NCBI RefSeq assembly: GCF_029867415.1
Contig: NW_026705216.1
Coordinates: 558,001 to 622,000 of the forward strand
From: Vicia villosa
Lineage: Eukaryota; Streptophyta; Magnoliopsida; Fabales; Fabaceae
Direction: 5' to 3'
DNA: 64,000 nt
The notes under the pieces are model-generated. The model did no database searches, had not been told where the DNA came from, and was given only the letters and a program-made list of their open reading frames with translations. Within the stretch, counting starts at the first letter, position 1, and every line of letters starts with the position of its first letter. Of the stretch, positions 1 to 64,000 are shown one piece after another. Both the position numbers and the translations under genes were made by a program.

Positions 1-1340
1 TGGTTGTATATTCGGTACTTACAATCACGATCCAGTGATCGTCGTAGTAAAGTGGAAAGTATGCGCCTTATAACAACGGTTATTCATATTAAACGTTGTG
101 ATATTTAATATTAATAAATGTAAAATTTTCATACCAGATCAAATATATAATACCTTTCACCGTAGTTCTAAATAAGAACCATTATAAAATGTTAGCACCT
201 TACACTCTGTTGAAAGTATTTGTGGGTAAATATTTTCGGTAATATATCGTATCCACAGGGATTGGTTAATATCACTGCCGTTCTATAGTTGTTTATTTTG
301 AGTTGGGAAAATTGAGTTGGTTTGTTTTATGATTCTAATAATATCAAAAGTAAACAATAAATTAAAAGCGAGTAATGAACTGTTGTTAACGATTAGAGAA
401 ATATGTTGAACCTTAGGGTTCATCAACCTACTCCTATACAATTATTACTTAATTCACAATTGAACCATCTTTTAAATCATTATCTTCACTTATCCTCAAA
501 TAAGATTCCATGTCTGCAAATCAAATTAGATAACTTTTACCGGTATGAGATTCGATCTCTCCAAATATCAATAACGATAATAGTAATTAAGAACGATAAT
601 TATGAAAACCCAATTACAATTCCATCTCTGAAAATTGCAATTGAATCAATATAGTAACCTAGAGCAAAAGTTAAATCCTTTCTTTCGATCAAAGATTCAA
701 CGATAATTTAAGAATAAAAACAAGATTTCTTATTGATAATGAATTCAAATAATTGTTCACAGGAATTAATTAATGGTATTGTATATTCATAGGTTAACTA
801 CTACCTTAGATTCAACAAGAGGGGTTTAGCTCTCCATAGACATGAAGAACACACAAAGATTAATGGAAGAATTCATCTTTATCAAAGGAATGTCTTCGCT
901 TGATAGAGAATTGGTCTTCAATTGATGATTGTGGCTGCACCTTCAGATTGCTCTCCTAATTTCGCTCTTCCCAAAGTTGTTTTTCTCTTGGAAGCTAGGG
1001 CTTTTAAATAGAAGTTTTGGGCTTTTAACGCCGAGGCCGCGGCGCGGCATCGGACTGGCGCGGCGCGCTTCAAAACAGAGATATTTTCGCGGCGCGCTCT
1101 AGGACTCTCGCGGCGCGCTCTTTGCAATTTCCATCTTTTTCTTCTGCCTTTGAGACTTCCAGCTTTCTTTCCTCCTCATGTTCTTCTCAAGTTTCAATTC
1201 GGCTCTAAACCTGCAACCATAACACCCACAAGTGATTTGATTTGCTTTACGCACGAACTAAACTTGTTCAGTTCAATTCTTAACAAAAACCTATGGATTT
1301 ATCACAAGTTGCATCAGTTTTAGAGAAGAAATCACTTATA
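1..1340. repeat. LTR-like retrotransposon fragment with GC-rich patch
   Basis: Non-coding sequence with the texture of a plant LTR or untranslated leader. The phrase TCGTATCCACAGGGATTGG near 247 recurs in similar form near 15773 inside another repeat, so both probably belong to related families. Positions 1029-1130 are strikingly GC-rich and carry three copies of a CGCGGCGCGCT motif in an otherwise AT-rich region. No LTR termini, target duplication or coding domain is visible, so family and orientation stay open. The small open frame at 403-654 has no recognisable domain and is probably chance. Confidence 0.4.
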
Positions 1341-1700
1341 TTAACACATGAATTTACCATTAATTTACTCCTAACACACTCCGATTGAGAATATGAATCA
1401 TGATGAAATATAAGGATGAGCCCGTTTTGTAAAAAAAAATAGAAAATTGTTGATGCTAGGATTCAAACTCTTACACTCCAGGTACGTTTTACCATGCTTG
1501 TTAACATTGTTTATTTTGTTACTATTGCTTTTGATCAAGTGAGCATTGTATTTATGCCTCTTGTAAGGACAAGTTGTTTCTTTTAAGGCACACTCTTTTC
1601 CCTTGTGCCTCGTGAGGGGGCAGGGGTTTATAATGAGGCTCGCCATTTTATTATTTTTATATATTGGAATTTGTGTCTCGTTTTCTTTGCAAGAAACCAA

Positions 1701-2067
1701 AGGAAACTACCCTCAAAGGCGCGATAAAGCTAGATCCTCGTAGAACAATCCTTGCCACCCTTTGAGTTGATAAAAAATGCAAAGCCCTCATAATGGGATC
1801 CTTGCCGCCTTTTGAGGTGATAAAAAATGTTAGATATTCATAGAGGGATCCTTGTCACCTTTTGAGGAAATAAAGAATGTTGGATCCTCATAGAGGTATC
1901 ATTGCCTCCCTATGAGGTGATAAAAAATGTTGGATCCTCATAAAGGGATTCTTGCCGCCCTTTGATGTGATAAACAATGTTTAGTCCTCGTATACGGATC
2001 ATTTCCACCCTTTGAGGTGATAAAAAATCTTGGATCTTCATGAAGAAATCCTTTCATCCCTTTTTCT
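1701..2067. repeat. 50-bp tandem repeat, about seven copies
   Basis: Recurring cores of the form CTTGCCNCCCTTTGAG start at 1751, 1801, 1851, 1901, 1951, 2001 and 2051, which gives a period of exactly 50 bases. Each unit carries a core like TGATAAAAAATGTTGGATCC. Copies differ by a few substitutions but hardly by indels, so register is kept. It may be an internal minisatellite of the surrounding retroelement; no coding frame runs through it. Confidence 0.8.
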
Positions 2068-2214
2068 AGGCTACAAGACGCATACGCACAAAAGATTTGT
2101 GCTACCATATAGGGGAATATCAACGAAGGGCCCAAATAGGGCTCAAGAGCAATGATTTCTAAAAGAACAAATAAAGATAGAGACACAATAACAAGCAATT
2201 TAAAGTAAATACGC

Positions 2215-2848
2215 CTAAGAGGCACAACAATTTATGTTTTTACAAAAAAACCTCATAAAGGCAATAGTACAAGAAAAAGCCACAAAGGGCCAAAGAAACA
2301 AGAACAGGAAATCCATTCGTTGGCCACCTTCCAGGGTAGCTCCCTCCATGGGTACTTCCTCAGAATGAGGAGTCTCCAACTCAACTCCCTCTATCGCATC
2401 ACTATCGGGGCCATTTTTATCACATACAGCTGATGGAGATCCTTGGGGCTCTAAAGTATACGTTTCTTCATCATCCAACAGCTGGTCATCGCGTATAAAT
2501 TTATAAACATTCAACATATTCAGATCTAGTGTGGGGGTATAAGAATTCCACATGTTCCTTTGCACGCCCAAAATAAGTACTAGACGTCGCCACCAAGCCA
2601 TCCTTGAGCTCTGACACATTGCATTCCCAATCCTTTTTGGAGCGGAGGGCGTCTTCCAAAGATAACTTCAAGGACTCTTCTTTGGCGTAGAACTCCTTAG
2701 CTTGGTCTCCGCGGTTTCCAGCATGGTCACCCATGACTCTTTCTATTTTTGCAAGGACTCCATTAGATTTTGGTTCTTGGAGTAACCTTCTTAATACTTC
2801 TTGAGCTTCACCATCATCTCTTTTTAGACTTGGCCTCATCTCTCCCAA
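2215..2848 (-). pseudogene. Frameshifted retroelement-associated protein fragment, function unknown
   Basis: Two overlapping minus-strand open frames (2848 to 2501, then 2619 to 2215) read as one protein broken by a frameshift near 2530-2560. The first part is charged and coiled-coil-like (lysine, glutamate and leucine rich). The second continues with a YTPTLDLNMLNVYKFIRDD-type stretch and an acidic tail. Similar coiled-coil proteins occur beside plant LTR retrotransposon genes, but I cannot name the family. No start context, enzyme motif or membrane segment decides the function. Confidence 0.35.
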
Positions 2849-3232
2849 TGCAAGTGTTCCAACATAATCCCACTTAGAGAGTGATTCTATTTAATGTAAG
2901 AAATTTTGGAGGAAGGCTTAGAGTTGATGGTCTTATAATTTCCAACAAAATTCTCAGATAAAGGGAGGTGAGAGCTAGTGAATTGGAAGGTGCCAAAACT
3001 AGATTCGGTTGACAAGGAAGGTTGCATGGTGGAGCCTTACCAACAGGAGGATTCAAAACACTCTCCTCCTCTAGAGTAGGTGGAACAATTTTTCCCTTAA
3101 TATCTAGGGAAGGTGTAAGTTCTCTAGCTTTAGGATTGGCATTAATTTTAGTAAAACAAATAAAGCAGGTTTAGTAGATAGTTTGAATTAACTTGTAGAC
3201 AGGAACTGGAATAACAAAAAGTCCTATCAGAA

Positions 3233-4218
3233 TGTTAGAACATGTTATGTTGAACTATTTCAACATCTGGAATAACATGTCGTATGAGATGTCACAACAT
3301 CGCACCTGAGCTAAAGTAAATTAGTTAAATCTGTTAGGATTTAATAGTTGTAGAATAATCAGATATATGATGCAAGATATTAAAGGGAATATTGTGAAAT
3401 CTTAGTGGAGCGGATTTGAAGGTTTAAAGGTTAGAAGAATCAAGTCATAAAGATTGAAGAATATACAGTTTCTAAATAAAGAGATTATTTAGGAAATAAA
3501 TGATTGAAGACCTTGTTTATAGCAGAAGTTACTGCTAATTTGTAACAACATATTTGCCGTGTTTAGAAGCCCAAATCCAGTTGGTTATAGGATATAAATA
3601 TAAGTATGTGTAACCTAGTTAGCAGAGAATTCAAGATGTAGAAGTCTAGGGTTTGTCAAGGTGAATCTCCCGAGTTGTGGAAAGGTCACCATGTATGTCT
3701 CGAAACTGTGAAGCAAGAGACATTGTGTCTACCTCGAAGCTTGTAGGCAAGATGTGTATTGTTCTTGGAGGAAGCTTTGAAGTAACTCTAAGTCGTTGTT
3801 CTTAGTCAAGAGTCGTGGCTAGGTATTGTCATGGAAGTGTGTCTTCCCATTGTTGTTTAAATAGTTGTTGTAGGGTTGCAACAATTAGGTATAACTAGGG
3901 AGTGAGCGGATGTTCTCTTGTCTTAGATGGAGTTATAAGATAAAGATTGCATTGGGTAGTGACTAGGTAAATCGGAGATTGTTTATCTGTATACCGGAGG
4001 TTGTTTACATAAAATAGTACTGCTGATAGTGAAACCTTCTTCCTGGCTTGGTAGCCCCCAGAGTAGGTGTGTTTGTCACCGAACAGGGTTAACAATTCTG
4101 GTGTTATTTATCTTTTCACTATTGTGTAAAATATGTTATACATTATCCGTGTATTTCATGACAGACCTGATGTCTCACCATCCGATAGGATATCTGAGTC
4201 TACTGCACCAAAATTTCA
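3233..4218 (+). repeat. Diverged Sirevirus-like LTR (probable solo LTR)
   Basis: It starts TGTTAGAACATG and ends in AATTTCA, the same end as the intact Sirevirus LTR at 55595. Around 4040-4110 it shares the phrase TTGGTAGCCCCCAGA plus a GTAGGTGTGTTTG...ACCGAAC...GGGTTAACAATT block with that LTR (55440-55490). Positions 3288-3305 and 4167-4180 carry the GATGTC/ACATC palindromic motifs also present there. No primer-binding site follows, and the flanking five bases (CAGAA and TAAGG) do not match. It is best read as an old solo LTR or fragment. Confidence 0.65.
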
Positions 4219-7200
4219 TAAGGATTCCCCTCATGCTTATGGATCTTAGCATTGACGGAGTTAGGAAGCTATTCTTCAACCTGCCTTTTCTTTCCCCTGA
4301 CAACAAAACCCTCAAGATGGTTCTAGGGCCATCAATTTTCTATGGGCTCAACCTATATTTTATCCCATCTCTTCCTACAATCCTTTAAGGAAATCTTTGC
4401 CCCCAGTGGAAGCTTGAAGAAGACTATTGTGAACAGGAAAGCTGGAGGAAGCTTGCAGAAGGTTACGTGAGAAAAACGAGTAATGATGATGAAAGGGAAC
4501 AAGGGAGTCCTTTTGTAGCTATAAGCTTTCAAAATTCTTTTGGTCTTCCCCCTAGAAATTTTTGTTAAGAGAAGCTTAACACGTTTCTGATACATGAGAA
4601 GGCCAAGGCTAATTAATGTCTCAAAAATAAATCATCATTACTTACATTAAAGGAAATCAAGCGCTTCCATTAGGTGAATAATGTTTGATATCCCCTAGGT
4701 GAATAATGTTTGATATCCCCCAGCTAACAAACAAGATACAAAGAAAACACCTAGCAGAGCTTGATGATTCACCCTTTTCATACCCGAATATTTTACCCTA
4801 AGATTCCATAATCATTTGCCTTCCAATCACTAATCAAGATCACTATCTTGAGATTCAACTTAAGTTTTGTGCCCACCTCACCTTTGGAGGGAATCACCAA
4901 GCCCTCATGTTTTTTTAGATTGTGAGTATTTATTTCTTATATTATACTAACCAAAATACAAAAAATATGTCTCTTTCTTGTTAAGCTTTGTAGGTGATGA
5001 AATCAAGTGAATTCACTCTCTCCTAAAGTTGGGGTTTTGAGGATCGACCCTCTACTAATTGAGAATTCATGGAATTTAAATGATCAAGAACTCCATAGAG
5101 ATATTCTCATCATCAAAATTCATATATTGAGCATCTCTCAACTTCATTTGATCAAGTTCATTTCAAAATCATGTGGTTTGATCCATCAAGAAACTTCATA
5201 GGTTCGAGTGTATATTTCCATGCCTTCTTCGATAAGTTTCTCAAGCTATGAGCTTTATAATCAAGTTTTCTCCAAGGAAACATCATTTCATGGTCTTATG
5301 TACCTCTTCATGTCTTATCATGCGAGGAAAGTTCAAGAAATTCAAAGTAGTTTAAGGTGTTTGACCTAATTTGATAAGTTCTTATTTCTATGATCATAAG
5401 GGCATAACATCCTCATTTTTTAAACATTTTTAGTGCTTCTTTTTGCAAATGATTATCCTTGACACCATCAACAAATTCTCTTTACAAGTCAAGAGGAGAT
5501 TTTGTGAAGAAAGTTATAAAAAGTGAGAAAACATTATAGGTCTCCTTTGAAAGTTCAAGGAATTATGTGTCCACTTCAAATGATCATAACTTGCTTATTT
5601 TTTATCATCTTGAGCCCATCCTTTTTGCATAGTAATCTTGGGAGAGTCTAATTTAATACATATTTGAATATCAAGAGCAAAAAATGAGTGGAAGACCATG
5701 AATGAAGAATAAACATTATAGGTCATGGTAGGATGCCTAGGGTTTGAGGCATGCCTTATGCACAAAATTGACCTTAGGTCTAAATGACTCAATTTTCATC
5801 TTCTCCTGCATAACTTTTGACCTTCAACTTATTTTTTCATTCTCTACAACTTTCTTGTTGGGACTTTTGACCGATTCAAGCTCTAAGACACACTTTTGAG
5901 ATGTGCATCAAGGTGTTTGATGAAATGACCTCGCAAGAATGCCATGATTTCACCCAAGTTTCCAGGATCATATCTCCTAATCCATGAGGCTTATGAATTT
6001 GATTCTTTTTGCATTATGTTCATCATAATGAGAAGAGTATTTGGCTCAAAGAAAAGTAGAAAATGCACAAGCCAATTGATTGGGGCCTAAGGTTGAAGTG
6101 ATTTGCCCAATAGTACAAAAGTTGCTAAATTTGACTAAGTGTTTTATGCATTTTTTGTCTCCACTTTCAAGATCTATAAATTTTGATTCAAGAATCCAAA
6201 CGGAAACTTTTAAAGCACATTGTGAAGCTTGGTCCTTCAGCTTTCTAAAGAGCCCAAGATTGCATCATTAAAGTCCCTACATTGCTTGCCCCATGGTGGT
6301 GAAGTTGGTACCTTGCTCTGAAGTAAGATCATGATCAGTTTGGCCAATCTCTAAATTACTTGAATTTAATCCAATGTGGCACATGTTTTTGATCTTAAAC
6401 ATTTTTATCAACTTCCTAGAGGTCGTTTAATGCATTAGAACTTGAGTTTTGGTTGCGTTTTAAGTGAATTACAAGTCACACTTCTCTTGCTTCGACCTTC
6501 ACACGAATTCACTCAATTCTTGATCATTTCACACGCTTTTTTATTCCATGAGATCACTTATAAATAGAGGATCATATTCCATTCATTTTCCAAGCTTTTG
6601 ATAGCCAAAACACCTCTGTTAAGATCCCATTCGAACTCTTAAGATTGAAACTCGTTTTTTCATTTCCACACCTCAATCACTAAATTCTCCATTCAGTTAG
6701 CTTCCTTGACCTTCATTGAAGCTAACCAGATCATCTACAAGCCAAATCATGCCTCCATTGAAGTTTATCAAGTCAAGTTTCAAAGCAGATTTTCTATACT
6801 TCATTCAGGTAAGAATCTCCATCAAATCAACTCAAATTTGTGGCTAACTTGAAGCATTTGACTCACTGATACTCATTGCACCTTTGATTTTAAGGTTCGG
6901 CACCTTTTGATGCATCTGTTTTCAAATCTCCCTTTCAAAGTTCTTCTAGTTTTTTTCCAAATCGACTAAGTTGTGTTTTAAATAAATGTTTCACTAGGAT
7001 ATGGTTGAGATTGTCCAAGAGAGATGAACACAATGATACCATTAGCATCTGATTTGATTACTCTATGAAGGACCTTCGTTTTTCTGCAAAATCCCATTGA
7101 AATTTTGGCTGGAGGTTGAAGATGACCTACGTTTCCATCTTCAACCAATGACATAGAGTAAATTATTTTAATTTCATTGGCTTGACCTTTTAATTCATGA

Positions 7201-8476
7201 TGTGTTTGTTTTGATTGTGGTCCATGATGCGCCTTATGCTGATGACCATTGGATATGTCCACATCATTTAACGAAAAGATCTGAAGGTATGAATGGATGA
7301 GCGCATCACCTTATGGTGTGTCTCAATGCACAAGATATGATATTTTCTTTTCTTTTTTTAAAAATCCCTTTTGCTTTTTAATTCATTTAAAAATACCAAA
7401 CCACATTAAAAAATTCCCGAAAAAATTTAAAAAATTCTTTGATTATTTTCTGGTTTAATGAATATTTTTTGTGAAATTTTATTTTGAGGTTTGATATTTT
7501 ATTTGTTTTTTTCTTTGTTTGTCTAGTTTTAATTGTTTTAAATTTTTTTTCTGACCTTTAAAAATTATAAAAAAAATTGTCAACACTTGTTAACCTATGT
7601 TTGACCTCTGATTATTTTTTGGGATTTTTATATGGTATTTTGGTACACTTTGTGTATTTCATCAATAAATTCCAATTAATTAATCATTTTTGGTTATTTT
7701 TTTTAATATTTATATGTTTATGAAAATTACAATATCTTTTCCTAAATATCTTAAATAGTTTTATAGATTTTATTATGGTCTTATTTGAAATTTATTTGGT
7801 ATTAAGATACTCTTTAGGTATTTCATCAATAATTTCTTAATATTAGACCATTTAAAGTCCCTTGTTTTCTTTTATTTTGTTTTGTAATTTAAATTCTCTC
7901 TTTCTCCATTTCTTTTATTTTGATTTGTGGTGTAAGTCTTGAGGTATTCACTGTTTAGAGGTTATGATTTTATCATTTTTCTGATGGATCATTAAGATGA
8001 AATCCCATAAAGATAAAAGAACTCATATAGACAATTTGGTTTTATTTTGATCCATTCCCCCCTCTTCCTCTCTATCCCATTCTTGTTTTTGGTTGTTATT
8101 TTACATGTGTTGCAAGTCTTTGGAAAATGATCTTCTATATCATTTCTCTTACTTGTTCTTAAACACATAGATTGTTGTTAACCAGCCTCATTGTAGGGTA
8201 ACTTCTATATAAGTTAATTGGCGATTGATTAACATAGCGCTACATCTTGCCTCGTATCGAAAAATGATCATTTGGGGCCTAAACCTATGTTTATAAGTCC
8301 AAGGATGGTTGATTATTTGACAATTGGTTCAAGACCTTTGAAAACTTGTTGTGTAGAGGCTTTGATTTTATCAATCCTCTAATGAGTTTTCATTAACTTT
8401 GACCTAAGTTCATTATTCAACCATTATTGATCATTAACTTTCAGAATTGACCTCTAACTACTAATTACTAACTCCT
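4219..8476. other. Long gene-free stretch of probable LTR-derived sequence
   Basis: No coding domain is recognised. A perfect 25-bp tandem duplication lies at 4671-4695 and 4696-4720. Roughly 4850-7300 has the style of the very long legume gypsy LTRs seen later in this window (non-coding, rich in short AACTTTCATG-type phrases), but I see no termini. About 7320-8000 is strongly AT-rich with poly-T runs. The short open frames here (for example 5007-5201 and 6978-7262) show no domain. Confidence 0.4.
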
Positions 8477-8676
8477 AATCAGAGGTACTCGCGGGTAAAA
8501 CTCGTCACGAGCACGAGTTGGATAGCTTACTAGATATCCATTGGTAAAATAAATGGATATTCAGTTACCCATTTCCTTACAAGCACATATTCAAATTTGA
8601 TGATACACATACCCGCGGATATATGTATTCGTTAATAAATAAAAAATTTACTTATATTTATTTGTTCAATCTAAAA

Positions 8677-8717
<41 letters not shown>

Positions 8718-9059
8718 GTTGAATATGAAACTATTATTATTTTATTGAATCTATATAAGTATTTAATAAAAGAAGAAATAAAATGAATGTGATTTATTAT
8801 TATTATTATGTGTTAAATTTGAAAATGTATTTTTTCTTTAAAAGGGATAAAAATATTGGTTAATTATATTTTTAAAAAAATATTTAAGTAATAATATCCA
8901 TGGATATACGTAAAAATACATGGGTATCTAAAAATCCATAAATACCTGTCTGGTAGATACTCCTACGAGTATGAGGCGGATACGAGTATCATATTTACTA
9001 AATGGGGCGAGTAGCACGAGACTAGTACCCATTCCCATGGGTATCCATTTTCATCCCTA
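8477..9059. mobile_element. Probable non-autonomous hAT-like element
   Basis: The left part begins CAGAGGTACTCGCGGGTA and the right part ends CCCATGGGTATCCATTTTCATCCCTAG. The reverse complement of that end (CTAGGGATGAAAATGGATACC) resembles the TAGGGATGAAAATGGGTA-style termini of plant hAT MITEs. Inside are repeated ACGAG/CTCGT, GGATAT and ATCCAT words in both orientations. An (ATT)n tract lies at about 8672-8717. The target duplication is unclear, so the exact ends are tentative. No transposase is present. Confidence 0.4.
8672..8717. repeat. (ATT)n microsatellite
   Basis: About fifteen uninterrupted ATT/TTA units. A second, shorter ATT run lies near 8795. Confidence 0.9.
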
Positions 9060-9190
9060 GACTCTCCCCTAACGAAGGGGCTCTCCCCAAACTAAGGGAA
9101 TCACCCCTACCTGAGGGAATCGCCCTTAGTTGAGGGACTCGCCTCTAGCTGAGGGACTCACCCCTAACCGTAGGACTCGCCCTTAGTTGA
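9058..9190. repeat. 19-bp tandem repeat, about seven copies
   Basis: Units of the type GGGACTCGCCCTTAGTTGA recur at 9096, 9115, 9134, 9153 and 9172, with two more degenerate units to the left. The period is exactly 19. Alternate units vary between CGCCCTTAGTTGA and CACCCCTAACCGT-type versions. The array abuts the putative hAT-like element on the left and a gypsy LTR-like segment on the right. Confidence 0.75.
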
Positions 9191-9770
9191 GAGATGGTGG
9201 CTTAAACCACTTCTCCCTTTACAAGCCCTCGCGTGCTTGAGGGAATGTGTAATGATATAATTGTAAAAGCCGCAAATGGGGTGACACGGAGCCTGTCATC
9301 ATCATACAACCACCTCGAACACGTTGCCTAAGCATGCCCCCCCACGACGTAGGAGGCTCACCCTAAGCAAAAACATGGGCTATGATGTGTACCTAACCTA
9401 TAACCGCATATACAAGAAGTCCTAGTCACGATTCCTTAAGAACTGGGCAATCAATAGCTTCCGTAATCAAGCTGAAGTGGTTACTACTTCACAAGAGTAT
9501 CTAAATTAAGGCCCTTAAGTCTCTATAAATATCCCAGCCTTAGGGTTGGGAAATGACATGTTGCTACACACGAATTACCCCGAAAATACAGAGGTTATCA
9601 TCTCACGTGAGTTTGTTCTCTCCTCATCATAAACACCTTTAAAATAGGGTTTTTCACCACTGTGAGCAAGCCCTAAAACCATAAAAAATTCTTAAAGACT
9701 TTGGTCACCAATACTCGTATAAGGGTGCCACACATCTATTCTTTTTCAGCAAGTACAATCTCTAGACTTT
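9191..9770 (+). repeat. Ty3/gypsy LTR-like fragment with TATA region
   Basis: A TATA-like CTATAAATATCCC lies at about 9518-9530. Downstream is a GGGTTTTTCACC...GTGAGCAAGCCC block and a CACACAT...TTTTTCAGCAAGTACAAT block. Similar blocks occur at 39230-39350 directly upstream of a degenerate gypsy protease region, so this is probably the R-U5/leader part of the same or a related family. No coding part follows here; an LTR-like segment and then CACTA-derived sequence come next. Confidence 0.45.
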
Positions 9771-9779
9771 AACATATCA

Positions 9780-10395
9780 AATAGATGAAAAATTTGGATA
9801 CAATAATGACCAGTACCTTTCGCATATCAAGTCACATAGTGAAAATATATTTTAGGTAGCTATTCCAAAACAAGCATTAAGAACAAAGAATCCATCAATA
9901 TAAAAGCTTAAGAAGAATTACATAGAATACCGTGATCGTGATCAATACATGATCATTAGGAATTAGATATGTTTACTCATCCAATTCGTTAGACAAACTT
10001 CTGCTCTGAATCTTCCTCTCTTTTTCTCTCCTATCGTGTTTTTGGTATATAATGGACTTCTCTCATTCCATACCAAAAAAATTATTATTTTACACCAAGT
10101 TATTTTCAACTAATCTGTCTATAGCCCTATTTATAGGGTGTTGATCTACTATTCTCACTAAGTGAGGCTCAGAGCTCACTTAGCGTTCCTACTTCCTTTA
10201 CCTAGGTTCATCCTACAAGTGGTCTTAACCGACTTTCCTCGCTTAGCAAGCCTCCATGTCCGCTTAGTGAGAAAACCATTCCTTAGACATGAAGTAACTT
10301 AACCCTTAATTCTTGAACTATCATACCTCACTTAGAGATCTTGATATTGCGCTCAACAAGATTTGTTGCTTAGAGTTAGACTTGAAGTTGTTTCG
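9780..10395. repeat. LTR-like fragment with CGCTTAG motifs
   Basis: Non-coding, with repeated CTCACTTAG, CGCTTAG and AAGTGAG words in both orientations between about 10140 and 10380. The similar GCGCTTAGC/GCGCTAAGC motif recurs at 16590-16760, which suggests related LTR families. No termini or target duplication found. Confidence 0.4.
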
Positions 10396-10410
10396 CTTTG
10401 AAGTATTTTT

Positions 10411-10860
10411 TTGACGCCTTTTATCATTAGCAAAGACCTTTTCTCTAGTTCCAAAGATAACAATATTGTACTAGCATCTAGAGTGTACTTTAGGGTCATT
10501 GAGGAGATTTTGGCGATTGATTATGTTGCTTTTAAAGTGCCTTTATATAAGTGCATGTGGATTGACCGTAACACTTTGGAGAAATCGATGAATTAGGATT
10601 CACACGGGTTGATCTTCGAAAGACATCTTATAAGAACGAACCATTCATGATGGCATCCCAAGCAAAATACGTTTTTTATGTCACTGATCCTTCTAACACT
10701 AGATAGTCAATTGTTCTTCACGAAAGATATCGTCCTGATAGTACTGATGAAAATTAAGATTTTATCGATGAGACCCATTGTTTTATAACACATGTACATC
10801 ATTCATCTGAAGAAAATGATTAAGATGATGTTCACGCTAATCGTGATCATTAAGAGCGGA
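10411..10860 (+). pseudogene. CACTA transposon protein remnant (DUF4216-like domain)
   Basis: One frame reads YFRVIEEILAIDY then VPLYKCMWID; from 10587 another frame continues DELGFTRVDLR, YKNEPFMMASQAKYVFYVTD and SIVLHE. The order (IEEI-LDY, LFKC-W, DELGFT-VD, PF-LASQA-VFYV-D, VL) matches the DUF4216 module encoded by plant CACTA (En/Spm) transposons. One frameshift near 10585 and in-frame stops (for example TAG at about 10708) break it. The C-terminal tail is acidic. It lies upstream of a CACTA-like terminus, so this is the 3' part of one decayed element. Confidence 0.65.
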
Positions 10861-11239
10861 TATGGGAAAACTAGTAAGTAATTATTTTATATCATTTATA
10901 ATTTATAATTATTCATTTTACTCTTTTTTATTCCTTATACTAAAGATTTATAGTTGTTGTTGATTTTCCTAATTGGTTTCAAATGTTGTTCAAATTATAG
11001 GTGCTTAACGACCAGTGACAAATCCTAGCATATAACTTTTAGACAGCCTATAAAAGTATAAGGTGTGTGTTATTTTGGCTTTGTATTTGGTGTAAACAAT
11101 AAATATTTTTGGTACAATGTTTCTGTTTGAGAAATTGACAAAATGTACAAATTTCTGTTTTAGAAATCGACAAAATATGGTTCTATATTTTATGATATGG
11201 ATCTGTAATACAGATACAAACGACAATATTAAAAAAATG

Positions 11240-11500
11240 TTATCCCCTCGGTAACAATGAGCTATTACCTCAGTTTTACAAAACACCGAAAGTTAATATT
11301 GGTTGCACCATCAAGTTCTGAAAATAATAAAAATGCACAAGTTGGAGTTCGAACTCATGTGCAGATAACTTAATTCTTTGGTTTTTCATTAACTGAGGAG
11401 TAAAGCGGTAGCTTTTATAATGCTATTTTGTACCTCGTTTTTGTAACCGCAGTTAAATAAATTTCACATCCGAAGTTAAATGTGTTATTTGTAGTAGTAA
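11240..11500 (+). mobile_element. CACTA-like 3' terminus with subterminal repeats
   Basis: The reverse complement of the right edge reads ACTACTACAAATAACAC, close to the CACTACTACAAA terminus of legume CACTA elements; the outermost C is changed. Inside are repeated CCTCGGTAAC, CCTCAGTTTTAC and CCTCGTTTTTGTAACCGCAG units, as expected for subterminal transposase-binding repeats. No left terminus or 3-bp duplication can be paired with it. Confidence 0.5.
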
Positions 11501-13606
11501 ATATTATAATACCATTTAATTGATTAAATATATGTTATTTTTTATTAAATAAGTTAATATGTAAAAAAAAAAGTAATTTCCCGCTTGGGCACAACAACAA
11601 CAACAAAAGTATTATTAGGATTTTTTTTTTTCTTTCAAAAAATAAAAAGAAATCACTACAATTCAATCATTGTACAGAAGGACAAAATGGATAAAGATAT
11701 GAAGAAAAAAAGGGTCCCAGATACTTCATTACGGATAAGTTGTAGATTTTTTATCACAACTATTTTGTTTTTTTTCTATACTTTTAATAATGGTTTCTTT
11801 TTAATTTATTTTCTTCAAGTTATTGATATCGAGTCATGCATAATCTATAATTTTAAAAAGGATATAGCTAAAACAAAGGGATAAGCTAAAAAAGTACATA
11901 ATATTGAAGAGTTGAAGATTTAGGGGACAAGTAAGTTAGGTAAACATCTTTCAAATGGAGCAATGCAACATTATAATTAAAATTATGGAAGATATTATAT
12001 AATAAGAATGTAGCGTTGAAAAGTGAAGCTTTTAAGTAGTTTTTTTTCCATTGATTTATTTTTATTATAAAAACAAAAACATATGATATATTGTTGTCAA
12101 AATGCAAAAAAGAACTTAAGAATAAAAGTTTTCAAAACTGAAATTTTCATATTCTTAATTATACATAAAAAATATGATTAAAAAAACACCAATAATTTCA
12201 TAAATATTTTTGTTCTTATTTAGTAGTTTCCATTAACTGAAAAATTAAACAAAGTAATAAAATTTTATAAAGTTAAAAGATAAATTTTGTCTCTAATTTT
12301 ATCATTAAATTAATTATTAAATTTAATTTTTCCAACAATAATTTTGAATTTCAACTAGAAGATTCAAAGATTTTGTAATACTATTAATAATTAATATAGT
12401 TGATAATAATAGTTATTTAAAAATATAGAAAAATATTTTTTATGGATAATGAAATTTTGCATTTCAAAACAAAATAAAATATCATTCCTCTGATTTTATA
12501 TATAATAAAAATTATTTATTTAAAATTATTGAATAATTAGTGTATTTAGATTGTATAATAAATTAGATATATTAATTATTTAATAAATTTAAAAAAATAA
12601 TTTTTTCTTATAAATAGAATGAGAAAAAAAATTTTGCCAATTTAAATATAAAGTTGTTTTGACTTTTTTTTAAATATTTTATAGTGAGTTTTATTAAAAT
12701 ATTTGATGGAATTTTATATTTTTAAATTTCACTGTTTCGGTGAAAGAGATAATGGATTAAGTTGTCATCGAATTTTGAAAGTAGTACTTTGATAAAACTT
12801 TCTTTTATTCCTACGTTTTTCGAGTGGTTGACACATTTTTCTTTGTATCTAAGCCAATCGATACACGAGGGTTTGACTTTCCTTATTGAGGTTGTTATAT
12901 GGTTTAGGGAGTTTTTTTTTTTTTTATAAATAAGAAACTGTATATAAATGGGGACAAGGGTACTCAGCTCATATAAATAAAAGGAGAGAAAACTAAGAAA
13001 AGAGATTATTAGAAGGTATTAGAAAGAAGAAGAAAAAACTAGCGAATCATCGATTCAAATAAGTCTGTTATATCTTCACACAGTGTTTCCGATGCTGCAC
13101 ACACATGTGCTTAATTTAGTGAAAAATAATATATCACCATTAAAATCAAAATCAAAGATGCTAGCATAAAATGTAGCATGACCTCATAAAAATTACACTT
13201 ACACACATATTCAACTTAATTCATATTAAATAGATTAAAAGCACACTTAAGCAATAGTACATAGCATACTAGACACCAAGATCATATACTTCAAACGTAA
13301 ATTATGAAAAGGAGACGTATAATGAAGTACAAAAAATAAAAACATGAAGTCATTATAAGCATGTGGATTGAAAAACACACATAGATTAATTAACAAAATT
13401 TTTGAAGTGAACATTCATGGTATTGTATCATACATCAAGTATTTGGAACTAAAAGAAACGTTGTAATAGTAAAGGGCTTACTTTTAAGGAGAAAATGGAA
13501 CAATATTACCTCATAGATGAATGGAATGAAGGATGCACCCACATAATGTGAAACTCTCACATGAAAGTTTGGTCAAGTATGTATAGAGTGCATGCAACAA
13601 ATACAT
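11501..13606. other. AT-rich gene-free stretch
   Basis: 11500-12720 is very AT-rich with no recognisable domain. Around 12940 a TATATAAATGG sequence is followed by purine-rich sequence (about 12980-13040, rich in AGAAAGAAG), which resembles a plant promoter plus leader, but no coding exon follows. 13100-13606 holds the region just downstream (on the minus strand) of the copia pol end. I could not find the expected 3' LTR there. Confidence 0.4.
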
Positions 13607-14221
13607 CTAGGCAACATCTGAGGTATCAAGTATTCCCGATTCCCTTCGAATATTGAAAAATGGTTCGGTTGCAAGAGTTTTTGTGAAGATATCCGCAAGT
13701 TGATTTTTACTATCAACATGCTCAAACACAACATCCACTTTTTTAACATGGTCACATAGGAAGTGGTTACGTATCTCAATATGCTTAGTGCGAGAATGTA
13801 GCACCGGATTCTTGGTTAGATTAATTGCACTAGTGTTGTCGCACAAAATGGGAATACGAGAAAGTTTAATATCAAAGTCCAATAGTTGTTGTTTTAGCCA
13901 CAAAGTTTGGGCACAACAACTATCGGCTAAGACGTATTCCGCCTCGGCCGTTGACAAGAAAACGCAAACTTGTTTCTTGCTATGCCAACTAACCAAGGAA
14001 TTTGAAAACATGTGACAAGTTCCAGTAGTACTTTTCCTATTCGATTTGCAACCGGCAAAATTGAAATCGGAATAACCAACCAAGCTACAATTGCTTCCTT
14101 TGGAATACCAAAGCCCATACTTAGATGTACCACGAAAATATCTAAGTATGCGCTTGACCACATTTAAATGTGATTCCTTATGAGCCTATTGATATCGAGC
14201 GCACATACAAACGCTAAACAT

Positions 14222-14681
14222 TATGGGCCCGTTTGTTTTGGCTTTTTTTAAAATGATTTTTATAGTGTTACAAAATTTTGTGAAAAAAAATTTTACAAAG
14301 AAACTTTTTATAAAAGCTTCAAATGAAAATTTTGTTTGAAAAGTTATTCTTAAAATGTGATTTTATGTATTTCATCTATCTATGGGAAAAAAAATTGAAT
14401 ATCAAAATTTCAAAAAATCACTTAATTTTGAAGCTATTTCAAATAGATTTTCATAAGAATCATTTTTGAAATACAACTTTTTGAAAAAATTGTGATTTTG
14501 ACTAAGTTTTGGTCTTCATTAATATATGTTTATGTTCTAGGATGTCAAAATTAGTGTTTCATTTTAGAAAAAACGAATATAAAAAATTTTGTAATATTTT
14601 GAAAAACGGTTTTGAAAAATCTATTTTCAAAAATACAAAGAAAAAATCCATTTTTTTAAAGCTGAAACAAACGGGTCCTAT
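14222..14681. mobile_element. Harbinger/Tourist-like MITE (454 bp) with TAT duplication
   Basis: The element spans 14225-14678. It begins GGGCCCGTTTGTTTTGGC and ends in the reverse complement of GGACCCGTTTGTTTCAGC, so the terminal inverted repeats are about 25 bp with few mismatches. Flanking TAT triplets lie at 14222-14224 and 14679-14681. Removing the element and one TAT rejoins the copia frame between TSRSY and IMFSV, which proves insertion into the older copia. A 3-bp duplication and GGGCC-GTTTG termini fit PIF/Harbinger MITEs. No coding capacity; the interior is AT-rich with weak internal self-complementarity. Confidence 0.85.
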
Positions 14682-15597
14682 ATAAGACCTAGATGTGGTA
14701 AGATATATAAGAGATCTAATCATACCTTGATATTGCTTGACATCGACATCCTTACCATTAACATCCTTATCCAAATTACCATTGGTTGGCATTGAGGTGT
14801 CAATTGATTTTGCCTCCTCCATACCGAATCACTTTAACAATTCGTGGCAATACTTTGTTTGACATAAAATTGTTCCTTCATTTAGTTGCTTGATTTGAAG
14901 TCTCAGAAAGTAGTTCATCACCCTCATTAGACTCATCTCAAACTCCCCTTGCATTAGCTTAGAAAATTCCTTCACAAATTGCATATTAGTTGAACCAAAT
15001 ATGATATCGTCAACATAAATTTGAACTAGAATATGCGTTTTCCTTGATGTTTAATGAAAAGTGTAGTGTCTACCTTCCCTCTAGAGTATCTTTGGTCAAG
15101 CAAGAGCTTGATAATTTTCTCATACCTAGTCCTAGGGGCTTGTTTAAGTCCTTACAAAGCTCATTTTAACTTGTAAACATGATTAGGATACTCGTGATTT
15201 TCAAAATCGGAAGGTTGTGAAACATACATTTTCTTATTTATGTATCCGTTAAGGAAAGCCCTCTTCACATCCATTTGAAATAATTTGAAATTCTTAGAAC
15301 ATGCAAAGGCTAGAAAAGGCATATAGCCTCGAGCCGAGATACCAGAGCATAAGTTTCCTCATAATCAATGTCCTCCTCTTGGTTATAACCTTGAGCCACT
15401 AGTCGGGCCTTGTTCCTATTTATCACTCCGTATTCGTCTCGTTTATTCCTAAAAATCAATTTGGTACCTATTACTTGATGTTCTCTTGGACGAGGAACAA
15501 GTTCATATATGTCATTTCTTGTAAATTAATTTAACTCATCTTGCACTGTCATCTGCCAAGGCCTCATTTGCATTTTTAGGTTCAACTTGAGACAATA

Positions 15598-16930
15598 AAT
15601 CGGAGTGATGACAAAATTTACTTATCTTCGAGCGGGTGGTTTCTCTGTTTGTGATGTCCTCAATAATGTTCTCGATAGGATGATTCTTGGAAGTTCTCTA
15701 CTCCAAGGGAAGATCATTGATGACGCAGTAAAGCAGAAAGCAAAAGATTTGGACATATTACTCCGGAAATTATCGTATCCACAAAGAATGGCCTTGTTAG
15801 AATTCCATTCAACGGTTTCTCTGTTTTTGAGCTCGGGTTTTAATGAACAAAAATTAAAAAGATATAAACAGGAAAATAAATGCATTCTTCGGAGAGAATA
15901 ACCTATCAGGCGTGAATATACACTACTCATCACAAACTTAAACATATCGATCAGTTTCACTAAACCTATGATACTCGTCATTACCATCTTGTATCTCTTA
16001 CATCATTGTTCATATCTGAAGCACCAATAAGACGTATCGTAACTGAGGTTATCTCTAACGTAAAGTTGCGATAACAGCCGTATTCTCGCGTCGATGATCT
16101 CTCGTGCGCAAATCAAACACGGAAGCATTAAGCCTCAATACAAAGTGATTGTTAGCTCTAAGTCCATATCTAGAGTCTAGAAGCTAAGAGAAATCTATCC
16201 CTAACCAGGATTCAAGAAGTATATCTCTATAGCAACACAAATCAAAACATAAAAGCAAAAAGATTATGGGAGATAATAATAAATATTTGTAAAGCACATT
16301 TTATACAATGCCATGAGCGATAAATATACATAAGATTCGAGTAAATATACAAACAAAACCCAAAAAAAAGAAATACACAAAGAGGAGAAGAGATAAACTA
16401 AACATCTCATAGATTGCCAGCTCCGATTGATGAGAAATCCACCTCCGATCATTCAAATGCACGACCCAGTTGTTGTTTTCTAAGCTAATCTAACCTAAGA
16501 ATGAGATTGATGAAGTTGGGACTCAAAAACCCCCAAAATCATAACCTAAAAATGTGTTGAAATGAGAAATATAAACACAAAATTTACGCAGGCGTGCTAA
16601 GCGTGTGAATCGCGCTTAGCAGGCTGCCTTTTATTTTACGCATCAAACCGCCCTAGAGAAAATATTTGGTTGGGTAAAAGGGACCGCGCTTAGCAGGCTG
16701 GCCGCGCTAAGCGGGCTCAAGAAAACAATTATGCCTCTGTAATGAAAAGTGGTAGCGCGCTAGGGACTGAGCTTAGTGAGCTTTGCAGAATTTTCTTCCT
16801 TATTGCTCAAAAACTGCGTATTCCAAGCCGTGTCTTCGACACTTTATTGCTCGAGGCTCCGATATGTATTAATACTTATAAAATGAATAAAAAATGTTCA
16901 AACGGTACATAAGACGAATCAAAACTCAAG
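15598..16930. repeat. LTR-like fragment nested in the copia element
   Basis: This interrupts the copia element between integrase and RT. It contains TTATCGTATCCACAAAGAATGG near 15770, similar to the phrase at 247, and between 16590 and 16760 several GCGCTTAGC and GCGCTAAGC motifs within a stretch of higher GC content. The plus-strand open frame 15605-15901 has no recognisable domain and probably arises by chance. No clear LTR ends; the left junction with copia lies at about 15598. Confidence 0.5.
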
Positions 16931-17296
16931 TAAACTATTATTTACACAAAAGGCCCGATGTAAAGGCCACTTTTGTAACATTTCCCATTGGGTTTTATTT
17001 GGACCGATGTGAAGGCCCATTATGCGTAACATTTATCACATCGGGTATTAGCTAGGCCCGATGTAAATCCCTTATAACAAGATTTTCATTTATTTACAAT
17101 TTTGCTACCGCCTTTTTTTTCTTCATTTTATTTACAATACTCCCACTATGTTAAATATTTTTTATTTTTTTCATATATTTTTTATATCATTAGAAATAAA
17201 TATCTGATGTAAAATATTTTGAAAAATATTTTTCACATCATATATTTCGATACCTGATGTAAAATCCTTTAAGGAAATGTCATATTTTTAGCAGTG
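16931..17296. mobile_element. CACTA (En/Spm-like) terminus with GGCCCGATGTAAA repeats
   Basis: The right end, read on the minus strand, starts CACTGCTAAAAATATGAC, a CACTA-type terminus. Toward the left are repeated GGCCCGATGTAAA, GGACCGATGTGAAGG and CCTGATGTAAAA units in both orientations, the usual subterminal repeat pattern. Only about 360 bp remain; the matching left terminus was not found. The family differs from the CACTA end near 11500. Confidence 0.65.
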
Positions 17297-20200
17297 AAAC
17301 CAAAAGAATAGAATCAATAAGTGCCACAAATATATACTAAAAATAACGATATTTTGGCACTTATCAATCATCCTTCTTTTGTTGACTTTCATCTTTCTTT
17401 TCTTAGCATCATCATCTTCCTTCTTCTCAAATTTCACCGACTTAGGTTGATTAAAAGTAATACCTTTCGGGTAGGAGTCATTAAAAGTAACATGTACCGA
17501 CTCTTCAATAATAACTAACCTCTGGTTATACACCCTATATGCTTTACTTGTTTGAGAGTATCCAAGGAAGATACCTTCATCGGCTTTCACGTCAAATTTC
17601 CGAAGGTTATCCTTACCATTGTTCAAGACAAAACATTTGTATCCGAAAACATGAAGAAGTGACAAATTTGGTTTTCTACAGTTTAAAAGTTCATAGGGTG
17701 TTTTGTTTAGTATATGATGAATAAGTATCCTATTCAAGACATAACACATTGTGCCAACAGTATCGGCCCAAAAATGCTTAGGTAGAGAACTATAATTGAA
17801 CATTGTTCTTGCCAACTCCTCTAAAATACAATTTTTACGCTCCACAACACCATTTTGTTGTGGAGTCTTAAGAGCTGAAAAGTTATGCTTAACACTTTAT
17901 TTATCACAATTTTCCTCAAAGAGCTCGTGTTCAAATTCACCTCCATGATCACTTCGGATTGCAGCAACATTTGAAATTTTTTTAGGGTAACTTTGTGAAA
18001 CGCGTGAAAGCCACATATGTCTCATCTTTGCTACGTAAGAACATGGTTCAACAAAATATTGTGTAATCATTTACTATGAAAAAACCAAAATAATTTCAAC
18101 CTAGGCTTTTGGTCCGTGAGGGACCAAAGAGATCCATGTGGAGAAGCTCAAGTAGTCAAGAGTTTGAAACAATGTTTTTCGATTTAAATGAGACTCCTAT
18201 TTGCTTCTCCTTTTGACATGCATCACACAGGCGATCTTTAGTAAGCTTTATTTTAGGTAGACCAATTACTAAACCTTTTGACACCACCTTATTTAGTAGC
18301 TCAAAATTGACATGCGCTAAGTGCCTATTCCATAGCCATGAGTCCTCACTCAAGGAAACTAGACACTTAGCATTGGTCAAAGATACATAACTCAAGTCAA
18401 GCATATAGACGTTGTTTACCCTCTCACATTTAAACATATAATCCTTATTCTCATTATGAACTATCATGCAACAAGTCTTAGTAAAATATACTTAATAACC
18501 ATTGTCACACAATTGACTAATGCTATGAAGGCTATGTTTAAAGCCTTCAACTAATATAACATCGGATATAGTAGTAGAAGAGGGATTACATACACTCCAT
18601 TTTCCAAGTATTGCACCTTTGTTGTTGTCACCATAGGACACAAATCCATTCTTCTTCGCCATGAAGTCGGATAATAAGGAAATGTCTTTCGTCATATCCC
18701 TTGAGCACCCATTATCGAGAATCCATTTTCTCTCCATGGAGCCAAGACATTTAACCTGCAAGATTAAACAAATGTGATAGGTATTCAATCCTAATTGGGT
18801 CCTTAGGAGTGAGTGAAAATATGGTTGTACTTGGGTAACCATTGAGAAACACCACTGCGAACCAAAATACTCCTAAACTTGCATTTTCAATAGTGTGCCC
18901 CTTTTTGAAACAATAGTGACATATAACATGATGATGAGACTTACTTTTTTTTTCATTTTCAAGCTTTTTAACTAATTTATACCTTTTATGAGGTATATTC
19001 AAAGGTTTTCCAAACTTTGGGTGATCAATGGAAAACATAGTAATAGGTTGTAATGCTTTGTCAAATTTGGCTCTAAGAATTTTGGATTCTTCTTGTCAAG
19101 TTTGACAAGTTTTGCAATCGAATAAAGAAGCTTCATCATCCTCTCAGTTAACATTTTAACTATCCACAATAGATTTCTGTAAGGCTTCCATTTTCTTTTC
19201 ATTGTCAAAAATTTTGGCTTCTAATTTTGAAAAAAAAATCCACTCTAAGCAAGTTTATTGAAAGCAACTAATGCTTCTTTTTGTAGACTTTCAAATTCCC
19301 TTAACAATTTGGAATAAGACAACTTATCAATGTTATCAAATTTAGACGGACTTACATTCTTTTTCTTCTTATGACGTTGATGTGCCGAGAAACAAACATT
19401 TGCCTCCACTTCGCTATCACTTGAGCTTTTATTAATTAAGGAATCATCATCGCTCTCCCAAGAAACATAGGCTCTTCTTGGCTTTCTAGTCTTGTTGTGT
19501 TTACCCTTTTCTTTGTCTTTATCAAGAGATGGGCACTCTGGCCTATGATGACCTGATTTTCCATAATTGTAGCATTGCCCTCTTGACTTTCCTTTGTTGT
19601 TGTCATCTTATTTTGAGGATATAAATTGTCTTCTAAAATTAATGAGGTTTTTTCGGAATGCTTTAATCCATTCTTTCTAATGTACCTATTGTGCCTTCTT
19701 GCAAATAACCCCATTTCTTGATCATCCAAATCTTCATCGTCACTAGTATCACCATTCATTTGCTCATTTGTTGAGGACCTAGAACTAGAAGCCTTTAGAG
19801 AAATAGACTTCTTTTCTACCTCCTTGTCTTTGATTTTATTTTTTTTTAAGCTTCTTCTCATCCTTTTCCCCATATTTCTCTAAGAAAGTGAGTTCTTGCT
19901 CATGTTCTTCGAGGTTGCCAAAAAAATGTAGTGGGGTCAAGTGTATTGAGTTATTAGCTTCCTTGATCGTCATGACCTTTGGTTGCCATTCTATATTAAG
20001 ACACCTCAAAAAAATGTTGGTAGCAATTGCATTGGAAATCGGTTTCCCAAGTGCATTTAAACGGTTAATGAAATGAGTGAACCTCTTTTGAATTTCGGTA
20101 ATGGTTTCACGACGCTTCATGTGAAATAGTTCAAATTATTGATTTAATGTGTTAATTATAGCTTGTTTGACTTCATTAGTTCCCTCATGGGCAACTTGTA

Positions 20201-20553
20201 ATGCGTCCCACATAGCTTTAGCGGTTTCACAATGGGAAACACGATAATATTCATCAACACCAAGAGCGGATATGAGAATATTTTGTGCTTTCCAATCGTA
20301 ACCCCACTTTTTGTGATCATTGTCATCCCATTGTGCTTCCGTTTTAGGTATGCTGACACCATTACCATCGATCATAATAATTTGAGTTATACTGTTCATA
20401 ATGGCGTCCCATACACCCTTATCATATGAATGGATATGAATGCGCATACAAGCTTTCCAATAACAATAGTTTTCATCGGTGAAAATAAATGCTCTATTGT
20501 ACACCCCTTTAGGTTCGGTAGCCATTATCTAATAAGTGTTTGAAGCACGGAAT

Positions 20554-20576
20554 GAACCAGAGCTTTTGATGCCACT
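20554..20576 (-). other. Copia primer-binding-site region
   Basis: On the minus strand the sequence after the LTR end reads AGTGGCATCAAAAGCTCTGG, a variant of the TGGTATCAGAGC primer site (complementary to initiator methionine tRNA) of plant copia elements. It lies 29 bases upstream of the gag ATG at 20525 and fixes the LTR boundary at 20577. Confidence 0.7.
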
Positions 20577-22090
20577 TGTTAGACGATGACAACTTATCTA
20601 GATGGAGGGTGAATAGATCCCCAACTTTAAATTTCAGATTTTAAAGGTTTTGAAAACATTTAAACTATGGCGAGCGGAAGTATCGTGTTTAGATCGAAAG
20701 TTGTCTAAACCGATCCGGTTATTAGAACCTCAGATATCCGCACAACCCTTAGTGTAGGATAACAATGATACAAATGATTAACACATTAAATTCTCAATCA
20801 AATTTTATAATGTGACCACTAAGCAACCGTTTCCCAATGAAATTTAACACAAAAATTCAAAGTGTCAAATTATCAAACACTCGGCGTGCGATCGATTTTT
20901 TCAGATTTTCCTTTAAGTTTGTTGATATAAAAAATCCTCTTACAATCTAATTGATTGTAAGGCAATCAACAAATCAATAATTCTTTAAACAATTAACAGA
21001 AAATCGTTACGAATCAATCTCTCTCAATGTGTTTAACAATTTGATAATGGAAATTTAAACTACAAGAGATAGATAGAGGACAAGAGGAGTTATTTAGTCA
21101 GTTCACCGATCATCCACGCTACGACTACGTCTTCTCCTAATTCCAATTTGGAATTGAGATATCAATCTTACTATGCAAAAATTTATTTACAAGAGATGTG
21201 AAGCAATCCAACCCTATGTTTGATGTTGATCCTTGCATTTCTCTTCCCTTGATCTGAGTTTGATCAAGTCACCTAACAAACACCAATTGATTCACCATCT
21301 CGCGCAACTCCTTTGCAAGAAACCACTTTTTTTCAAAGCCTTCACTCGGTCGAATCCAAATCACGAGTTATTGTCACCCAAGATTACCAATTGATTCACC
21401 GTCTCACGCTACTCCTTTGCAAGAACCTCTTGTTCTTCAAAGATCTTCACTCGATCAAATCCAATTGTTTAACTCTTGTCGAAAACCCCCAAATCAACAC
21501 ATTGATCTTGGAGTAAAAACCCTCATTGTTTTTTCAATGAAACCCCATATGATTTATTTTCAATCCAATCTTAGGTTACAACCAACCTAAATGGAACGTT
21601 ATCAACCAAGTCTAGATGGCACTCAAACAATGAATGATTATGTATACTTTGTTTGTATGTATATGCATAAATGTAAAGTTGAAGATGATGAGCAATCTTA
21701 GTATGTAGTTTCATCAAATTAAAAAAAGATGCTTGTATGGTGTATTTATAGTAGTGAAAATAGGAGGCAAAAGGAAAACCTAAAAATGTGAAAAAAAATG
21801 CAAATTTTTAGAAAAACAGCAGCATGTGTCGACCTATGTAATGTATGTGTCAAACTGTATCAGGTCATGTGTCGACACATTCAAACAGAAGCTAAATGCT
21901 TTAAAACTGCGGCACATGTGTCGACCTGAAATACGTATGTATCGACACATAGAAGTAATTTTTTTCAGTATGTGCCAACCTAAAATGTTGTATGTGTCGA
22001 CACATTCAAACAGAAGCTATAGGCTTTAGTTTTGCAGTACATGCATGTGTTGACCTATGAAAGGTATGTCTCGATACATACACTTGTGTT
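20577..22090 (-). repeat. 5' LTR of the decayed copia element (outer edge uncertain)
   Basis: The inner edge is TGTTAGACGATGAC on the plus strand at 20577, directly next to the primer site. The LTR includes a tandem block of GTCGAC-containing repeats at 21826-22080, probably in U3. No second LTR copy was found left of 13607, so the outer end cannot be set by comparison; sequence up to about 22440 may belong to it. Confidence 0.6.
21826..22080. repeat. Imperfect tandem repeats built on ATGTGTCGACACAT
   Basis: The palindromic core TGTGTCGACACA, or a half of it (ATGTGTCGACC), recurs about nine times in 250 bp. A larger period of about 125 bp is seen from the repeated GTCGACACATTCAAACAG at 21871 and 21995. 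The block sits inside the copia LTR, where enhancer-like repeats are usual. Confidence 0.75.
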
Positions 22091-24567
22091 TAAGCTAAAA
22101 GTGGTTTTTAAAGCTTGCAACTGATTCTTAATGCTATGTAATTGATTTTTTATGCATGATACCTTTTCCAAACATGTTCCAGGTGCATTCCAAGATCCCT
22201 AGTGCCAAGGTGCACATAATGACTCAGAGATACCACTCAATGTACATAAATGCTAAAGTTTTCCTAGTTTTGACATCTTTCGAAACATCTATTGGGCAAG
22301 TGCACTCACACACACCGACACGATCTTCGCGCACCGGAATTTCACAAAACATTCTGGTACAGATCAAAACTCGAAGTATTTCGCGTGGTAATTTTACGCA
22401 CAATGTCGAATCGCTTTTACCAGTTTGCCTGTAGAGAAAAAAATTATTCTAATTGAATTTTGATCAATTTTACGCATTACACGAGGCAGTGTAAGTAAAT
22501 AAAGATACATTGAATGCAATTTAGGTTATTTTCGACTTTTCAATCATAAAAATATTGACCTAAGGTTGATTTTTGGTCAACCTAATGCATGGATGACCGA
22601 CTAATGGTACAAATGCAGTGAATGATTGACCCTAGGGTAAAATGAGATATGACACATTGCTCATGACATAATAAATACAATATTTGCACACTACTCTCAA
22701 GTTCATGAACATGTTATTCATAATTTTTTGCTTAGTCAAACTATTTTGCACACAAAATAATGAAGACGATCAAACTAGGTTGCATTAATTGAAACATCCC
22801 TAAAACCCTCATCGTATGATCTTGGGGGAGCTATTTTCCCAAATCAAATCTAACTAGAACCCGCCTTTTGGAATTCAAAATATGATTTTGAAGGTGGAAA
22901 GATGGTGATGATTAATGATTTTCCTTGAACTTTCCTCCTCGAGAAACAATGAAGACTCCACACATGCAAGAAATTGGCGATGATGAAGAGCTTCTTTCTC
23001 TCTTCTCAAAAAAATTGCCTCCCTTTCTCTCTCTATTAAGTTTGCTCTCTTTTAATTTCTGATTATTAGAGAGATAAATGAAGTAAGAAAATGAGGTTTC
23101 AACTTGCAATTTTCCATATATAGTATCCATAAGAAAAGTCCATTTTACCCTTGCAATTTAAGTGGATCAACTAATGATGCCATTCTCTTCCTAATTAAGT
23201 TTTTTAGGGTATTAACACCACTAATTGTCCCACAATTTAGCTGTTTCTTATGCTAATAATGCGTAGATAATTAGGATTGTTATATTGTGTGAGGAACACA
23301 ACGCAATAGCCAAACATCCTTGAATGAAGTTATATTGCGCCTAGCTCTCATTTTCCTAGGCAAGGCTCCTAATGAAAAATGAAATTCACCTTTTTCTCCA
23401 TTTTGAACTCCCAATTAGACTTATGTATCTTTATAAAAGTTGTATATCTAGTTGTTATATATCGTTTTTCATTGATTTCACTCACTCTATTTAAATCTCC
23501 ACAACTTGAGACATGATCAAAATACTACATAGTGGTTGTGGTGTTGTCTTCCCCAAAATCCAACATTGCGCTAAACAATTAGAACAATTCATCGACCTAA
23601 TTTTTTTTCATGGCCACTCCTTGCTTATTTTTGCTCCCAATAAAAATATACCGCAAGGATTTGTCTTTATAGTAAAAAAACAATTGAAAGTATTGCATTA
23701 TTCATTGATTGTGAACGTTCCTAAATTGAGATCCCATTCATTGCCATACTACTAAAATATAACTAAAAATAATGTGAAATGTATTAGTAAATGAGACCTC
23801 ATCATAACCCAAACTTAATCATTTTTTTTATCAAGGAACGTAAATTCTTTTAATATTTTAATAGTACTCAACTAGTCCTTTATGTTCAATATGTTTTAAA
23901 GATCAACAGAATTTGTTTTATTCAGTGTTTTTACATTTTCTCCATATCCACACTTTCTCAACACACATTTTGATAGGGGCAATTCCTACAAAGTTATAAA
24001 CTAGGGTTTCTATTAGAAAAGAGAAAGAAGACTAAAATAACTTAATAAAATAAAAGTTAAAATAATTTTTGATTTCATTGATTCCTTTCAAATGTCTCGA
24101 GACTACATTATATAACACTAATAATAGATCATATAAATAAAATTACTATATAAACTATAATCTAGCATTCATCCTCTATCACATTTTCATAAAAATATTT
24201 CAAGTATTTATCAGGTTTGAAAATTCACTAAATAATAGAATCATGTATCATCAATCTACCATAAGTTTGAAACTACTAAGAATTAGTGCAAGTTCTGAAG
24301 ATATGAAAAGGTGTATGGATAAGCATATAACAAGGAAAATAAAGTGTTTAGGCTCAAATTCTCACTATTTATGACAAAGAGAACATTTTAGGACTTTTAG
24401 AAAAATATGTTAAAAGGCTAGATTAATTTTCTCATTTTCACAATGGTAGAATCAAGAACTAGTGATAATTAATCATGTAATAACTCATGTAATTTACTCA
24501 TGAACAATCCAAGCACTCAAGTGCAAAATATTAAAAAAATTTACTACGTGCAACCAAAATTTACTAC
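22091..24567. other. Gene-free stretch
   Basis: I see no coding domain, RNA gene or clear repeat boundary. Short open frames (for example 23513-23755 on plus and 22912-23130 on minus) have no recognisable motif. AT-rich throughout. Confidence 0.4.
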
Positions 24568-24700
24568 TTGCAACCAACACATTCATCAAACCAAATTGTT
24601 AACCTCTTCACCAAAGCTTTACATTTCGGTTCCTTCAATTCTATGGTATCTAAAATGGATTTGCTCAGCATCCATTCAAATTTAAGGGTGGGGTATCACA
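24568..24700 (+). pseudogene. Copia pol C-terminal remnant
   Basis: The frame reads NQIVNLFTKALHFGSFNSM followed by VSKMDLLSIHSNLR, which resembles the end of copia RNase H ([10 protein letters not shown]...F...L...M or KLG...LRG). It is cut immediately upstream of the LINE. No other part of this copia copy is recognisable to the left. Confidence 0.45.
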
Positions 24701-24755
24701 TTAATTATTTAATTAGGTTTATTTTATTTAATATTTTATATCATTCAGTTAAGAC

Positions 24756-24866
24756 ATGCAGGAAGAACCAGATTTTGTAAGTAGTCCTTTGGGGAATGCT
24801 GATTTCCAAGAAAAGCAAAATGAGACGGAGGAGGAAGTTGTTGTGGAGACACCTGACAGGTTTTGA
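24756..24866 (+). pseudogene. C-terminal tail of LINE ORF1
   Basis: A 36-codon acidic frame (MQEEPDFVSS... ending in DRF and TGA at 24864) lies 42 bases upstream of the first ORF2 methionine, where the end of ORF1 belongs in plant L1 elements. The gag-like RNA-binding domain is missing, so the LINE is 5'-truncated. Confidence 0.45.
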
Positions 24867-24908
24867 GATGTTTGCGATGGGTCAGTATTGAATTTTTGTC
24901 TGTGTTTA

Positions 24909-27900
24909 ATGATGATTGGACAAATAAACATTATAACTTGGAATTGCAAAGGAGCTGTGGGTAAAGATTTCTTTAGGTTTAGTAAATATTACAATGATAT
25001 TTATAAATCTGAGATATTTGTTTTCATGGAAACTAGAAGTAATCCAAGAAATTTGCACGGTCCTCTTCAAAAGCTGGGGTTTCTACATTTTACTGAAGTT
25101 GACAACCTTGGTTATGCGGGAGGAATTTTGGTAGCAAGCAAAGAAAGTATTTTGAAGGTGAGTCTGATTTGTAGGGGTGACCAATTCATTCACATGCAAA
25201 TTCATAATAAGCAAGGGTTTGAATGGGTGTACACAATGGTGTATGCTAGTCCTAATGAAGGGAACAGAAGACTGCTTTGGGATAATATGAAAGTTATAGC
25301 CAATAATAATCCTAAACTGTGGCTAGTAGCCGGAGATTTCAACGATATAGCTTTTGCCAACGAAAAATAGGGTGGGAGTCTTGTGTCTGCTCGTAAGTGC
25401 AGTATACTTAGAGATAACATGGAAATGTGTAAGTTGTGTGACCTTGGTGCTAATGGTCCCGGGTTCACATGGAGAGGGCCGATATTTCAAGGAGGTCAGT
25501 GGATCTTCGAAAGATTGGATAGAGCTATTTGTAATGAAGAGTGGAGATTGCTGTTCACGGAAGCGCAAGTGAAAGTTCTTACTAGAGTTGAATTTTCTGA
25601 TCACCATCCAATTATGATTGCGTTGACAAACAGTAGCCATGAGAGGATTCCTAAACCGTTTTGGTTTGAGAGTGCTTGGATGGTGGACAACAAGTATATA
25701 GATAGATTAAGGGGATTTTGGAATAAACAGGATGATTTTATGAAAAATCTTCAAAGAGTTGAATCTGATGCAAATGAGTGGAAGTCTTGTTCAGTTCAAC
25801 ATGTGCAAAAGGTTAAAAGATGTATTATGGCTCGTCTCCAAGGTATCCAAAGAGGCATTCAAGATAAGCATAATATTTCCGGCCAGTTGAGGTTAGAGAA
25901 AAAGCTGCAGGGGCCAGGGGGAGCTCAAAACAATCTTGCGCCAAGAAGAACTCATGTGGTTCCAGAGATCTAGAGCTCAATGGTTAGTTAATGGTGATAG
26001 GAACACGAAATACTACCATTTAAAGACAGTGGCCAAGAGAAAAAGTAACATGATCCTCATGATTAAAGATGACAGTGGCTTGTGGATAGAGGATAGTGAA
26101 AAGATCAAAGACTTGGTAAATGATTACTACAAAAAGTTGTTCACTATTGGGAGTAACTGGAATAGTTGGAAGCAAACTGATATATCTTATCCTAGCATGT
26201 TGGAGGCTGATATTGCAAAATTGAATGCTAAGGTGTGCAAGGAGGAAGTCAAGAAAGCGGTTTTTGATATGAAACCGTGGAAGGCTCCTAATCCAGACGG
26301 TTTTCCTACGGGATTCTATTAAAAATCTTGGGGGATTGTTGGTGATAGTGTGTGTGAATTTGTGAGCAGAATGTGAGAGAATCCTAGTGAGATTGGTCTT
26401 GTGAACAAAACTGATATCTGTCTTATTCCTAAAGTTGAGAATCTGAGTCAGGTGTCTTAATTTCGACCAATTTCTCTGTGCAATACTATATACAAAGTCT
26501 TAAGCATGATTGTGGTAGGAAGGCTAAAGAGTCACATGGATAAGTTGATATCTCCATACCAAACAGGTTTTGTCCCTGAAAGACTTATTCATGAAAATTA
26601 TTATAGCCAAGGAGGCTATGCATACGATGGAGAATATGAAAGGGAAAAAAAGGAGCTTTTGCGATTAAAGTTGATCTGTCTAAAGCCTATGACAAGTTGA
26701 GCTAAGATTTTATTTGGCAAACCTTAAGAGAAATTAAAATTCCGGATAACATGTTGAATGTAATAATGCACTCAGTTTCAAGTGTTGAAACAAACGTGAA
26801 TTGGAATGGAAGCAGGAATGATTTCTTCAGGCCGCAAAAAGGTATTCGTCAGGGTGATATGATTTCTCCGTACTTGTTTGTCATGTATATGGATAAATTG
26901 TCTCACTTAATTGAAGAAGAAGTTATGAGTAAAAGATGGAAAGGTTTGAAGTTAGGTAAACTAGGCATTATGGTGTCGCACCTTATGTTTGCCGACGACT
27001 TACTTATCTTTGGAGAAGCCTCTGAAGATCAAATCACGTGTGTTATGGAAACTCTTGATAATTTCTGTTATATGTCTGGTCAGGATATTAGCCAAGAAAA
27101 GACAAGTATACTTTTTTCAAAAAATGTTCATAGGAGTATGCAAGCAAAAATCCAGCATATTACCAAGTTCAGGAGTGTGAAAAGCTTTGGAAGGTATTTG
27201 GGAGTTCCGCTAAATGGGAAGAGGCTCAACAAAAGTGATTGTAGATATATTGTGGATCAAGTTTCTATGAAGCTTAATGGTTGGAAGAAGAAAAGTCTGG
27301 CTTTGGCCGGAAGAATCACCTTGGCAAAAATTGTAATCGAAGCTATCTCGTTATACCCTATGATGACATGTAAGTTACCTAAATCATGTATCGATACCAT
27401 TGAAAGTATGCAAAGGAAATTAGTGTGGGGCGAGACAGATGGAAACCGGAATATCCATGCGGTGGCTTTGGACACTGTTAAGCTGCCGAAAGAGTTAGGA
27501 GGCACGAGATTAAGAGATTTGAATGTGTTGAACCAAGTGTGCTTAATGAAGATTGGATGGCATATGTACAATAAATCCAGTGATTTCTGGTGCACGATTT
27601 TGACAAGTAAGTACAACATCCATGATAGTAAGGATATTCTAAGAATAAAACCTAATGCTTCGAGTCTTTGGAAGGATGTGGTTAAAACTCTCCCTAACAT
27701 GATGAACACAAGAGGTTGGGTGGTGGGAGATGGAAAGAATATTAGGTCTTGGGAAGATACTTGGTTAGGGTGTGATATTAGGTTGTGTAATGAGAATGTG
27801 GTCATTCCAGATTATCTAAAGGAAGTTACAGTTAGTGATCTTCTTAATGAGAATGGCGAATGGAATCTTGCGATATTGGATACCTGGCTGCCGAATCATT

Positions 27901-28339
27901 GGCTGGAGAAAATCACAGCTTGCATGCCCCCTAGCATGGAATCAACCGCTGACGTTTTTTATTTTGCAGGTACCGGTAAGGAGGAATTTTCGATCAAGGA
28001 AATGTTTAAGGAGATTAATGGCTATAATAATGAGAAGGTTGATGGAGATTGGAATAGGATTTGGAAAGCGTCGGTGCCGGAGAGGTGTAAAAGCTTTTTG
28101 TGGCTACTCAAGCATGATCAGTTATTAACAAATCTCAGTAAGAGTAAAAAGAGCCTAGGTAGTTCGGGCTGCAATCTTTGCGGTAACACTTGTGAGACTA
28201 CCATGCATGCTTTGAGGGACTGTTCCATCTGTGCTCAGGTTTGGAAGATTGTGGTTCCTAGTGACATGCTTGTGGAATTTTTTACAGCTGATCAAGATAA
28301 GTGGATCAAGATGAATCTCAATTATTGAGGCAATGCTAA
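24909..28339 (+). pseudogene. LINE (L1-type) ORF2: endonuclease, RT and zinc-finger part
   Basis: From the ATGs at 24909/24912 the frame starts with an AP-endonuclease (INIITWNCKG, METRS, GDFNDI, later SDHHP). Reverse transcriptase follows, with KGIRQGD-SPYLF near 26840-26880 and FADDLLIFGEA near 26990. Then comes a zf-RVT part (VPERCKSFLWLL, CNLCGN...HALRDC) near 28070-28220. Breaks: TAG at 25368; a 7-bp near-duplication at 25907-25920 that shifts the frame; stops at 26320, about 26374 and 26458 (the first and last look like CAA to TAA); a further shift near 26600; TGA at 28326. From 26751 to 28328 it is open (525 codons). It continues after the solo LTR at 30246. Confidence 0.9.
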
Positions 28340-30240
28340 TGTCATACCCCAAAATTTGCCCTCATATATTTGCAAATGTCATTTTATTTCAAATAAGTGA
28401 CATAGCCCAGTTGGTAAGGATTTGAGGTTAAACGGTTTATTATTATAACTATTATCATTACTAAACTTTTTTTTATTATAATAATTATTATTAGTAATAT
28501 TTTTGTTAATTGCTTCTATTATTATTATTATATTATTGTTATTATTACTATTATACTATTATTATTTTTATTATATTATTATTATTACTATTATTATTAT
28601 TATTCTTATTCTTATTATTATCCTATTTTTGCAGGTACTTCCTTTTGCTAAAGAGGAGCGGTGCAGGAATATGGGCTTACCATTGTTAGGGCATAAATCT
28701 TTTGCCTCTTCGAAAACCCCATTGGCATCCCATGGACCTCCAGCCACACCATATCAGATCAAATCCTGGTTTTTCTTTAATTCATTTTTTTAATTATTGG
28801 TTTATTGTTTTATTATTTAAATTTTCACTAAAACCTTAATTTTTTTCTCAAACCATAAAATTCATGTTATTTCCATAAATCACTCTAAAAATCTTTTTAT
28901 ATAAAATTAATTTGTTTTTTATTTAAATTAATAATTTAGAGTAATATTTATTTTTAGGTTTAAATAATTAATTTTTAAATTTAGGTTAATTCAACAATAA
29001 CATTTTTAGACTTAGGTTAATTTAATCAAATTAGGATTTTTAGGCTAATTTATTTTTAGGTTTTCTAACCCTGATTTTATTTTTTTGGCTAACTATTTTT
29101 TATTATAACTATTAATTATTGGTTTCTCTAACCCTTTTAATTTTTTATCTGTTACCTTATAATTGTTGAGGTTTCTTTATTGCGCGATTCTTTTCTCATA
29201 TCTTATTCAAGAGTATGTCGCATGCCTTTAATTTGTTCGGTTATTTATTTTTTTGCCATTTAAATTCTAGAAAATGTGTATAGGCTTGCAAGGTTTTTTA
29301 TAATAGTTTAGCTTTATTTCCTGCCCTTATTTTCTGTACATTATAACTGCTTATTTTCATTAACTGTGTGGTTAGTAATTTAGGGAGTGACAACAGTTAA
29401 TAAATTTAGTTTGCCTAATACAAGATAAATATCTGAATATAATCACGTGATTGTTGCACCCACACACCTTTAGGGTAATTCCTCTTATGCTGCCTTCGAT
29501 CAAAAATAGTCAAGTCCCTCGGATACAAGGATGCCTTAGCAAATGTTGCCCTCAGTTCATTATCATCATCAAAGATCATAAGTCCCTTCGATGTTGCCTA
29601 AAAATGTATATGATCTTGTCCCGCGAAGTTGCCTACAATAAGATGATGATTGTCCCTTTCGAATGCTAAGGTATCCTCATTTGTTGCCTAAAATGACTAT
29701 TATATCTTTCCCTGAGACTTCCTACCCTCTTTATGGTATGGATAGCCTTATGGCGAACGATAATTCTTGACGACCCTTTTCAAATCCAATGAAAAGACTA
29801 CCTACCCTTCTTATGGTATGGATAGCCCTTTCAAACGAAAATCTTAAAGAAGAGAAAAACATTAAATTTAGGGTAGGTGCTTTTAACTGCTTGCTCACAA
29901 CAACTTTCAAATTACTTTTCATACCTCCTTTTCAAAACAATTTCCAAAAGGCTACGCTAATTTACAAGCTAAAGTCCTTATTCAAATCTTTTCAATTCAC
30001 ACACGACACTCTTTCAAACAATTCAAACAAACAAGTGAGCTAAGCAATTAAGAGCCCATGGATAACCATGGATACAAAGAGTGCTTACACCTTCCCTTTG
30101 TATAACCTACCCCCCGAACTCAAGTTTTTTAAAAAGGTCTTTCCTGTTCTTTTAGCCTTTCCAATTGGATAAAATAAAAGTCGGTGGAGACTCTTGCTAT
30201 CCGCAACATTTCAAAAAGTCAGTTGTCCCACCGAGTTACA
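28340..30240 (+). mobile_element. 1901-bp solo LTR (gypsy Ogre/Tat-like) with GCTAA duplication
   Basis: Begins TGTCATACCCC and ends ACCGAGTTACA. It is flanked by GCTAA at 28335-28339 and 30241-30245. Removal of the LTR and one GCTAA restores the LINE frame (GNAN to SNWSN). The 3' end carries GGTGGAGACTCTTGCTATCC, homologous to the GGTGGCGACTCTTGCTTAACC end of the reversed LTR at 49288. These ends resemble the long LTRs of legume Ogre/Tat gypsy elements; this family assignment is from memory. A (TTA)n-rich tract fills about 28438-28622. Small open frames inside are not genes. Confidence 0.85.
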
Positions 30241-30245
30241 GCTAA

Positions 30246-30945
30246 TTCAAACTGGAGCAACATTTGGATTACTGCTTGTCATGCCCTTTGGACGTGGCGC
30301 AATCTTAAAGAACATAATGAGGACTATAAGAGACCTTTAGATCCTATTGTTCACATTTTGAGGAGAGGAGAAGACTATATGCAATCTGTAAATCTTTTCA
30401 ACACAGTTAGAATTGATGATAGTGCAAAAAATCTTATTTGTTGGAAACCCCCCACTAGAGGTATGCTCAAATTGAATACTGATGGTGCTAGTAATTCTGA
30501 TAAAGATGCTGGTTGTGGCGGTGTTCTAAGAGATCATAAGGGCACTTGGAAAGGAGGCTTCTACAAATTTATGGGAAATTGCAGTGTTCATGTGGCTGAA
30601 TTCTGGGGAGTGTTAGAAGGTTTACACCTTTTGAAAAAATTAGGCTATGCGCAAGTGGAAATTAACGTCGATTCTATGATTGTTGTTAAAGCTATCGAAG
30701 AAGGAAAGGTGGGTATGGTTGAGTGTGTTGCTATTCTTCGGTGAATTTTGGAGGTTATGTCAACCTTAGAAGTGGTTGTAATTTCGCATGTCTATAGGCA
30801 AGCTAATTCCCGTGCATACTGTTTGGCAAAGCATAGTTTCATTGATAGGAAGTTTGCTGTTTACAAGGAGGCTCCTTATTATGTGAGGCAATTTTTAGAT
30901 TTAGATGATACTGGGATTGTTACTCCCACTGTGTTTCTTGAGTAG
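30246..30945 (+). pseudogene. LINE ORF2 C-terminus: RNase H domain
   Basis: Continuation of the LINE after the solo LTR. SNWSNIWITACHALWTWRN leads into an RNase H of the RVT_3 type with LNTDGA, AEFWGVLEGL, INVDSMIVVKA and YRQANSRAYCLAKH. One in-frame TGA at 30742 (probably CGA to TGA) interrupts RR-ILEVM. In the last motif the usual aspartate of ANxxAD is replaced by tyrosine or cysteine (RAYCLA), so RNase H is probably inactive. Confidence 0.85.
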
Positions 30946-30992
30946 TTGTTTTTCTTTTTGGGCTTAGGCCCTCTTTTTAATAAAAAAAAAAA
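30946..30992 (+). other. LINE 3' end: GC hairpin and poly(A)
   Basis: After the stop comes TTTTTGGGCTTAGGCCCTC, a short hairpin (GGGCTTAGGCCC), then CTTTTTAAT and eleven A residues. A second LINE ends with the near-identical GGGCCTTTGGCCC at 34089, so this is the conserved 3' end of the family. A target duplication could not be identified. Confidence 0.7.
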
Positions 30993-31092
30993 TTCACCTA
31001 TGTTCCCCTTATGTTGGTTACATTTAAATTAATGATGTATATTTATGGGATCATTGGTTCTGACTAATTAATTTTTTATTGAATAAAATATA

Positions 31093-31365
31093 CTCCCTCC
31101 GTCTCACAATAGGCGTCCTTTTTGAGATTTTCACACTTTTTAAAAAAATGATTAATTATGTTGATTTCAATGATAAAATGAGTCTCATTTACTAAAATAA
31201 TCTTATTAATAACAGATAGTGTAGTACTTAAATGAATTAAAATACCATAAATAAGGATAAATTAGTGGAAAGAAATAATAAATATTACATTGATATTTTA
31301 AATGGACAAATAATTTGAGACAAATAAAAATTGGAAACAGGACACCTATTGTTAAACGGATGGAG
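31093..31365. mobile_element. Stowaway MITE with TA duplication
   Basis: Left terminus CTCCCTCCGTCTCACAATAG; the right terminus in reverse complement is CTCCATCCGTTTAACAATAG. Both are flanked by TA (31091-31092 and 31366-31367). The CTCCCTCCGT terminus is diagnostic of Stowaway (Tc1/mariner) MITEs. Length 273 bp, AT-rich interior, no transposase. Confidence 0.92.
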
Positions 31366-31500
31366 TATATTTTTTATTTTCTTTTTCATTTGTCTATCTT
31401 TATTTCAATGAGAAAAAAAACTAATGTAACACTTTTTTTTTTGGGTTAAATACTATTTACCCCATACCAAAGTAGCGAGTTTCAGTTTTCCCCCTTATTA

Positions 31501-31750
31501 AAAAAAAATTTAGCCTTGGCCCCTTAACAAAAAAGATTGGGCTTGTGGAATCTTCCTAGTTGGCACTGAATCTTCTTACGTGGCGCTTGCTGACTTGAAA
31601 AGCTTGGAAAAACTAGAAACTTATTTAAAAAAATTTAGCCTTGGCCCCTTAACAAAAAAGATTGGGCTTGTGGAATCTTCCTAGTTGGCACTGAATCTTC
31701 TTGCGTGGCGCTTGCTGACTTGAAAAGCTTGGAAAAACTAGAAAAAACAC
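31501..31750. repeat. 125-bp tandem duplication
   Basis: A block starting TTTAGCCTTGGCCCC and ending GGAAAAACTAGAAA is present twice with a period of 125 (31511 and 31636). The copies are almost identical (one A/G difference in CTTACGTGG versus CTTGCGTGG). A tRNA-like box arrangement on the minus strand follows at 31774-31830. Confidence 0.85.
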
Positions 31751-31773
31751 AAGAAAATAAAACACAATGGGAA

Positions 31774-31830
31774 GGATTTGAACTCAGCTTCAAGAGGTAC
31801 ACATGCACTCCCTCTACCACTAGGCTGTAG
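31774..31830 (-). repeat. tRNA-like A/B-box module
   Basis: Minus strand: AGCCTAGTGGTAGAGGGAG (A-box-like) followed about 30 bases later by AGTTCAAATCC (B-box-like). No complete cloverleaf is evident, so this is a tRNA-derived relic rather than a gene. Confidence 0.4.
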
Positions 31831-31954
31831 AAACTTTCATGTTTTAAATATGGAAGGATCCGTATATGTAGCATATTTTCTACTTTTCTACTTATTTTTC
31901 AATAATAGTATATATTCATATTTATAATTAATTAAGTAATAAATAAAGAGTTTA

Positions 31955-32122
31955 AAGGTAGTGCACTGACAGTGTAAACAAACTTTACACATACATCTAA
32001 TCAAAATCCTTACACTTGCCATGTCATATTAATTTTTTTAAATTAAAATTGTGTTTTAATTAGATGCATGGTTGTGATTGGTTGATAGTGTAAAAATATT
32101 TTACACTGTCAGTGCATATCCC
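31955..32122. mobile_element. Short palindromic MITE (GTGCACTGACAGTGTAAA termini)
   Basis: Left end AAAGGTAGTGCACTGACAGT; the right end in reverse complement is AAAGGGATATGCACTGACAG followed by TGTAAAA. The middle is also self-complementary (ATGCATGGTTGTGATTGG against CTAATCAAAATCC-type sequence). About 165 bp. The target duplication is not certain, so the superfamily is left open. Confidence 0.75.
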
Positions 32123-32224
32123 TTTTTCTCATAAATAAATATTAATAATATTAATAATAAATAATTAATACATAACTCATATTAATAATAAATAAATAAA
32201 ATAAATAAATAAAGTAATATATAA

Positions 32225-32800
32225 ATATTAATAATAAATAAAAAAAAGTTAATTAAAAAACTAAATAAAATTATTAAAAAAACGTTAATTAAAAAAATTA
32301 TTAAAAAAAAATTAAATAAAATTATTAAAGAAACGTTTATATAAATTAAAAAAACTGAATAAAAATATTTATGAAAATTATTTAAAAAATGTTTATATAA
32401 ATTATTAAATATTACATTTATATAATTATAAAAAAAACGTTAATTAAAAAAATTATTAAAAAAAACATTTAAATAAAATTATTAAAAAAACGTTTATATA
32501 AATTAAAAAAACTGAATAAAAATATTTATGAAAATTATTTAAAAAAATGTTTATATAAATTATTAAATATTACATTTATATAATTATAAAAAAATGTTAA
32601 TTAAAAAAATTATTAAAAAAACATTTAAATAAAATTATTAAAAAAACGTTTATATAAATTAAAAAAACTGAATAAAAGTATTTATGAAAATTATTAAAAA
32701 AAATGTTTATATAAATTATTAAATATTACATTTATCAAAAAAAATATTTATATAAATTATTAAAAAAAACATTTAAATAAAATTATTAAAAAAACGTTTT
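32225..32800. repeat. AT-rich tandem array, ~155-bp period
   Basis: The block CGTTAATTAAAAAAATTATT recurs at 32283, 32438 and (as TGTTAATT) 32595, with the same internal order of CATTTAAATAAAATTATT, CGTTTATATAAATT, ACTGAATAAAAATATTTATG and AAATATTACATTTAT in each unit. About 3.5 copies. It lies immediately upstream of a 5'-truncated LINE. Confidence 0.85.
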
Positions 32801-32941
32801 TATAAATTAAAATTATATAAAAATATTTTAATTATGTTTTAATTAATAATTATATAAAAAATTAAAATAATTTTTTAATAAAATTATATAAAATCTCCTT
32901 AATAACTTTCCATATAAACTCCCAATTAAGTTTATATAAAA

Positions 32942-34075
32942 ATGAAGGCTATTATGCCGCCACAGCAGGATGGTGGGGAAGATAAGTTCATGCTTGCTGG
33001 CTCCGGTGATGGTGATTTTTCGGTCAAGGCTATGTATCAGGCGCTAGCAGGGATAAATAGTGGGAGAGAAAACAAATGTTGGGAGTATATTTGGAGATTG
33101 AGAGTTCCTGAAAGAATTAGGAGCTTTTTATGGTTGGTCTATCATGAGAAACTTCTGACCAATATGAATAAAAGTAGACGTGGGCTAGGCACTGCAGCAT
33201 GTATTTTGTGTGGGAATGTTCTTGAGAGTAATATGCATGCATTGAGGGACTGTTGGAAGGCTCAAAAGGTTTGGAACATCTTGAAGCCCACTGGTTATGT
33301 GAGGAGTTTTTATACGCAGCATGATTTTAAGAAATGGTTTGAAGAGAACCTCAAGGTGCACCGTAAGCATGATGATTCTTGGTGTCAGACTTTTGCTACA
33401 TGTTGCTACTTCATTTGGATGTGGAGAAATTTGGAGGTGCATGGTGGTAACGGGAGCCGGCCGTTTGATCCTGGCCTATTCATTTCTCAGAAGGTGCAAG
33501 AGTATGAGAAAGCTAGTGAGATGAGAATATATGGTTTTGCTAATATGAATTATGAGAGGAACTCCACTTGGTGCCCTCCTCGTATAAACTGGGTGAAGAT
33601 GAATTCGGATGGTGCTTGTAGAGGTAATATGGTGGTTGGTTGTGGAGGTGTGATCCGGAACCATCTTGGAGATTGGTTGGGTGGTTTCTCAAAAAGCTTG
33701 GGTATGTGTAATTCTTTTATTGCAGAACTTTGGGGTGTGTTTGAGGGTCTAAAACTCGTTGTAGCTTTTGGTTATTGTTACGTGGAAATCAATGTTGATT
33801 CAACCTTGGTGGTGGAAGCGGTTGATAAAGGTAGCGCTAATCAGATTGGTAGCCTGGTGATCCTTGATAAGATTAAATTACTTATGGCCAAGCTGGATGG
33901 TGTTCTAATTGCTCACTCGGTTAGAGAAACGAATATGTGTGCTGACACTCTTGCTTCTGTTGGGTGTAATCAAAAGTCGGAGATGATGATTTATAGTTCG
34001 CCTCCTACTTATATTTCTAGGTTCTTAGCTGAGGATGCCTTTGGGCTGACCTCTGCTAGGTGTTTTCCTCCTTAG
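32942..34075 (+). CDS. 5'-truncated LINE ORF2 end, fully open (zf-RVT + RNase H, 377 aa)
   Basis: The frame is open over 377 codons. Residues ~20-115 are the zf-RVT region (VPERIRSFLWLV; C-x2-C near 87-90; HALRDC near 98-103). Residues ~215-345 are an RVT_3-type RNase H with D223 (MNSDGA), E262 (AELWGV), D286 (INVDST) and D335 (MCADTLA), so all four acidic residues are kept. It aligns with the end of the LINE at 27900-30945 from the ACMPP/AIMPP position on. Endonuclease and RT are absent, as usual for a 5'-truncated copy. It may simply be young; expression would need an outside promoter. Confidence 0.8.
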   Translation: MKAIMPPQQDGGEDKFMLAGSGDGDFSVKAMYQALAGINSGRENKCWEYIWRLRVPERIRSFLWLVYHEKLLTNMNKSRRGLGTAACILCGNVLESNMHALRDCWKAQKVWNILKPTGYVRSFYTQHDFKKWFEENLKVHRKHDDSWCQTFATCCYFIWMWRNLEVHGGNGSRPFDPGLFISQKVQEYEKASEMRIYGFANMNYERNSTWCPPRINWVKMNSDGACRGNMVVGCGGVIRNHLGDWLGGFSKSLGMCNSFIAELWGVFEGLKLVVAFGYCYVEINVDSTLVVEAVDKGSANQIGSLVILDKIKLLMAKLDGVLIAHSVRETNMCADTLASVGCNQKSEMMIYSSPPTYISRFLAEDAFGLTSARCFPP

Positions 34076-34084
34076 TCTTTCTTC

Positions 34085-34109
34085 CTTTTGGGCCTTTGGC
34101 CCTCTTTGT

Positions 34110-34145
<36 letters not shown>
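34085..34145 (+). other. LINE 3' end hairpin and (AT)n tail
   Basis: TTTTGGGCCTTTGGCCCTC forms a GGGCC-TTT-GGCCC hairpin, as in the other LINE, followed by TTTGTAATA and an (AT)n run (about 34113-34145) where a poly(A) tail is expected. Confidence 0.7.
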
Positions 34146-34149
<4 letters not shown>

Positions 34150-34959
34150 AACTTTTCAAAATGTAAGCAACTTATAATATATGGAACTCCTTTGCAATTA
34201 CTTTCAACAAAACATGCATGGTTTGGTGGTAAACTAATGTAACACCATTTAATTTCAAAGTGTTGCAAAACTCTAAAAAGATAGACAAGTGAGAACTCGA
34301 AAATCTAAATTTACAGTTCCACCGTTAGAAGAAAGGGGTTTATATCAAAATTATTTTCCTCAACAACTTAGGGAAATTAGTACTTGTTCGTAACTTCATA
34401 TTCATTCTGTTGGGGGATGTGTAAAATTCTTTAAAGAGCGATTTGCGACAATCACTATGTTTTTGTTTTTAAAAATTAATTTAATGTAGTTCTCGTTTTC
34501 TTTTATGCAAGAATCTCTCACCCTCAAGTTTTTCTTTGACCATGTCCCAGAGATTTTGAGTATTTTATATAAAGGAAATTTAGATATAATTAAGTATGAT
34601 TTTATTTTATTTTTTAATAAAAATATAACAAATTTATAATTTTCTCTTATACATACAATTTTTTTTTCTATTTTTCCTCCTTTAACAATATTTAAGTATA
34701 CTTTTCGTATTTTTATTAAAAAAAATAATTTAACTTATAAATGAGAAATTATATTTCGACACAATATTGAATTTAAATTATAATTATTGTTTTTGATTAA
34801 TTCAAAGTAGTAATTAAAAAAGGTATTATATTAGGATGAAATTGTATAGATAAAGGTCTTCAATATTCATTTTCTCATAAAGTTAATTACTTCATTATAT
34901 TTCATTTCTCACATACCTCAAAATCAATTACAAATATCTTCTATACACCCAACACAAAG

Positions 34960-35038
<79 letters not shown>

Positions 35039-35379
35039 TTCAGAATAAAAGTAATGATAAAAAATTTATGTTTAAAACTAAAAATAACCCATTTTTATCC
35101 ATATCTATCCTATAAACTTTATAAGTTGTTATAATGTCAATACAATAATTTTTTTATTTCAAATCATATTAGTAAAACATCCATCCTATGTCTTTTGAAT
35201 AGTTAGCGTGTAAAATAATATTTTTTTTTCAAGTAAAGAAATTGAATTAAAAAGAGTACTAAGGATATTATAACCTAAACACGACAGTTACACCAATCAA
35301 TTCAATAAATTTTATTACAATTTTTTCGAAACAAAACAAACCACTCGGACAGTTACATAAATCAGTCTAATAAATTTTA
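34146..35379. other. AT-rich gene-free stretch with (TA)n
   Basis: No gene recognised. A (TA)n microsatellite occupies about 34962-35033. The rest is AT-rich. Confidence 0.6.
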
Positions 35380-35820
35380 TTACAATTTTTTTCGAAATGA
35401 AGCAAACCACTTTAAAGAACTAAGTTTTTTCACATACATCAATTCTACAATATCGGTAAAAATTTCTTTTAAGATGATTTTGTTCCTGTCGAACCACAAA
35501 CTAAAGCAAAGCGGACATACCAAATTATGTGGTCCCTTAATGACGTTCCCTTTCTTCAATTCATCTTTCATCTTTAACTTAATAAGAAAACGCCAAATTA
35601 AAACCTTCATTTTTCTCAATAATTTTAAACTCCATAAAACATTTAAAATCAATGTCGTTTCTACCTCGATTCCCGGTACTGAATTTTCCAATTACACCAG
35701 CACATTCTCAACCGAAAAAATAGAACCGTATTTCCACCAAACAAATGCAACAGTCATGAAAATATTAGGTTTGATTTGCCGATTATACTTCAAATTATTA
35801 GAAAATATTCAATTTTATGT
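35380..35820 (-). pseudogene. Degenerate LINE fragment (zf-RVT region)
   Basis: The minus strand reads an FSVENVLV-like piece, then LWSLKLLRKMKVLIWRFLIK and KGPHNLVCPLCF, then LWFDRNKIILKEIF. This is the zf-RVT arrangement (W, VP-K-F-WR, P-C-x2-C, W--RN) of plant non-LTR elements, but a different family from the two plus-strand LINEs. Stops and missing sequence between CPLCF and LWFDRN mark it as a relic. Confidence 0.5.
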
Positions 35821-36709
35821 CTAAAACCAAAAACCATTCATTTTTATCAATATCTACTATATAAACTTTATAAAGTTTTTATATTGCAAATTAAATAATT
35901 TTTATTTCAATTAATACAATTTGTATGGTTAAAAAAACATAATCACATGAATTGTTGTTTACACGCCTCAGAAGTAACAAGGGTCTAGAAGATGTAATAA
36001 TAGAAAATTCATTCGTCATTTTTATCTCGTTAAAAAAAAATCATTTTCAAACAAATCAGTATACCAATTCTCAAACAAATCAGTATACCAATTCTCAAAC
36101 AAATGATAAAAGAAGATAACTAAAATTATAGGTCAATCTATATAATAGAGTAACCTAAGTTTCTAGCAAGCCAAATAAACCACTGAATTGTTAAGACATT
36201 TCTTATGAGAAATAGAAAACAAAATTACAAAACAAATTAAAAAGTTCAATCCAAGAGTTTCCAAGAAAAAGTGATGATCACTCAAAACTAAAATATAACG
36301 TAATAAATTCTACAGCTTACAGTTTTACGAATTAAAATTCTATTAATAATTAATATCACGAATAAGAGAATGATTGAGCAGTTGAGGAACATGAAAAGAA
36401 TGACATTCAAATGTTTGTGTGATAAAGCATAATAATTATTAGATCTATTTTTTTGTTTAGATGATTGATTATTTAGTATATACAAAAATATTTTTTTAAA
36501 ATTAAATATAAAATATTAATACATTCCTAATTTTATTAGTTACTAATAAAATTATTTTCACTCATGAATAATTACGTACCACAACGATCATATGAATAAA
36601 AAATGATTGAAGTGTTTTATTAAAATTTAATATTTAATTTTTGTCCACTAAAATAACTTATATATTGTTTATAAAATCAATTGGATATATAGAAAATAAA
36701 ACAATACTA
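35821..36709. other. AT-rich gene-free stretch
   Basis: No gene or clear element recognised. A 25-bp direct repeat (ATCAGTATACCAATTCTCAA type) lies at about 36050-36100. Confidence 0.5.
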
Positions 36710-36862
36710 TTTTTTTTTTTGGCTTTATACCACCGGTTTAGTCCGGTTCGGGGGCGAGTTTTGACATCAAGTGGTTCCATCCCCTCCCGATCGCAGTTGC
36801 GGGGGATCGAACCGTGGTTCTCCCTACCAAGTCCAGCGCCAATCACCACTGGACCAACTAAG
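36710..36862 (-). mobile_element. tRNA-derived SINE
   Basis: Read on the minus strand it has TTGGTCCAGTGGTGATTGG (A box, 36834-36858) and GGTTCGATCCC (B box, 36803-36813). A GC-rich body follows and it ends TATAAAGCC plus an A run (plus-strand T run 36710-36720). About 150 bp. Head, B box and poly(A) tail are the standard plant SINE layout. The target duplication is ambiguous in the AT-rich flanks. Confidence 0.8.
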
Positions 36863-37069
36863 ATAAATAAATGTTTTAAAATTTTAACCCACATTTTTTA
36901 ATAATTAATATTTATCATTAACATTTAATACTATATCTAAGTAAATGATTGAGTAGTTAAAGAATATGAAAAGAATGCTATTTAATAGTTGGTGTGATAA
37001 AAAAACACAAAAATTTAACAATTACAACACAAAAATTTGAAACCCAAAAATTTAACAATAACAAAAACA

Positions 37070-37377
<308 letters not shown>

Positions 37378-37572
37378 TTATATATAACATCGCCCGTGAA
37401 AAGCCCTACTCGTCTAAGATAGGAAAACGTAGGAGTGAGGGATATTGGTTAGAGATAATGTAGAAAAGGAGTCAAGAGAATAATTCACATCTTCTTAGGA
37501 AATAGGATTTGAACGGTCCACTACCATTACTAGGGTGGACTGTTGCTATTTTTGAAAAATCCTAAATCCAAG

Positions 37573-37674
<102 letters not shown>

Positions 37675-37676
37675 AG

Positions 37677-38162
37677 GGATCAAATTACACCAATATGTTA
37701 CACTTATAGTTACACTCATTAATAACCTTTGATTTTATTTTGATCCAATGGTTAGAAATATATAATTAGTGACTCATGATTCTTACTTAAAATAGTTTTA
37801 TTCTATATTTGGTAATTATTAATTTTTATTTTAACATATTATAATTTATTTTTTTCTCATAAAATAAATATAATCTCTCCTAATTTTGTAACAATTAAAT
37901 CTCACTTCAATTTTATAAAAAACGTGATTTTAAATATTTTTTAAAAAATCAAGATTCTTAGTAATAAAAAATCTTTTCTTATTTTAAAATATATCAATTA
38001 TATAACGAATTTAAGTAAATAAAATTTAAATTTATTTACCTAAAAAATAGAAAAATTTGTTTAAAGTTAAAAAAAATTATATAAAAATAAGTTTTGATAT
38101 TAATAAATATTAAAAATCATAAATTTTTAAGAAATGTTAATAATATTAATAATAACAACAAC

Positions 38163-38200
<38 letters not shown>

Positions 38201-39223
38201 GTGAATAGAATATAGTTTTATATTACTATAAAAATTGTGATTTGTTTAAGTTTGTTAGTAAGCATTATTTGATGTAAAATAATGTTTGTTACTAAGAAAA
38301 AATTGGTATAAAAATTGTGATTTTTTTTAAAGAAAAAATAATATTATGTTCGCTTAATGTAACTAATAAAACTGTTTTATTTTTAAATACAATACAAAAT
38401 TATTCTCAACATATGTATAAAAAATACAAAAAAAAAACTGAATAATAAATAATTAGAACATAATGATTTAGTTGTGGATCAAATAAAATTTTATTTTAAA
38501 AAGTAGTGCATTTTTTTAAAATTAAGAATACAAGTTTTTTTAATTAAAAAAATTATTGTTTTATTAAGAAATAATAAAAATAACATATTTTAAGAAAGAT
38601 TAGTAAAAATCACTTGATTTTTATTAATATTTTTTAAAAATACGTGAATTTTTATATTTCTTAGTAAAAAAACATAATTTTTCAATAAATAATGTTTACT
38701 AACAATTTTAAACAAATCACAAATTTGTTAATAATATAAAACTATATTCTATTCCATTATTCTTATTAATATTTCTTAAAAATTTATGATTTATAACATT
38801 TATTTTTATCAAAACTTATTTTTATATAATTTTTTTTAATTTTAAAAAAAATTAATATTTTTTATGTAAATAAATTTATATTTTATATACTTATAATTAC
38901 ATATATAATCGATATATTTTAAAATAAGAAAAGTTTTATTTTAATCTAGATTTTTTTTATGAAATATTTAGAACCACGTTTTTTATAAAATTGAAGTGTG
39001 ATTTAATTGTTACAAAATTAGGAGAAATTATATTTATTTTATGAGAAAAAATAAAGTATAATTTGTTAAAATCAAAACTATTAATTACCAAAAATAGAAT
39101 AAAACTATTTTAAGTAAGAATCATGAGTCACTAATTATATATTTCTAACCATTGGATCAAAATAAAATCAAAGGTTATTAATGAGTGTAACTATAAGTGT
39201 AACATATTGGTGTAATTTGATCC
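37677..39223. mobile_element. Large fold-back element (~1.55 kb, arms >600 bp)
   Basis: The left arm starts GGATCAAATTACACCAATAT at 37677; the right arm ends with its exact reverse complement at 39223. The first ~180 bp of the arms are nearly identical, and homology continues with more changes and indels to about 38300 and 38600. An (AAT)n run at about 38160-38201 is present only in the left arm. No open frame of note. No target duplication is evident. Superfamily open. Confidence 0.85.
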
Positions 39224-39291
39224 TGAAACAGGGTTTCTCACCCTCGTGAGCTTGCTCTGAAACAGGGTTTCTCACCCTCGTGAGCTTGCTC
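39224..39291. repeat. 34-bp perfect tandem duplication
   Basis: The block TGAAACAGGGTTTCTCACCC... (34 bp) occurs at 39224-39257 and 39258-39291 without difference and starts exactly at the right edge of the large fold-back element. Confidence 0.95.
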
Positions 39292-40060
39292 TCACCTCAT
39301 AGGATTGCTACACATATGTATTTTTTTAGAAAGTACAATAGTTTCCACCGTGGGGTCCCGGTAAACCTGACATAGGCTACACCTTCCATTATTACCACCA
39401 TTCAACTACTTTCTCTCGAAAATGTCCAACAAAGATCCAATTTTCACGGTTAATACCATTTTCCAATGTTTTGCTAGCGTGAGAAATTCCAACTCCTCCC
39501 AGAGAAAATACACCAGATTGGTGTTAGCTGCAAATATTATATCCCTCGGCCTCTCCAAATCCACGCGTAGAGAGTCAGGGATCATAAATATTTTCTCTGA
39601 CATTGATATAGTTGGTGTCTACCCTCATGACAACGTCCCCATGATCATCATGGTGCAATTTGATAACTAGGATATAAAACAAGTCTTGATAGATCTTGAA
39701 AGCTCCGTAGACATTATGTTCTAGACCGCCTTCTAAATTCTCTAACTTAATCTTGGGAGCATTAAAGTGTTCTAGGTCTCGTTAGTGGGGCTTGATAGGA
39801 AAGCAGGTACAAGTAAGGGGTCCCATAACCCTATAAACGCGTTGTCGCCCTATAACGTCATCCTTGGAATTCAAAACATCAATAATTCATTATGGGTGAT
39901 TATATCCACATATTACCTAATCCTAAAATACTTGTTACCTGGCAGGCGAGTTAGGGTGATTCGATGGGAACAAGAGATTACCCAGGAATGTTCTCATAGT
40001 AGCTTGACAATGAGGAAGGAGGATGTCTCTTATAAGGCTGCCTCCCACGAGTTTATTTAC
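39292..40060 (+). pseudogene. Degenerate Ty3/gypsy (Tat-like) leader and protease region
   Basis: At about 39346-39362, TTCCACCGTGGGGTCCC resembles the CCACCGTGGGGC leader of Tat-type gypsy elements. The frame then reads DIVGVYPHDNVPMIIMVQF, KQVLIDLESSVDIMF (retropepsin-like VLVD-GSS-DI, with D-L-E in place of D-x-G) and SPYNVILGIQNINNSLWVIIST, LKYLL, REQ-type sequence, as found between protease and RT in that lineage. Several stops (for example 39668 and 39721) break it. RT is absent. Confidence 0.6.
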
Positions 40061-40089
40061 CCAAATGTATCCCATGCTCGAAATACATT

Positions 40090-40770
40090 AGAGTCGCCAC
40101 CAAACTTTATTTATTCCAAAAGGAAAGAGAAAATATCGATAAAACCCTTAATGAACGAAAATATGGTCGTCGCAACCAAAAGTAGGTTCAGGAGTCGGTT
40201 ATGCAAGGGAAAAGTATTAGCACCATCATATTTGTTGCACTCAATGAGACCCATTTAGTTAGTCTTGCAAAAGAATGTTTGCTTGAAGTTACTTGTGATC
40301 TTCTAGTTATTGCGGGATATTTACTAGAAGAAAAGAAAGGGAAATACTTTTTAGGTTTTTTATTATTGTGCTCAACAAGATTTCAAAATCTTGTACCTAC
40401 GTATTCCCAGGTGCAATGGAAAAATCAGAGCCTCGTAGTTCATGATAGAAAATGTTTGTGAGTTGGTTTATTTTAGCGAAAGATTCTCATATCGTACTCG
40501 AGCGGAAAAACATTGATTACCACCCAATCATGGGAGAAAGGAACGTTGTGATTTTATCGTGTTAGAATGGATAAATAGGATCAGGATTCTCATAGATCAT
40601 GTTTTAATCACACTCGAACTGACAACGTTGCTAACTACTTGCACATGAGAAGAATGAAGTGCTAGTTCGAGTTTCACATTGAAATTGATAAAGTATCACT
40701 CGTTTAAGCAAAGGTTTTCGGAGTCTCGCAAGGGAAAAAAAAGAAAATTTGATTGGTTGAATTTTCTTTT
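40090..40770 (-). repeat. Gypsy LTR fragment, antisense
   Basis: Starts GAGTCGCCACCAAACTTTAT and contains GGTTCAGGAGTCGGTTATGC and AAGGGAAAAGTATTAGCACC, similar in order to GAGTCGCCACCGAC, GGGGGGTAAGTTATACAAAG and GGGAAGGTGTAAGGCACCC at 49340-49460. It is therefore an LTR piece of a related family on the minus strand. Ends not defined. Confidence 0.5.
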
Positions 40771-40779
40771 AAGGGAAAG

Positions 40780-42249
40780 CCAGGAAGATGATTCTACCAA
40801 CTAAAGAGGTCACTGAAGAAGAAGAAGAAGAAGAAAAGGAAATTGATCAACCTCTGGTAAGGAAGACCAAAGAGGTGGAGAAATAGGCTCGAGACCTATT
40901 TAAAGAATTTGTGCAAGAAGGAGCCTATATTCTAGCATCATCTTTGAAGGATAAGGCTTTGGAACAACCATCAGATGCTGAAATTCTAGAGCAACATGCC
41001 AAGGAAGTAGAAGCTACTACTGAAATTATCCTGAAGAATAATTAAAGAACTTTTGAAGCCGAGGTTCTACAATTAAGACTGGATACTACGAAGTCTCAAG
41101 CCCTTGAAGCTAATGTGGGAAAAAAGATAGATGTTGATAAATGTTGTAGAATCGGTAAACTCAAGTATTATTTTGGATCTTATCTCTGATTTTGTTTTAT
41201 ATTCGTCATATCCTCAATCTGTAACCCGTATACCAACCCCTCACCAATCACCCACACATTCTTTTGAACATTCACCCTCATGCAAACCTGACATGGTTCT
41301 TCCCTTAAAAATTGTCATGCCTTCCTCTAAACCAACCTCTAACTCTGATTCTGATGAATCAAACTCCCAAAACATTAGTCAGATTCTAAAAAAATTTAAG
41401 CCTCAAGAAAATATCTAAAGACCATTTGTCATAGATGAACTGTCCAAATACCTAGTTTGTGAGTTCACTTCAGAAAATAAATCTGAACAAAACCAACTAG
41501 TGTGAATTCCATAATCTGACCATACCATACCAGAAGATCAACCTTTAGAAGCCATGCCACTTCAAGTACTACCTTTAGAAATTTACATATCTGAAACCCA
41601 ACAACCAGAAGACCAAACCACCCTTGTTTAACCTGAATCTAAACCTCAACCTGAACCTGAACTTCAACCTAAATCTGAACAAACCAAATCAGTTTAAACA
41701 TTACCAGATGCCTAATCTCGTGACCCATAAACCTCACAACATCAACACTCTGATCACCATTCTACCCCTTCAAGAGAACCAGATGAAGAAATATCGTCAC
41801 CTATCCCTTCACCATCTCAACCCACTACGATTCGGAACCCTCTACCTCATATTCAAGCCCAAATGAAAGAATTTAGGACGGGTATTTATGATAGGATTCA
41901 TGATATGGTTCTTGAGAGACTCACAACATCTGACTCTATTGCCTATACTACTAAGTGGGACACTCCTAGGACCTATGTCGATGCAGCCCTGCATAATCTG
42001 AAGACCTTCACTTCTGAATATGTAACTTCCTCTAGCCAGAAGAAAATTCACTTGGAGGCTAAAATGGCTGATGTGGTTGGTGCTCAAGAAGTTATAAGAG
42101 CCCAGATTCAGACGATAATTGCAAATCAAGATTCCATTGTCAACAAACAAAAGGATATGGATGCTCAACTGAAGTCTGTAGTGGTAAGGCGAAATGATAT
42201 GGGGTCTAACATCAAAGCTATTCTTGAGATTCAGAAGAATGTACCCTAG
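40780..42249 (+). pseudogene. Sirevirus-like extra ORF (env-like position), broken
   Basis: The order is a glutamate-rich start (near 40814-40845), coiled-coil-like segments (ARDLFKEFVQEGAYILASSL; FEAEVLQLRLDTTKSQALEA), a proline, serine and glutamate-rich middle (41220-41850), and a final coiled-coil block open from 41863 to 42249 (128 codons, ending IQKNVP). Stops and shifts occur near 40889, 41043, 41418 and 41690. It sits between where pol would end and a polypurine tract plus LTR, the position of the extra env-like ORF of Sireviruses. Its function is unproven even in intact elements. Confidence 0.5.
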
Positions 42250-42645
42250 GGCTTAGGACTTAGCATCCTTCTGGTGTTTTTGATTTTTTTTTTTGTTTGT
42301 TTTTTTTTTCCTTTATTTTGATATTAACACCCTTCTAATAATATTTTTCTTCAGTATCTTTTCTTACTTCCTTCATTTTTTTTGTAGAAGAAAAAAGTAT
42401 GAATAAGATATATAAGTATTTAAACGCCTGGATCTGATGGTTAAAGAACTAATTATTTATTTACTTTTGAAGAATAATAAATTTTGCTTTAAAGAAAAAA
42501 ATTAATTAATCTAGCTAGAACTTATGAGGATCATACAAACCTCGCCCTTTGGAATATCAGACTCAGGGGGGGCTTACACACCTCATACCCAAAATTAAAC
42601 TTATTAATTAAATTAACAACCATTATTCTTAAATAATTGTGTTTA

Positions 42646-42667
42646 TCATCATCAAAAAGAGAGAGAC
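42646..42667 (+). other. Polypurine tract before a Sirevirus-like LTR
   Basis: Plus-strand purine run (AAAAAGAGAGAGAC) directly before TGTTGGAACAAAATTGG, after the CATCATC sequence also seen before the LTR at 53915. Confidence 0.6.
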
Positions 42668-44139
42668 TGTTGGAACAAAATTGGTTTGTACCATATCTCT
42701 AAAGTTTTGATGATAACAAAGTATTTAAAGGACAATTAGATATACTAATATATGTTCAAGTTTGCAGGACCATAGACTGAAATTTATGATGTAAACTTAG
42801 TTCTTGCACTAAAAATGAACATTAAAAAGAAGTTAAAAGTTCCATACTATGAAGGATCACAACCTGAGATCCAGAATCTGAAGACTCAGACTCTAGAGGA
42901 GGTCAACTTCCTTTGAAGTTCTGAGACTCTGAAGAAGGTCAATGCAAGGATCAAGAAGATTCTGATAGGTCAGTATCAGACTCAGATATCATTTTTTCTT
43001 CTACTAATCATGTGCAAATGCAAACAAAAATATGCACAAATAGTTGGGATGTAACAAATAATTCCTCTTGAAGCAAAGTGTGGTGTCGTTTTCTTTTACC
43101 TCCCCGTTTCACTTGGGAGGACGGCACGCTAGACCCTTCACGCGAAATTTGGAAGGAGAATGCGCCCGTGGTGGGATGAATTTTATTTCAGTTCTTCCTA
43201 CGATATCACACGAACTTTCTTATTTGTCCTACGAGTAGGAAAGGGGAAAAAAGATCTCAACTAAACCCTAGGAGTTTGCTAAGTGTGGGGATTTCACCTA
43301 GACTAGAAATTCTGGAGTCCGGGAGGTCGGTTATACATAGGGAAGTGTTTAAACACCCTACATATCTGTAGTACTCTACAGGAACCTTCTCTGTGTCATT
43401 GTGATTGTGTTTGCTGCTAATGATTGGGAAAGTTTCTCCTTTGTGTTAGGAGAAGGAATTGATTTGATTTGAAAAGACAGACAGACAGACTGACTGACTA
43501 TTTTTGGTATTTTATTAGCTCGCTGAGATTCCTTGTGAACCTCATGCCTACATATCCCTAGTGGAAGTCAGAGCTTAATGTAGTTCGGGGAACTAACTAG
43601 GGAAAATAATTGTTTTTTGGTGCCTTGCTTGAAGCTCAAGGTTGAAGCTTGGAATTAAATCTCTGTTTACAGTAAAGAGACATGAGATTATCTCTGCAGA
43701 GAGGTATTTGTACTATTCTACCACAAACATTTTGAAAGAGTGACAGAATAACTGAATTCATTTCATTCAAGAGGGGGACCTTACTTGTGTGTGCAAGTAT
43801 GCCAGTCAGATGCCTCTTAAATGAAAGAAAGATGCTCGTCCAAATTAGGGAAAGTGTACAAGTCTGGGGATGTGCCAGAGCATGTCTTTCAGAGTCCTAA
43901 ATGGGAGACTTTGATTGAAATTGAAATTGAAATGTTTGTTTGTTTGAATGTGGTAGAGTAGTAAAAATATCTCTCTATAGAGATAAGCTATGTCTATCTA
44001 CTGTATAAAAGATTTGAATTTAGCTGGCTTGTATGAGGCCCAAGCTTGAGGCTTTTTGATTGATTAATTAATATTATTGACTCTGGGAGATGACTCCATT
44101 GAGGATTAATTACAGGGTATTTTAGTATTCTGTACAAAG

Positions 44140-44600
44140 CCCAGAATTGAGGCTGACTCTATTTGGAGAGTGTTTATTTGATGGATTTTATTTGGTGTTC
44201 TGTACAAAGCCCAGAATTGAGGCTGACTCTACTGAGGGAGACTCTATTTATGTGCCTTGTACAAAGCCCAAGGTTGTGGCTGACTCTAGCTATGAAAAAC
44301 ATTATTTTCTGCCTTGTACAAAGCCCAAGGTTGTGGCGGACTCTTAAATAAATGAATTGAGTATGGATGACTATATGGGGAAAGATCCTAAGTGTTAGGA
44401 ATCTTTGACACATGAAAGTATGGTTTATCTGCCTTGTACAAAGCCCAAGGTTGTGGCTACTGAATGATGAAGAACTCACTGGGGAGACTCTATTATCTGC
44501 CTTGTACAATGCCCAAGGTTGAGGCTGACTCTTGACAGGGGAGTTTTATTGTTTGGTGCCTTGTATGAAGCCCAAGGTTGAGGCTAACTGTTTTTGTTGG
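44140..44600. repeat. Dispersed direct repeats CCTTGTACAAAGCCCAAGG
   Basis: At least six copies of a (TGT/CTTGT)ACAAAGCCC(A/C)(A/G)... GTTGTGGCTGACTCT unit with spacers of 45-110 bp, inside the long LTR. Related single copies recur at about 45290 and 45000. Small frames read from it are repeats of SPRLWLTL-type or TKPKVVADS-type peptides and have no other support. Confidence 0.8.
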
Positions 44601-44639
44601 TTTTAACTCTACTGGAGATTAAAAAGACTGTTTTTCTTT

Positions 44640-44945
44640 GGAAGCTAACCCTTTCCAGGGATTTTGACTCAGCTGGTGAATTTGTCTATTAAAAGACTGA
44701 CTTTTATCATGTTTTTGGAGGCTGACCCTTTCCAGGGGTTTTGACTCTTTTAGGGAAATTATCTCCTAAGAGAAATGAATATTTTTTTGACTTTTTATTA
44801 ATTGACTTTGGAGGCTAACCCTTTCCAGGGATTTTTATTGAAATGAAGGAATGTGTGGAAGCTAACCCTTTCCAGGGATTTATTGAAATGGAGGTTGATT
44901 TTAATTGACTTTGGAGGCTAACCCTTTCCAGGGGTTTTATTGAAA
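44640..44945. repeat. Direct repeats GGAGGCTAACCCTTTCCAGGG
   Basis: Five or so copies of GGCTAACCCTTTCCAGGG at about 44643, 44711, 44813, 44859 and 44916, with spacers rich in TTGACTTT. Probably part of the same internal repeat domain of the LTR. Later (45400-45560, 45870) the word TTCACCGGGAATAAT recurs four times. Confidence 0.75.
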
Positions 44946-46476
44946 ATGAATGGCAGAAAGATTATCTAATGGAGACTTCTTGTTTAAAGCCCAAGATGAA
45001 GGCTGACTCAATGCTGAGGATGATCAAACATGGATCCTAGACTCTGCTAAGGAAGATTGATGAAGATAAGGGTGACAGAGACTGTCCATGTCTCTCATTC
45101 CAAAAGGTGTACTCAATGCAAAATTGAGACAAACTTAGCTTGTTTAAAGTCTGGTTTAAATTGGAAGAAACTCACCAGGGTAGGCTAAAAGGTGACTAAA
45201 GACCTGTTCCTATGTTTATAAGAAACCTGAGGGGTCCTTGTATACAAGCTCAAGAGGAAGCTGGAAATGCTTTTAAGAAGCCTGTGGGTCCTTGTACAAA
45301 GCCCAAGAGGAGGCTAATCGAGGGTCATCGAGGGTCCTTGTTATAGCACAAGAGAAAGTTATGTAGTCTTGAACTTATTTTGGCTCTAAGCAAATGGGTA
45401 AGAGGTTTCACCGGGAATAATTCCTCTTTGGGTGGATGTGTCCTATTATTTGGATTCTAAGGTTTTTGCCAAGATGTTTCACCGGGAATAATTCATCTTG
45501 GGGGTTTGAACTACAGATCTCTAATTAGGAAAGAGCCTTCACCGGGAAGACATTCTCAATCCTAGGCCATATTCCTATAATATATATATAGTTTAACTGT
45601 CCTAAGGTTTATACTCAAACGTAGTTCTAAACTAATATATATGCACAGTTTATATTTGACAGTAATTTAAATAAAGACTGTAAATTGAAAGCTTGTAAAG
45701 CCTAACCTGGATGGAGTGGAGGCCTTTGAAGAAGTATGTACAGAGCCTCAACAGTATTTTTTGTTGTTTTGTTGATAATAGTTGAATATATATATGATAA
45801 ACAGTTAATGTTTTTTTTGAAAACAGAAGAAGTGAAGATGGACAAAGGTCACATAGGTATCTGAAGAGTTTCACCGGGAATAATGCCCTTCAAATACCAG
45901 AAGAATGTTTTGAAAATAGAAAGAAGATTTTGAAAATACAGTTTTGAAAACAAGCTAAGAAGAGAAGGTGTTTTGGGACTTACACTCTATTAGAGGCCCA
46001 GTACTTTACAGTACTGGTGTAAAAGCAATTGAAAATGATTTTGAATGATACAAGGTTTTGTTGTTTGAAAACCCTAATCATTTGATTTATTTGGAGATTG
46101 AAAACAGTTTTGAGAATTGACAAAAGTCAACTTAATTAAAGTAAAAATAAAGATTTTTTACTTAATTAAGACCTAAACAATTAGGGTTTTATCATGAACT
46201 TTATTTACAAAATGATTTAGGTTAAAACAAAGTGAAAATATGTATTAAAGTATTTAAGAAAACACCTAAAACATACTATTTTAAACCTAATTAAAATTCA
46301 AGAAATACATAATATTTTTATGATTTTTTTGATTATTCACAAAATAGGTATATTAAATGATAAGTTTGTGAAAAATGAAGTGAAAATAAATTAATTTGAT
46401 AGGTTAAATAAATATGTGAAGTTTTGTGAGAAAATGAAAGAAATTGTGTGTAAAAAAATAGTTTTGGCCCTTGGAG

Positions 46477-46530
46477 GGTTTGAACCCACGCCCTCTAGGC
46501 CACACACTCAAAACAAACACCACTGAGCCA
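46477..46530 (-). repeat. tRNA-like A/B-box module in the long LTR
   Basis: Minus strand: TTGGCTCAGTGGTGTTTG followed by GGTTTGAACCC-reverse (GGGTTCAAACCC) 35 bases on. It resembles a degenerate tRNA; acceptor stem pairing is not convincing. Confidence 0.45.
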
Positions 46531-46631
46531 ACGCGCGTGTGGTGATAGTGACTTGCCTTCATTTGGTTATGTTTCAAAACAAGTTGTAAATCCTTGAAAA
46601 ATAAAAGAATCAAAAAAGTCTGGGGCGAGGG

Positions 46632-46696
46632 GGATTCGAACCCCAGACTTGAGGCATGATGATACTAAGGGCGTATGGGAGGCCACTAGGGCAAGT
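46632..46696 (-). repeat. Second tRNA-like A/B-box module in the long LTR
   Basis: Minus strand: CTTGCCCTAGTGGCC followed by GGGGTTCGAATCCCC. The T-arm pairs well (GGGG/CCCC). The spacing of about 45 bases suits a class II (Leu/Ser-like) tRNA ancestor. No full cloverleaf could be drawn with confidence. Confidence 0.45.
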
Positions 46697-49287
46697 TTGT
46701 TCAGTCGTTAAGGGAATGCCTATCATTAAAAATAAAACAAACTTTGCTCAGAGATTTGAAAAATGGCGCCACCCTCCATCTTCGTCTTCAACCTCAAGCT
46801 CCATCAATTCAAATTTCTGAACTCTCTCAACTCTCAACCATTTGCAATGATGTAAACATGAAACTTGCTCTAAATTCACTCACGATTCTAAATATGTAAC
46901 TAACATGAATTAATATTAACTACATCTAACTAATTTACCAGAAATCGTGAAGAACCCTAAAATTTCAAAATCAAATTAAATGACTATACTGCAAGATAAA
47001 TGGATGATGATAGAGGGTTTTCAATCCTCTGATGATGCTGAACAAGATAGAATCGAGCTATTTCACAAAGAGTACTTAAATTAGAGAAGTGAGGTTCAGG
47101 AACTTACCTCTGAAAATGGAGGTCGTGAGGATGATTGAGAGCACCTGGGCTTGAATGAATGATCTCAATAGCTTCCCTGAGACTCAATGATGCTAACTGA
47201 ATGCTTGTTGGAGCTTGAATCCTCCTGAATTGCTCTATGGTCCTCCCTCGATTTCAGCTTCAAGTGAACATGGAGGGTGTTGATTCTTGAGTTACAGATG
47301 AGCTGCAGCCATCTGGTTAGCTTCACTATGACCTGAGGAGTGTGCCTGGATGATTGGCTTGGCTCAGAACCTCCTGAATTACTCCATGGACCTCCAACTG
47401 CAAATGCTCCAAAGTGAGAGCAACAATGGTGTTCCTCCACTTACAGAAGTGATCCAGGTGCTTGGATCACCTCAAATGACCTCCCTTGAGATGTTAGAAT
47501 GCTTACTTTCCAAAGATGAGCTCTGGTTTGAAGAAAACGATTCTTCTTGCCAAAGAACTTTGAAAAACAATAAGCATGAGAAGAGAAAGAGAAAGCAAGG
47601 AATTGAGTTGCTTTGGTGTGGTTTCTGAATGAGAATGAGGCCTTTATTTATAGGGAATTGGTTCAGAGTAATTGATCATAGTAAGCTTGCTTAATGAGGT
47701 GAGTTTGGTTTCTTAGCCATGAAGAAAGTTTGAAAATATCCCAAATGCAATGATGCATTTTCGGGCTAGCTTCCCCAACCATTGATCTTGCATGATCTTA
47801 GGGAACATTTCTGATTCAGAGGAGAGTTCTAATTGGCTTAGAGCAAGATTCCTTGATGATTCACCATTTGCCATAAATTCAAAAATGCAATCATTACATA
47901 ATCACATGCCTTTGTTTTTGGGAATCTTCTCTAATCCTTATGCAATGATGAATTTGAATGTATGGCATGTCTTCAGATGTATTAGAGGTCGTGTAGCATC
48001 ATTTAGTGAAGCAAAATGCACAAAATTGCAAAGTTTCAAATTGTACATGACCTATAATTTCACTTCATGAGGCCAACTTTGAACAAGCATAACTCCTAGA
48101 TCAAATTGAATTTGGAGAAGGTTGAACACAATTTGGAAAGCCCTAAACATCTACTTCAAATCATTAGTTTATGTCTTCTTCAGAATCATTTGGGAAATTT
48201 GTGAAAAATGAGCCCAAAGTTGGATGAAAACTAGGTTAAAACACTTAGAAAAATTTCTAAGTGTTTATGACCTAAACTTCAAAATTTCCAAAACTTCATA
48301 AATGGTTGATCTTTTGAAAAAAGTTCCTTTGTAAGATGTTGTTTTATTTTGCAAGATCTACAACTTTCATGTTGGAAGTTTTTTGAGTTGTGTAGGTGAA
48401 ATTTTGAGTTCTCACCATGCCTTCAAAAACCCTAATTCCCGACTTTTCGCTCCTTGATGAATTTCTTTGAATTTCTTTGGTCAAATGACTTTGACATCCA
48501 TATATTGATGATATTGATCTTTGAAAGTCATTTTTTGACCAAAAACCTTAAAAGTCAATGATGATCCTTCACAGTTGACTTTTTCCTGATAAAGTGAATT
48601 TTTGGGCTTTTTGTGTAGAAACAAGATCTTTTCCTCAAATGAATGATGTAAATGGATTATATTGAGGTAGTAGAGATTCTTGAATCATGTCTTGAGTTTT
48701 GGATTCATGCCCTGATTAAAAGTCAACTATCTTGGTGAATTAGGTCAAAACCCTAATTTGTCGACCATGTGAAAATAATGACTGTAGACTTTGAATTGAA
48801 GTGTGATGTCCAGTAGATCTTGTAATATGAGTTATTTGAAGATGATTGATGTCTTTGAATGGTTACCTGAGGCTTTTTAGGGTTTCCCAAAAGTGATCCC
48901 TGATTTTAGTCCTTGATAGGCTCAAAACCCTAGTCTGGTGACCTGAGTAAACCTGTACTCATATGACTGGATGTCTAATCAATCATAGATGAGAAAAGTG
49001 AAATCTTTGAGCCTCATGATTGTATTAGGGACTAATCCTTGTATTGATTGATCCTTTGCCTGAGCTTTCCTGTCTTTGAGCATCCTCGATTGGATACCAG
49101 ATGGAGAAGTGACTGCTCTGGGAACTTGTCTTGACCTGATGAAAAATCCTGAAGATATGCCATCTCAGGGGGGTCAAAAATTAGGGTATGACACAAAGGT
49201 AATTCAAATGTATTTTCAAATCATTAACCATATCAAGAAACATTCCAACGTCTATAATCAAGCTTCTTCAAGACTCACTTATGCAAG

Positions 49288-52200
49288 TGTAATACGGTGA
49301 ACTGACTTTATTTGAAAATGTCGCGGTTAAGCAAGAGTCGCCACCGACTTTTATTTTATCCAATTTTTAGGAAAGGCTAAAAGAACAGGAAAAGACCTCT
49401 TAAAAAAGATTTTGAGTTCGGGGGGTAAGTTATACAAAGGGAAGGTGTAAGGCACCCTTTGTATCCATGGTTTTCCATGGGCTCTTAATTGCTTAACTTA
49501 CTTGTTCGTTTGAATTGTTTGAAAAGATTTTGAATAAGTTTGAAGAAGAACTTTAGCTTGTAAATAAGCGTAGTCTTTTTGAATTTGATTTGAAAAGGAG
49601 GTGTGAAAAGTAACTTGAATTTTAGAGCAAGCAATTAGTAGCAACTACCCTAAGTTTTGAAATTTGTTCTTTTAGCTTTTCGGGCGAAAGGGTCTATCCA
49701 TACCATGAGAAGGCAGGAAGTCTTTCAATTGGATGTTGAAGGGTCATCGACTTATCGTTCGCCATAAGACTATACCTTGCCATAAAGAGGGCAGGTAGTC
49801 TAAGGGAAGGATATAATAGTCATTTAATCTTTAGGCAACAGGCGAGGATACCTTAGCAACTGGGACAATCATCTTTATAAGGCAACCTCGAGGGAGTTTC
49901 AATAAATTTAAGGCAACATTGCTTTAGGTATCCTCAGAATCGAGAGACTTGACTATTTAGTATACTTAGAGGCAACAGGCAACAATTAAGGCCACAGTAT
50001 AAGGCAACAAAGAAACGAGAGGGATTACCCTAAAGGTGTGTGGGTGCACAATCACGTGGTTAACTTCGATTACATTTATCTTGTAAAGTTAGTCTAGATT
50101 CAGTTCATGGTTTGCACTCCCTAATTTACTAACCACGCAGTTAAAATAAAATAAAGGCAAAAATAAAAGTTCCTACGCTATTACAATAAACACCTGTATG
50201 CGGAAATTTAAAGGCAGAAATATAAATCTAAATTATTACAATAAACACCTACAGGGAAAATAGAGACAAAATATAGAAGGAATACAATACTATTGCAAGA
50301 ATTAAACAGGCAAGGCAAATGGCATAAGACAAACCCTAGTGGGGCAAAGTTACCCATAATTAATAGAATGTGCCAGCAATGCAAGGCAGAAATTAAAATA
50401 AATAAATAATTACAATTAAAGGCACAAATTTAAATAAAGGCAGAAGGCGGAATTAAAAGGAAAAACTTTAAATGGCAAGAATATTAAACAGAAGCATTCG
50501 ACAATCACATAATATGAGATGAGAAGAGAATTTGCGCATAAAAGAAATTCAATGTTTGATTACAAAAGGCAAACCTAAGCCTTAAAAGTCAATGGCTAGA
50601 AACTAGAAACTTAAGGGTAAAATCCTAGTTGACGGACAACACCTACCTAACGTGTCATTTTTAAAGGTTAAGGTTACTGATAAAACCTAAAAATAATTAA
50701 TTTATTATTGTTAGCCTAAAAATACTAATTTTTATAAACCTAAGTCTAAAGATTAAATTATAATTAAACCTAAAGTTAAGTTAATTATTCTAAACTAAAA
50801 CTCTAAATTAAAATTAAATTAAATTATTAATCTAAAAATAAAAATTGTTATAAAAAGGTTTTTAAGAGTTTTTATAAAAAAACTAAAAAAGAACTATGTT
50901 AAAACTAAATTATTTTACTTAAAAGAGAAAAGAAAAGATTATATAAAAATAAGTAAAAAAAACCTGGTGGGAGGTGTGAGCAGCAAGGGGAGGCGTATGG
51001 CCCAGAAAAATCCATTAGGCCCAGTTGCAAAGAATCCAACGCAGGTGATTCGGTACAGCGAACTCCTTAGGACGCATCATAGAACGCATCGTACGGATCC
51101 TTAGATCTTGATTGAGAACAATCCAGCGGTCATTCACGAGGGTGCATTATAGTCCTTCATAGGCGCGCTGTATTGAATCTATAAGAAAGAAAACATAAAT
51201 AAAATAGTTGCAAACAATGGGTTCGAACCCAGGTCTGCACACTTACCAAATTCATGCGCTGGCCATCTGAGCTGGTTTTGTTCCTTAATTATATAACCAC
51301 TCAATATAAATATAATAGAAATAATGTAAAGAAACTGAAAAGTCAAAATACAAACCAGAGTGGGACCCTCATGTTCATGCGTCGCCCAATCATATTTGGA
51401 GAGAGCAAACAAGACTATTGACCAGCCATTCAGACTGGGCCACGTGCGCGAGATGAGACAAACATGGTTGACCAGCGACTAACACCATGCCTCGCGTTTG
51501 GTCAAGACTCTGCACTTACTATTCATCATCTTCTCCGCCTCACCTGCGGATTTTGTTGTAAGTTTAGCCATGGAATTACCTGCGAATTTTGCTATGATTC
51601 CCCATGGTTTTTCCTGCAATCTTGGAACCTGAAAAACACCACAAATAAATAGCAAAGACTGACCCTACTCCCCTAAATCGGACCTCCTGAGTCCATTGGT
51701 GGTGTTGGATTTGTCTATAACGACTTGCAAGTATGAAAACAAAACCCAACAACCTTCATGCCCTAACAATGGTGGATTTTGTTCTAGGCCATGAAGCTTT
51801 GATCCAAGGGTCCAAATCTCTTCTAATATGTGTCAGAAACTCAATTAAACCATTAGTTTGGATTGGAATACAAATACATGCAAAAACTAAAAATCAAAAT
51901 ATGAAAGAATATGCAAATCGTGAAATACATGTTTTAAGCATTATATGGCTTATCCTACGGTGCATTCTCACCTTATATTACCTCCACAATTGATTGGAAC
52001 GATTGTTTTGACCTGGAACTTTTTGAATAAAGAAAACAAACCTTGCACCTTCCTTTGACATTTTTGCTCTTTAAAACCCTAATGTTTCTCCACCAAATTT
52101 CGTCCTTTTGCAATGCTGAATGGACATGTATATATATGTGAAAGAATTAGGTCAATGGTTTAGGAAATATATCATATAATTTAGAGAAAAGACTTTGATT

Positions 52201-53358
52201 GAAAATTTGAATGATTTCTTTCTATTTTTGTCTCAATATTGATTCAATATTTTCCAATCACATTCACCACGAATTTTTCATCAAAATAATCATATTTGAA
52301 TGATTGGATTTGATTGTGAATATTAATCTTTGATTTAAACCAATTATTTCATATTTTACATGATTTATTAGTATTTAAATGAATTAAAATTCAAATAAAT
52401 AAAATAATTAATTTAAGGATGTTTATAAAGCCCATAGGCACGATTGGGATCCATTGTCTAGGCCCATTAGTCTAAAAACACCAAATTATGCAATTAGAGT
52501 TTTGTGTTTTTCTTGAGAATTGACCAACTTCTGAGCCTCGTATCTCCTTTAATTTTTATCATATGACCATGTTCTAGGACTTTTTAGAAACCTCAAGATG
52601 TCCTCTACAAGCTACTTTGGAACATATTTTGAATTTGAGGATTTTATCTTGAAGATATGGCTCCTGGAAGAAAACAGCTTTTTGCGAGCTTCTAGAAGGA
52701 CCTGTAATGTATTGGCTCATATCTCTTATGCGGGAGCATTTCTTGACCTTGAGCCCAACGTCAAAGTTGTAGAGAATGAAATTTCCTTGAGAATAGGCTT
52801 TGGTTGGGGAATTTCTGATAAAGTATGAGAGAGATATGATCAGTAAAAGTTGGGTTGACTTTTAGTTCAAAACCCTAAACAGAACCTTTGACTTTGGTCA
52901 ATTTATGATCTTTCCTTGATGAATCATGATCAATACTTGATAAAATGATGAATGATATTTCAAAATATTGATGTTGACCAAAAATCAGGAGTTTTGACTG
53001 TGGTTTGACCATAGTTTGACTTTTAGGTCAAATTTGTCGACTGTTGTCCATTTGAGCAGTTGACTGATCAAACTTGGGAGTCAGAGCTTGAAACTTGGCA
53101 TGAGGATCCTTTGAGGCATGTGAGAATCCATGAGGTCCACTTGAGGGGTCAGAACCTTCTTCTTGTCAAACCCCATAGTTCCTTCTTACTTTTGTGCTAG
53201 GATTTGGAAGATCCTCTTAAAGTCAAGCTCAGCTATGAGTGCCTCAGTTGACTGATCAAACTTGGGAGTCAGAGCTTAAACCCCATAGTTCCTTCTTACT
53301 TTTGTGCTAGGATTTGGAAGATCCTCTTAAAGTCAAGCTCAGCTATGAGTGCCTCAGT
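49288..53358 (-). repeat. Second long Ogre/Tat-like LTR, truncated
   Basis: The plus strand starts TGTAATACGGTGAACTGAC. In reverse complement this is an LTR 3' end ending ACCGTATTACA, preceded by GGTGGCGACTCTTGCTTAACC. The sequence runs without a recognisable gene to about 53358, where a 110-bp tandem duplication ends and different sequence begins. The TGTCATACCC terminus is missing, so the LTR lost its 5' end. A tRNA-like module lies at 51219-51275 (minus strand: AGCTCAGATGGCCAGCGC and GGGTTCGAACCC). Confidence 0.65.
53168..53358. repeat. 110-bp tandem duplication (1.7 copies)
   Basis: The unit 53168-53277 starts AAACCCCATAGTTCCTTC and is repeated from 53278 for 81 bp without visible differences. 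The end of the second copy coincides with the end of the truncated LTR. Confidence 0.9.
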
Positions 53359-53914
53359 AGGTAGGATCTTTAACTCTGGAGGATTTTGATTATGAACTCC
53401 CAAAGACTCCTCCATTTGAATCTCTACTCTAAACCCTCATTAAAGAGCGAAAAAGGGCGAACAAGAAGATCATCTTTCTGGCACGAAAACTTGCTCAGTT
53501 ACCACTTCCATCAGAGTTGTTCAATGATGGTGATAGGGACACAAAGTGGTCTTCACTTGTTTGCATGTTTGTTTTATTTTCCTGTTACTTATCTATATCT
53601 TTTTGTTGCATCTGTCTTTCCCTTTATAACTGAATTATCTTGATGATTAATGAATTATTTTGCTTTTGAAAAATTGAATCTATGTTTTCCTCTTTATTTG
53701 AATTTCCTGATCTATGTGCTTGATTTATTACCTTATCTGTTTATATTTTCTTGCTATTTTGATAATATGTCAAAGGGGGGAAAGTATACTCTTAAGGGGA
53801 GTATGGTATCTTTATATTTATCATAGAGAGTTTAACCACTCTAATCCTTTACCTTTGTTCCTTTGTTTATCCACCTCCTTGAGAGATAATTCGTCATCAT
53901 CAAAAAGGGGAGAG
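53359..53914 (+). other. 3' internal region of a Sirevirus-like element with polypurine tracts
   Basis: Mostly T-rich non-coding sequence. Purine tracts CAAAGGGGGGAAAG at 53771-53784 and AAAAAGGGGAGAG at 53902-53914, the latter directly before an LTR start. Repeated purine tracts upstream of the 3' LTR are characteristic of Sireviruses. The pol of this copy is missing. At 53414-53520 a frame reads KALIKERKRANKKIIFLARK followed by LAQLPLPSEL, possibly the end of its extra ORF. Confidence 0.5.
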
Positions 53915-54666
53915 TGTAGATCTATGTGCTTGCAGGTACAATGATCTCAATGGTCTAAATTTATGATCAAGATGGTCAAGTTATATTGATTATAAGATCA
54001 ATATGTCAAATCCAATCTCTTAAGGACGTCACCTAATGACAAGTGGCATTTGGTGAAATCCTTTATGATCTCTAGTCAAGCAGTCCTTGTTGATGGTGTC
54101 TACCAAGAAGTCTTATCAAGCCTTGTTAGATAGAAGAAGTCATGTCATATATGAAGTGATAAAACAATGATGAATCAAACAATGAATCTTGAAGCTTAGA
54201 AGGTTGTGAAATAGAGGAAGTATGAAATCTCACCCGGTCTATGTCTGAGTGGTCAAAGTATTGTAACGATACTAGAATAATTCTCAAATTACTAAGACAA
54301 TACTCACACTCACTTAAAAGTGTTTTAACCTCTCTAAATTTTCTAAAACACCTTAAAACATTTAAAGGAACCATCAAGGTGCTTGTGGAATTGACCAAGG
54401 ATGTTCCTAAACATTTAGGAAGCTTGTGCATATTGTCTAATAGATTAAGACCCTTAGCCAATTGATTAGAGCAAGGCATAAAGCTTTTTAATCGATTAAG
54501 GAAACTCGTGATTAATTAAGACATGGGATTTGTAGGTTTCCTTTTTGTGAATTAGGGTTGTCTTATTTTGAAGCTCATAATCGATTACCCCATGGTATAA
54601 TTGATTATGACATTTAAAGGCCCATGAATCTTTTTCCTTTTTAACCATATTTTTCACGCATAGATA

Positions 54667-54671
54667 GAGGG
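54667..54671. other. Target-site duplication GAGGG (left copy)
   Basis: GAGGG directly before the 5' LTR; the identical right copy is 61768-61772. This defines one intact insertion. Confidence 0.95.
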
Positions 54672-55595
54672 TGTAGATGCTTTTGATTGGCTGTATTTTT
54701 TGGTAAAACAAATAGTGTCTGTATCATGTCAAACCTGGTGTCATGATATGCATTGTTTTTGAAGTTTTTCTTGTGCAGGCTTTTACCTGATGTCAAGACC
54801 GATGTCATGACATCCGAAGCTGATGTGTTTTATTATGTTCTCAGCATGGTTGTTTGATCTGTTAAAACTTTGCGCGCCTCTTTTGGAAACTTTGGATATT
54901 GAGTTGTTTCAGAACAACGTTATGCGATGTTTATTCATAGGATCTTTGTTTTATGGAAATGGTTTTAAATTGTTTTAAAACTAATATTGGATCCAAGGCC
55001 CAGCTGCTGCAAGGTTATTTATAACATTTGAAGAAGCTGCTGTATGGGGTGGTTTTCGTTAGGGTTTGCCGTCAAGAAGTTGGTTGTGTTTTTTTCGTTT
55101 GTGTTGTAGTTTTCATGTAAGCCAAACAATCATGATGATGATTGTCTTGGTCTAGGTGTTTTGTTTTGTGTTGTAAGAAGTACTCAAAGCTTCTAAGCAA
55201 GAGTACTATTGTACTTGATCAAAGCTTTTAAGCAAGATCAAGTTGTGTTTTGAAGAGTGTCTTCTTTTGTTTTTCATCTGTTAGTTCTTCATCACTGCTG
55301 TGATTGAGGGGGAGTGAGTAGGAGCTCTGGTCTAGCGGTTTAGATTGAAGTTGCATTGGGTAGATATTAAGTGAAAGGCGTAATATTGAGTTGTATTACC
55401 TTGAATTAATATTACTTATAGTGGACTTCCTCCCTGACTTGGTAGCCCCCAGATGTAGGTGTGTTTGCACCGAACTGGGTTAACAATTTTCCTGTGTTGT
55501 TTTTCTGTTTGCACTTTGTTCATTTGTTTAAAAACATTCAGATAGTGATGTCGTGACATCCTGTAAGACATCGCGTGTCTGAGTCCAGAATTTCA
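54672..55595 (+). repeat. 5' LTR of intact Sirevirus (924 bp)
   Basis: Starts TGTAGATGC and ends CCAGAATTTCA. It matches the 3' LTR at every base except position 54973 (T; G at 61145). A TATA-like TTATTTATAA lies at about 55015-55024. A perfect 14-bp palindrome GATGTCATGACATC lies at 54801-54814, with a near copy, GATGTCGTGACATC, at about 55547-55560. The block with GGTAGCCCCCAGATG near 55441 is shared with the old LTR at 3233. Confidence 0.97.
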
Positions 55596-55597
55596 AT

Positions 55598-55609
55598 TGG
55601 TATCAGAGC
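55598..55609 (+). promoter_or_regulatory. Primer-binding site (initiator Met tRNA)
   Basis: TGGTATCAGAGC starts two bases after the LTR end. It is the standard copia primer site complementary to the 3' end of initiator methionine tRNA. Confidence 0.95.
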
Positions 55610-55664
55610 AGGCACCCTGCCTGTTTTTACTGGGTGAGATCTAGGGAAAGTATTTTCTGGTTCG

Positions 55665-58600
55665 ATGGACAAAGAAGGTGGTGGATTTATAATGAGACCA
55701 CCCATTCTGGATGGCTCTAATTATGATTATTGGAAACCTCTCATGGTGGCTTTTCTGAAATCCGTGAACAGCAAAGCATGGAGAGCTGTGAACAAAGGAT
55801 GGGAACATCCTGTTATTACTGATAAAGATGGCAACAAAACTCTTAAACCAGAGGAAGATTGGGACAAAGATGAAGAGGCATTGGCGCTTGGCAACTCTAA
55901 AGCTCTAAATGCTTTATTTAATGGAATTGACAAAAATATATTCAGACTAGTTCACCAGTGTGAACTAGCCAAAGATGTCTGGGATATCCTAAAGACTACT
56001 CATGAGGGCACCTCCAAAGTGAAGATGTCAAGACTTCAACTGCTAACTACAAAATTTGAAAATCTAAGGATGAGGGATGATGAAAGTATTAAGGATTTTC
56101 ATATGAATTTACTCGATATTGCTAACACCTCAGGAGCTTTGGGAGAAAAAATGTCTGATGAAAAGTTGGTGAGGAAAATCCTTAGATCCCTACCTAAGAG
56201 ATTTGATATGAAAGTTACAGCTATAGAAGAGGCACAGGATATCAGCAAAATGAAGGTAGAGGAGTTAATTGGATCCCTTCAAACCTTTGAGATGGGAATC
56301 AATGAAAATTCTGAAAAGAAGAACAAAAGCATAGCTTTTGTGTCCAACTCTCAAGAAGAGGTTAAGGAAAGTAGAGAAGAGAATGTATCTGAATCTATAG
56401 CTATGCTTGGTAAACAATTCAACAAAATTATGAGAAGGATGCATCAGAAGTCAAGACCTAATGTCCAGAACATCTCATCTGACATCAATAGATCTTATGA
56501 CTCTGGCAGAGGAGTTAAACCAGAAGAAAAGTACAACCACAACAAAGGGATCCAATGTCATGGATGTGAAGGGTATGGACATATTAGAGCTGAATGCCCT
56601 ACTTATCTCAAGAAACAAAAGAAAGGATTGTCAGTCTCCTGGTCTGATGAAGATTCTGAGAGTGATTTTGAAGAAGAATCAGCCAAACATGTCACAGCCC
56701 TTACTGGAGTGTGCAATTCTGATGAAGATGCTAGTGAAGATGAGCTAACCTTTGAAGAACTGGCAATTTCATACAGAAAGCTGTGTATCAGAAGTGCTGA
56801 AGTATGTCAACAAGGTGAAAAGCAGAAGAAATACATAGCCCAGTTGGAAGCTAATAACAAAGAGCTTAATGAAACTATATCTGAACTGAATGGTGAAATT
56901 ATCCTGCTACAATCCAAACTTGATCAGATGTCAAAATCAGTAAAAATGTTGAACAGTGGCACGGATATGTTGGAGGAGATCTTGCAGGTTGGAAAAAGTT
57001 CAAGAGATATGTCTGGTATAGGATTTGTTGGTGCAAAGAAAAATGTCCAAGATAGTAGCAGAACTAAACCTGAAGCTGAGATGTTGAAGCCGATGTCAAA
57101 ACATGTGACTCAACATCACGAGAAAGGTAAAATGAAGAGAAAGTTTCAAAGATGGAGATGTCATTACTGTGGAAGATTTGGACACATTAAGTCTTTTTGC
57201 TTCAGACTATATGGATATCCAGATCAAACTCCTTCTTACAAACCTAAGCAGATCATGCCCATCCAGAAGCAACAATGGAAACCTAAAAGTATGGCTTTAA
57301 TAGCCCATACATCTCTTAGAGTTTCAGCCAAAGAAGACTGGTATTTTGATAGTGGATGTTCCAGACACATGACTGGAATCAAAAATCTGCTTGTTGATAT
57401 CAAGAGTCATTCTACTAGTTATGTAACCTTTGGTGATGGAGCTAAAGGAGAAATCAAAGGAGTTGGAAAATTAGATTGTTCAGGAGTGCCAAATTTAGAA
57501 GGTGTTTTGTTGGTCAAAGGCCTGACTGCCAATCTCATAAGCATCAGTCAACTCTGTGACCAAGGATACCAAGTCAACTTCACCAAAGCTGAGTGTGTGG
57601 TTATTAATGAAGAAAAGGAAGTTGTAATGAGGGGTGTCAGATCCAAAGATAACTGCTACTTGTGGGTGTCTCATGAATCCAGCTATTCTACTGTTTGTTC
57701 TAAAGAAGAAGAAGCAAAGCTGTGGCACCAAAAACTTGGGCACCTTCATCTAAGAGGTATGAAAAGAATTATTTCTCTGGAAGCTGTAAGAGGAATTCCT
57801 AAGCTACAAATTGATGAAGGAAAAATATGTGGTGAATGTCAGGTAGGAAAACAAACCAGGATGTCACATCCAAAGGTTAAACATCTGACTACTTCCAGAG
57901 TTCTTGAACTTCTACATATGGACTTGATGGGACCAATGCAAATAGAAAGTCTTGGAGGAAAGAAATATGCTTATGTGGTTGTGGATGACTACTCCAGGTA
58001 CACTTGGGTAAACTTCATCAGAGAAAAGTCAGATGTGTTTGATGTTTTCAAGGACCTATGTCAAAGAATTCAAAGAGAAAAAGAAAATGGTGTTGTGAGA
58101 ATTAGAAGTGATCATGGAAAGGAATTTGAGAATCAAAAGTTTGCTGAGTTCTGCTCCTCTGAAGGAATACATCATGAATTCTCTTCCCCTATTACTCCAC
58201 AGCAAAATGGGGTTGTTGAAAGAAAGAATAGAACTATTCAAGAATCAGCAAGAGCCATGATCCATGCTAAGAATCTTCCTATCTACTTCTGGGCTGAAGC
58301 CATGAATACTGCTTGTTATGTCCATAATAGAGTTACCTTAAGAAAAGGAACCTCTACCACCCTGTATGAGATCTGGAAGGGAAGAAAACCCACTGTCAAA
58401 TACTTCCATGTGTTTGGTAGTAAGTGTTACATTCTTGCTGATAGAGATCACAGGAGGAAGATGGATCCCAAGAGTGATGAAGGAATCTTTCTGGGCTACT
58501 CTACAAACAGTAGAGCTTATAGAGTATTCAACTCAAGAACCAAAATAATAATGGAATCCATAAATGTTGTGGTTGATGATGTTCACAATCAAGCAGATGT

Positions 58601-60359
58601 CACAGAAGATGTCGGAACATTCTGGGATCTTACAGCAGAAGGTTCTACAAGAGAAGATGATTGCAGTCCCACTACCACAGAAGCTGAGACTGAACCCCCT
58701 AACAAGAGTCCTTCTATAAGAATTCAGAAAGATCATCCTAAAGATCTTATTATAGGAGATCTCAACAGTGGAGTTATTACAAGGTCAAGAGAAGTTGTCT
58801 CAAACTCTTGTTTTGTGTCAAAAATTGAACCTAAAAATGTCAAGGAAGCATTAACAGATGAGTTCTGGATTAATGCCATGCAGGAAGAACTAGGCCAGTT
58901 TGAAAGAAATGAAGTATGGGAGCTGGTACCAAGACCTAAAGATACTAATGTCATTGGAACTAAATGGGTTTACAAGAACAAGTCAGATGAACTGGGAACT
59001 GTTATCAGAAACAAAGCAAGGCTAGTTGCTCAAGGATACACCCAAGTTGAAGGAATTGACTTTGATGAAACCTTTGCTCCTGTAGCCAGACTTGAGTCAA
59101 TTAGGCTATTGTTAGGGATTGCATGTATTCTGAAATTCAAACTATACCAGATGGATGTGAAGAGTGCTTTCTTGAATGGATATTTGAATGAGGAAGTCTA
59201 TGTAGAACAACCTAAAGGTTTTGCAGATCCAAACCACCCTGATCATGTATACAAATTAAGAAAAGCTCTTTACGGTTTGAAACAAGCTCCTAGAGCTTGG
59301 TATGAGAGACTAACTGAGTTTCTTACTAGCAATGGATACAGGAAAGGAGGGATAGATAAAACTCTTTTTGTTAAAGATGAAGAAGGGAAGATTCTGATAG
59401 CTCAGATCTATGTGGATGATATTGTATTTGGTGGGATGTCAGACAAGATGACTAGACATTTTGTTGATCAGATGCAATCTGAATTTGAAATGAGTCTAGT
59501 TGGAGAATTAACCTATTTTCTTGGGCTGCAAGTCAAACAGATGGAAGACTCAATCTTTCTCTCTCAGAGCAAGTATGCTAGAAACATTGTCAAAAAGTTT
59601 GGAATGGAAAATGCTTCTCACAAAAGGACACCAGCACCTACCCATTTGAAGCTGTCCAAAGATGAAAAGGGAACCAGTGTTGATCAAAGTCTATACAGAA
59701 GCATGATAGGAAGTCTGTTGTATCTTACAGCCAGTAGACCTGATATTGCCTTTGCTGTTGGGGTATGTGCTAGGTATCAAGCAGAACCCAAAACCAGCCA
59801 TATCAATCAAGTCAAAAGGATCCTGAAATATGTGAATGGTACTTGTGAATATGGAATGCTCTACTCTCATGGGTGTGAACCCATTCTCACTGGATATTGT
59901 GATGCAGACTGGGCAGGAAGTGCTGATGACAGAAAAAGTACTTCAGGAGGGTGTTTCTTCTTGGGTAATAATCTTATTTCATGGTTCAGCAAGAAACAAA
60001 ATTGTGTGTCCCTGTCCACTGCAGAGGCAGAATACATTGCAGCAGGAAGTAGCTGTTCTCAGCTTGTTTGGATGAAACAAATGTTAACAGAATACAATGT
60101 CACACAAGATGTCATGACATTATATTGTGACAATTTGAGTGCCATCAACATTTCAAAGAATCCCATTCAGCATAGCAGGACCAAGCACATTGATATTAGA
60201 CACCATTACATTAGAGATCTTGTTGAAGATAAAACAATTGTCTTGGAACATGTTGCTACAAATCTTCAACTAGCTGATATTTTCACAAAAGCCTTGGATG
60301 CAAATCAATTTGAAAATCTAAGAAGCAAACTGGGCATTTGTCTTTGTGAAGGATTATAG
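55665..60359 (+). CDS. gag-pol: Sirevirus Gag-Pol polyprotein, intact (1564 aa)
   Basis: One open frame with ATG at 55665, 56 bases after the primer site. Gag is residues ~10-220 (UBN2-like), with two zinc knuckles at C298-C311 ([14 protein letters not shown]) and C499-C512 ([14 protein letters not shown]) separated by an acidic, coiled-coil-like stretch. Protease is D562-S-G. Integrase: H688, H693, C722, C725, then D753, D816 and E852 with the D-x35-E spacing. Reverse transcriptase: D1164 (MDVKSAF) and Y1249-V-D-D. RNase H: D1413, E1454 and D1489. All catalytic residues looked at are present, with no stop or shift. Two knuckles and the gag N-terminus place it with the Sirevirus (SIRE) group. 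It produces the particle and enzymes for retrotransposition. Confidence 0.97.
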
Positions 60360-60419
60360 CAATTAATTGGGTGTGCGACCAGCACTATAGCTCACTTGAA
60401 TGTCAAGTATACTCAGCTG

Positions 60420-60602
60420 ATGGTGGTGATGATAATACTGTTGGTTTTGATGGCTGATGAGTTTAAGGATGCTGATGCCCGGATTAGTAGTTCCAGTGAA
60501 GTGGAAATGAGTAAGGAGGATACTGAAGATACTGCTGGTTCTGAAGTGAAAATCTTTATCTGTTGTTTGGCTCCTTTTGTGGCTAGAAAGGGGGAGAAGT
60601 GA
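60420..60602 (+). CDS. Small ORF (60 aa) between pol and 3' LTR, hydrophobic N-terminus
   Basis: ATG at 60420, 61 bases after the pol stop. Residues 1-11 are a hydrophobic run (MVVMIILLVLM), followed by ADEFKDADARISSS, acidic serine-rich sequence, a short FICCLAPF patch and ARKGEK; the last codons lie in a purine tract. The N-terminus looks like a signal peptide. It lies where Sireviruses may have an env-like ORF but is much shorter. It could be a captured host fragment, a vestige or chance. Confidence 0.3.
   Translation: MVVMIILLVLMADEFKDADARISSSSEVEMSKEDTEDTAGSEVKIFICCLAPFVARKGEK
60585..60599 (+). other. Upstream polypurine tract
   Basis: AGAAAGGGGGAGAAG, an extra copy of the purine tract about 245 bases before the 3' LTR; multiple tracts are a Sirevirus signature. 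Confidence 0.65.
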
Positions 60603-60831
60603 AAGTGATAGATGATGACTTGGTTGTTGCTGGTATGATGACTTGGTTGTTGCTGGTTGTTTGCTGTAATTGTTTCTCTGTGTTACTTTTGGTTCCTTGG
60701 ATGTACTATATTTAATCAAGCAGGATGTTGTTGGCTGACAGAATTTTTTTTCTCTGGATTCTTGTTTCTATTGGCTGCTGTGTGTAATCTCTGATGGTAT
60801 CATCTATTATTGTTTTAGCCAAAAATTCGCC

Positions 60832-60841
60832 AAAGGGGGAG
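60832..60841 (+). promoter_or_regulatory. Polypurine tract (plus-strand primer)
   Basis: AAAGGGGGAG two bases before the 3' LTR start at 60844. Confidence 0.9.
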
Positions 60842-60843
60842 TT

Positions 60844-61767
60844 TGTAGATGCTTTTGATTGGCTGTATTTTTTGGTAAAACAAATAGTGTCTGTATCATG
60901 TCAAACCTGGTGTCATGATATGCATTGTTTTTGAAGTTTTTCTTGTGCAGGCTTTTACCTGATGTCAAGACCGATGTCATGACATCCGAAGCTGATGTGT
61001 TTTATTATGTTCTCAGCATGGTTGTTTGATCTGTTAAAACTTTGCGCGCCTCTTTTGGAAACTTTGGATATTGAGTTGTTTCAGAACAACGTTATGCGAT
61101 GTTTATTCATAGGATCTTTGTTTTATGGAAATGGTTTTAAATTGGTTTAAAACTAATATTGGATCCAAGGCCCAGCTGCTGCAAGGTTATTTATAACATT
61201 TGAAGAAGCTGCTGTATGGGGTGGTTTTCGTTAGGGTTTGCCGTCAAGAAGTTGGTTGTGTTTTTTTCGTTTGTGTTGTAGTTTTCATGTAAGCCAAACA
61301 ATCATGATGATGATTGTCTTGGTCTAGGTGTTTTGTTTTGTGTTGTAAGAAGTACTCAAAGCTTCTAAGCAAGAGTACTATTGTACTTGATCAAAGCTTT
61401 TAAGCAAGATCAAGTTGTGTTTTGAAGAGTGTCTTCTTTTGTTTTTCATCTGTTAGTTCTTCATCACTGCTGTGATTGAGGGGGAGTGAGTAGGAGCTCT
61501 GGTCTAGCGGTTTAGATTGAAGTTGCATTGGGTAGATATTAAGTGAAAGGCGTAATATTGAGTTGTATTACCTTGAATTAATATTACTTATAGTGGACTT
61601 CCTCCCTGACTTGGTAGCCCCCAGATGTAGGTGTGTTTGCACCGAACTGGGTTAACAATTTTCCTGTGTTGTTTTTCTGTTTGCACTTTGTTCATTTGTT
61701 TAAAAACATTCAGATAGTGATGTCGTGACATCCTGTAAGACATCGCGTGTCTGAGTCCAGAATTTCA
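60844..61767 (+). repeat. 3' LTR of intact Sirevirus (924 bp)
   Basis: The same length as the 5' LTR with one difference (61145). It is followed by the GAGGG duplication at 61768-61772. Near identity of the LTRs indicates a very recent insertion. Confidence 0.97.
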
Positions 61768-62356
61768 GAGGGCTTCTACTCACTTTCAAAACATATCATA
61801 AAACATATTTTTATAACTTTCTCACTCTCTGCTTTTTTTCTCATTTGTTTCTTTTTCAATAAATTTCTTTAGTGCTTTGTGAGTGAAAAGTATCGGTAAG
61901 GTGTACTTTTATCTATTGTGGTGTTGGATATTATTGTAGTTTACACAAGAGAAATTTATCTCTTGTGTAATATCTCTTGTGAGAAGTTGTTTTTTGGTTT
62001 TTGAGCTTAGCCAATAAAATCTATTATTTGGTTTGTGAGATTGTTCGTTAAAATCTTTATTTGGTTCGTGAGTTTTTCCCGATGTAAAAGCTTTTGCTTG
62101 GTTTGTGAAATTGTCCGTCAAAATATCGGTTTGGTTCGTGAGCTTAGCCTAGTGTAAAATCTGTAACACCCCGATATCCGCTGCACGCATCAACCGTGTC
62201 GGCCAACCGAGCATGTTACCCGGCTTAATCAATAATCCCCCTAGGTCCGCTTATCGGCTGCCCAGGAAATATTGTTTTTGCCTCCCGCAGGAATCGAACC
62301 ATGTACCTAGGGGTTAAGTACGTATTCATAGCAATTCCTGCTACCAATTGAGCTAG

Positions 62357-62550
62357 TAGCTCAAGTGGTAGCAGGAATTGCTATGAATACGTACTTAACC
62401 CCTAGGTACATGGTTCGATTCCTGCGGGAGGCAAAAACAATATTTCCTGGGCAGCCGATAAGCGGACCTAGGGGGGATTATTGATTAAGCCGGTAACATG
62501 CTCGGTTGGCCGGCACGGTTGATGCGTGCAACGGATATCGGGGTGTTACA
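62357..62550 (+). repeat. tRNA-like unit U1
   Basis: A box at 62357-62370, B box at 62412-62422, then GCGGGAGGCAAAAACAATAT, CCGATAAGCGGACC and a GATATCGGGGTGTTACA end. This copy has GGTAGCAGG and GGTACATGG where the other forward units have GGTAGCAAG and GGTACGTGG; its partner U' (62162-62355) carries the matching complement. Confidence 0.85.
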
Positions 62551-62570
62551 TTAAAAAGGCGCCTTTTTAA
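62551..62570. repeat. 20-bp perfect palindromic linker
   Basis: TTAAAAAGGCGCCTTTTTAA joins two dimers; an identical copy lies at 63159-63178. TTTTT within it could end RNA polymerase III transcription from the unit to its left. Confidence 0.95.
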
Positions 62571-62766
62571 TGTAACACCCCGATATCCGCTGCACGCATC
62601 AACCGTGTCGGCCAACCGAGCATGTTACCCGGCTTAATCAATAATCCCCCCTAGGTTCGCTTATCGGCTGCCCAGGAAATATTGTTTTTGCCTCCCGCAG
62701 GAATCGAACCACGTACCTAGGGGTTAAGTACATATTCATAGCAATTCTTGCTACCAATTGAGCTAG

Positions 62767-62959
62767 TAGCTCAAGTGGTAGCAAGAATTGCTATGAATAC
62801 GTACTTAACCCCTAGGTACGTGGTTCGATTCCTGCGGGAGGCAAAAACAATATTTCCTGGGCAGCCGATAAGCGGACCTAGGGGGATTATTGATTAAGCC
62901 GGTAACATGCTCGGTTGGCCGACACGGTTGATGCGTGCAGCGGATATCGGGGTGTTACA
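62767..62959 (+). repeat. tRNA-like unit U2
   Basis: The same layout as U1, with the GGTAGCAAG/GGTACGTGG variants that also appear, complemented, in its partner 62571-62765. Confidence 0.85.
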
Positions 62960-62964
62960 TTAAG

Positions 62965-63158
62965 TAGCTCAATTGGTAGCAAGAATTGCTATGAATACGT
63001 ACTTAACCCGTAGGTACGTGGTTCGATTCCTGCGGGAGGCAAAAACAATATTTCCTGGGCAGCCGATAAGCGGACCTAGGGGGGATTATTGATTAAGCCG
63101 GTAACATGCTCGGTTGGCCGACACGGTTGATGCGTGCAGCGGATATCGGGGTGTTACA
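62965..63158 (+). repeat. tRNA-like unit U3 without inverted partner
   Basis: It begins TAGCTCAATTGGTAGC, directly after TTAAG. The expected inverted partner and most of a linker are missing between U2 and U3. It has TAACCCGTAGG where the other units have TAACCCCTAGG. Confidence 0.85.
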
Positions 63159-63373
63159 TTAAAAAGGCGCCTTTTTAATGTAACGCCCCGATATCCGCTG
63201 CACGCATCAACCGTGTCGGTCAACCGAGCATGTTACCGGCTTAATCAATAATCCCCCCTAGGTCCGCTTATCGGCTGCCCAGGAAATATTGTTTTTGCCT
63301 CCCGCAGGAATCGAACCACGTACCTAGGGGTTAAGTACGTATTCATAGCAATTCTTGCTACCAATTGAGCTAG

Positions 63374-63567
63374 TAGCTCAAGTGGTAGCAAGAATTGCTA
63401 TGAATACGTACTTAACCCCTAGGTACGTGGTTCGATTCCTGCGGGAGGCAAAAACAATATTTCCTGGGCAGCCGATAAGCGGACCTAGGGGGGATTATTG
63501 ATTAAGCCGGTAACATGCTCGGTTGGCCGACACGGTTGATGCGTGCAGCGGATATCGGGGTGTTACA
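63374..63567 (+). repeat. tRNA-like unit U4
   Basis: The last unit; its TGTTACA end is the right end of the element. Its partner is 63179-63372, which starts TGTAACGCCCC (one change from the other U' starts). Confidence 0.85.
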
Positions 63568-64000
63568 AAATCTCTCTCTTGGTTCTGAGATTAGCATGGT
63601 GTAAAATCTTGTGTTTGGTTTGGAGGATATTCATTGTAAAACTCAAGTTTGATTATTAGAAGGTTCATGGACATAAACTATGAAAATATCATATCTATAA
63701 TGAAAACTCTCAAGAAGAAATTCTTGGGGGGAAAAGTAGGTCAAGTGGTTATTCGAACCTTTATAAATCTTTGGTGCAATTCTCTCATCCCTTATCTCTT
63801 TTTATTTCTTCTATTTATTTGTTTTTGTTGTGCATTTATCTCTTCCTTACTCTAATTTCGTTTTCTTTTCTTATTTTGTTGTCTACACTTTGTTTTTTAA
63901 CGAAATCATTTTAAACAATTTATTTTATCAAAGAATTTTCAATTAGACAACATTGTTCAAACTCTTATAATTCACCTCTCCCCTTTCTTGTATTTGGAGT

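Follow-up and report, generated by a model that had tools for sequence, protein, structure and literature searches.

A nested palindromic array

The element studied here occupies positions 62162-63567 of the window (by which we mean the whole 64,000-nucleotide stretch of Vicia villosa DNA that was analysed), where 1,406 bp lie between two copies of AAATC. Its seven units, each 193-195 bp long and matching a reference unit at 97-100% identity, are arranged in the order U'U, P, U'U, U, P, U'U. We refer to the head-to-head pair U'U, of 389 bp, as X, and to the palindrome that joins X units, TTA(n)GGCGCCT(n)AA, as P. All seven units contain GGTTCGATTCC and start with TAGCTCAA(T or G)TGG, and the termini of the whole element are TGTAACACC on the left and GGTGTTACA on the right. 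The features listed below come from decomposition of the array into units, from the sequence itself in the case of the palindromes, T runs and duplications, and from a listing of the junctions.

62157-62161, no strand: left copy of the target duplication AAATC, placed also by the phase of the flanking repeat array
62162-62355, minus strand: U' of X1, tail outwards
62343-62568, plus strand: predicted Pol III transcript (leader hairpin, U, and P as far as T5), from its fold with a 5' leader hairpin and a presumed start
62357-62550, plus strand: U of X1, which with U' makes up X1, the 389-bp head-to-head pair
62551-62570, no strand: first P, a perfect 20-bp palindrome, TTAAAAAGGCGCCTTTTTAA
62564-62568, plus strand, and 62553-62557, minus strand: T5 runs in the first P, candidate Pol III stops
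62571-62765, minus strand: U' of X2
62767-62959, plus strand: U of X2, with A box at 62767-62778 and B box at 62822-62832
62960-62964, no strand: irregular head-to-tail junction TTAAG, a shortened P joined to a unit head
62965-63158, plus strand: lone unit U
63159-63178, no strand: second P palindrome, 20 bp
63179-63372, minus strand: U' of X3, with the end TGTAACGCC
63374-63567, plus strand: U of X3, with the right end GGTGTTACA
63568-63572, no strand: right copy of the target duplication AAATC, placed also by array phase

The host site is an array of 34-36-bp repeats (TTTGGTTCGTGAG...GTGTAAAATC) at 62015-62161 and 63573-63660. When the element and one AAATC were removed in silico, the flanking array became continuous and in phase, which supports AAATC as a target duplication. 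A preliminary description of this DNA had proposed such a duplication, along with seven near-identical units in the order given above, head-to-head dimerisation and an A-box-like and a B-box sequence in each unit. Alignment to the reference unit confirmed the number, order and total length of the units, X recurs as a 389-bp head-to-head pair, and the two boxes were found in 7/7 window units and are conserved across the family.

Two other regions of the window resemble mobile elements. A complete Copia-type element, Sirevirus-like by reading, lies at 54672-61767, with LTRs (54672-55595 and 60844-61767) that are 99.9% identical, a single open frame of 1,573 codons at 55638-60359 and the 5-bp flank GAGGG on both sides; it is a young insertion. 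Frames that, by reading, resemble pieces of a LINE endonuclease, reverse transcriptase and RNase H are found at 24867-28328 and 32930-34075.

A dispersed family of arrays

A 27-base word of the unit has 1,499 exact copies in the 2.03-Gb assembly, while the reversed control word has none, and a genome search with the element gave at least 132 matches, with 40 of 1,162 first-look candidates scored. A 36-base stretch of the unit had no exact counterpart in viral contigs. Two sets of loci were compared: 40 from the scored candidates, picked for their likeness to the window copy, and those at the first 100 of the 1,499 word matches in coordinate order, on contig C1. After L007 (a double of L006), L051 (with the flanks of L049) and L043 (the same as L010) had been dropped before counting, 82 loci were left, 53 of them with both outer ends complete. 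L074 duplicates L075, with flanks that agree at 98.75% across 160 bases; it falls outside the 53 complete loci, and its removal leaves the pair and split counts below unchanged.

The commonest complete form is X-P-X (<><>), with 19 of the 53, followed by <><><> with nine. The window order, <><>><>, occurs twice among them (the window and L004) and its mirror once (L005), and L002 has this order plus one extra X-P in front. The order given in the preliminary description is thus a recurrent one, but in the family as a whole the 1,406-bp array is less frequent than X-P-X, the commonest complete form. The same description had proposed a non-autonomous family, and this is what the sequences of the copies bear out; it had also allowed that the array might exist only in this assembly. 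An assembly error is unlikely, since 43 loci, the window copy among them, carry their own target duplications and the insertion at L006 and L007 is alike on two contigs. These two loci (on C485 and C5, respectively) hold the same nine-unit insertion between the same flanks, with one base of length difference, and the pair is duplicated or haplotype sequence in the assembly.

The 299 full units aligned fall into subtype A (209) and subtype B (89), with one untyped, and the difference between A and B is located in the last 60 bp. A further type, C, is 154 bp long, has the ends TGTAACAGCC...GGGCTGTTACA and carries the GGCGCC palindrome. Its head is ~80% shared with A and B and its body is unrelated, so that head, ends and GGCGCC palindrome are all that the A/B and C forms have in common. 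Type C takes part in mixed arrays, and also in X units whose other arm is A or B: at L063, L075 and L094 a C arm stands head to head with an A or B arm around a centre that is usual or slightly altered. Head-to-tail junctions, 23 of which were listed (counting the L006/L007 double twice), are each distinct apart from that double.

Insertion between 5-bp duplications

An exact 5-bp target duplication flanks 43/53 complete loci (30/37 in the first set, 13/16 in the second), and all 43 are different; shuffled flanks give 1.5%. The 43 duplicated loci all have TGTAACA at the start and TGTTACA at the end, in part a selection effect: alignment to the tail decided which loci counted as complete, so that the end sequence was itself partly a criterion. 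Among the 10/53 complete loci without an exact duplication are L087, where one base differs, L088, where the duplication is apparently shifted by two bases, and L004, which is a fusion. At L034, which also lacks one, a T run plus AA, as in the outer part of P, stands ahead of the left end. When type C ends were added, duplications were obtained for L033 (CTATG) and L071 (GCTTC). L093 (1430-1640) has the duplication CTTGG and a left arm comprising just ~12 terminal bases; either a very short terminus may suffice, or the arm may have been lost later.

The LTR-integrase-like insertion suggested in the preliminary description is, as far as sequence can speak to it, supported by these 43 exact duplications, and so is that interpretation as a whole, whose sequence-testable parts hold.

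Pol III-type head and junction palindrome

Across 203 units the boxes are the least variable of the segments compared, with 0.06% variability in the A box (without position 9) and 0.27% in the B box, against 0.87-1.13% in neighbouring segments. A putative Pol III promoter head is in this sense present in the units. A run of five T is the usual Pol III stop: it occurs in the sense direction in 0/299 units (T4 in seven) and in antisense in 299/299, although this scarcity of T runs is no independent evidence, as the copies share ancestry. The usual spacing puts a Pol III start ~13-16 nt upstream of the unit, and the RNA predicted for 62343-62568 folds with a 5' leader hairpin.

ARAGORN gave no tRNA in the window, and a functional tRNA was rejected on this result; Rfam gave no 5S match in 61500-64000 at E up to 5, the unit head being tRNA-like. 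Rfam matches to microRNA precursors (MIR7526, MIR1862 and others) were all under their gathering scores and were set aside, since long inverted repeats score likewise.

The centre of P is well kept, with GGCGCC in 70/77 junctions and the end CCT(n)AA in 66/77, the other 11 being near variants or the three-base TTA. No primer-binding site was found in P, scored by a TGG start only (no TGG in 77/77), and no polypurine tract precedes the right X in any of the 77 junctions.

Fusions with a Cassandra-like repeat

At five of the 82 loci (L004, L042, L081, L085 and L095) the arrays contain pieces of another repeat, H, with 445 bases per turn: an LTR-like part of 374 bp and an internal part of 71. In sense, the LTR-like part starts with TGTAACACCCGAGG (TGTAACACCC) and ends with GGGGCGTTACA, and the internal part starts with AATGGTATCAGAG, which we take to be the usual plant iMet primer-site word. 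H copies at L004 and L042 match the 5S rRNA model Rfam RF00001 at 34.6-34.9 bits, under the gathering score of 38; those at L085 and L095 give no 5S match in Rfam at E 0.01. The layout of H is that of Cassandra, and we call it Cassandra-like on the basis of this sub-cut-off 5S likeness and the primer-site-like start.

One exact 5-bp duplication surrounds the whole composite at L042, L081, L085 and L095 (the four being CATTG, CCAGT, AAGTC and GAAAG), while L004 is without one. At L085 a unit head runs straight into the end of H. At L042 a unit head meets H head to head, and a unit tail directly precedes the primer-site-like AATGGTATCAGAG, in place of the H LTR. At L081, 330 bp (1583-1912) lie between the unit and the H piece inside one duplication. 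Since the composites sit within single 5-bp duplications, the unit family and H were joined prior to integration; the simplest means would be a template switch by reverse transcriptase within a particle that both shared.

The arms of X and their templates

Over most of their length the arms of X resemble one another closely. They differ by 0.13% at positions 1-8, 0.0% at 10-15, 0.84% at 16-130 and 4.65% at 131-193, this last figure reflecting the 13 typed X units in which an A arm faces a B arm; over positions 16-130, tail-to-tail pairs differ by 1.78% and units of different loci by 2.31%. At position 9, in the A box, where the base is T or G, the arms of X differ in 90/115 scored pairs (binomial p 8e-10; two more pairs are gapped) and are equal in 25/115, whereas tail-to-tail pairs across P differ in 33/65. 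Type C-C centres differ there in 5/7, one being the L074 double. No link was seen between centre class and body sequence (196/1,000 permutations as large).

Subtypes were compared in these pairs as well. Of 117 head-head pairs within X, 103 are of the same subtype, 13 mixed and one untyped; of 68 tail-tail pairs across P, 38 are the same, 29 mixed and one untyped. Mixed A/B pairs therefore make up 13/116 typed head-head pairs against 29/67 typed tail-tail pairs (Fisher p 1e-6), and the latter figure is close to the ~28/67 that free mixing of the 209 A and 89 B units would give.

We also examined sites that divide the four units of an X-P-X segment two and two, in 38 such segments. Outside position 9 every such split pairs the two arms of one X, none being direct and none mirror: 14 segments supply 28 body sites, and six supply 117 linked subtype sites. 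At position 9 the 38 segments give 12 direct, nine mirror and one joining arms. The majority of variable sites in these segments, 367 of them outside position 9, are differences of one unit or of other kinds, which carry no information on templates. X1 and X2 diverge by 1.21-1.62%, against 2.39% for random pairs, so these partners are not fully independent.

From the split, orientation and subtype results together, the arms of each X are, as judged by their sequences, copied from each other, and X1 and X2 derive largely from different templates, in random relative orientation. Snap-back within one molecule is not the sole origin of X, given the 13 A/B-mixed X units and those that pair a C arm with an A or B arm, which indicate that heads also join between molecules, and the existence of head-to-tail junctions calls for an added jump step.

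Terminal sequences and a candidate helper

As described in PMC4029996, the Del/Tekay U3 attachment site has TGTAACACCC at the left, and the U5 site in dicots has GGG at -8 to -10 with -1, -2, -3 and -6 fixed. Compared with this description, the termini of types A and B match the published sites on both sides, and those of type C match at the most conserved positions given. A Del/Tekay chromovirus is the probable source of the integrase, which would serve the Cassandra-like TRIM as well. The Copia-type element of the window was considered as a helper and rejected, its ends being TGTAGATGC...TTTCA. Separately, L100, the 4 kb adjoining L051, contains frames of 110, 161 and 113 codons and, at 1806-1840, a purine tract GGGGGAGAG, one T and then TGTAACGCCCC, which resembles the right-LTR start of another element of this genome.

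Alternative origins of the arrays

One alternative is a TRIM of the Helenus kind, in which X is a palindromic 389-bp LTR, P a 20-bp internal region, and copying follows the tRNA-primed LTR route with ordinary tandem arrays. The TG...CA ends, 5-bp duplications and X-P-X layout all fit, as do the tRNA-like boxes in the terminal repeat, which Helenus shares, and the fusions with a Cassandra-like TRIM, including the unit tail directly before the primer-site-like AATGGTATCAGAG at L042. Tandem TRIM arrays are also common, and PMC4717578 describes a maize array with two inverted TRIMs in one duplication. Such an element should, however, contain two LTRs that are direct copies of one template, and we found no direct splits outside position 9, 12 direct against nine mirror at it, and subtypes mixed across P; the P junctions lack TGG in 77/77, and the right X is not preceded by a purine tract. 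The usual LTR route of copying is contradicted for X because the arms match, X1 never groups with X2 outside position 9, orientation is random and mixing is near-free; a classical palindromic LTR was rejected on these arm, subtype, split and orientation data. We consider this origin unlikely.

Slightly less probable again is that gene conversion between inverted repeats, acting after insertion, has made the arms of X alike. Palindrome arms can be homogenised in this way, and no closer unit was found elsewhere in 150/234 directed head-head comparisons, against 35/136 tail-tail. Yet the tail-to-tail inverted repeats, a mere 20 bp apart, are not homogenised (29/67 mixed; 1.78% against 0.84%), a control that led us to disfavour conversion, and the process would erase the position-9 difference, which is kept in 90/115.

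A cut-and-paste or foldback (MITE-like) DNA transposon with 5-bp duplications, its A and B boxes being relics, would account for the long inverted repeats and fixed duplication length, but is less probable still, as it leaves unexplained why the arms match, why subtypes mix freely across P, why the boxes are conserved and why T5 is missing in sense, and as the fusions with a 5S-like TRIM in single duplications, which indicate joining during reverse transcription, make it less likely and the RNA-based reading set out below slightly more so.

A proposed route of copying

We think it probable that the window element is a copy of a non-autonomous retroelement family with a tRNA-derived promoter, self-primed by two paired RNAs and inserted by an LTR integrase. 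The ends, duplications, arm matching, mixing and fusions are read from sequence, and from them we infer the RNA steps and the helper.

Under this self-primed route, Pol III would start ~13-16 nt ahead of a unit, within the head of the opposite arm, and so give the RNA a short 5' hairpin. The RNA would run through one unit and stop in the T5 of P, leaving a self-complementary 3' end, AAAAAGGCGCCUUUUU. Two such RNAs could then anneal at their palindromic 3' termini, and reverse transcription on one would be primed by the 3' terminus of the other. On reaching the RNA 5' end, the cDNA would fold back on the copy of the leader and prime its own second strand, yielding an X with identical arms in which the leader alone keeps its own allele, that is, the base of the opposite arm. 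It is the position-9 exception, amid near-identical arm heads, that suggests the leader as the primer segment. Synthesis would return through P onto the partner RNA, where the fold-back would be repeated, so that one continuous strand gives X-P-X. The DNA would begin at AA|TG, directly after the U tract and with two bases outside the element proper, a form of end that LTR integrases trim; once these two bases were removed, the integrase would join the CA ends to a staggered cut of 5 bp. End-to-end template jumps could account for longer arrays, lone units and fusions, and later deletions between palindrome centres may add some arrays.

If this is true, no tRNA primer, purine tract or direct LTR is needed, and a single insertion can record two RNA molecules next to each other. 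We put it at only a little better than even that Pol III retroelements include, besides SINEs and TRIMs, a third kind to which the family belongs, one that combines RNA-dimer priming, a snap-back X and an LTR integrase and shares its particles with a Cassandra-like TRIM.

A primer site, a purine tract and direct LTRs are regarded as requirements of LTR retrotransposition, and the unit family bears the integration signature without them. The minimal parts for use of an LTR integrase would, on this evidence, be short ends, a Pol III head and a self-complementary RNA end. The copies would record mutual arm copying, the leader end, the paired RNAs and the foreign RNA copied in the same particle; RNA-dimer priming would have a natural example in the family, and the fusions offer a handle on what mobilises Cassandra-like elements.

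Relation to known elements

Within the open-licence papers searched, no description of such an element was found. Plant tRNA-derived SINEs are similar in being short, with an A/B-box head and a body without sense T5. SINEs, however, end in A or simple-repeat tails and have duplications of variable length, whereas the unit family has fixed TG...CA (TGTTACA) ends and 5-bp duplications. MITE and foldback elements share with it terminal inverted repeats and a fixed duplication length. DIRS elements are not known to leave a target duplication. DIRS-1 is alike in its inverted terminal repeats, but it differs in its tyrosine recombinase, circular intermediate and coding capacity, according to PMC5633606, where the unit family has 5-bp duplications and no coding part.

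Del/Tekay elements share the attachment-site sequence at both ends of types A and B and differ in being autonomous, with LTRs of 1.1-4.4 kb; they are likened to the unit family through the published site description (PMC4029996). The tandem Zma-SMART TRIM arrays have several repeats in one 5-bp duplication, in one figure case inverted (PMC4717578). They differ in having direct LTRs and an internal region, and inversion is there one of several arrangements, whereas the head-to-head arrangement is the rule in the unit family.

In Cassandra, too, the terminal repeat has a Pol III promoter that comes from a small RNA gene, and according to PMC10886601 no autonomous partner is indicated for it. The Cassandra-like H, whose ends are similar, is fused to the unit family inside single duplications. 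Cassandra differs in its 5S head, direct LTRs and primer site, and what is reported for it is long tandem arrays, not head-to-head units. Helenus (TRIMp3; Kojima 2024) is, in PMC10886601, an element with two direct LTRs, the longest of 323 bp, a primer-binding site and a polypurine tract, for which one plant species, Selaginella moellendorffii, is named there. It resembles the unit family in being non-autonomous, in the A and B boxes of its terminal repeat, in its 5-bp duplications (in plants and fungi) and in its presumed insertion by an LTR integrase. Unlike Helenus, the unit family is without direct LTR copies, primer site or purine tract, and its terminal block is a head-to-head dimer. The copying route that we infer fits no family known or found, the integration step is of a known kind, and the closest known elements are the Helenus and Cassandra TRIMs, Cassandra by description.
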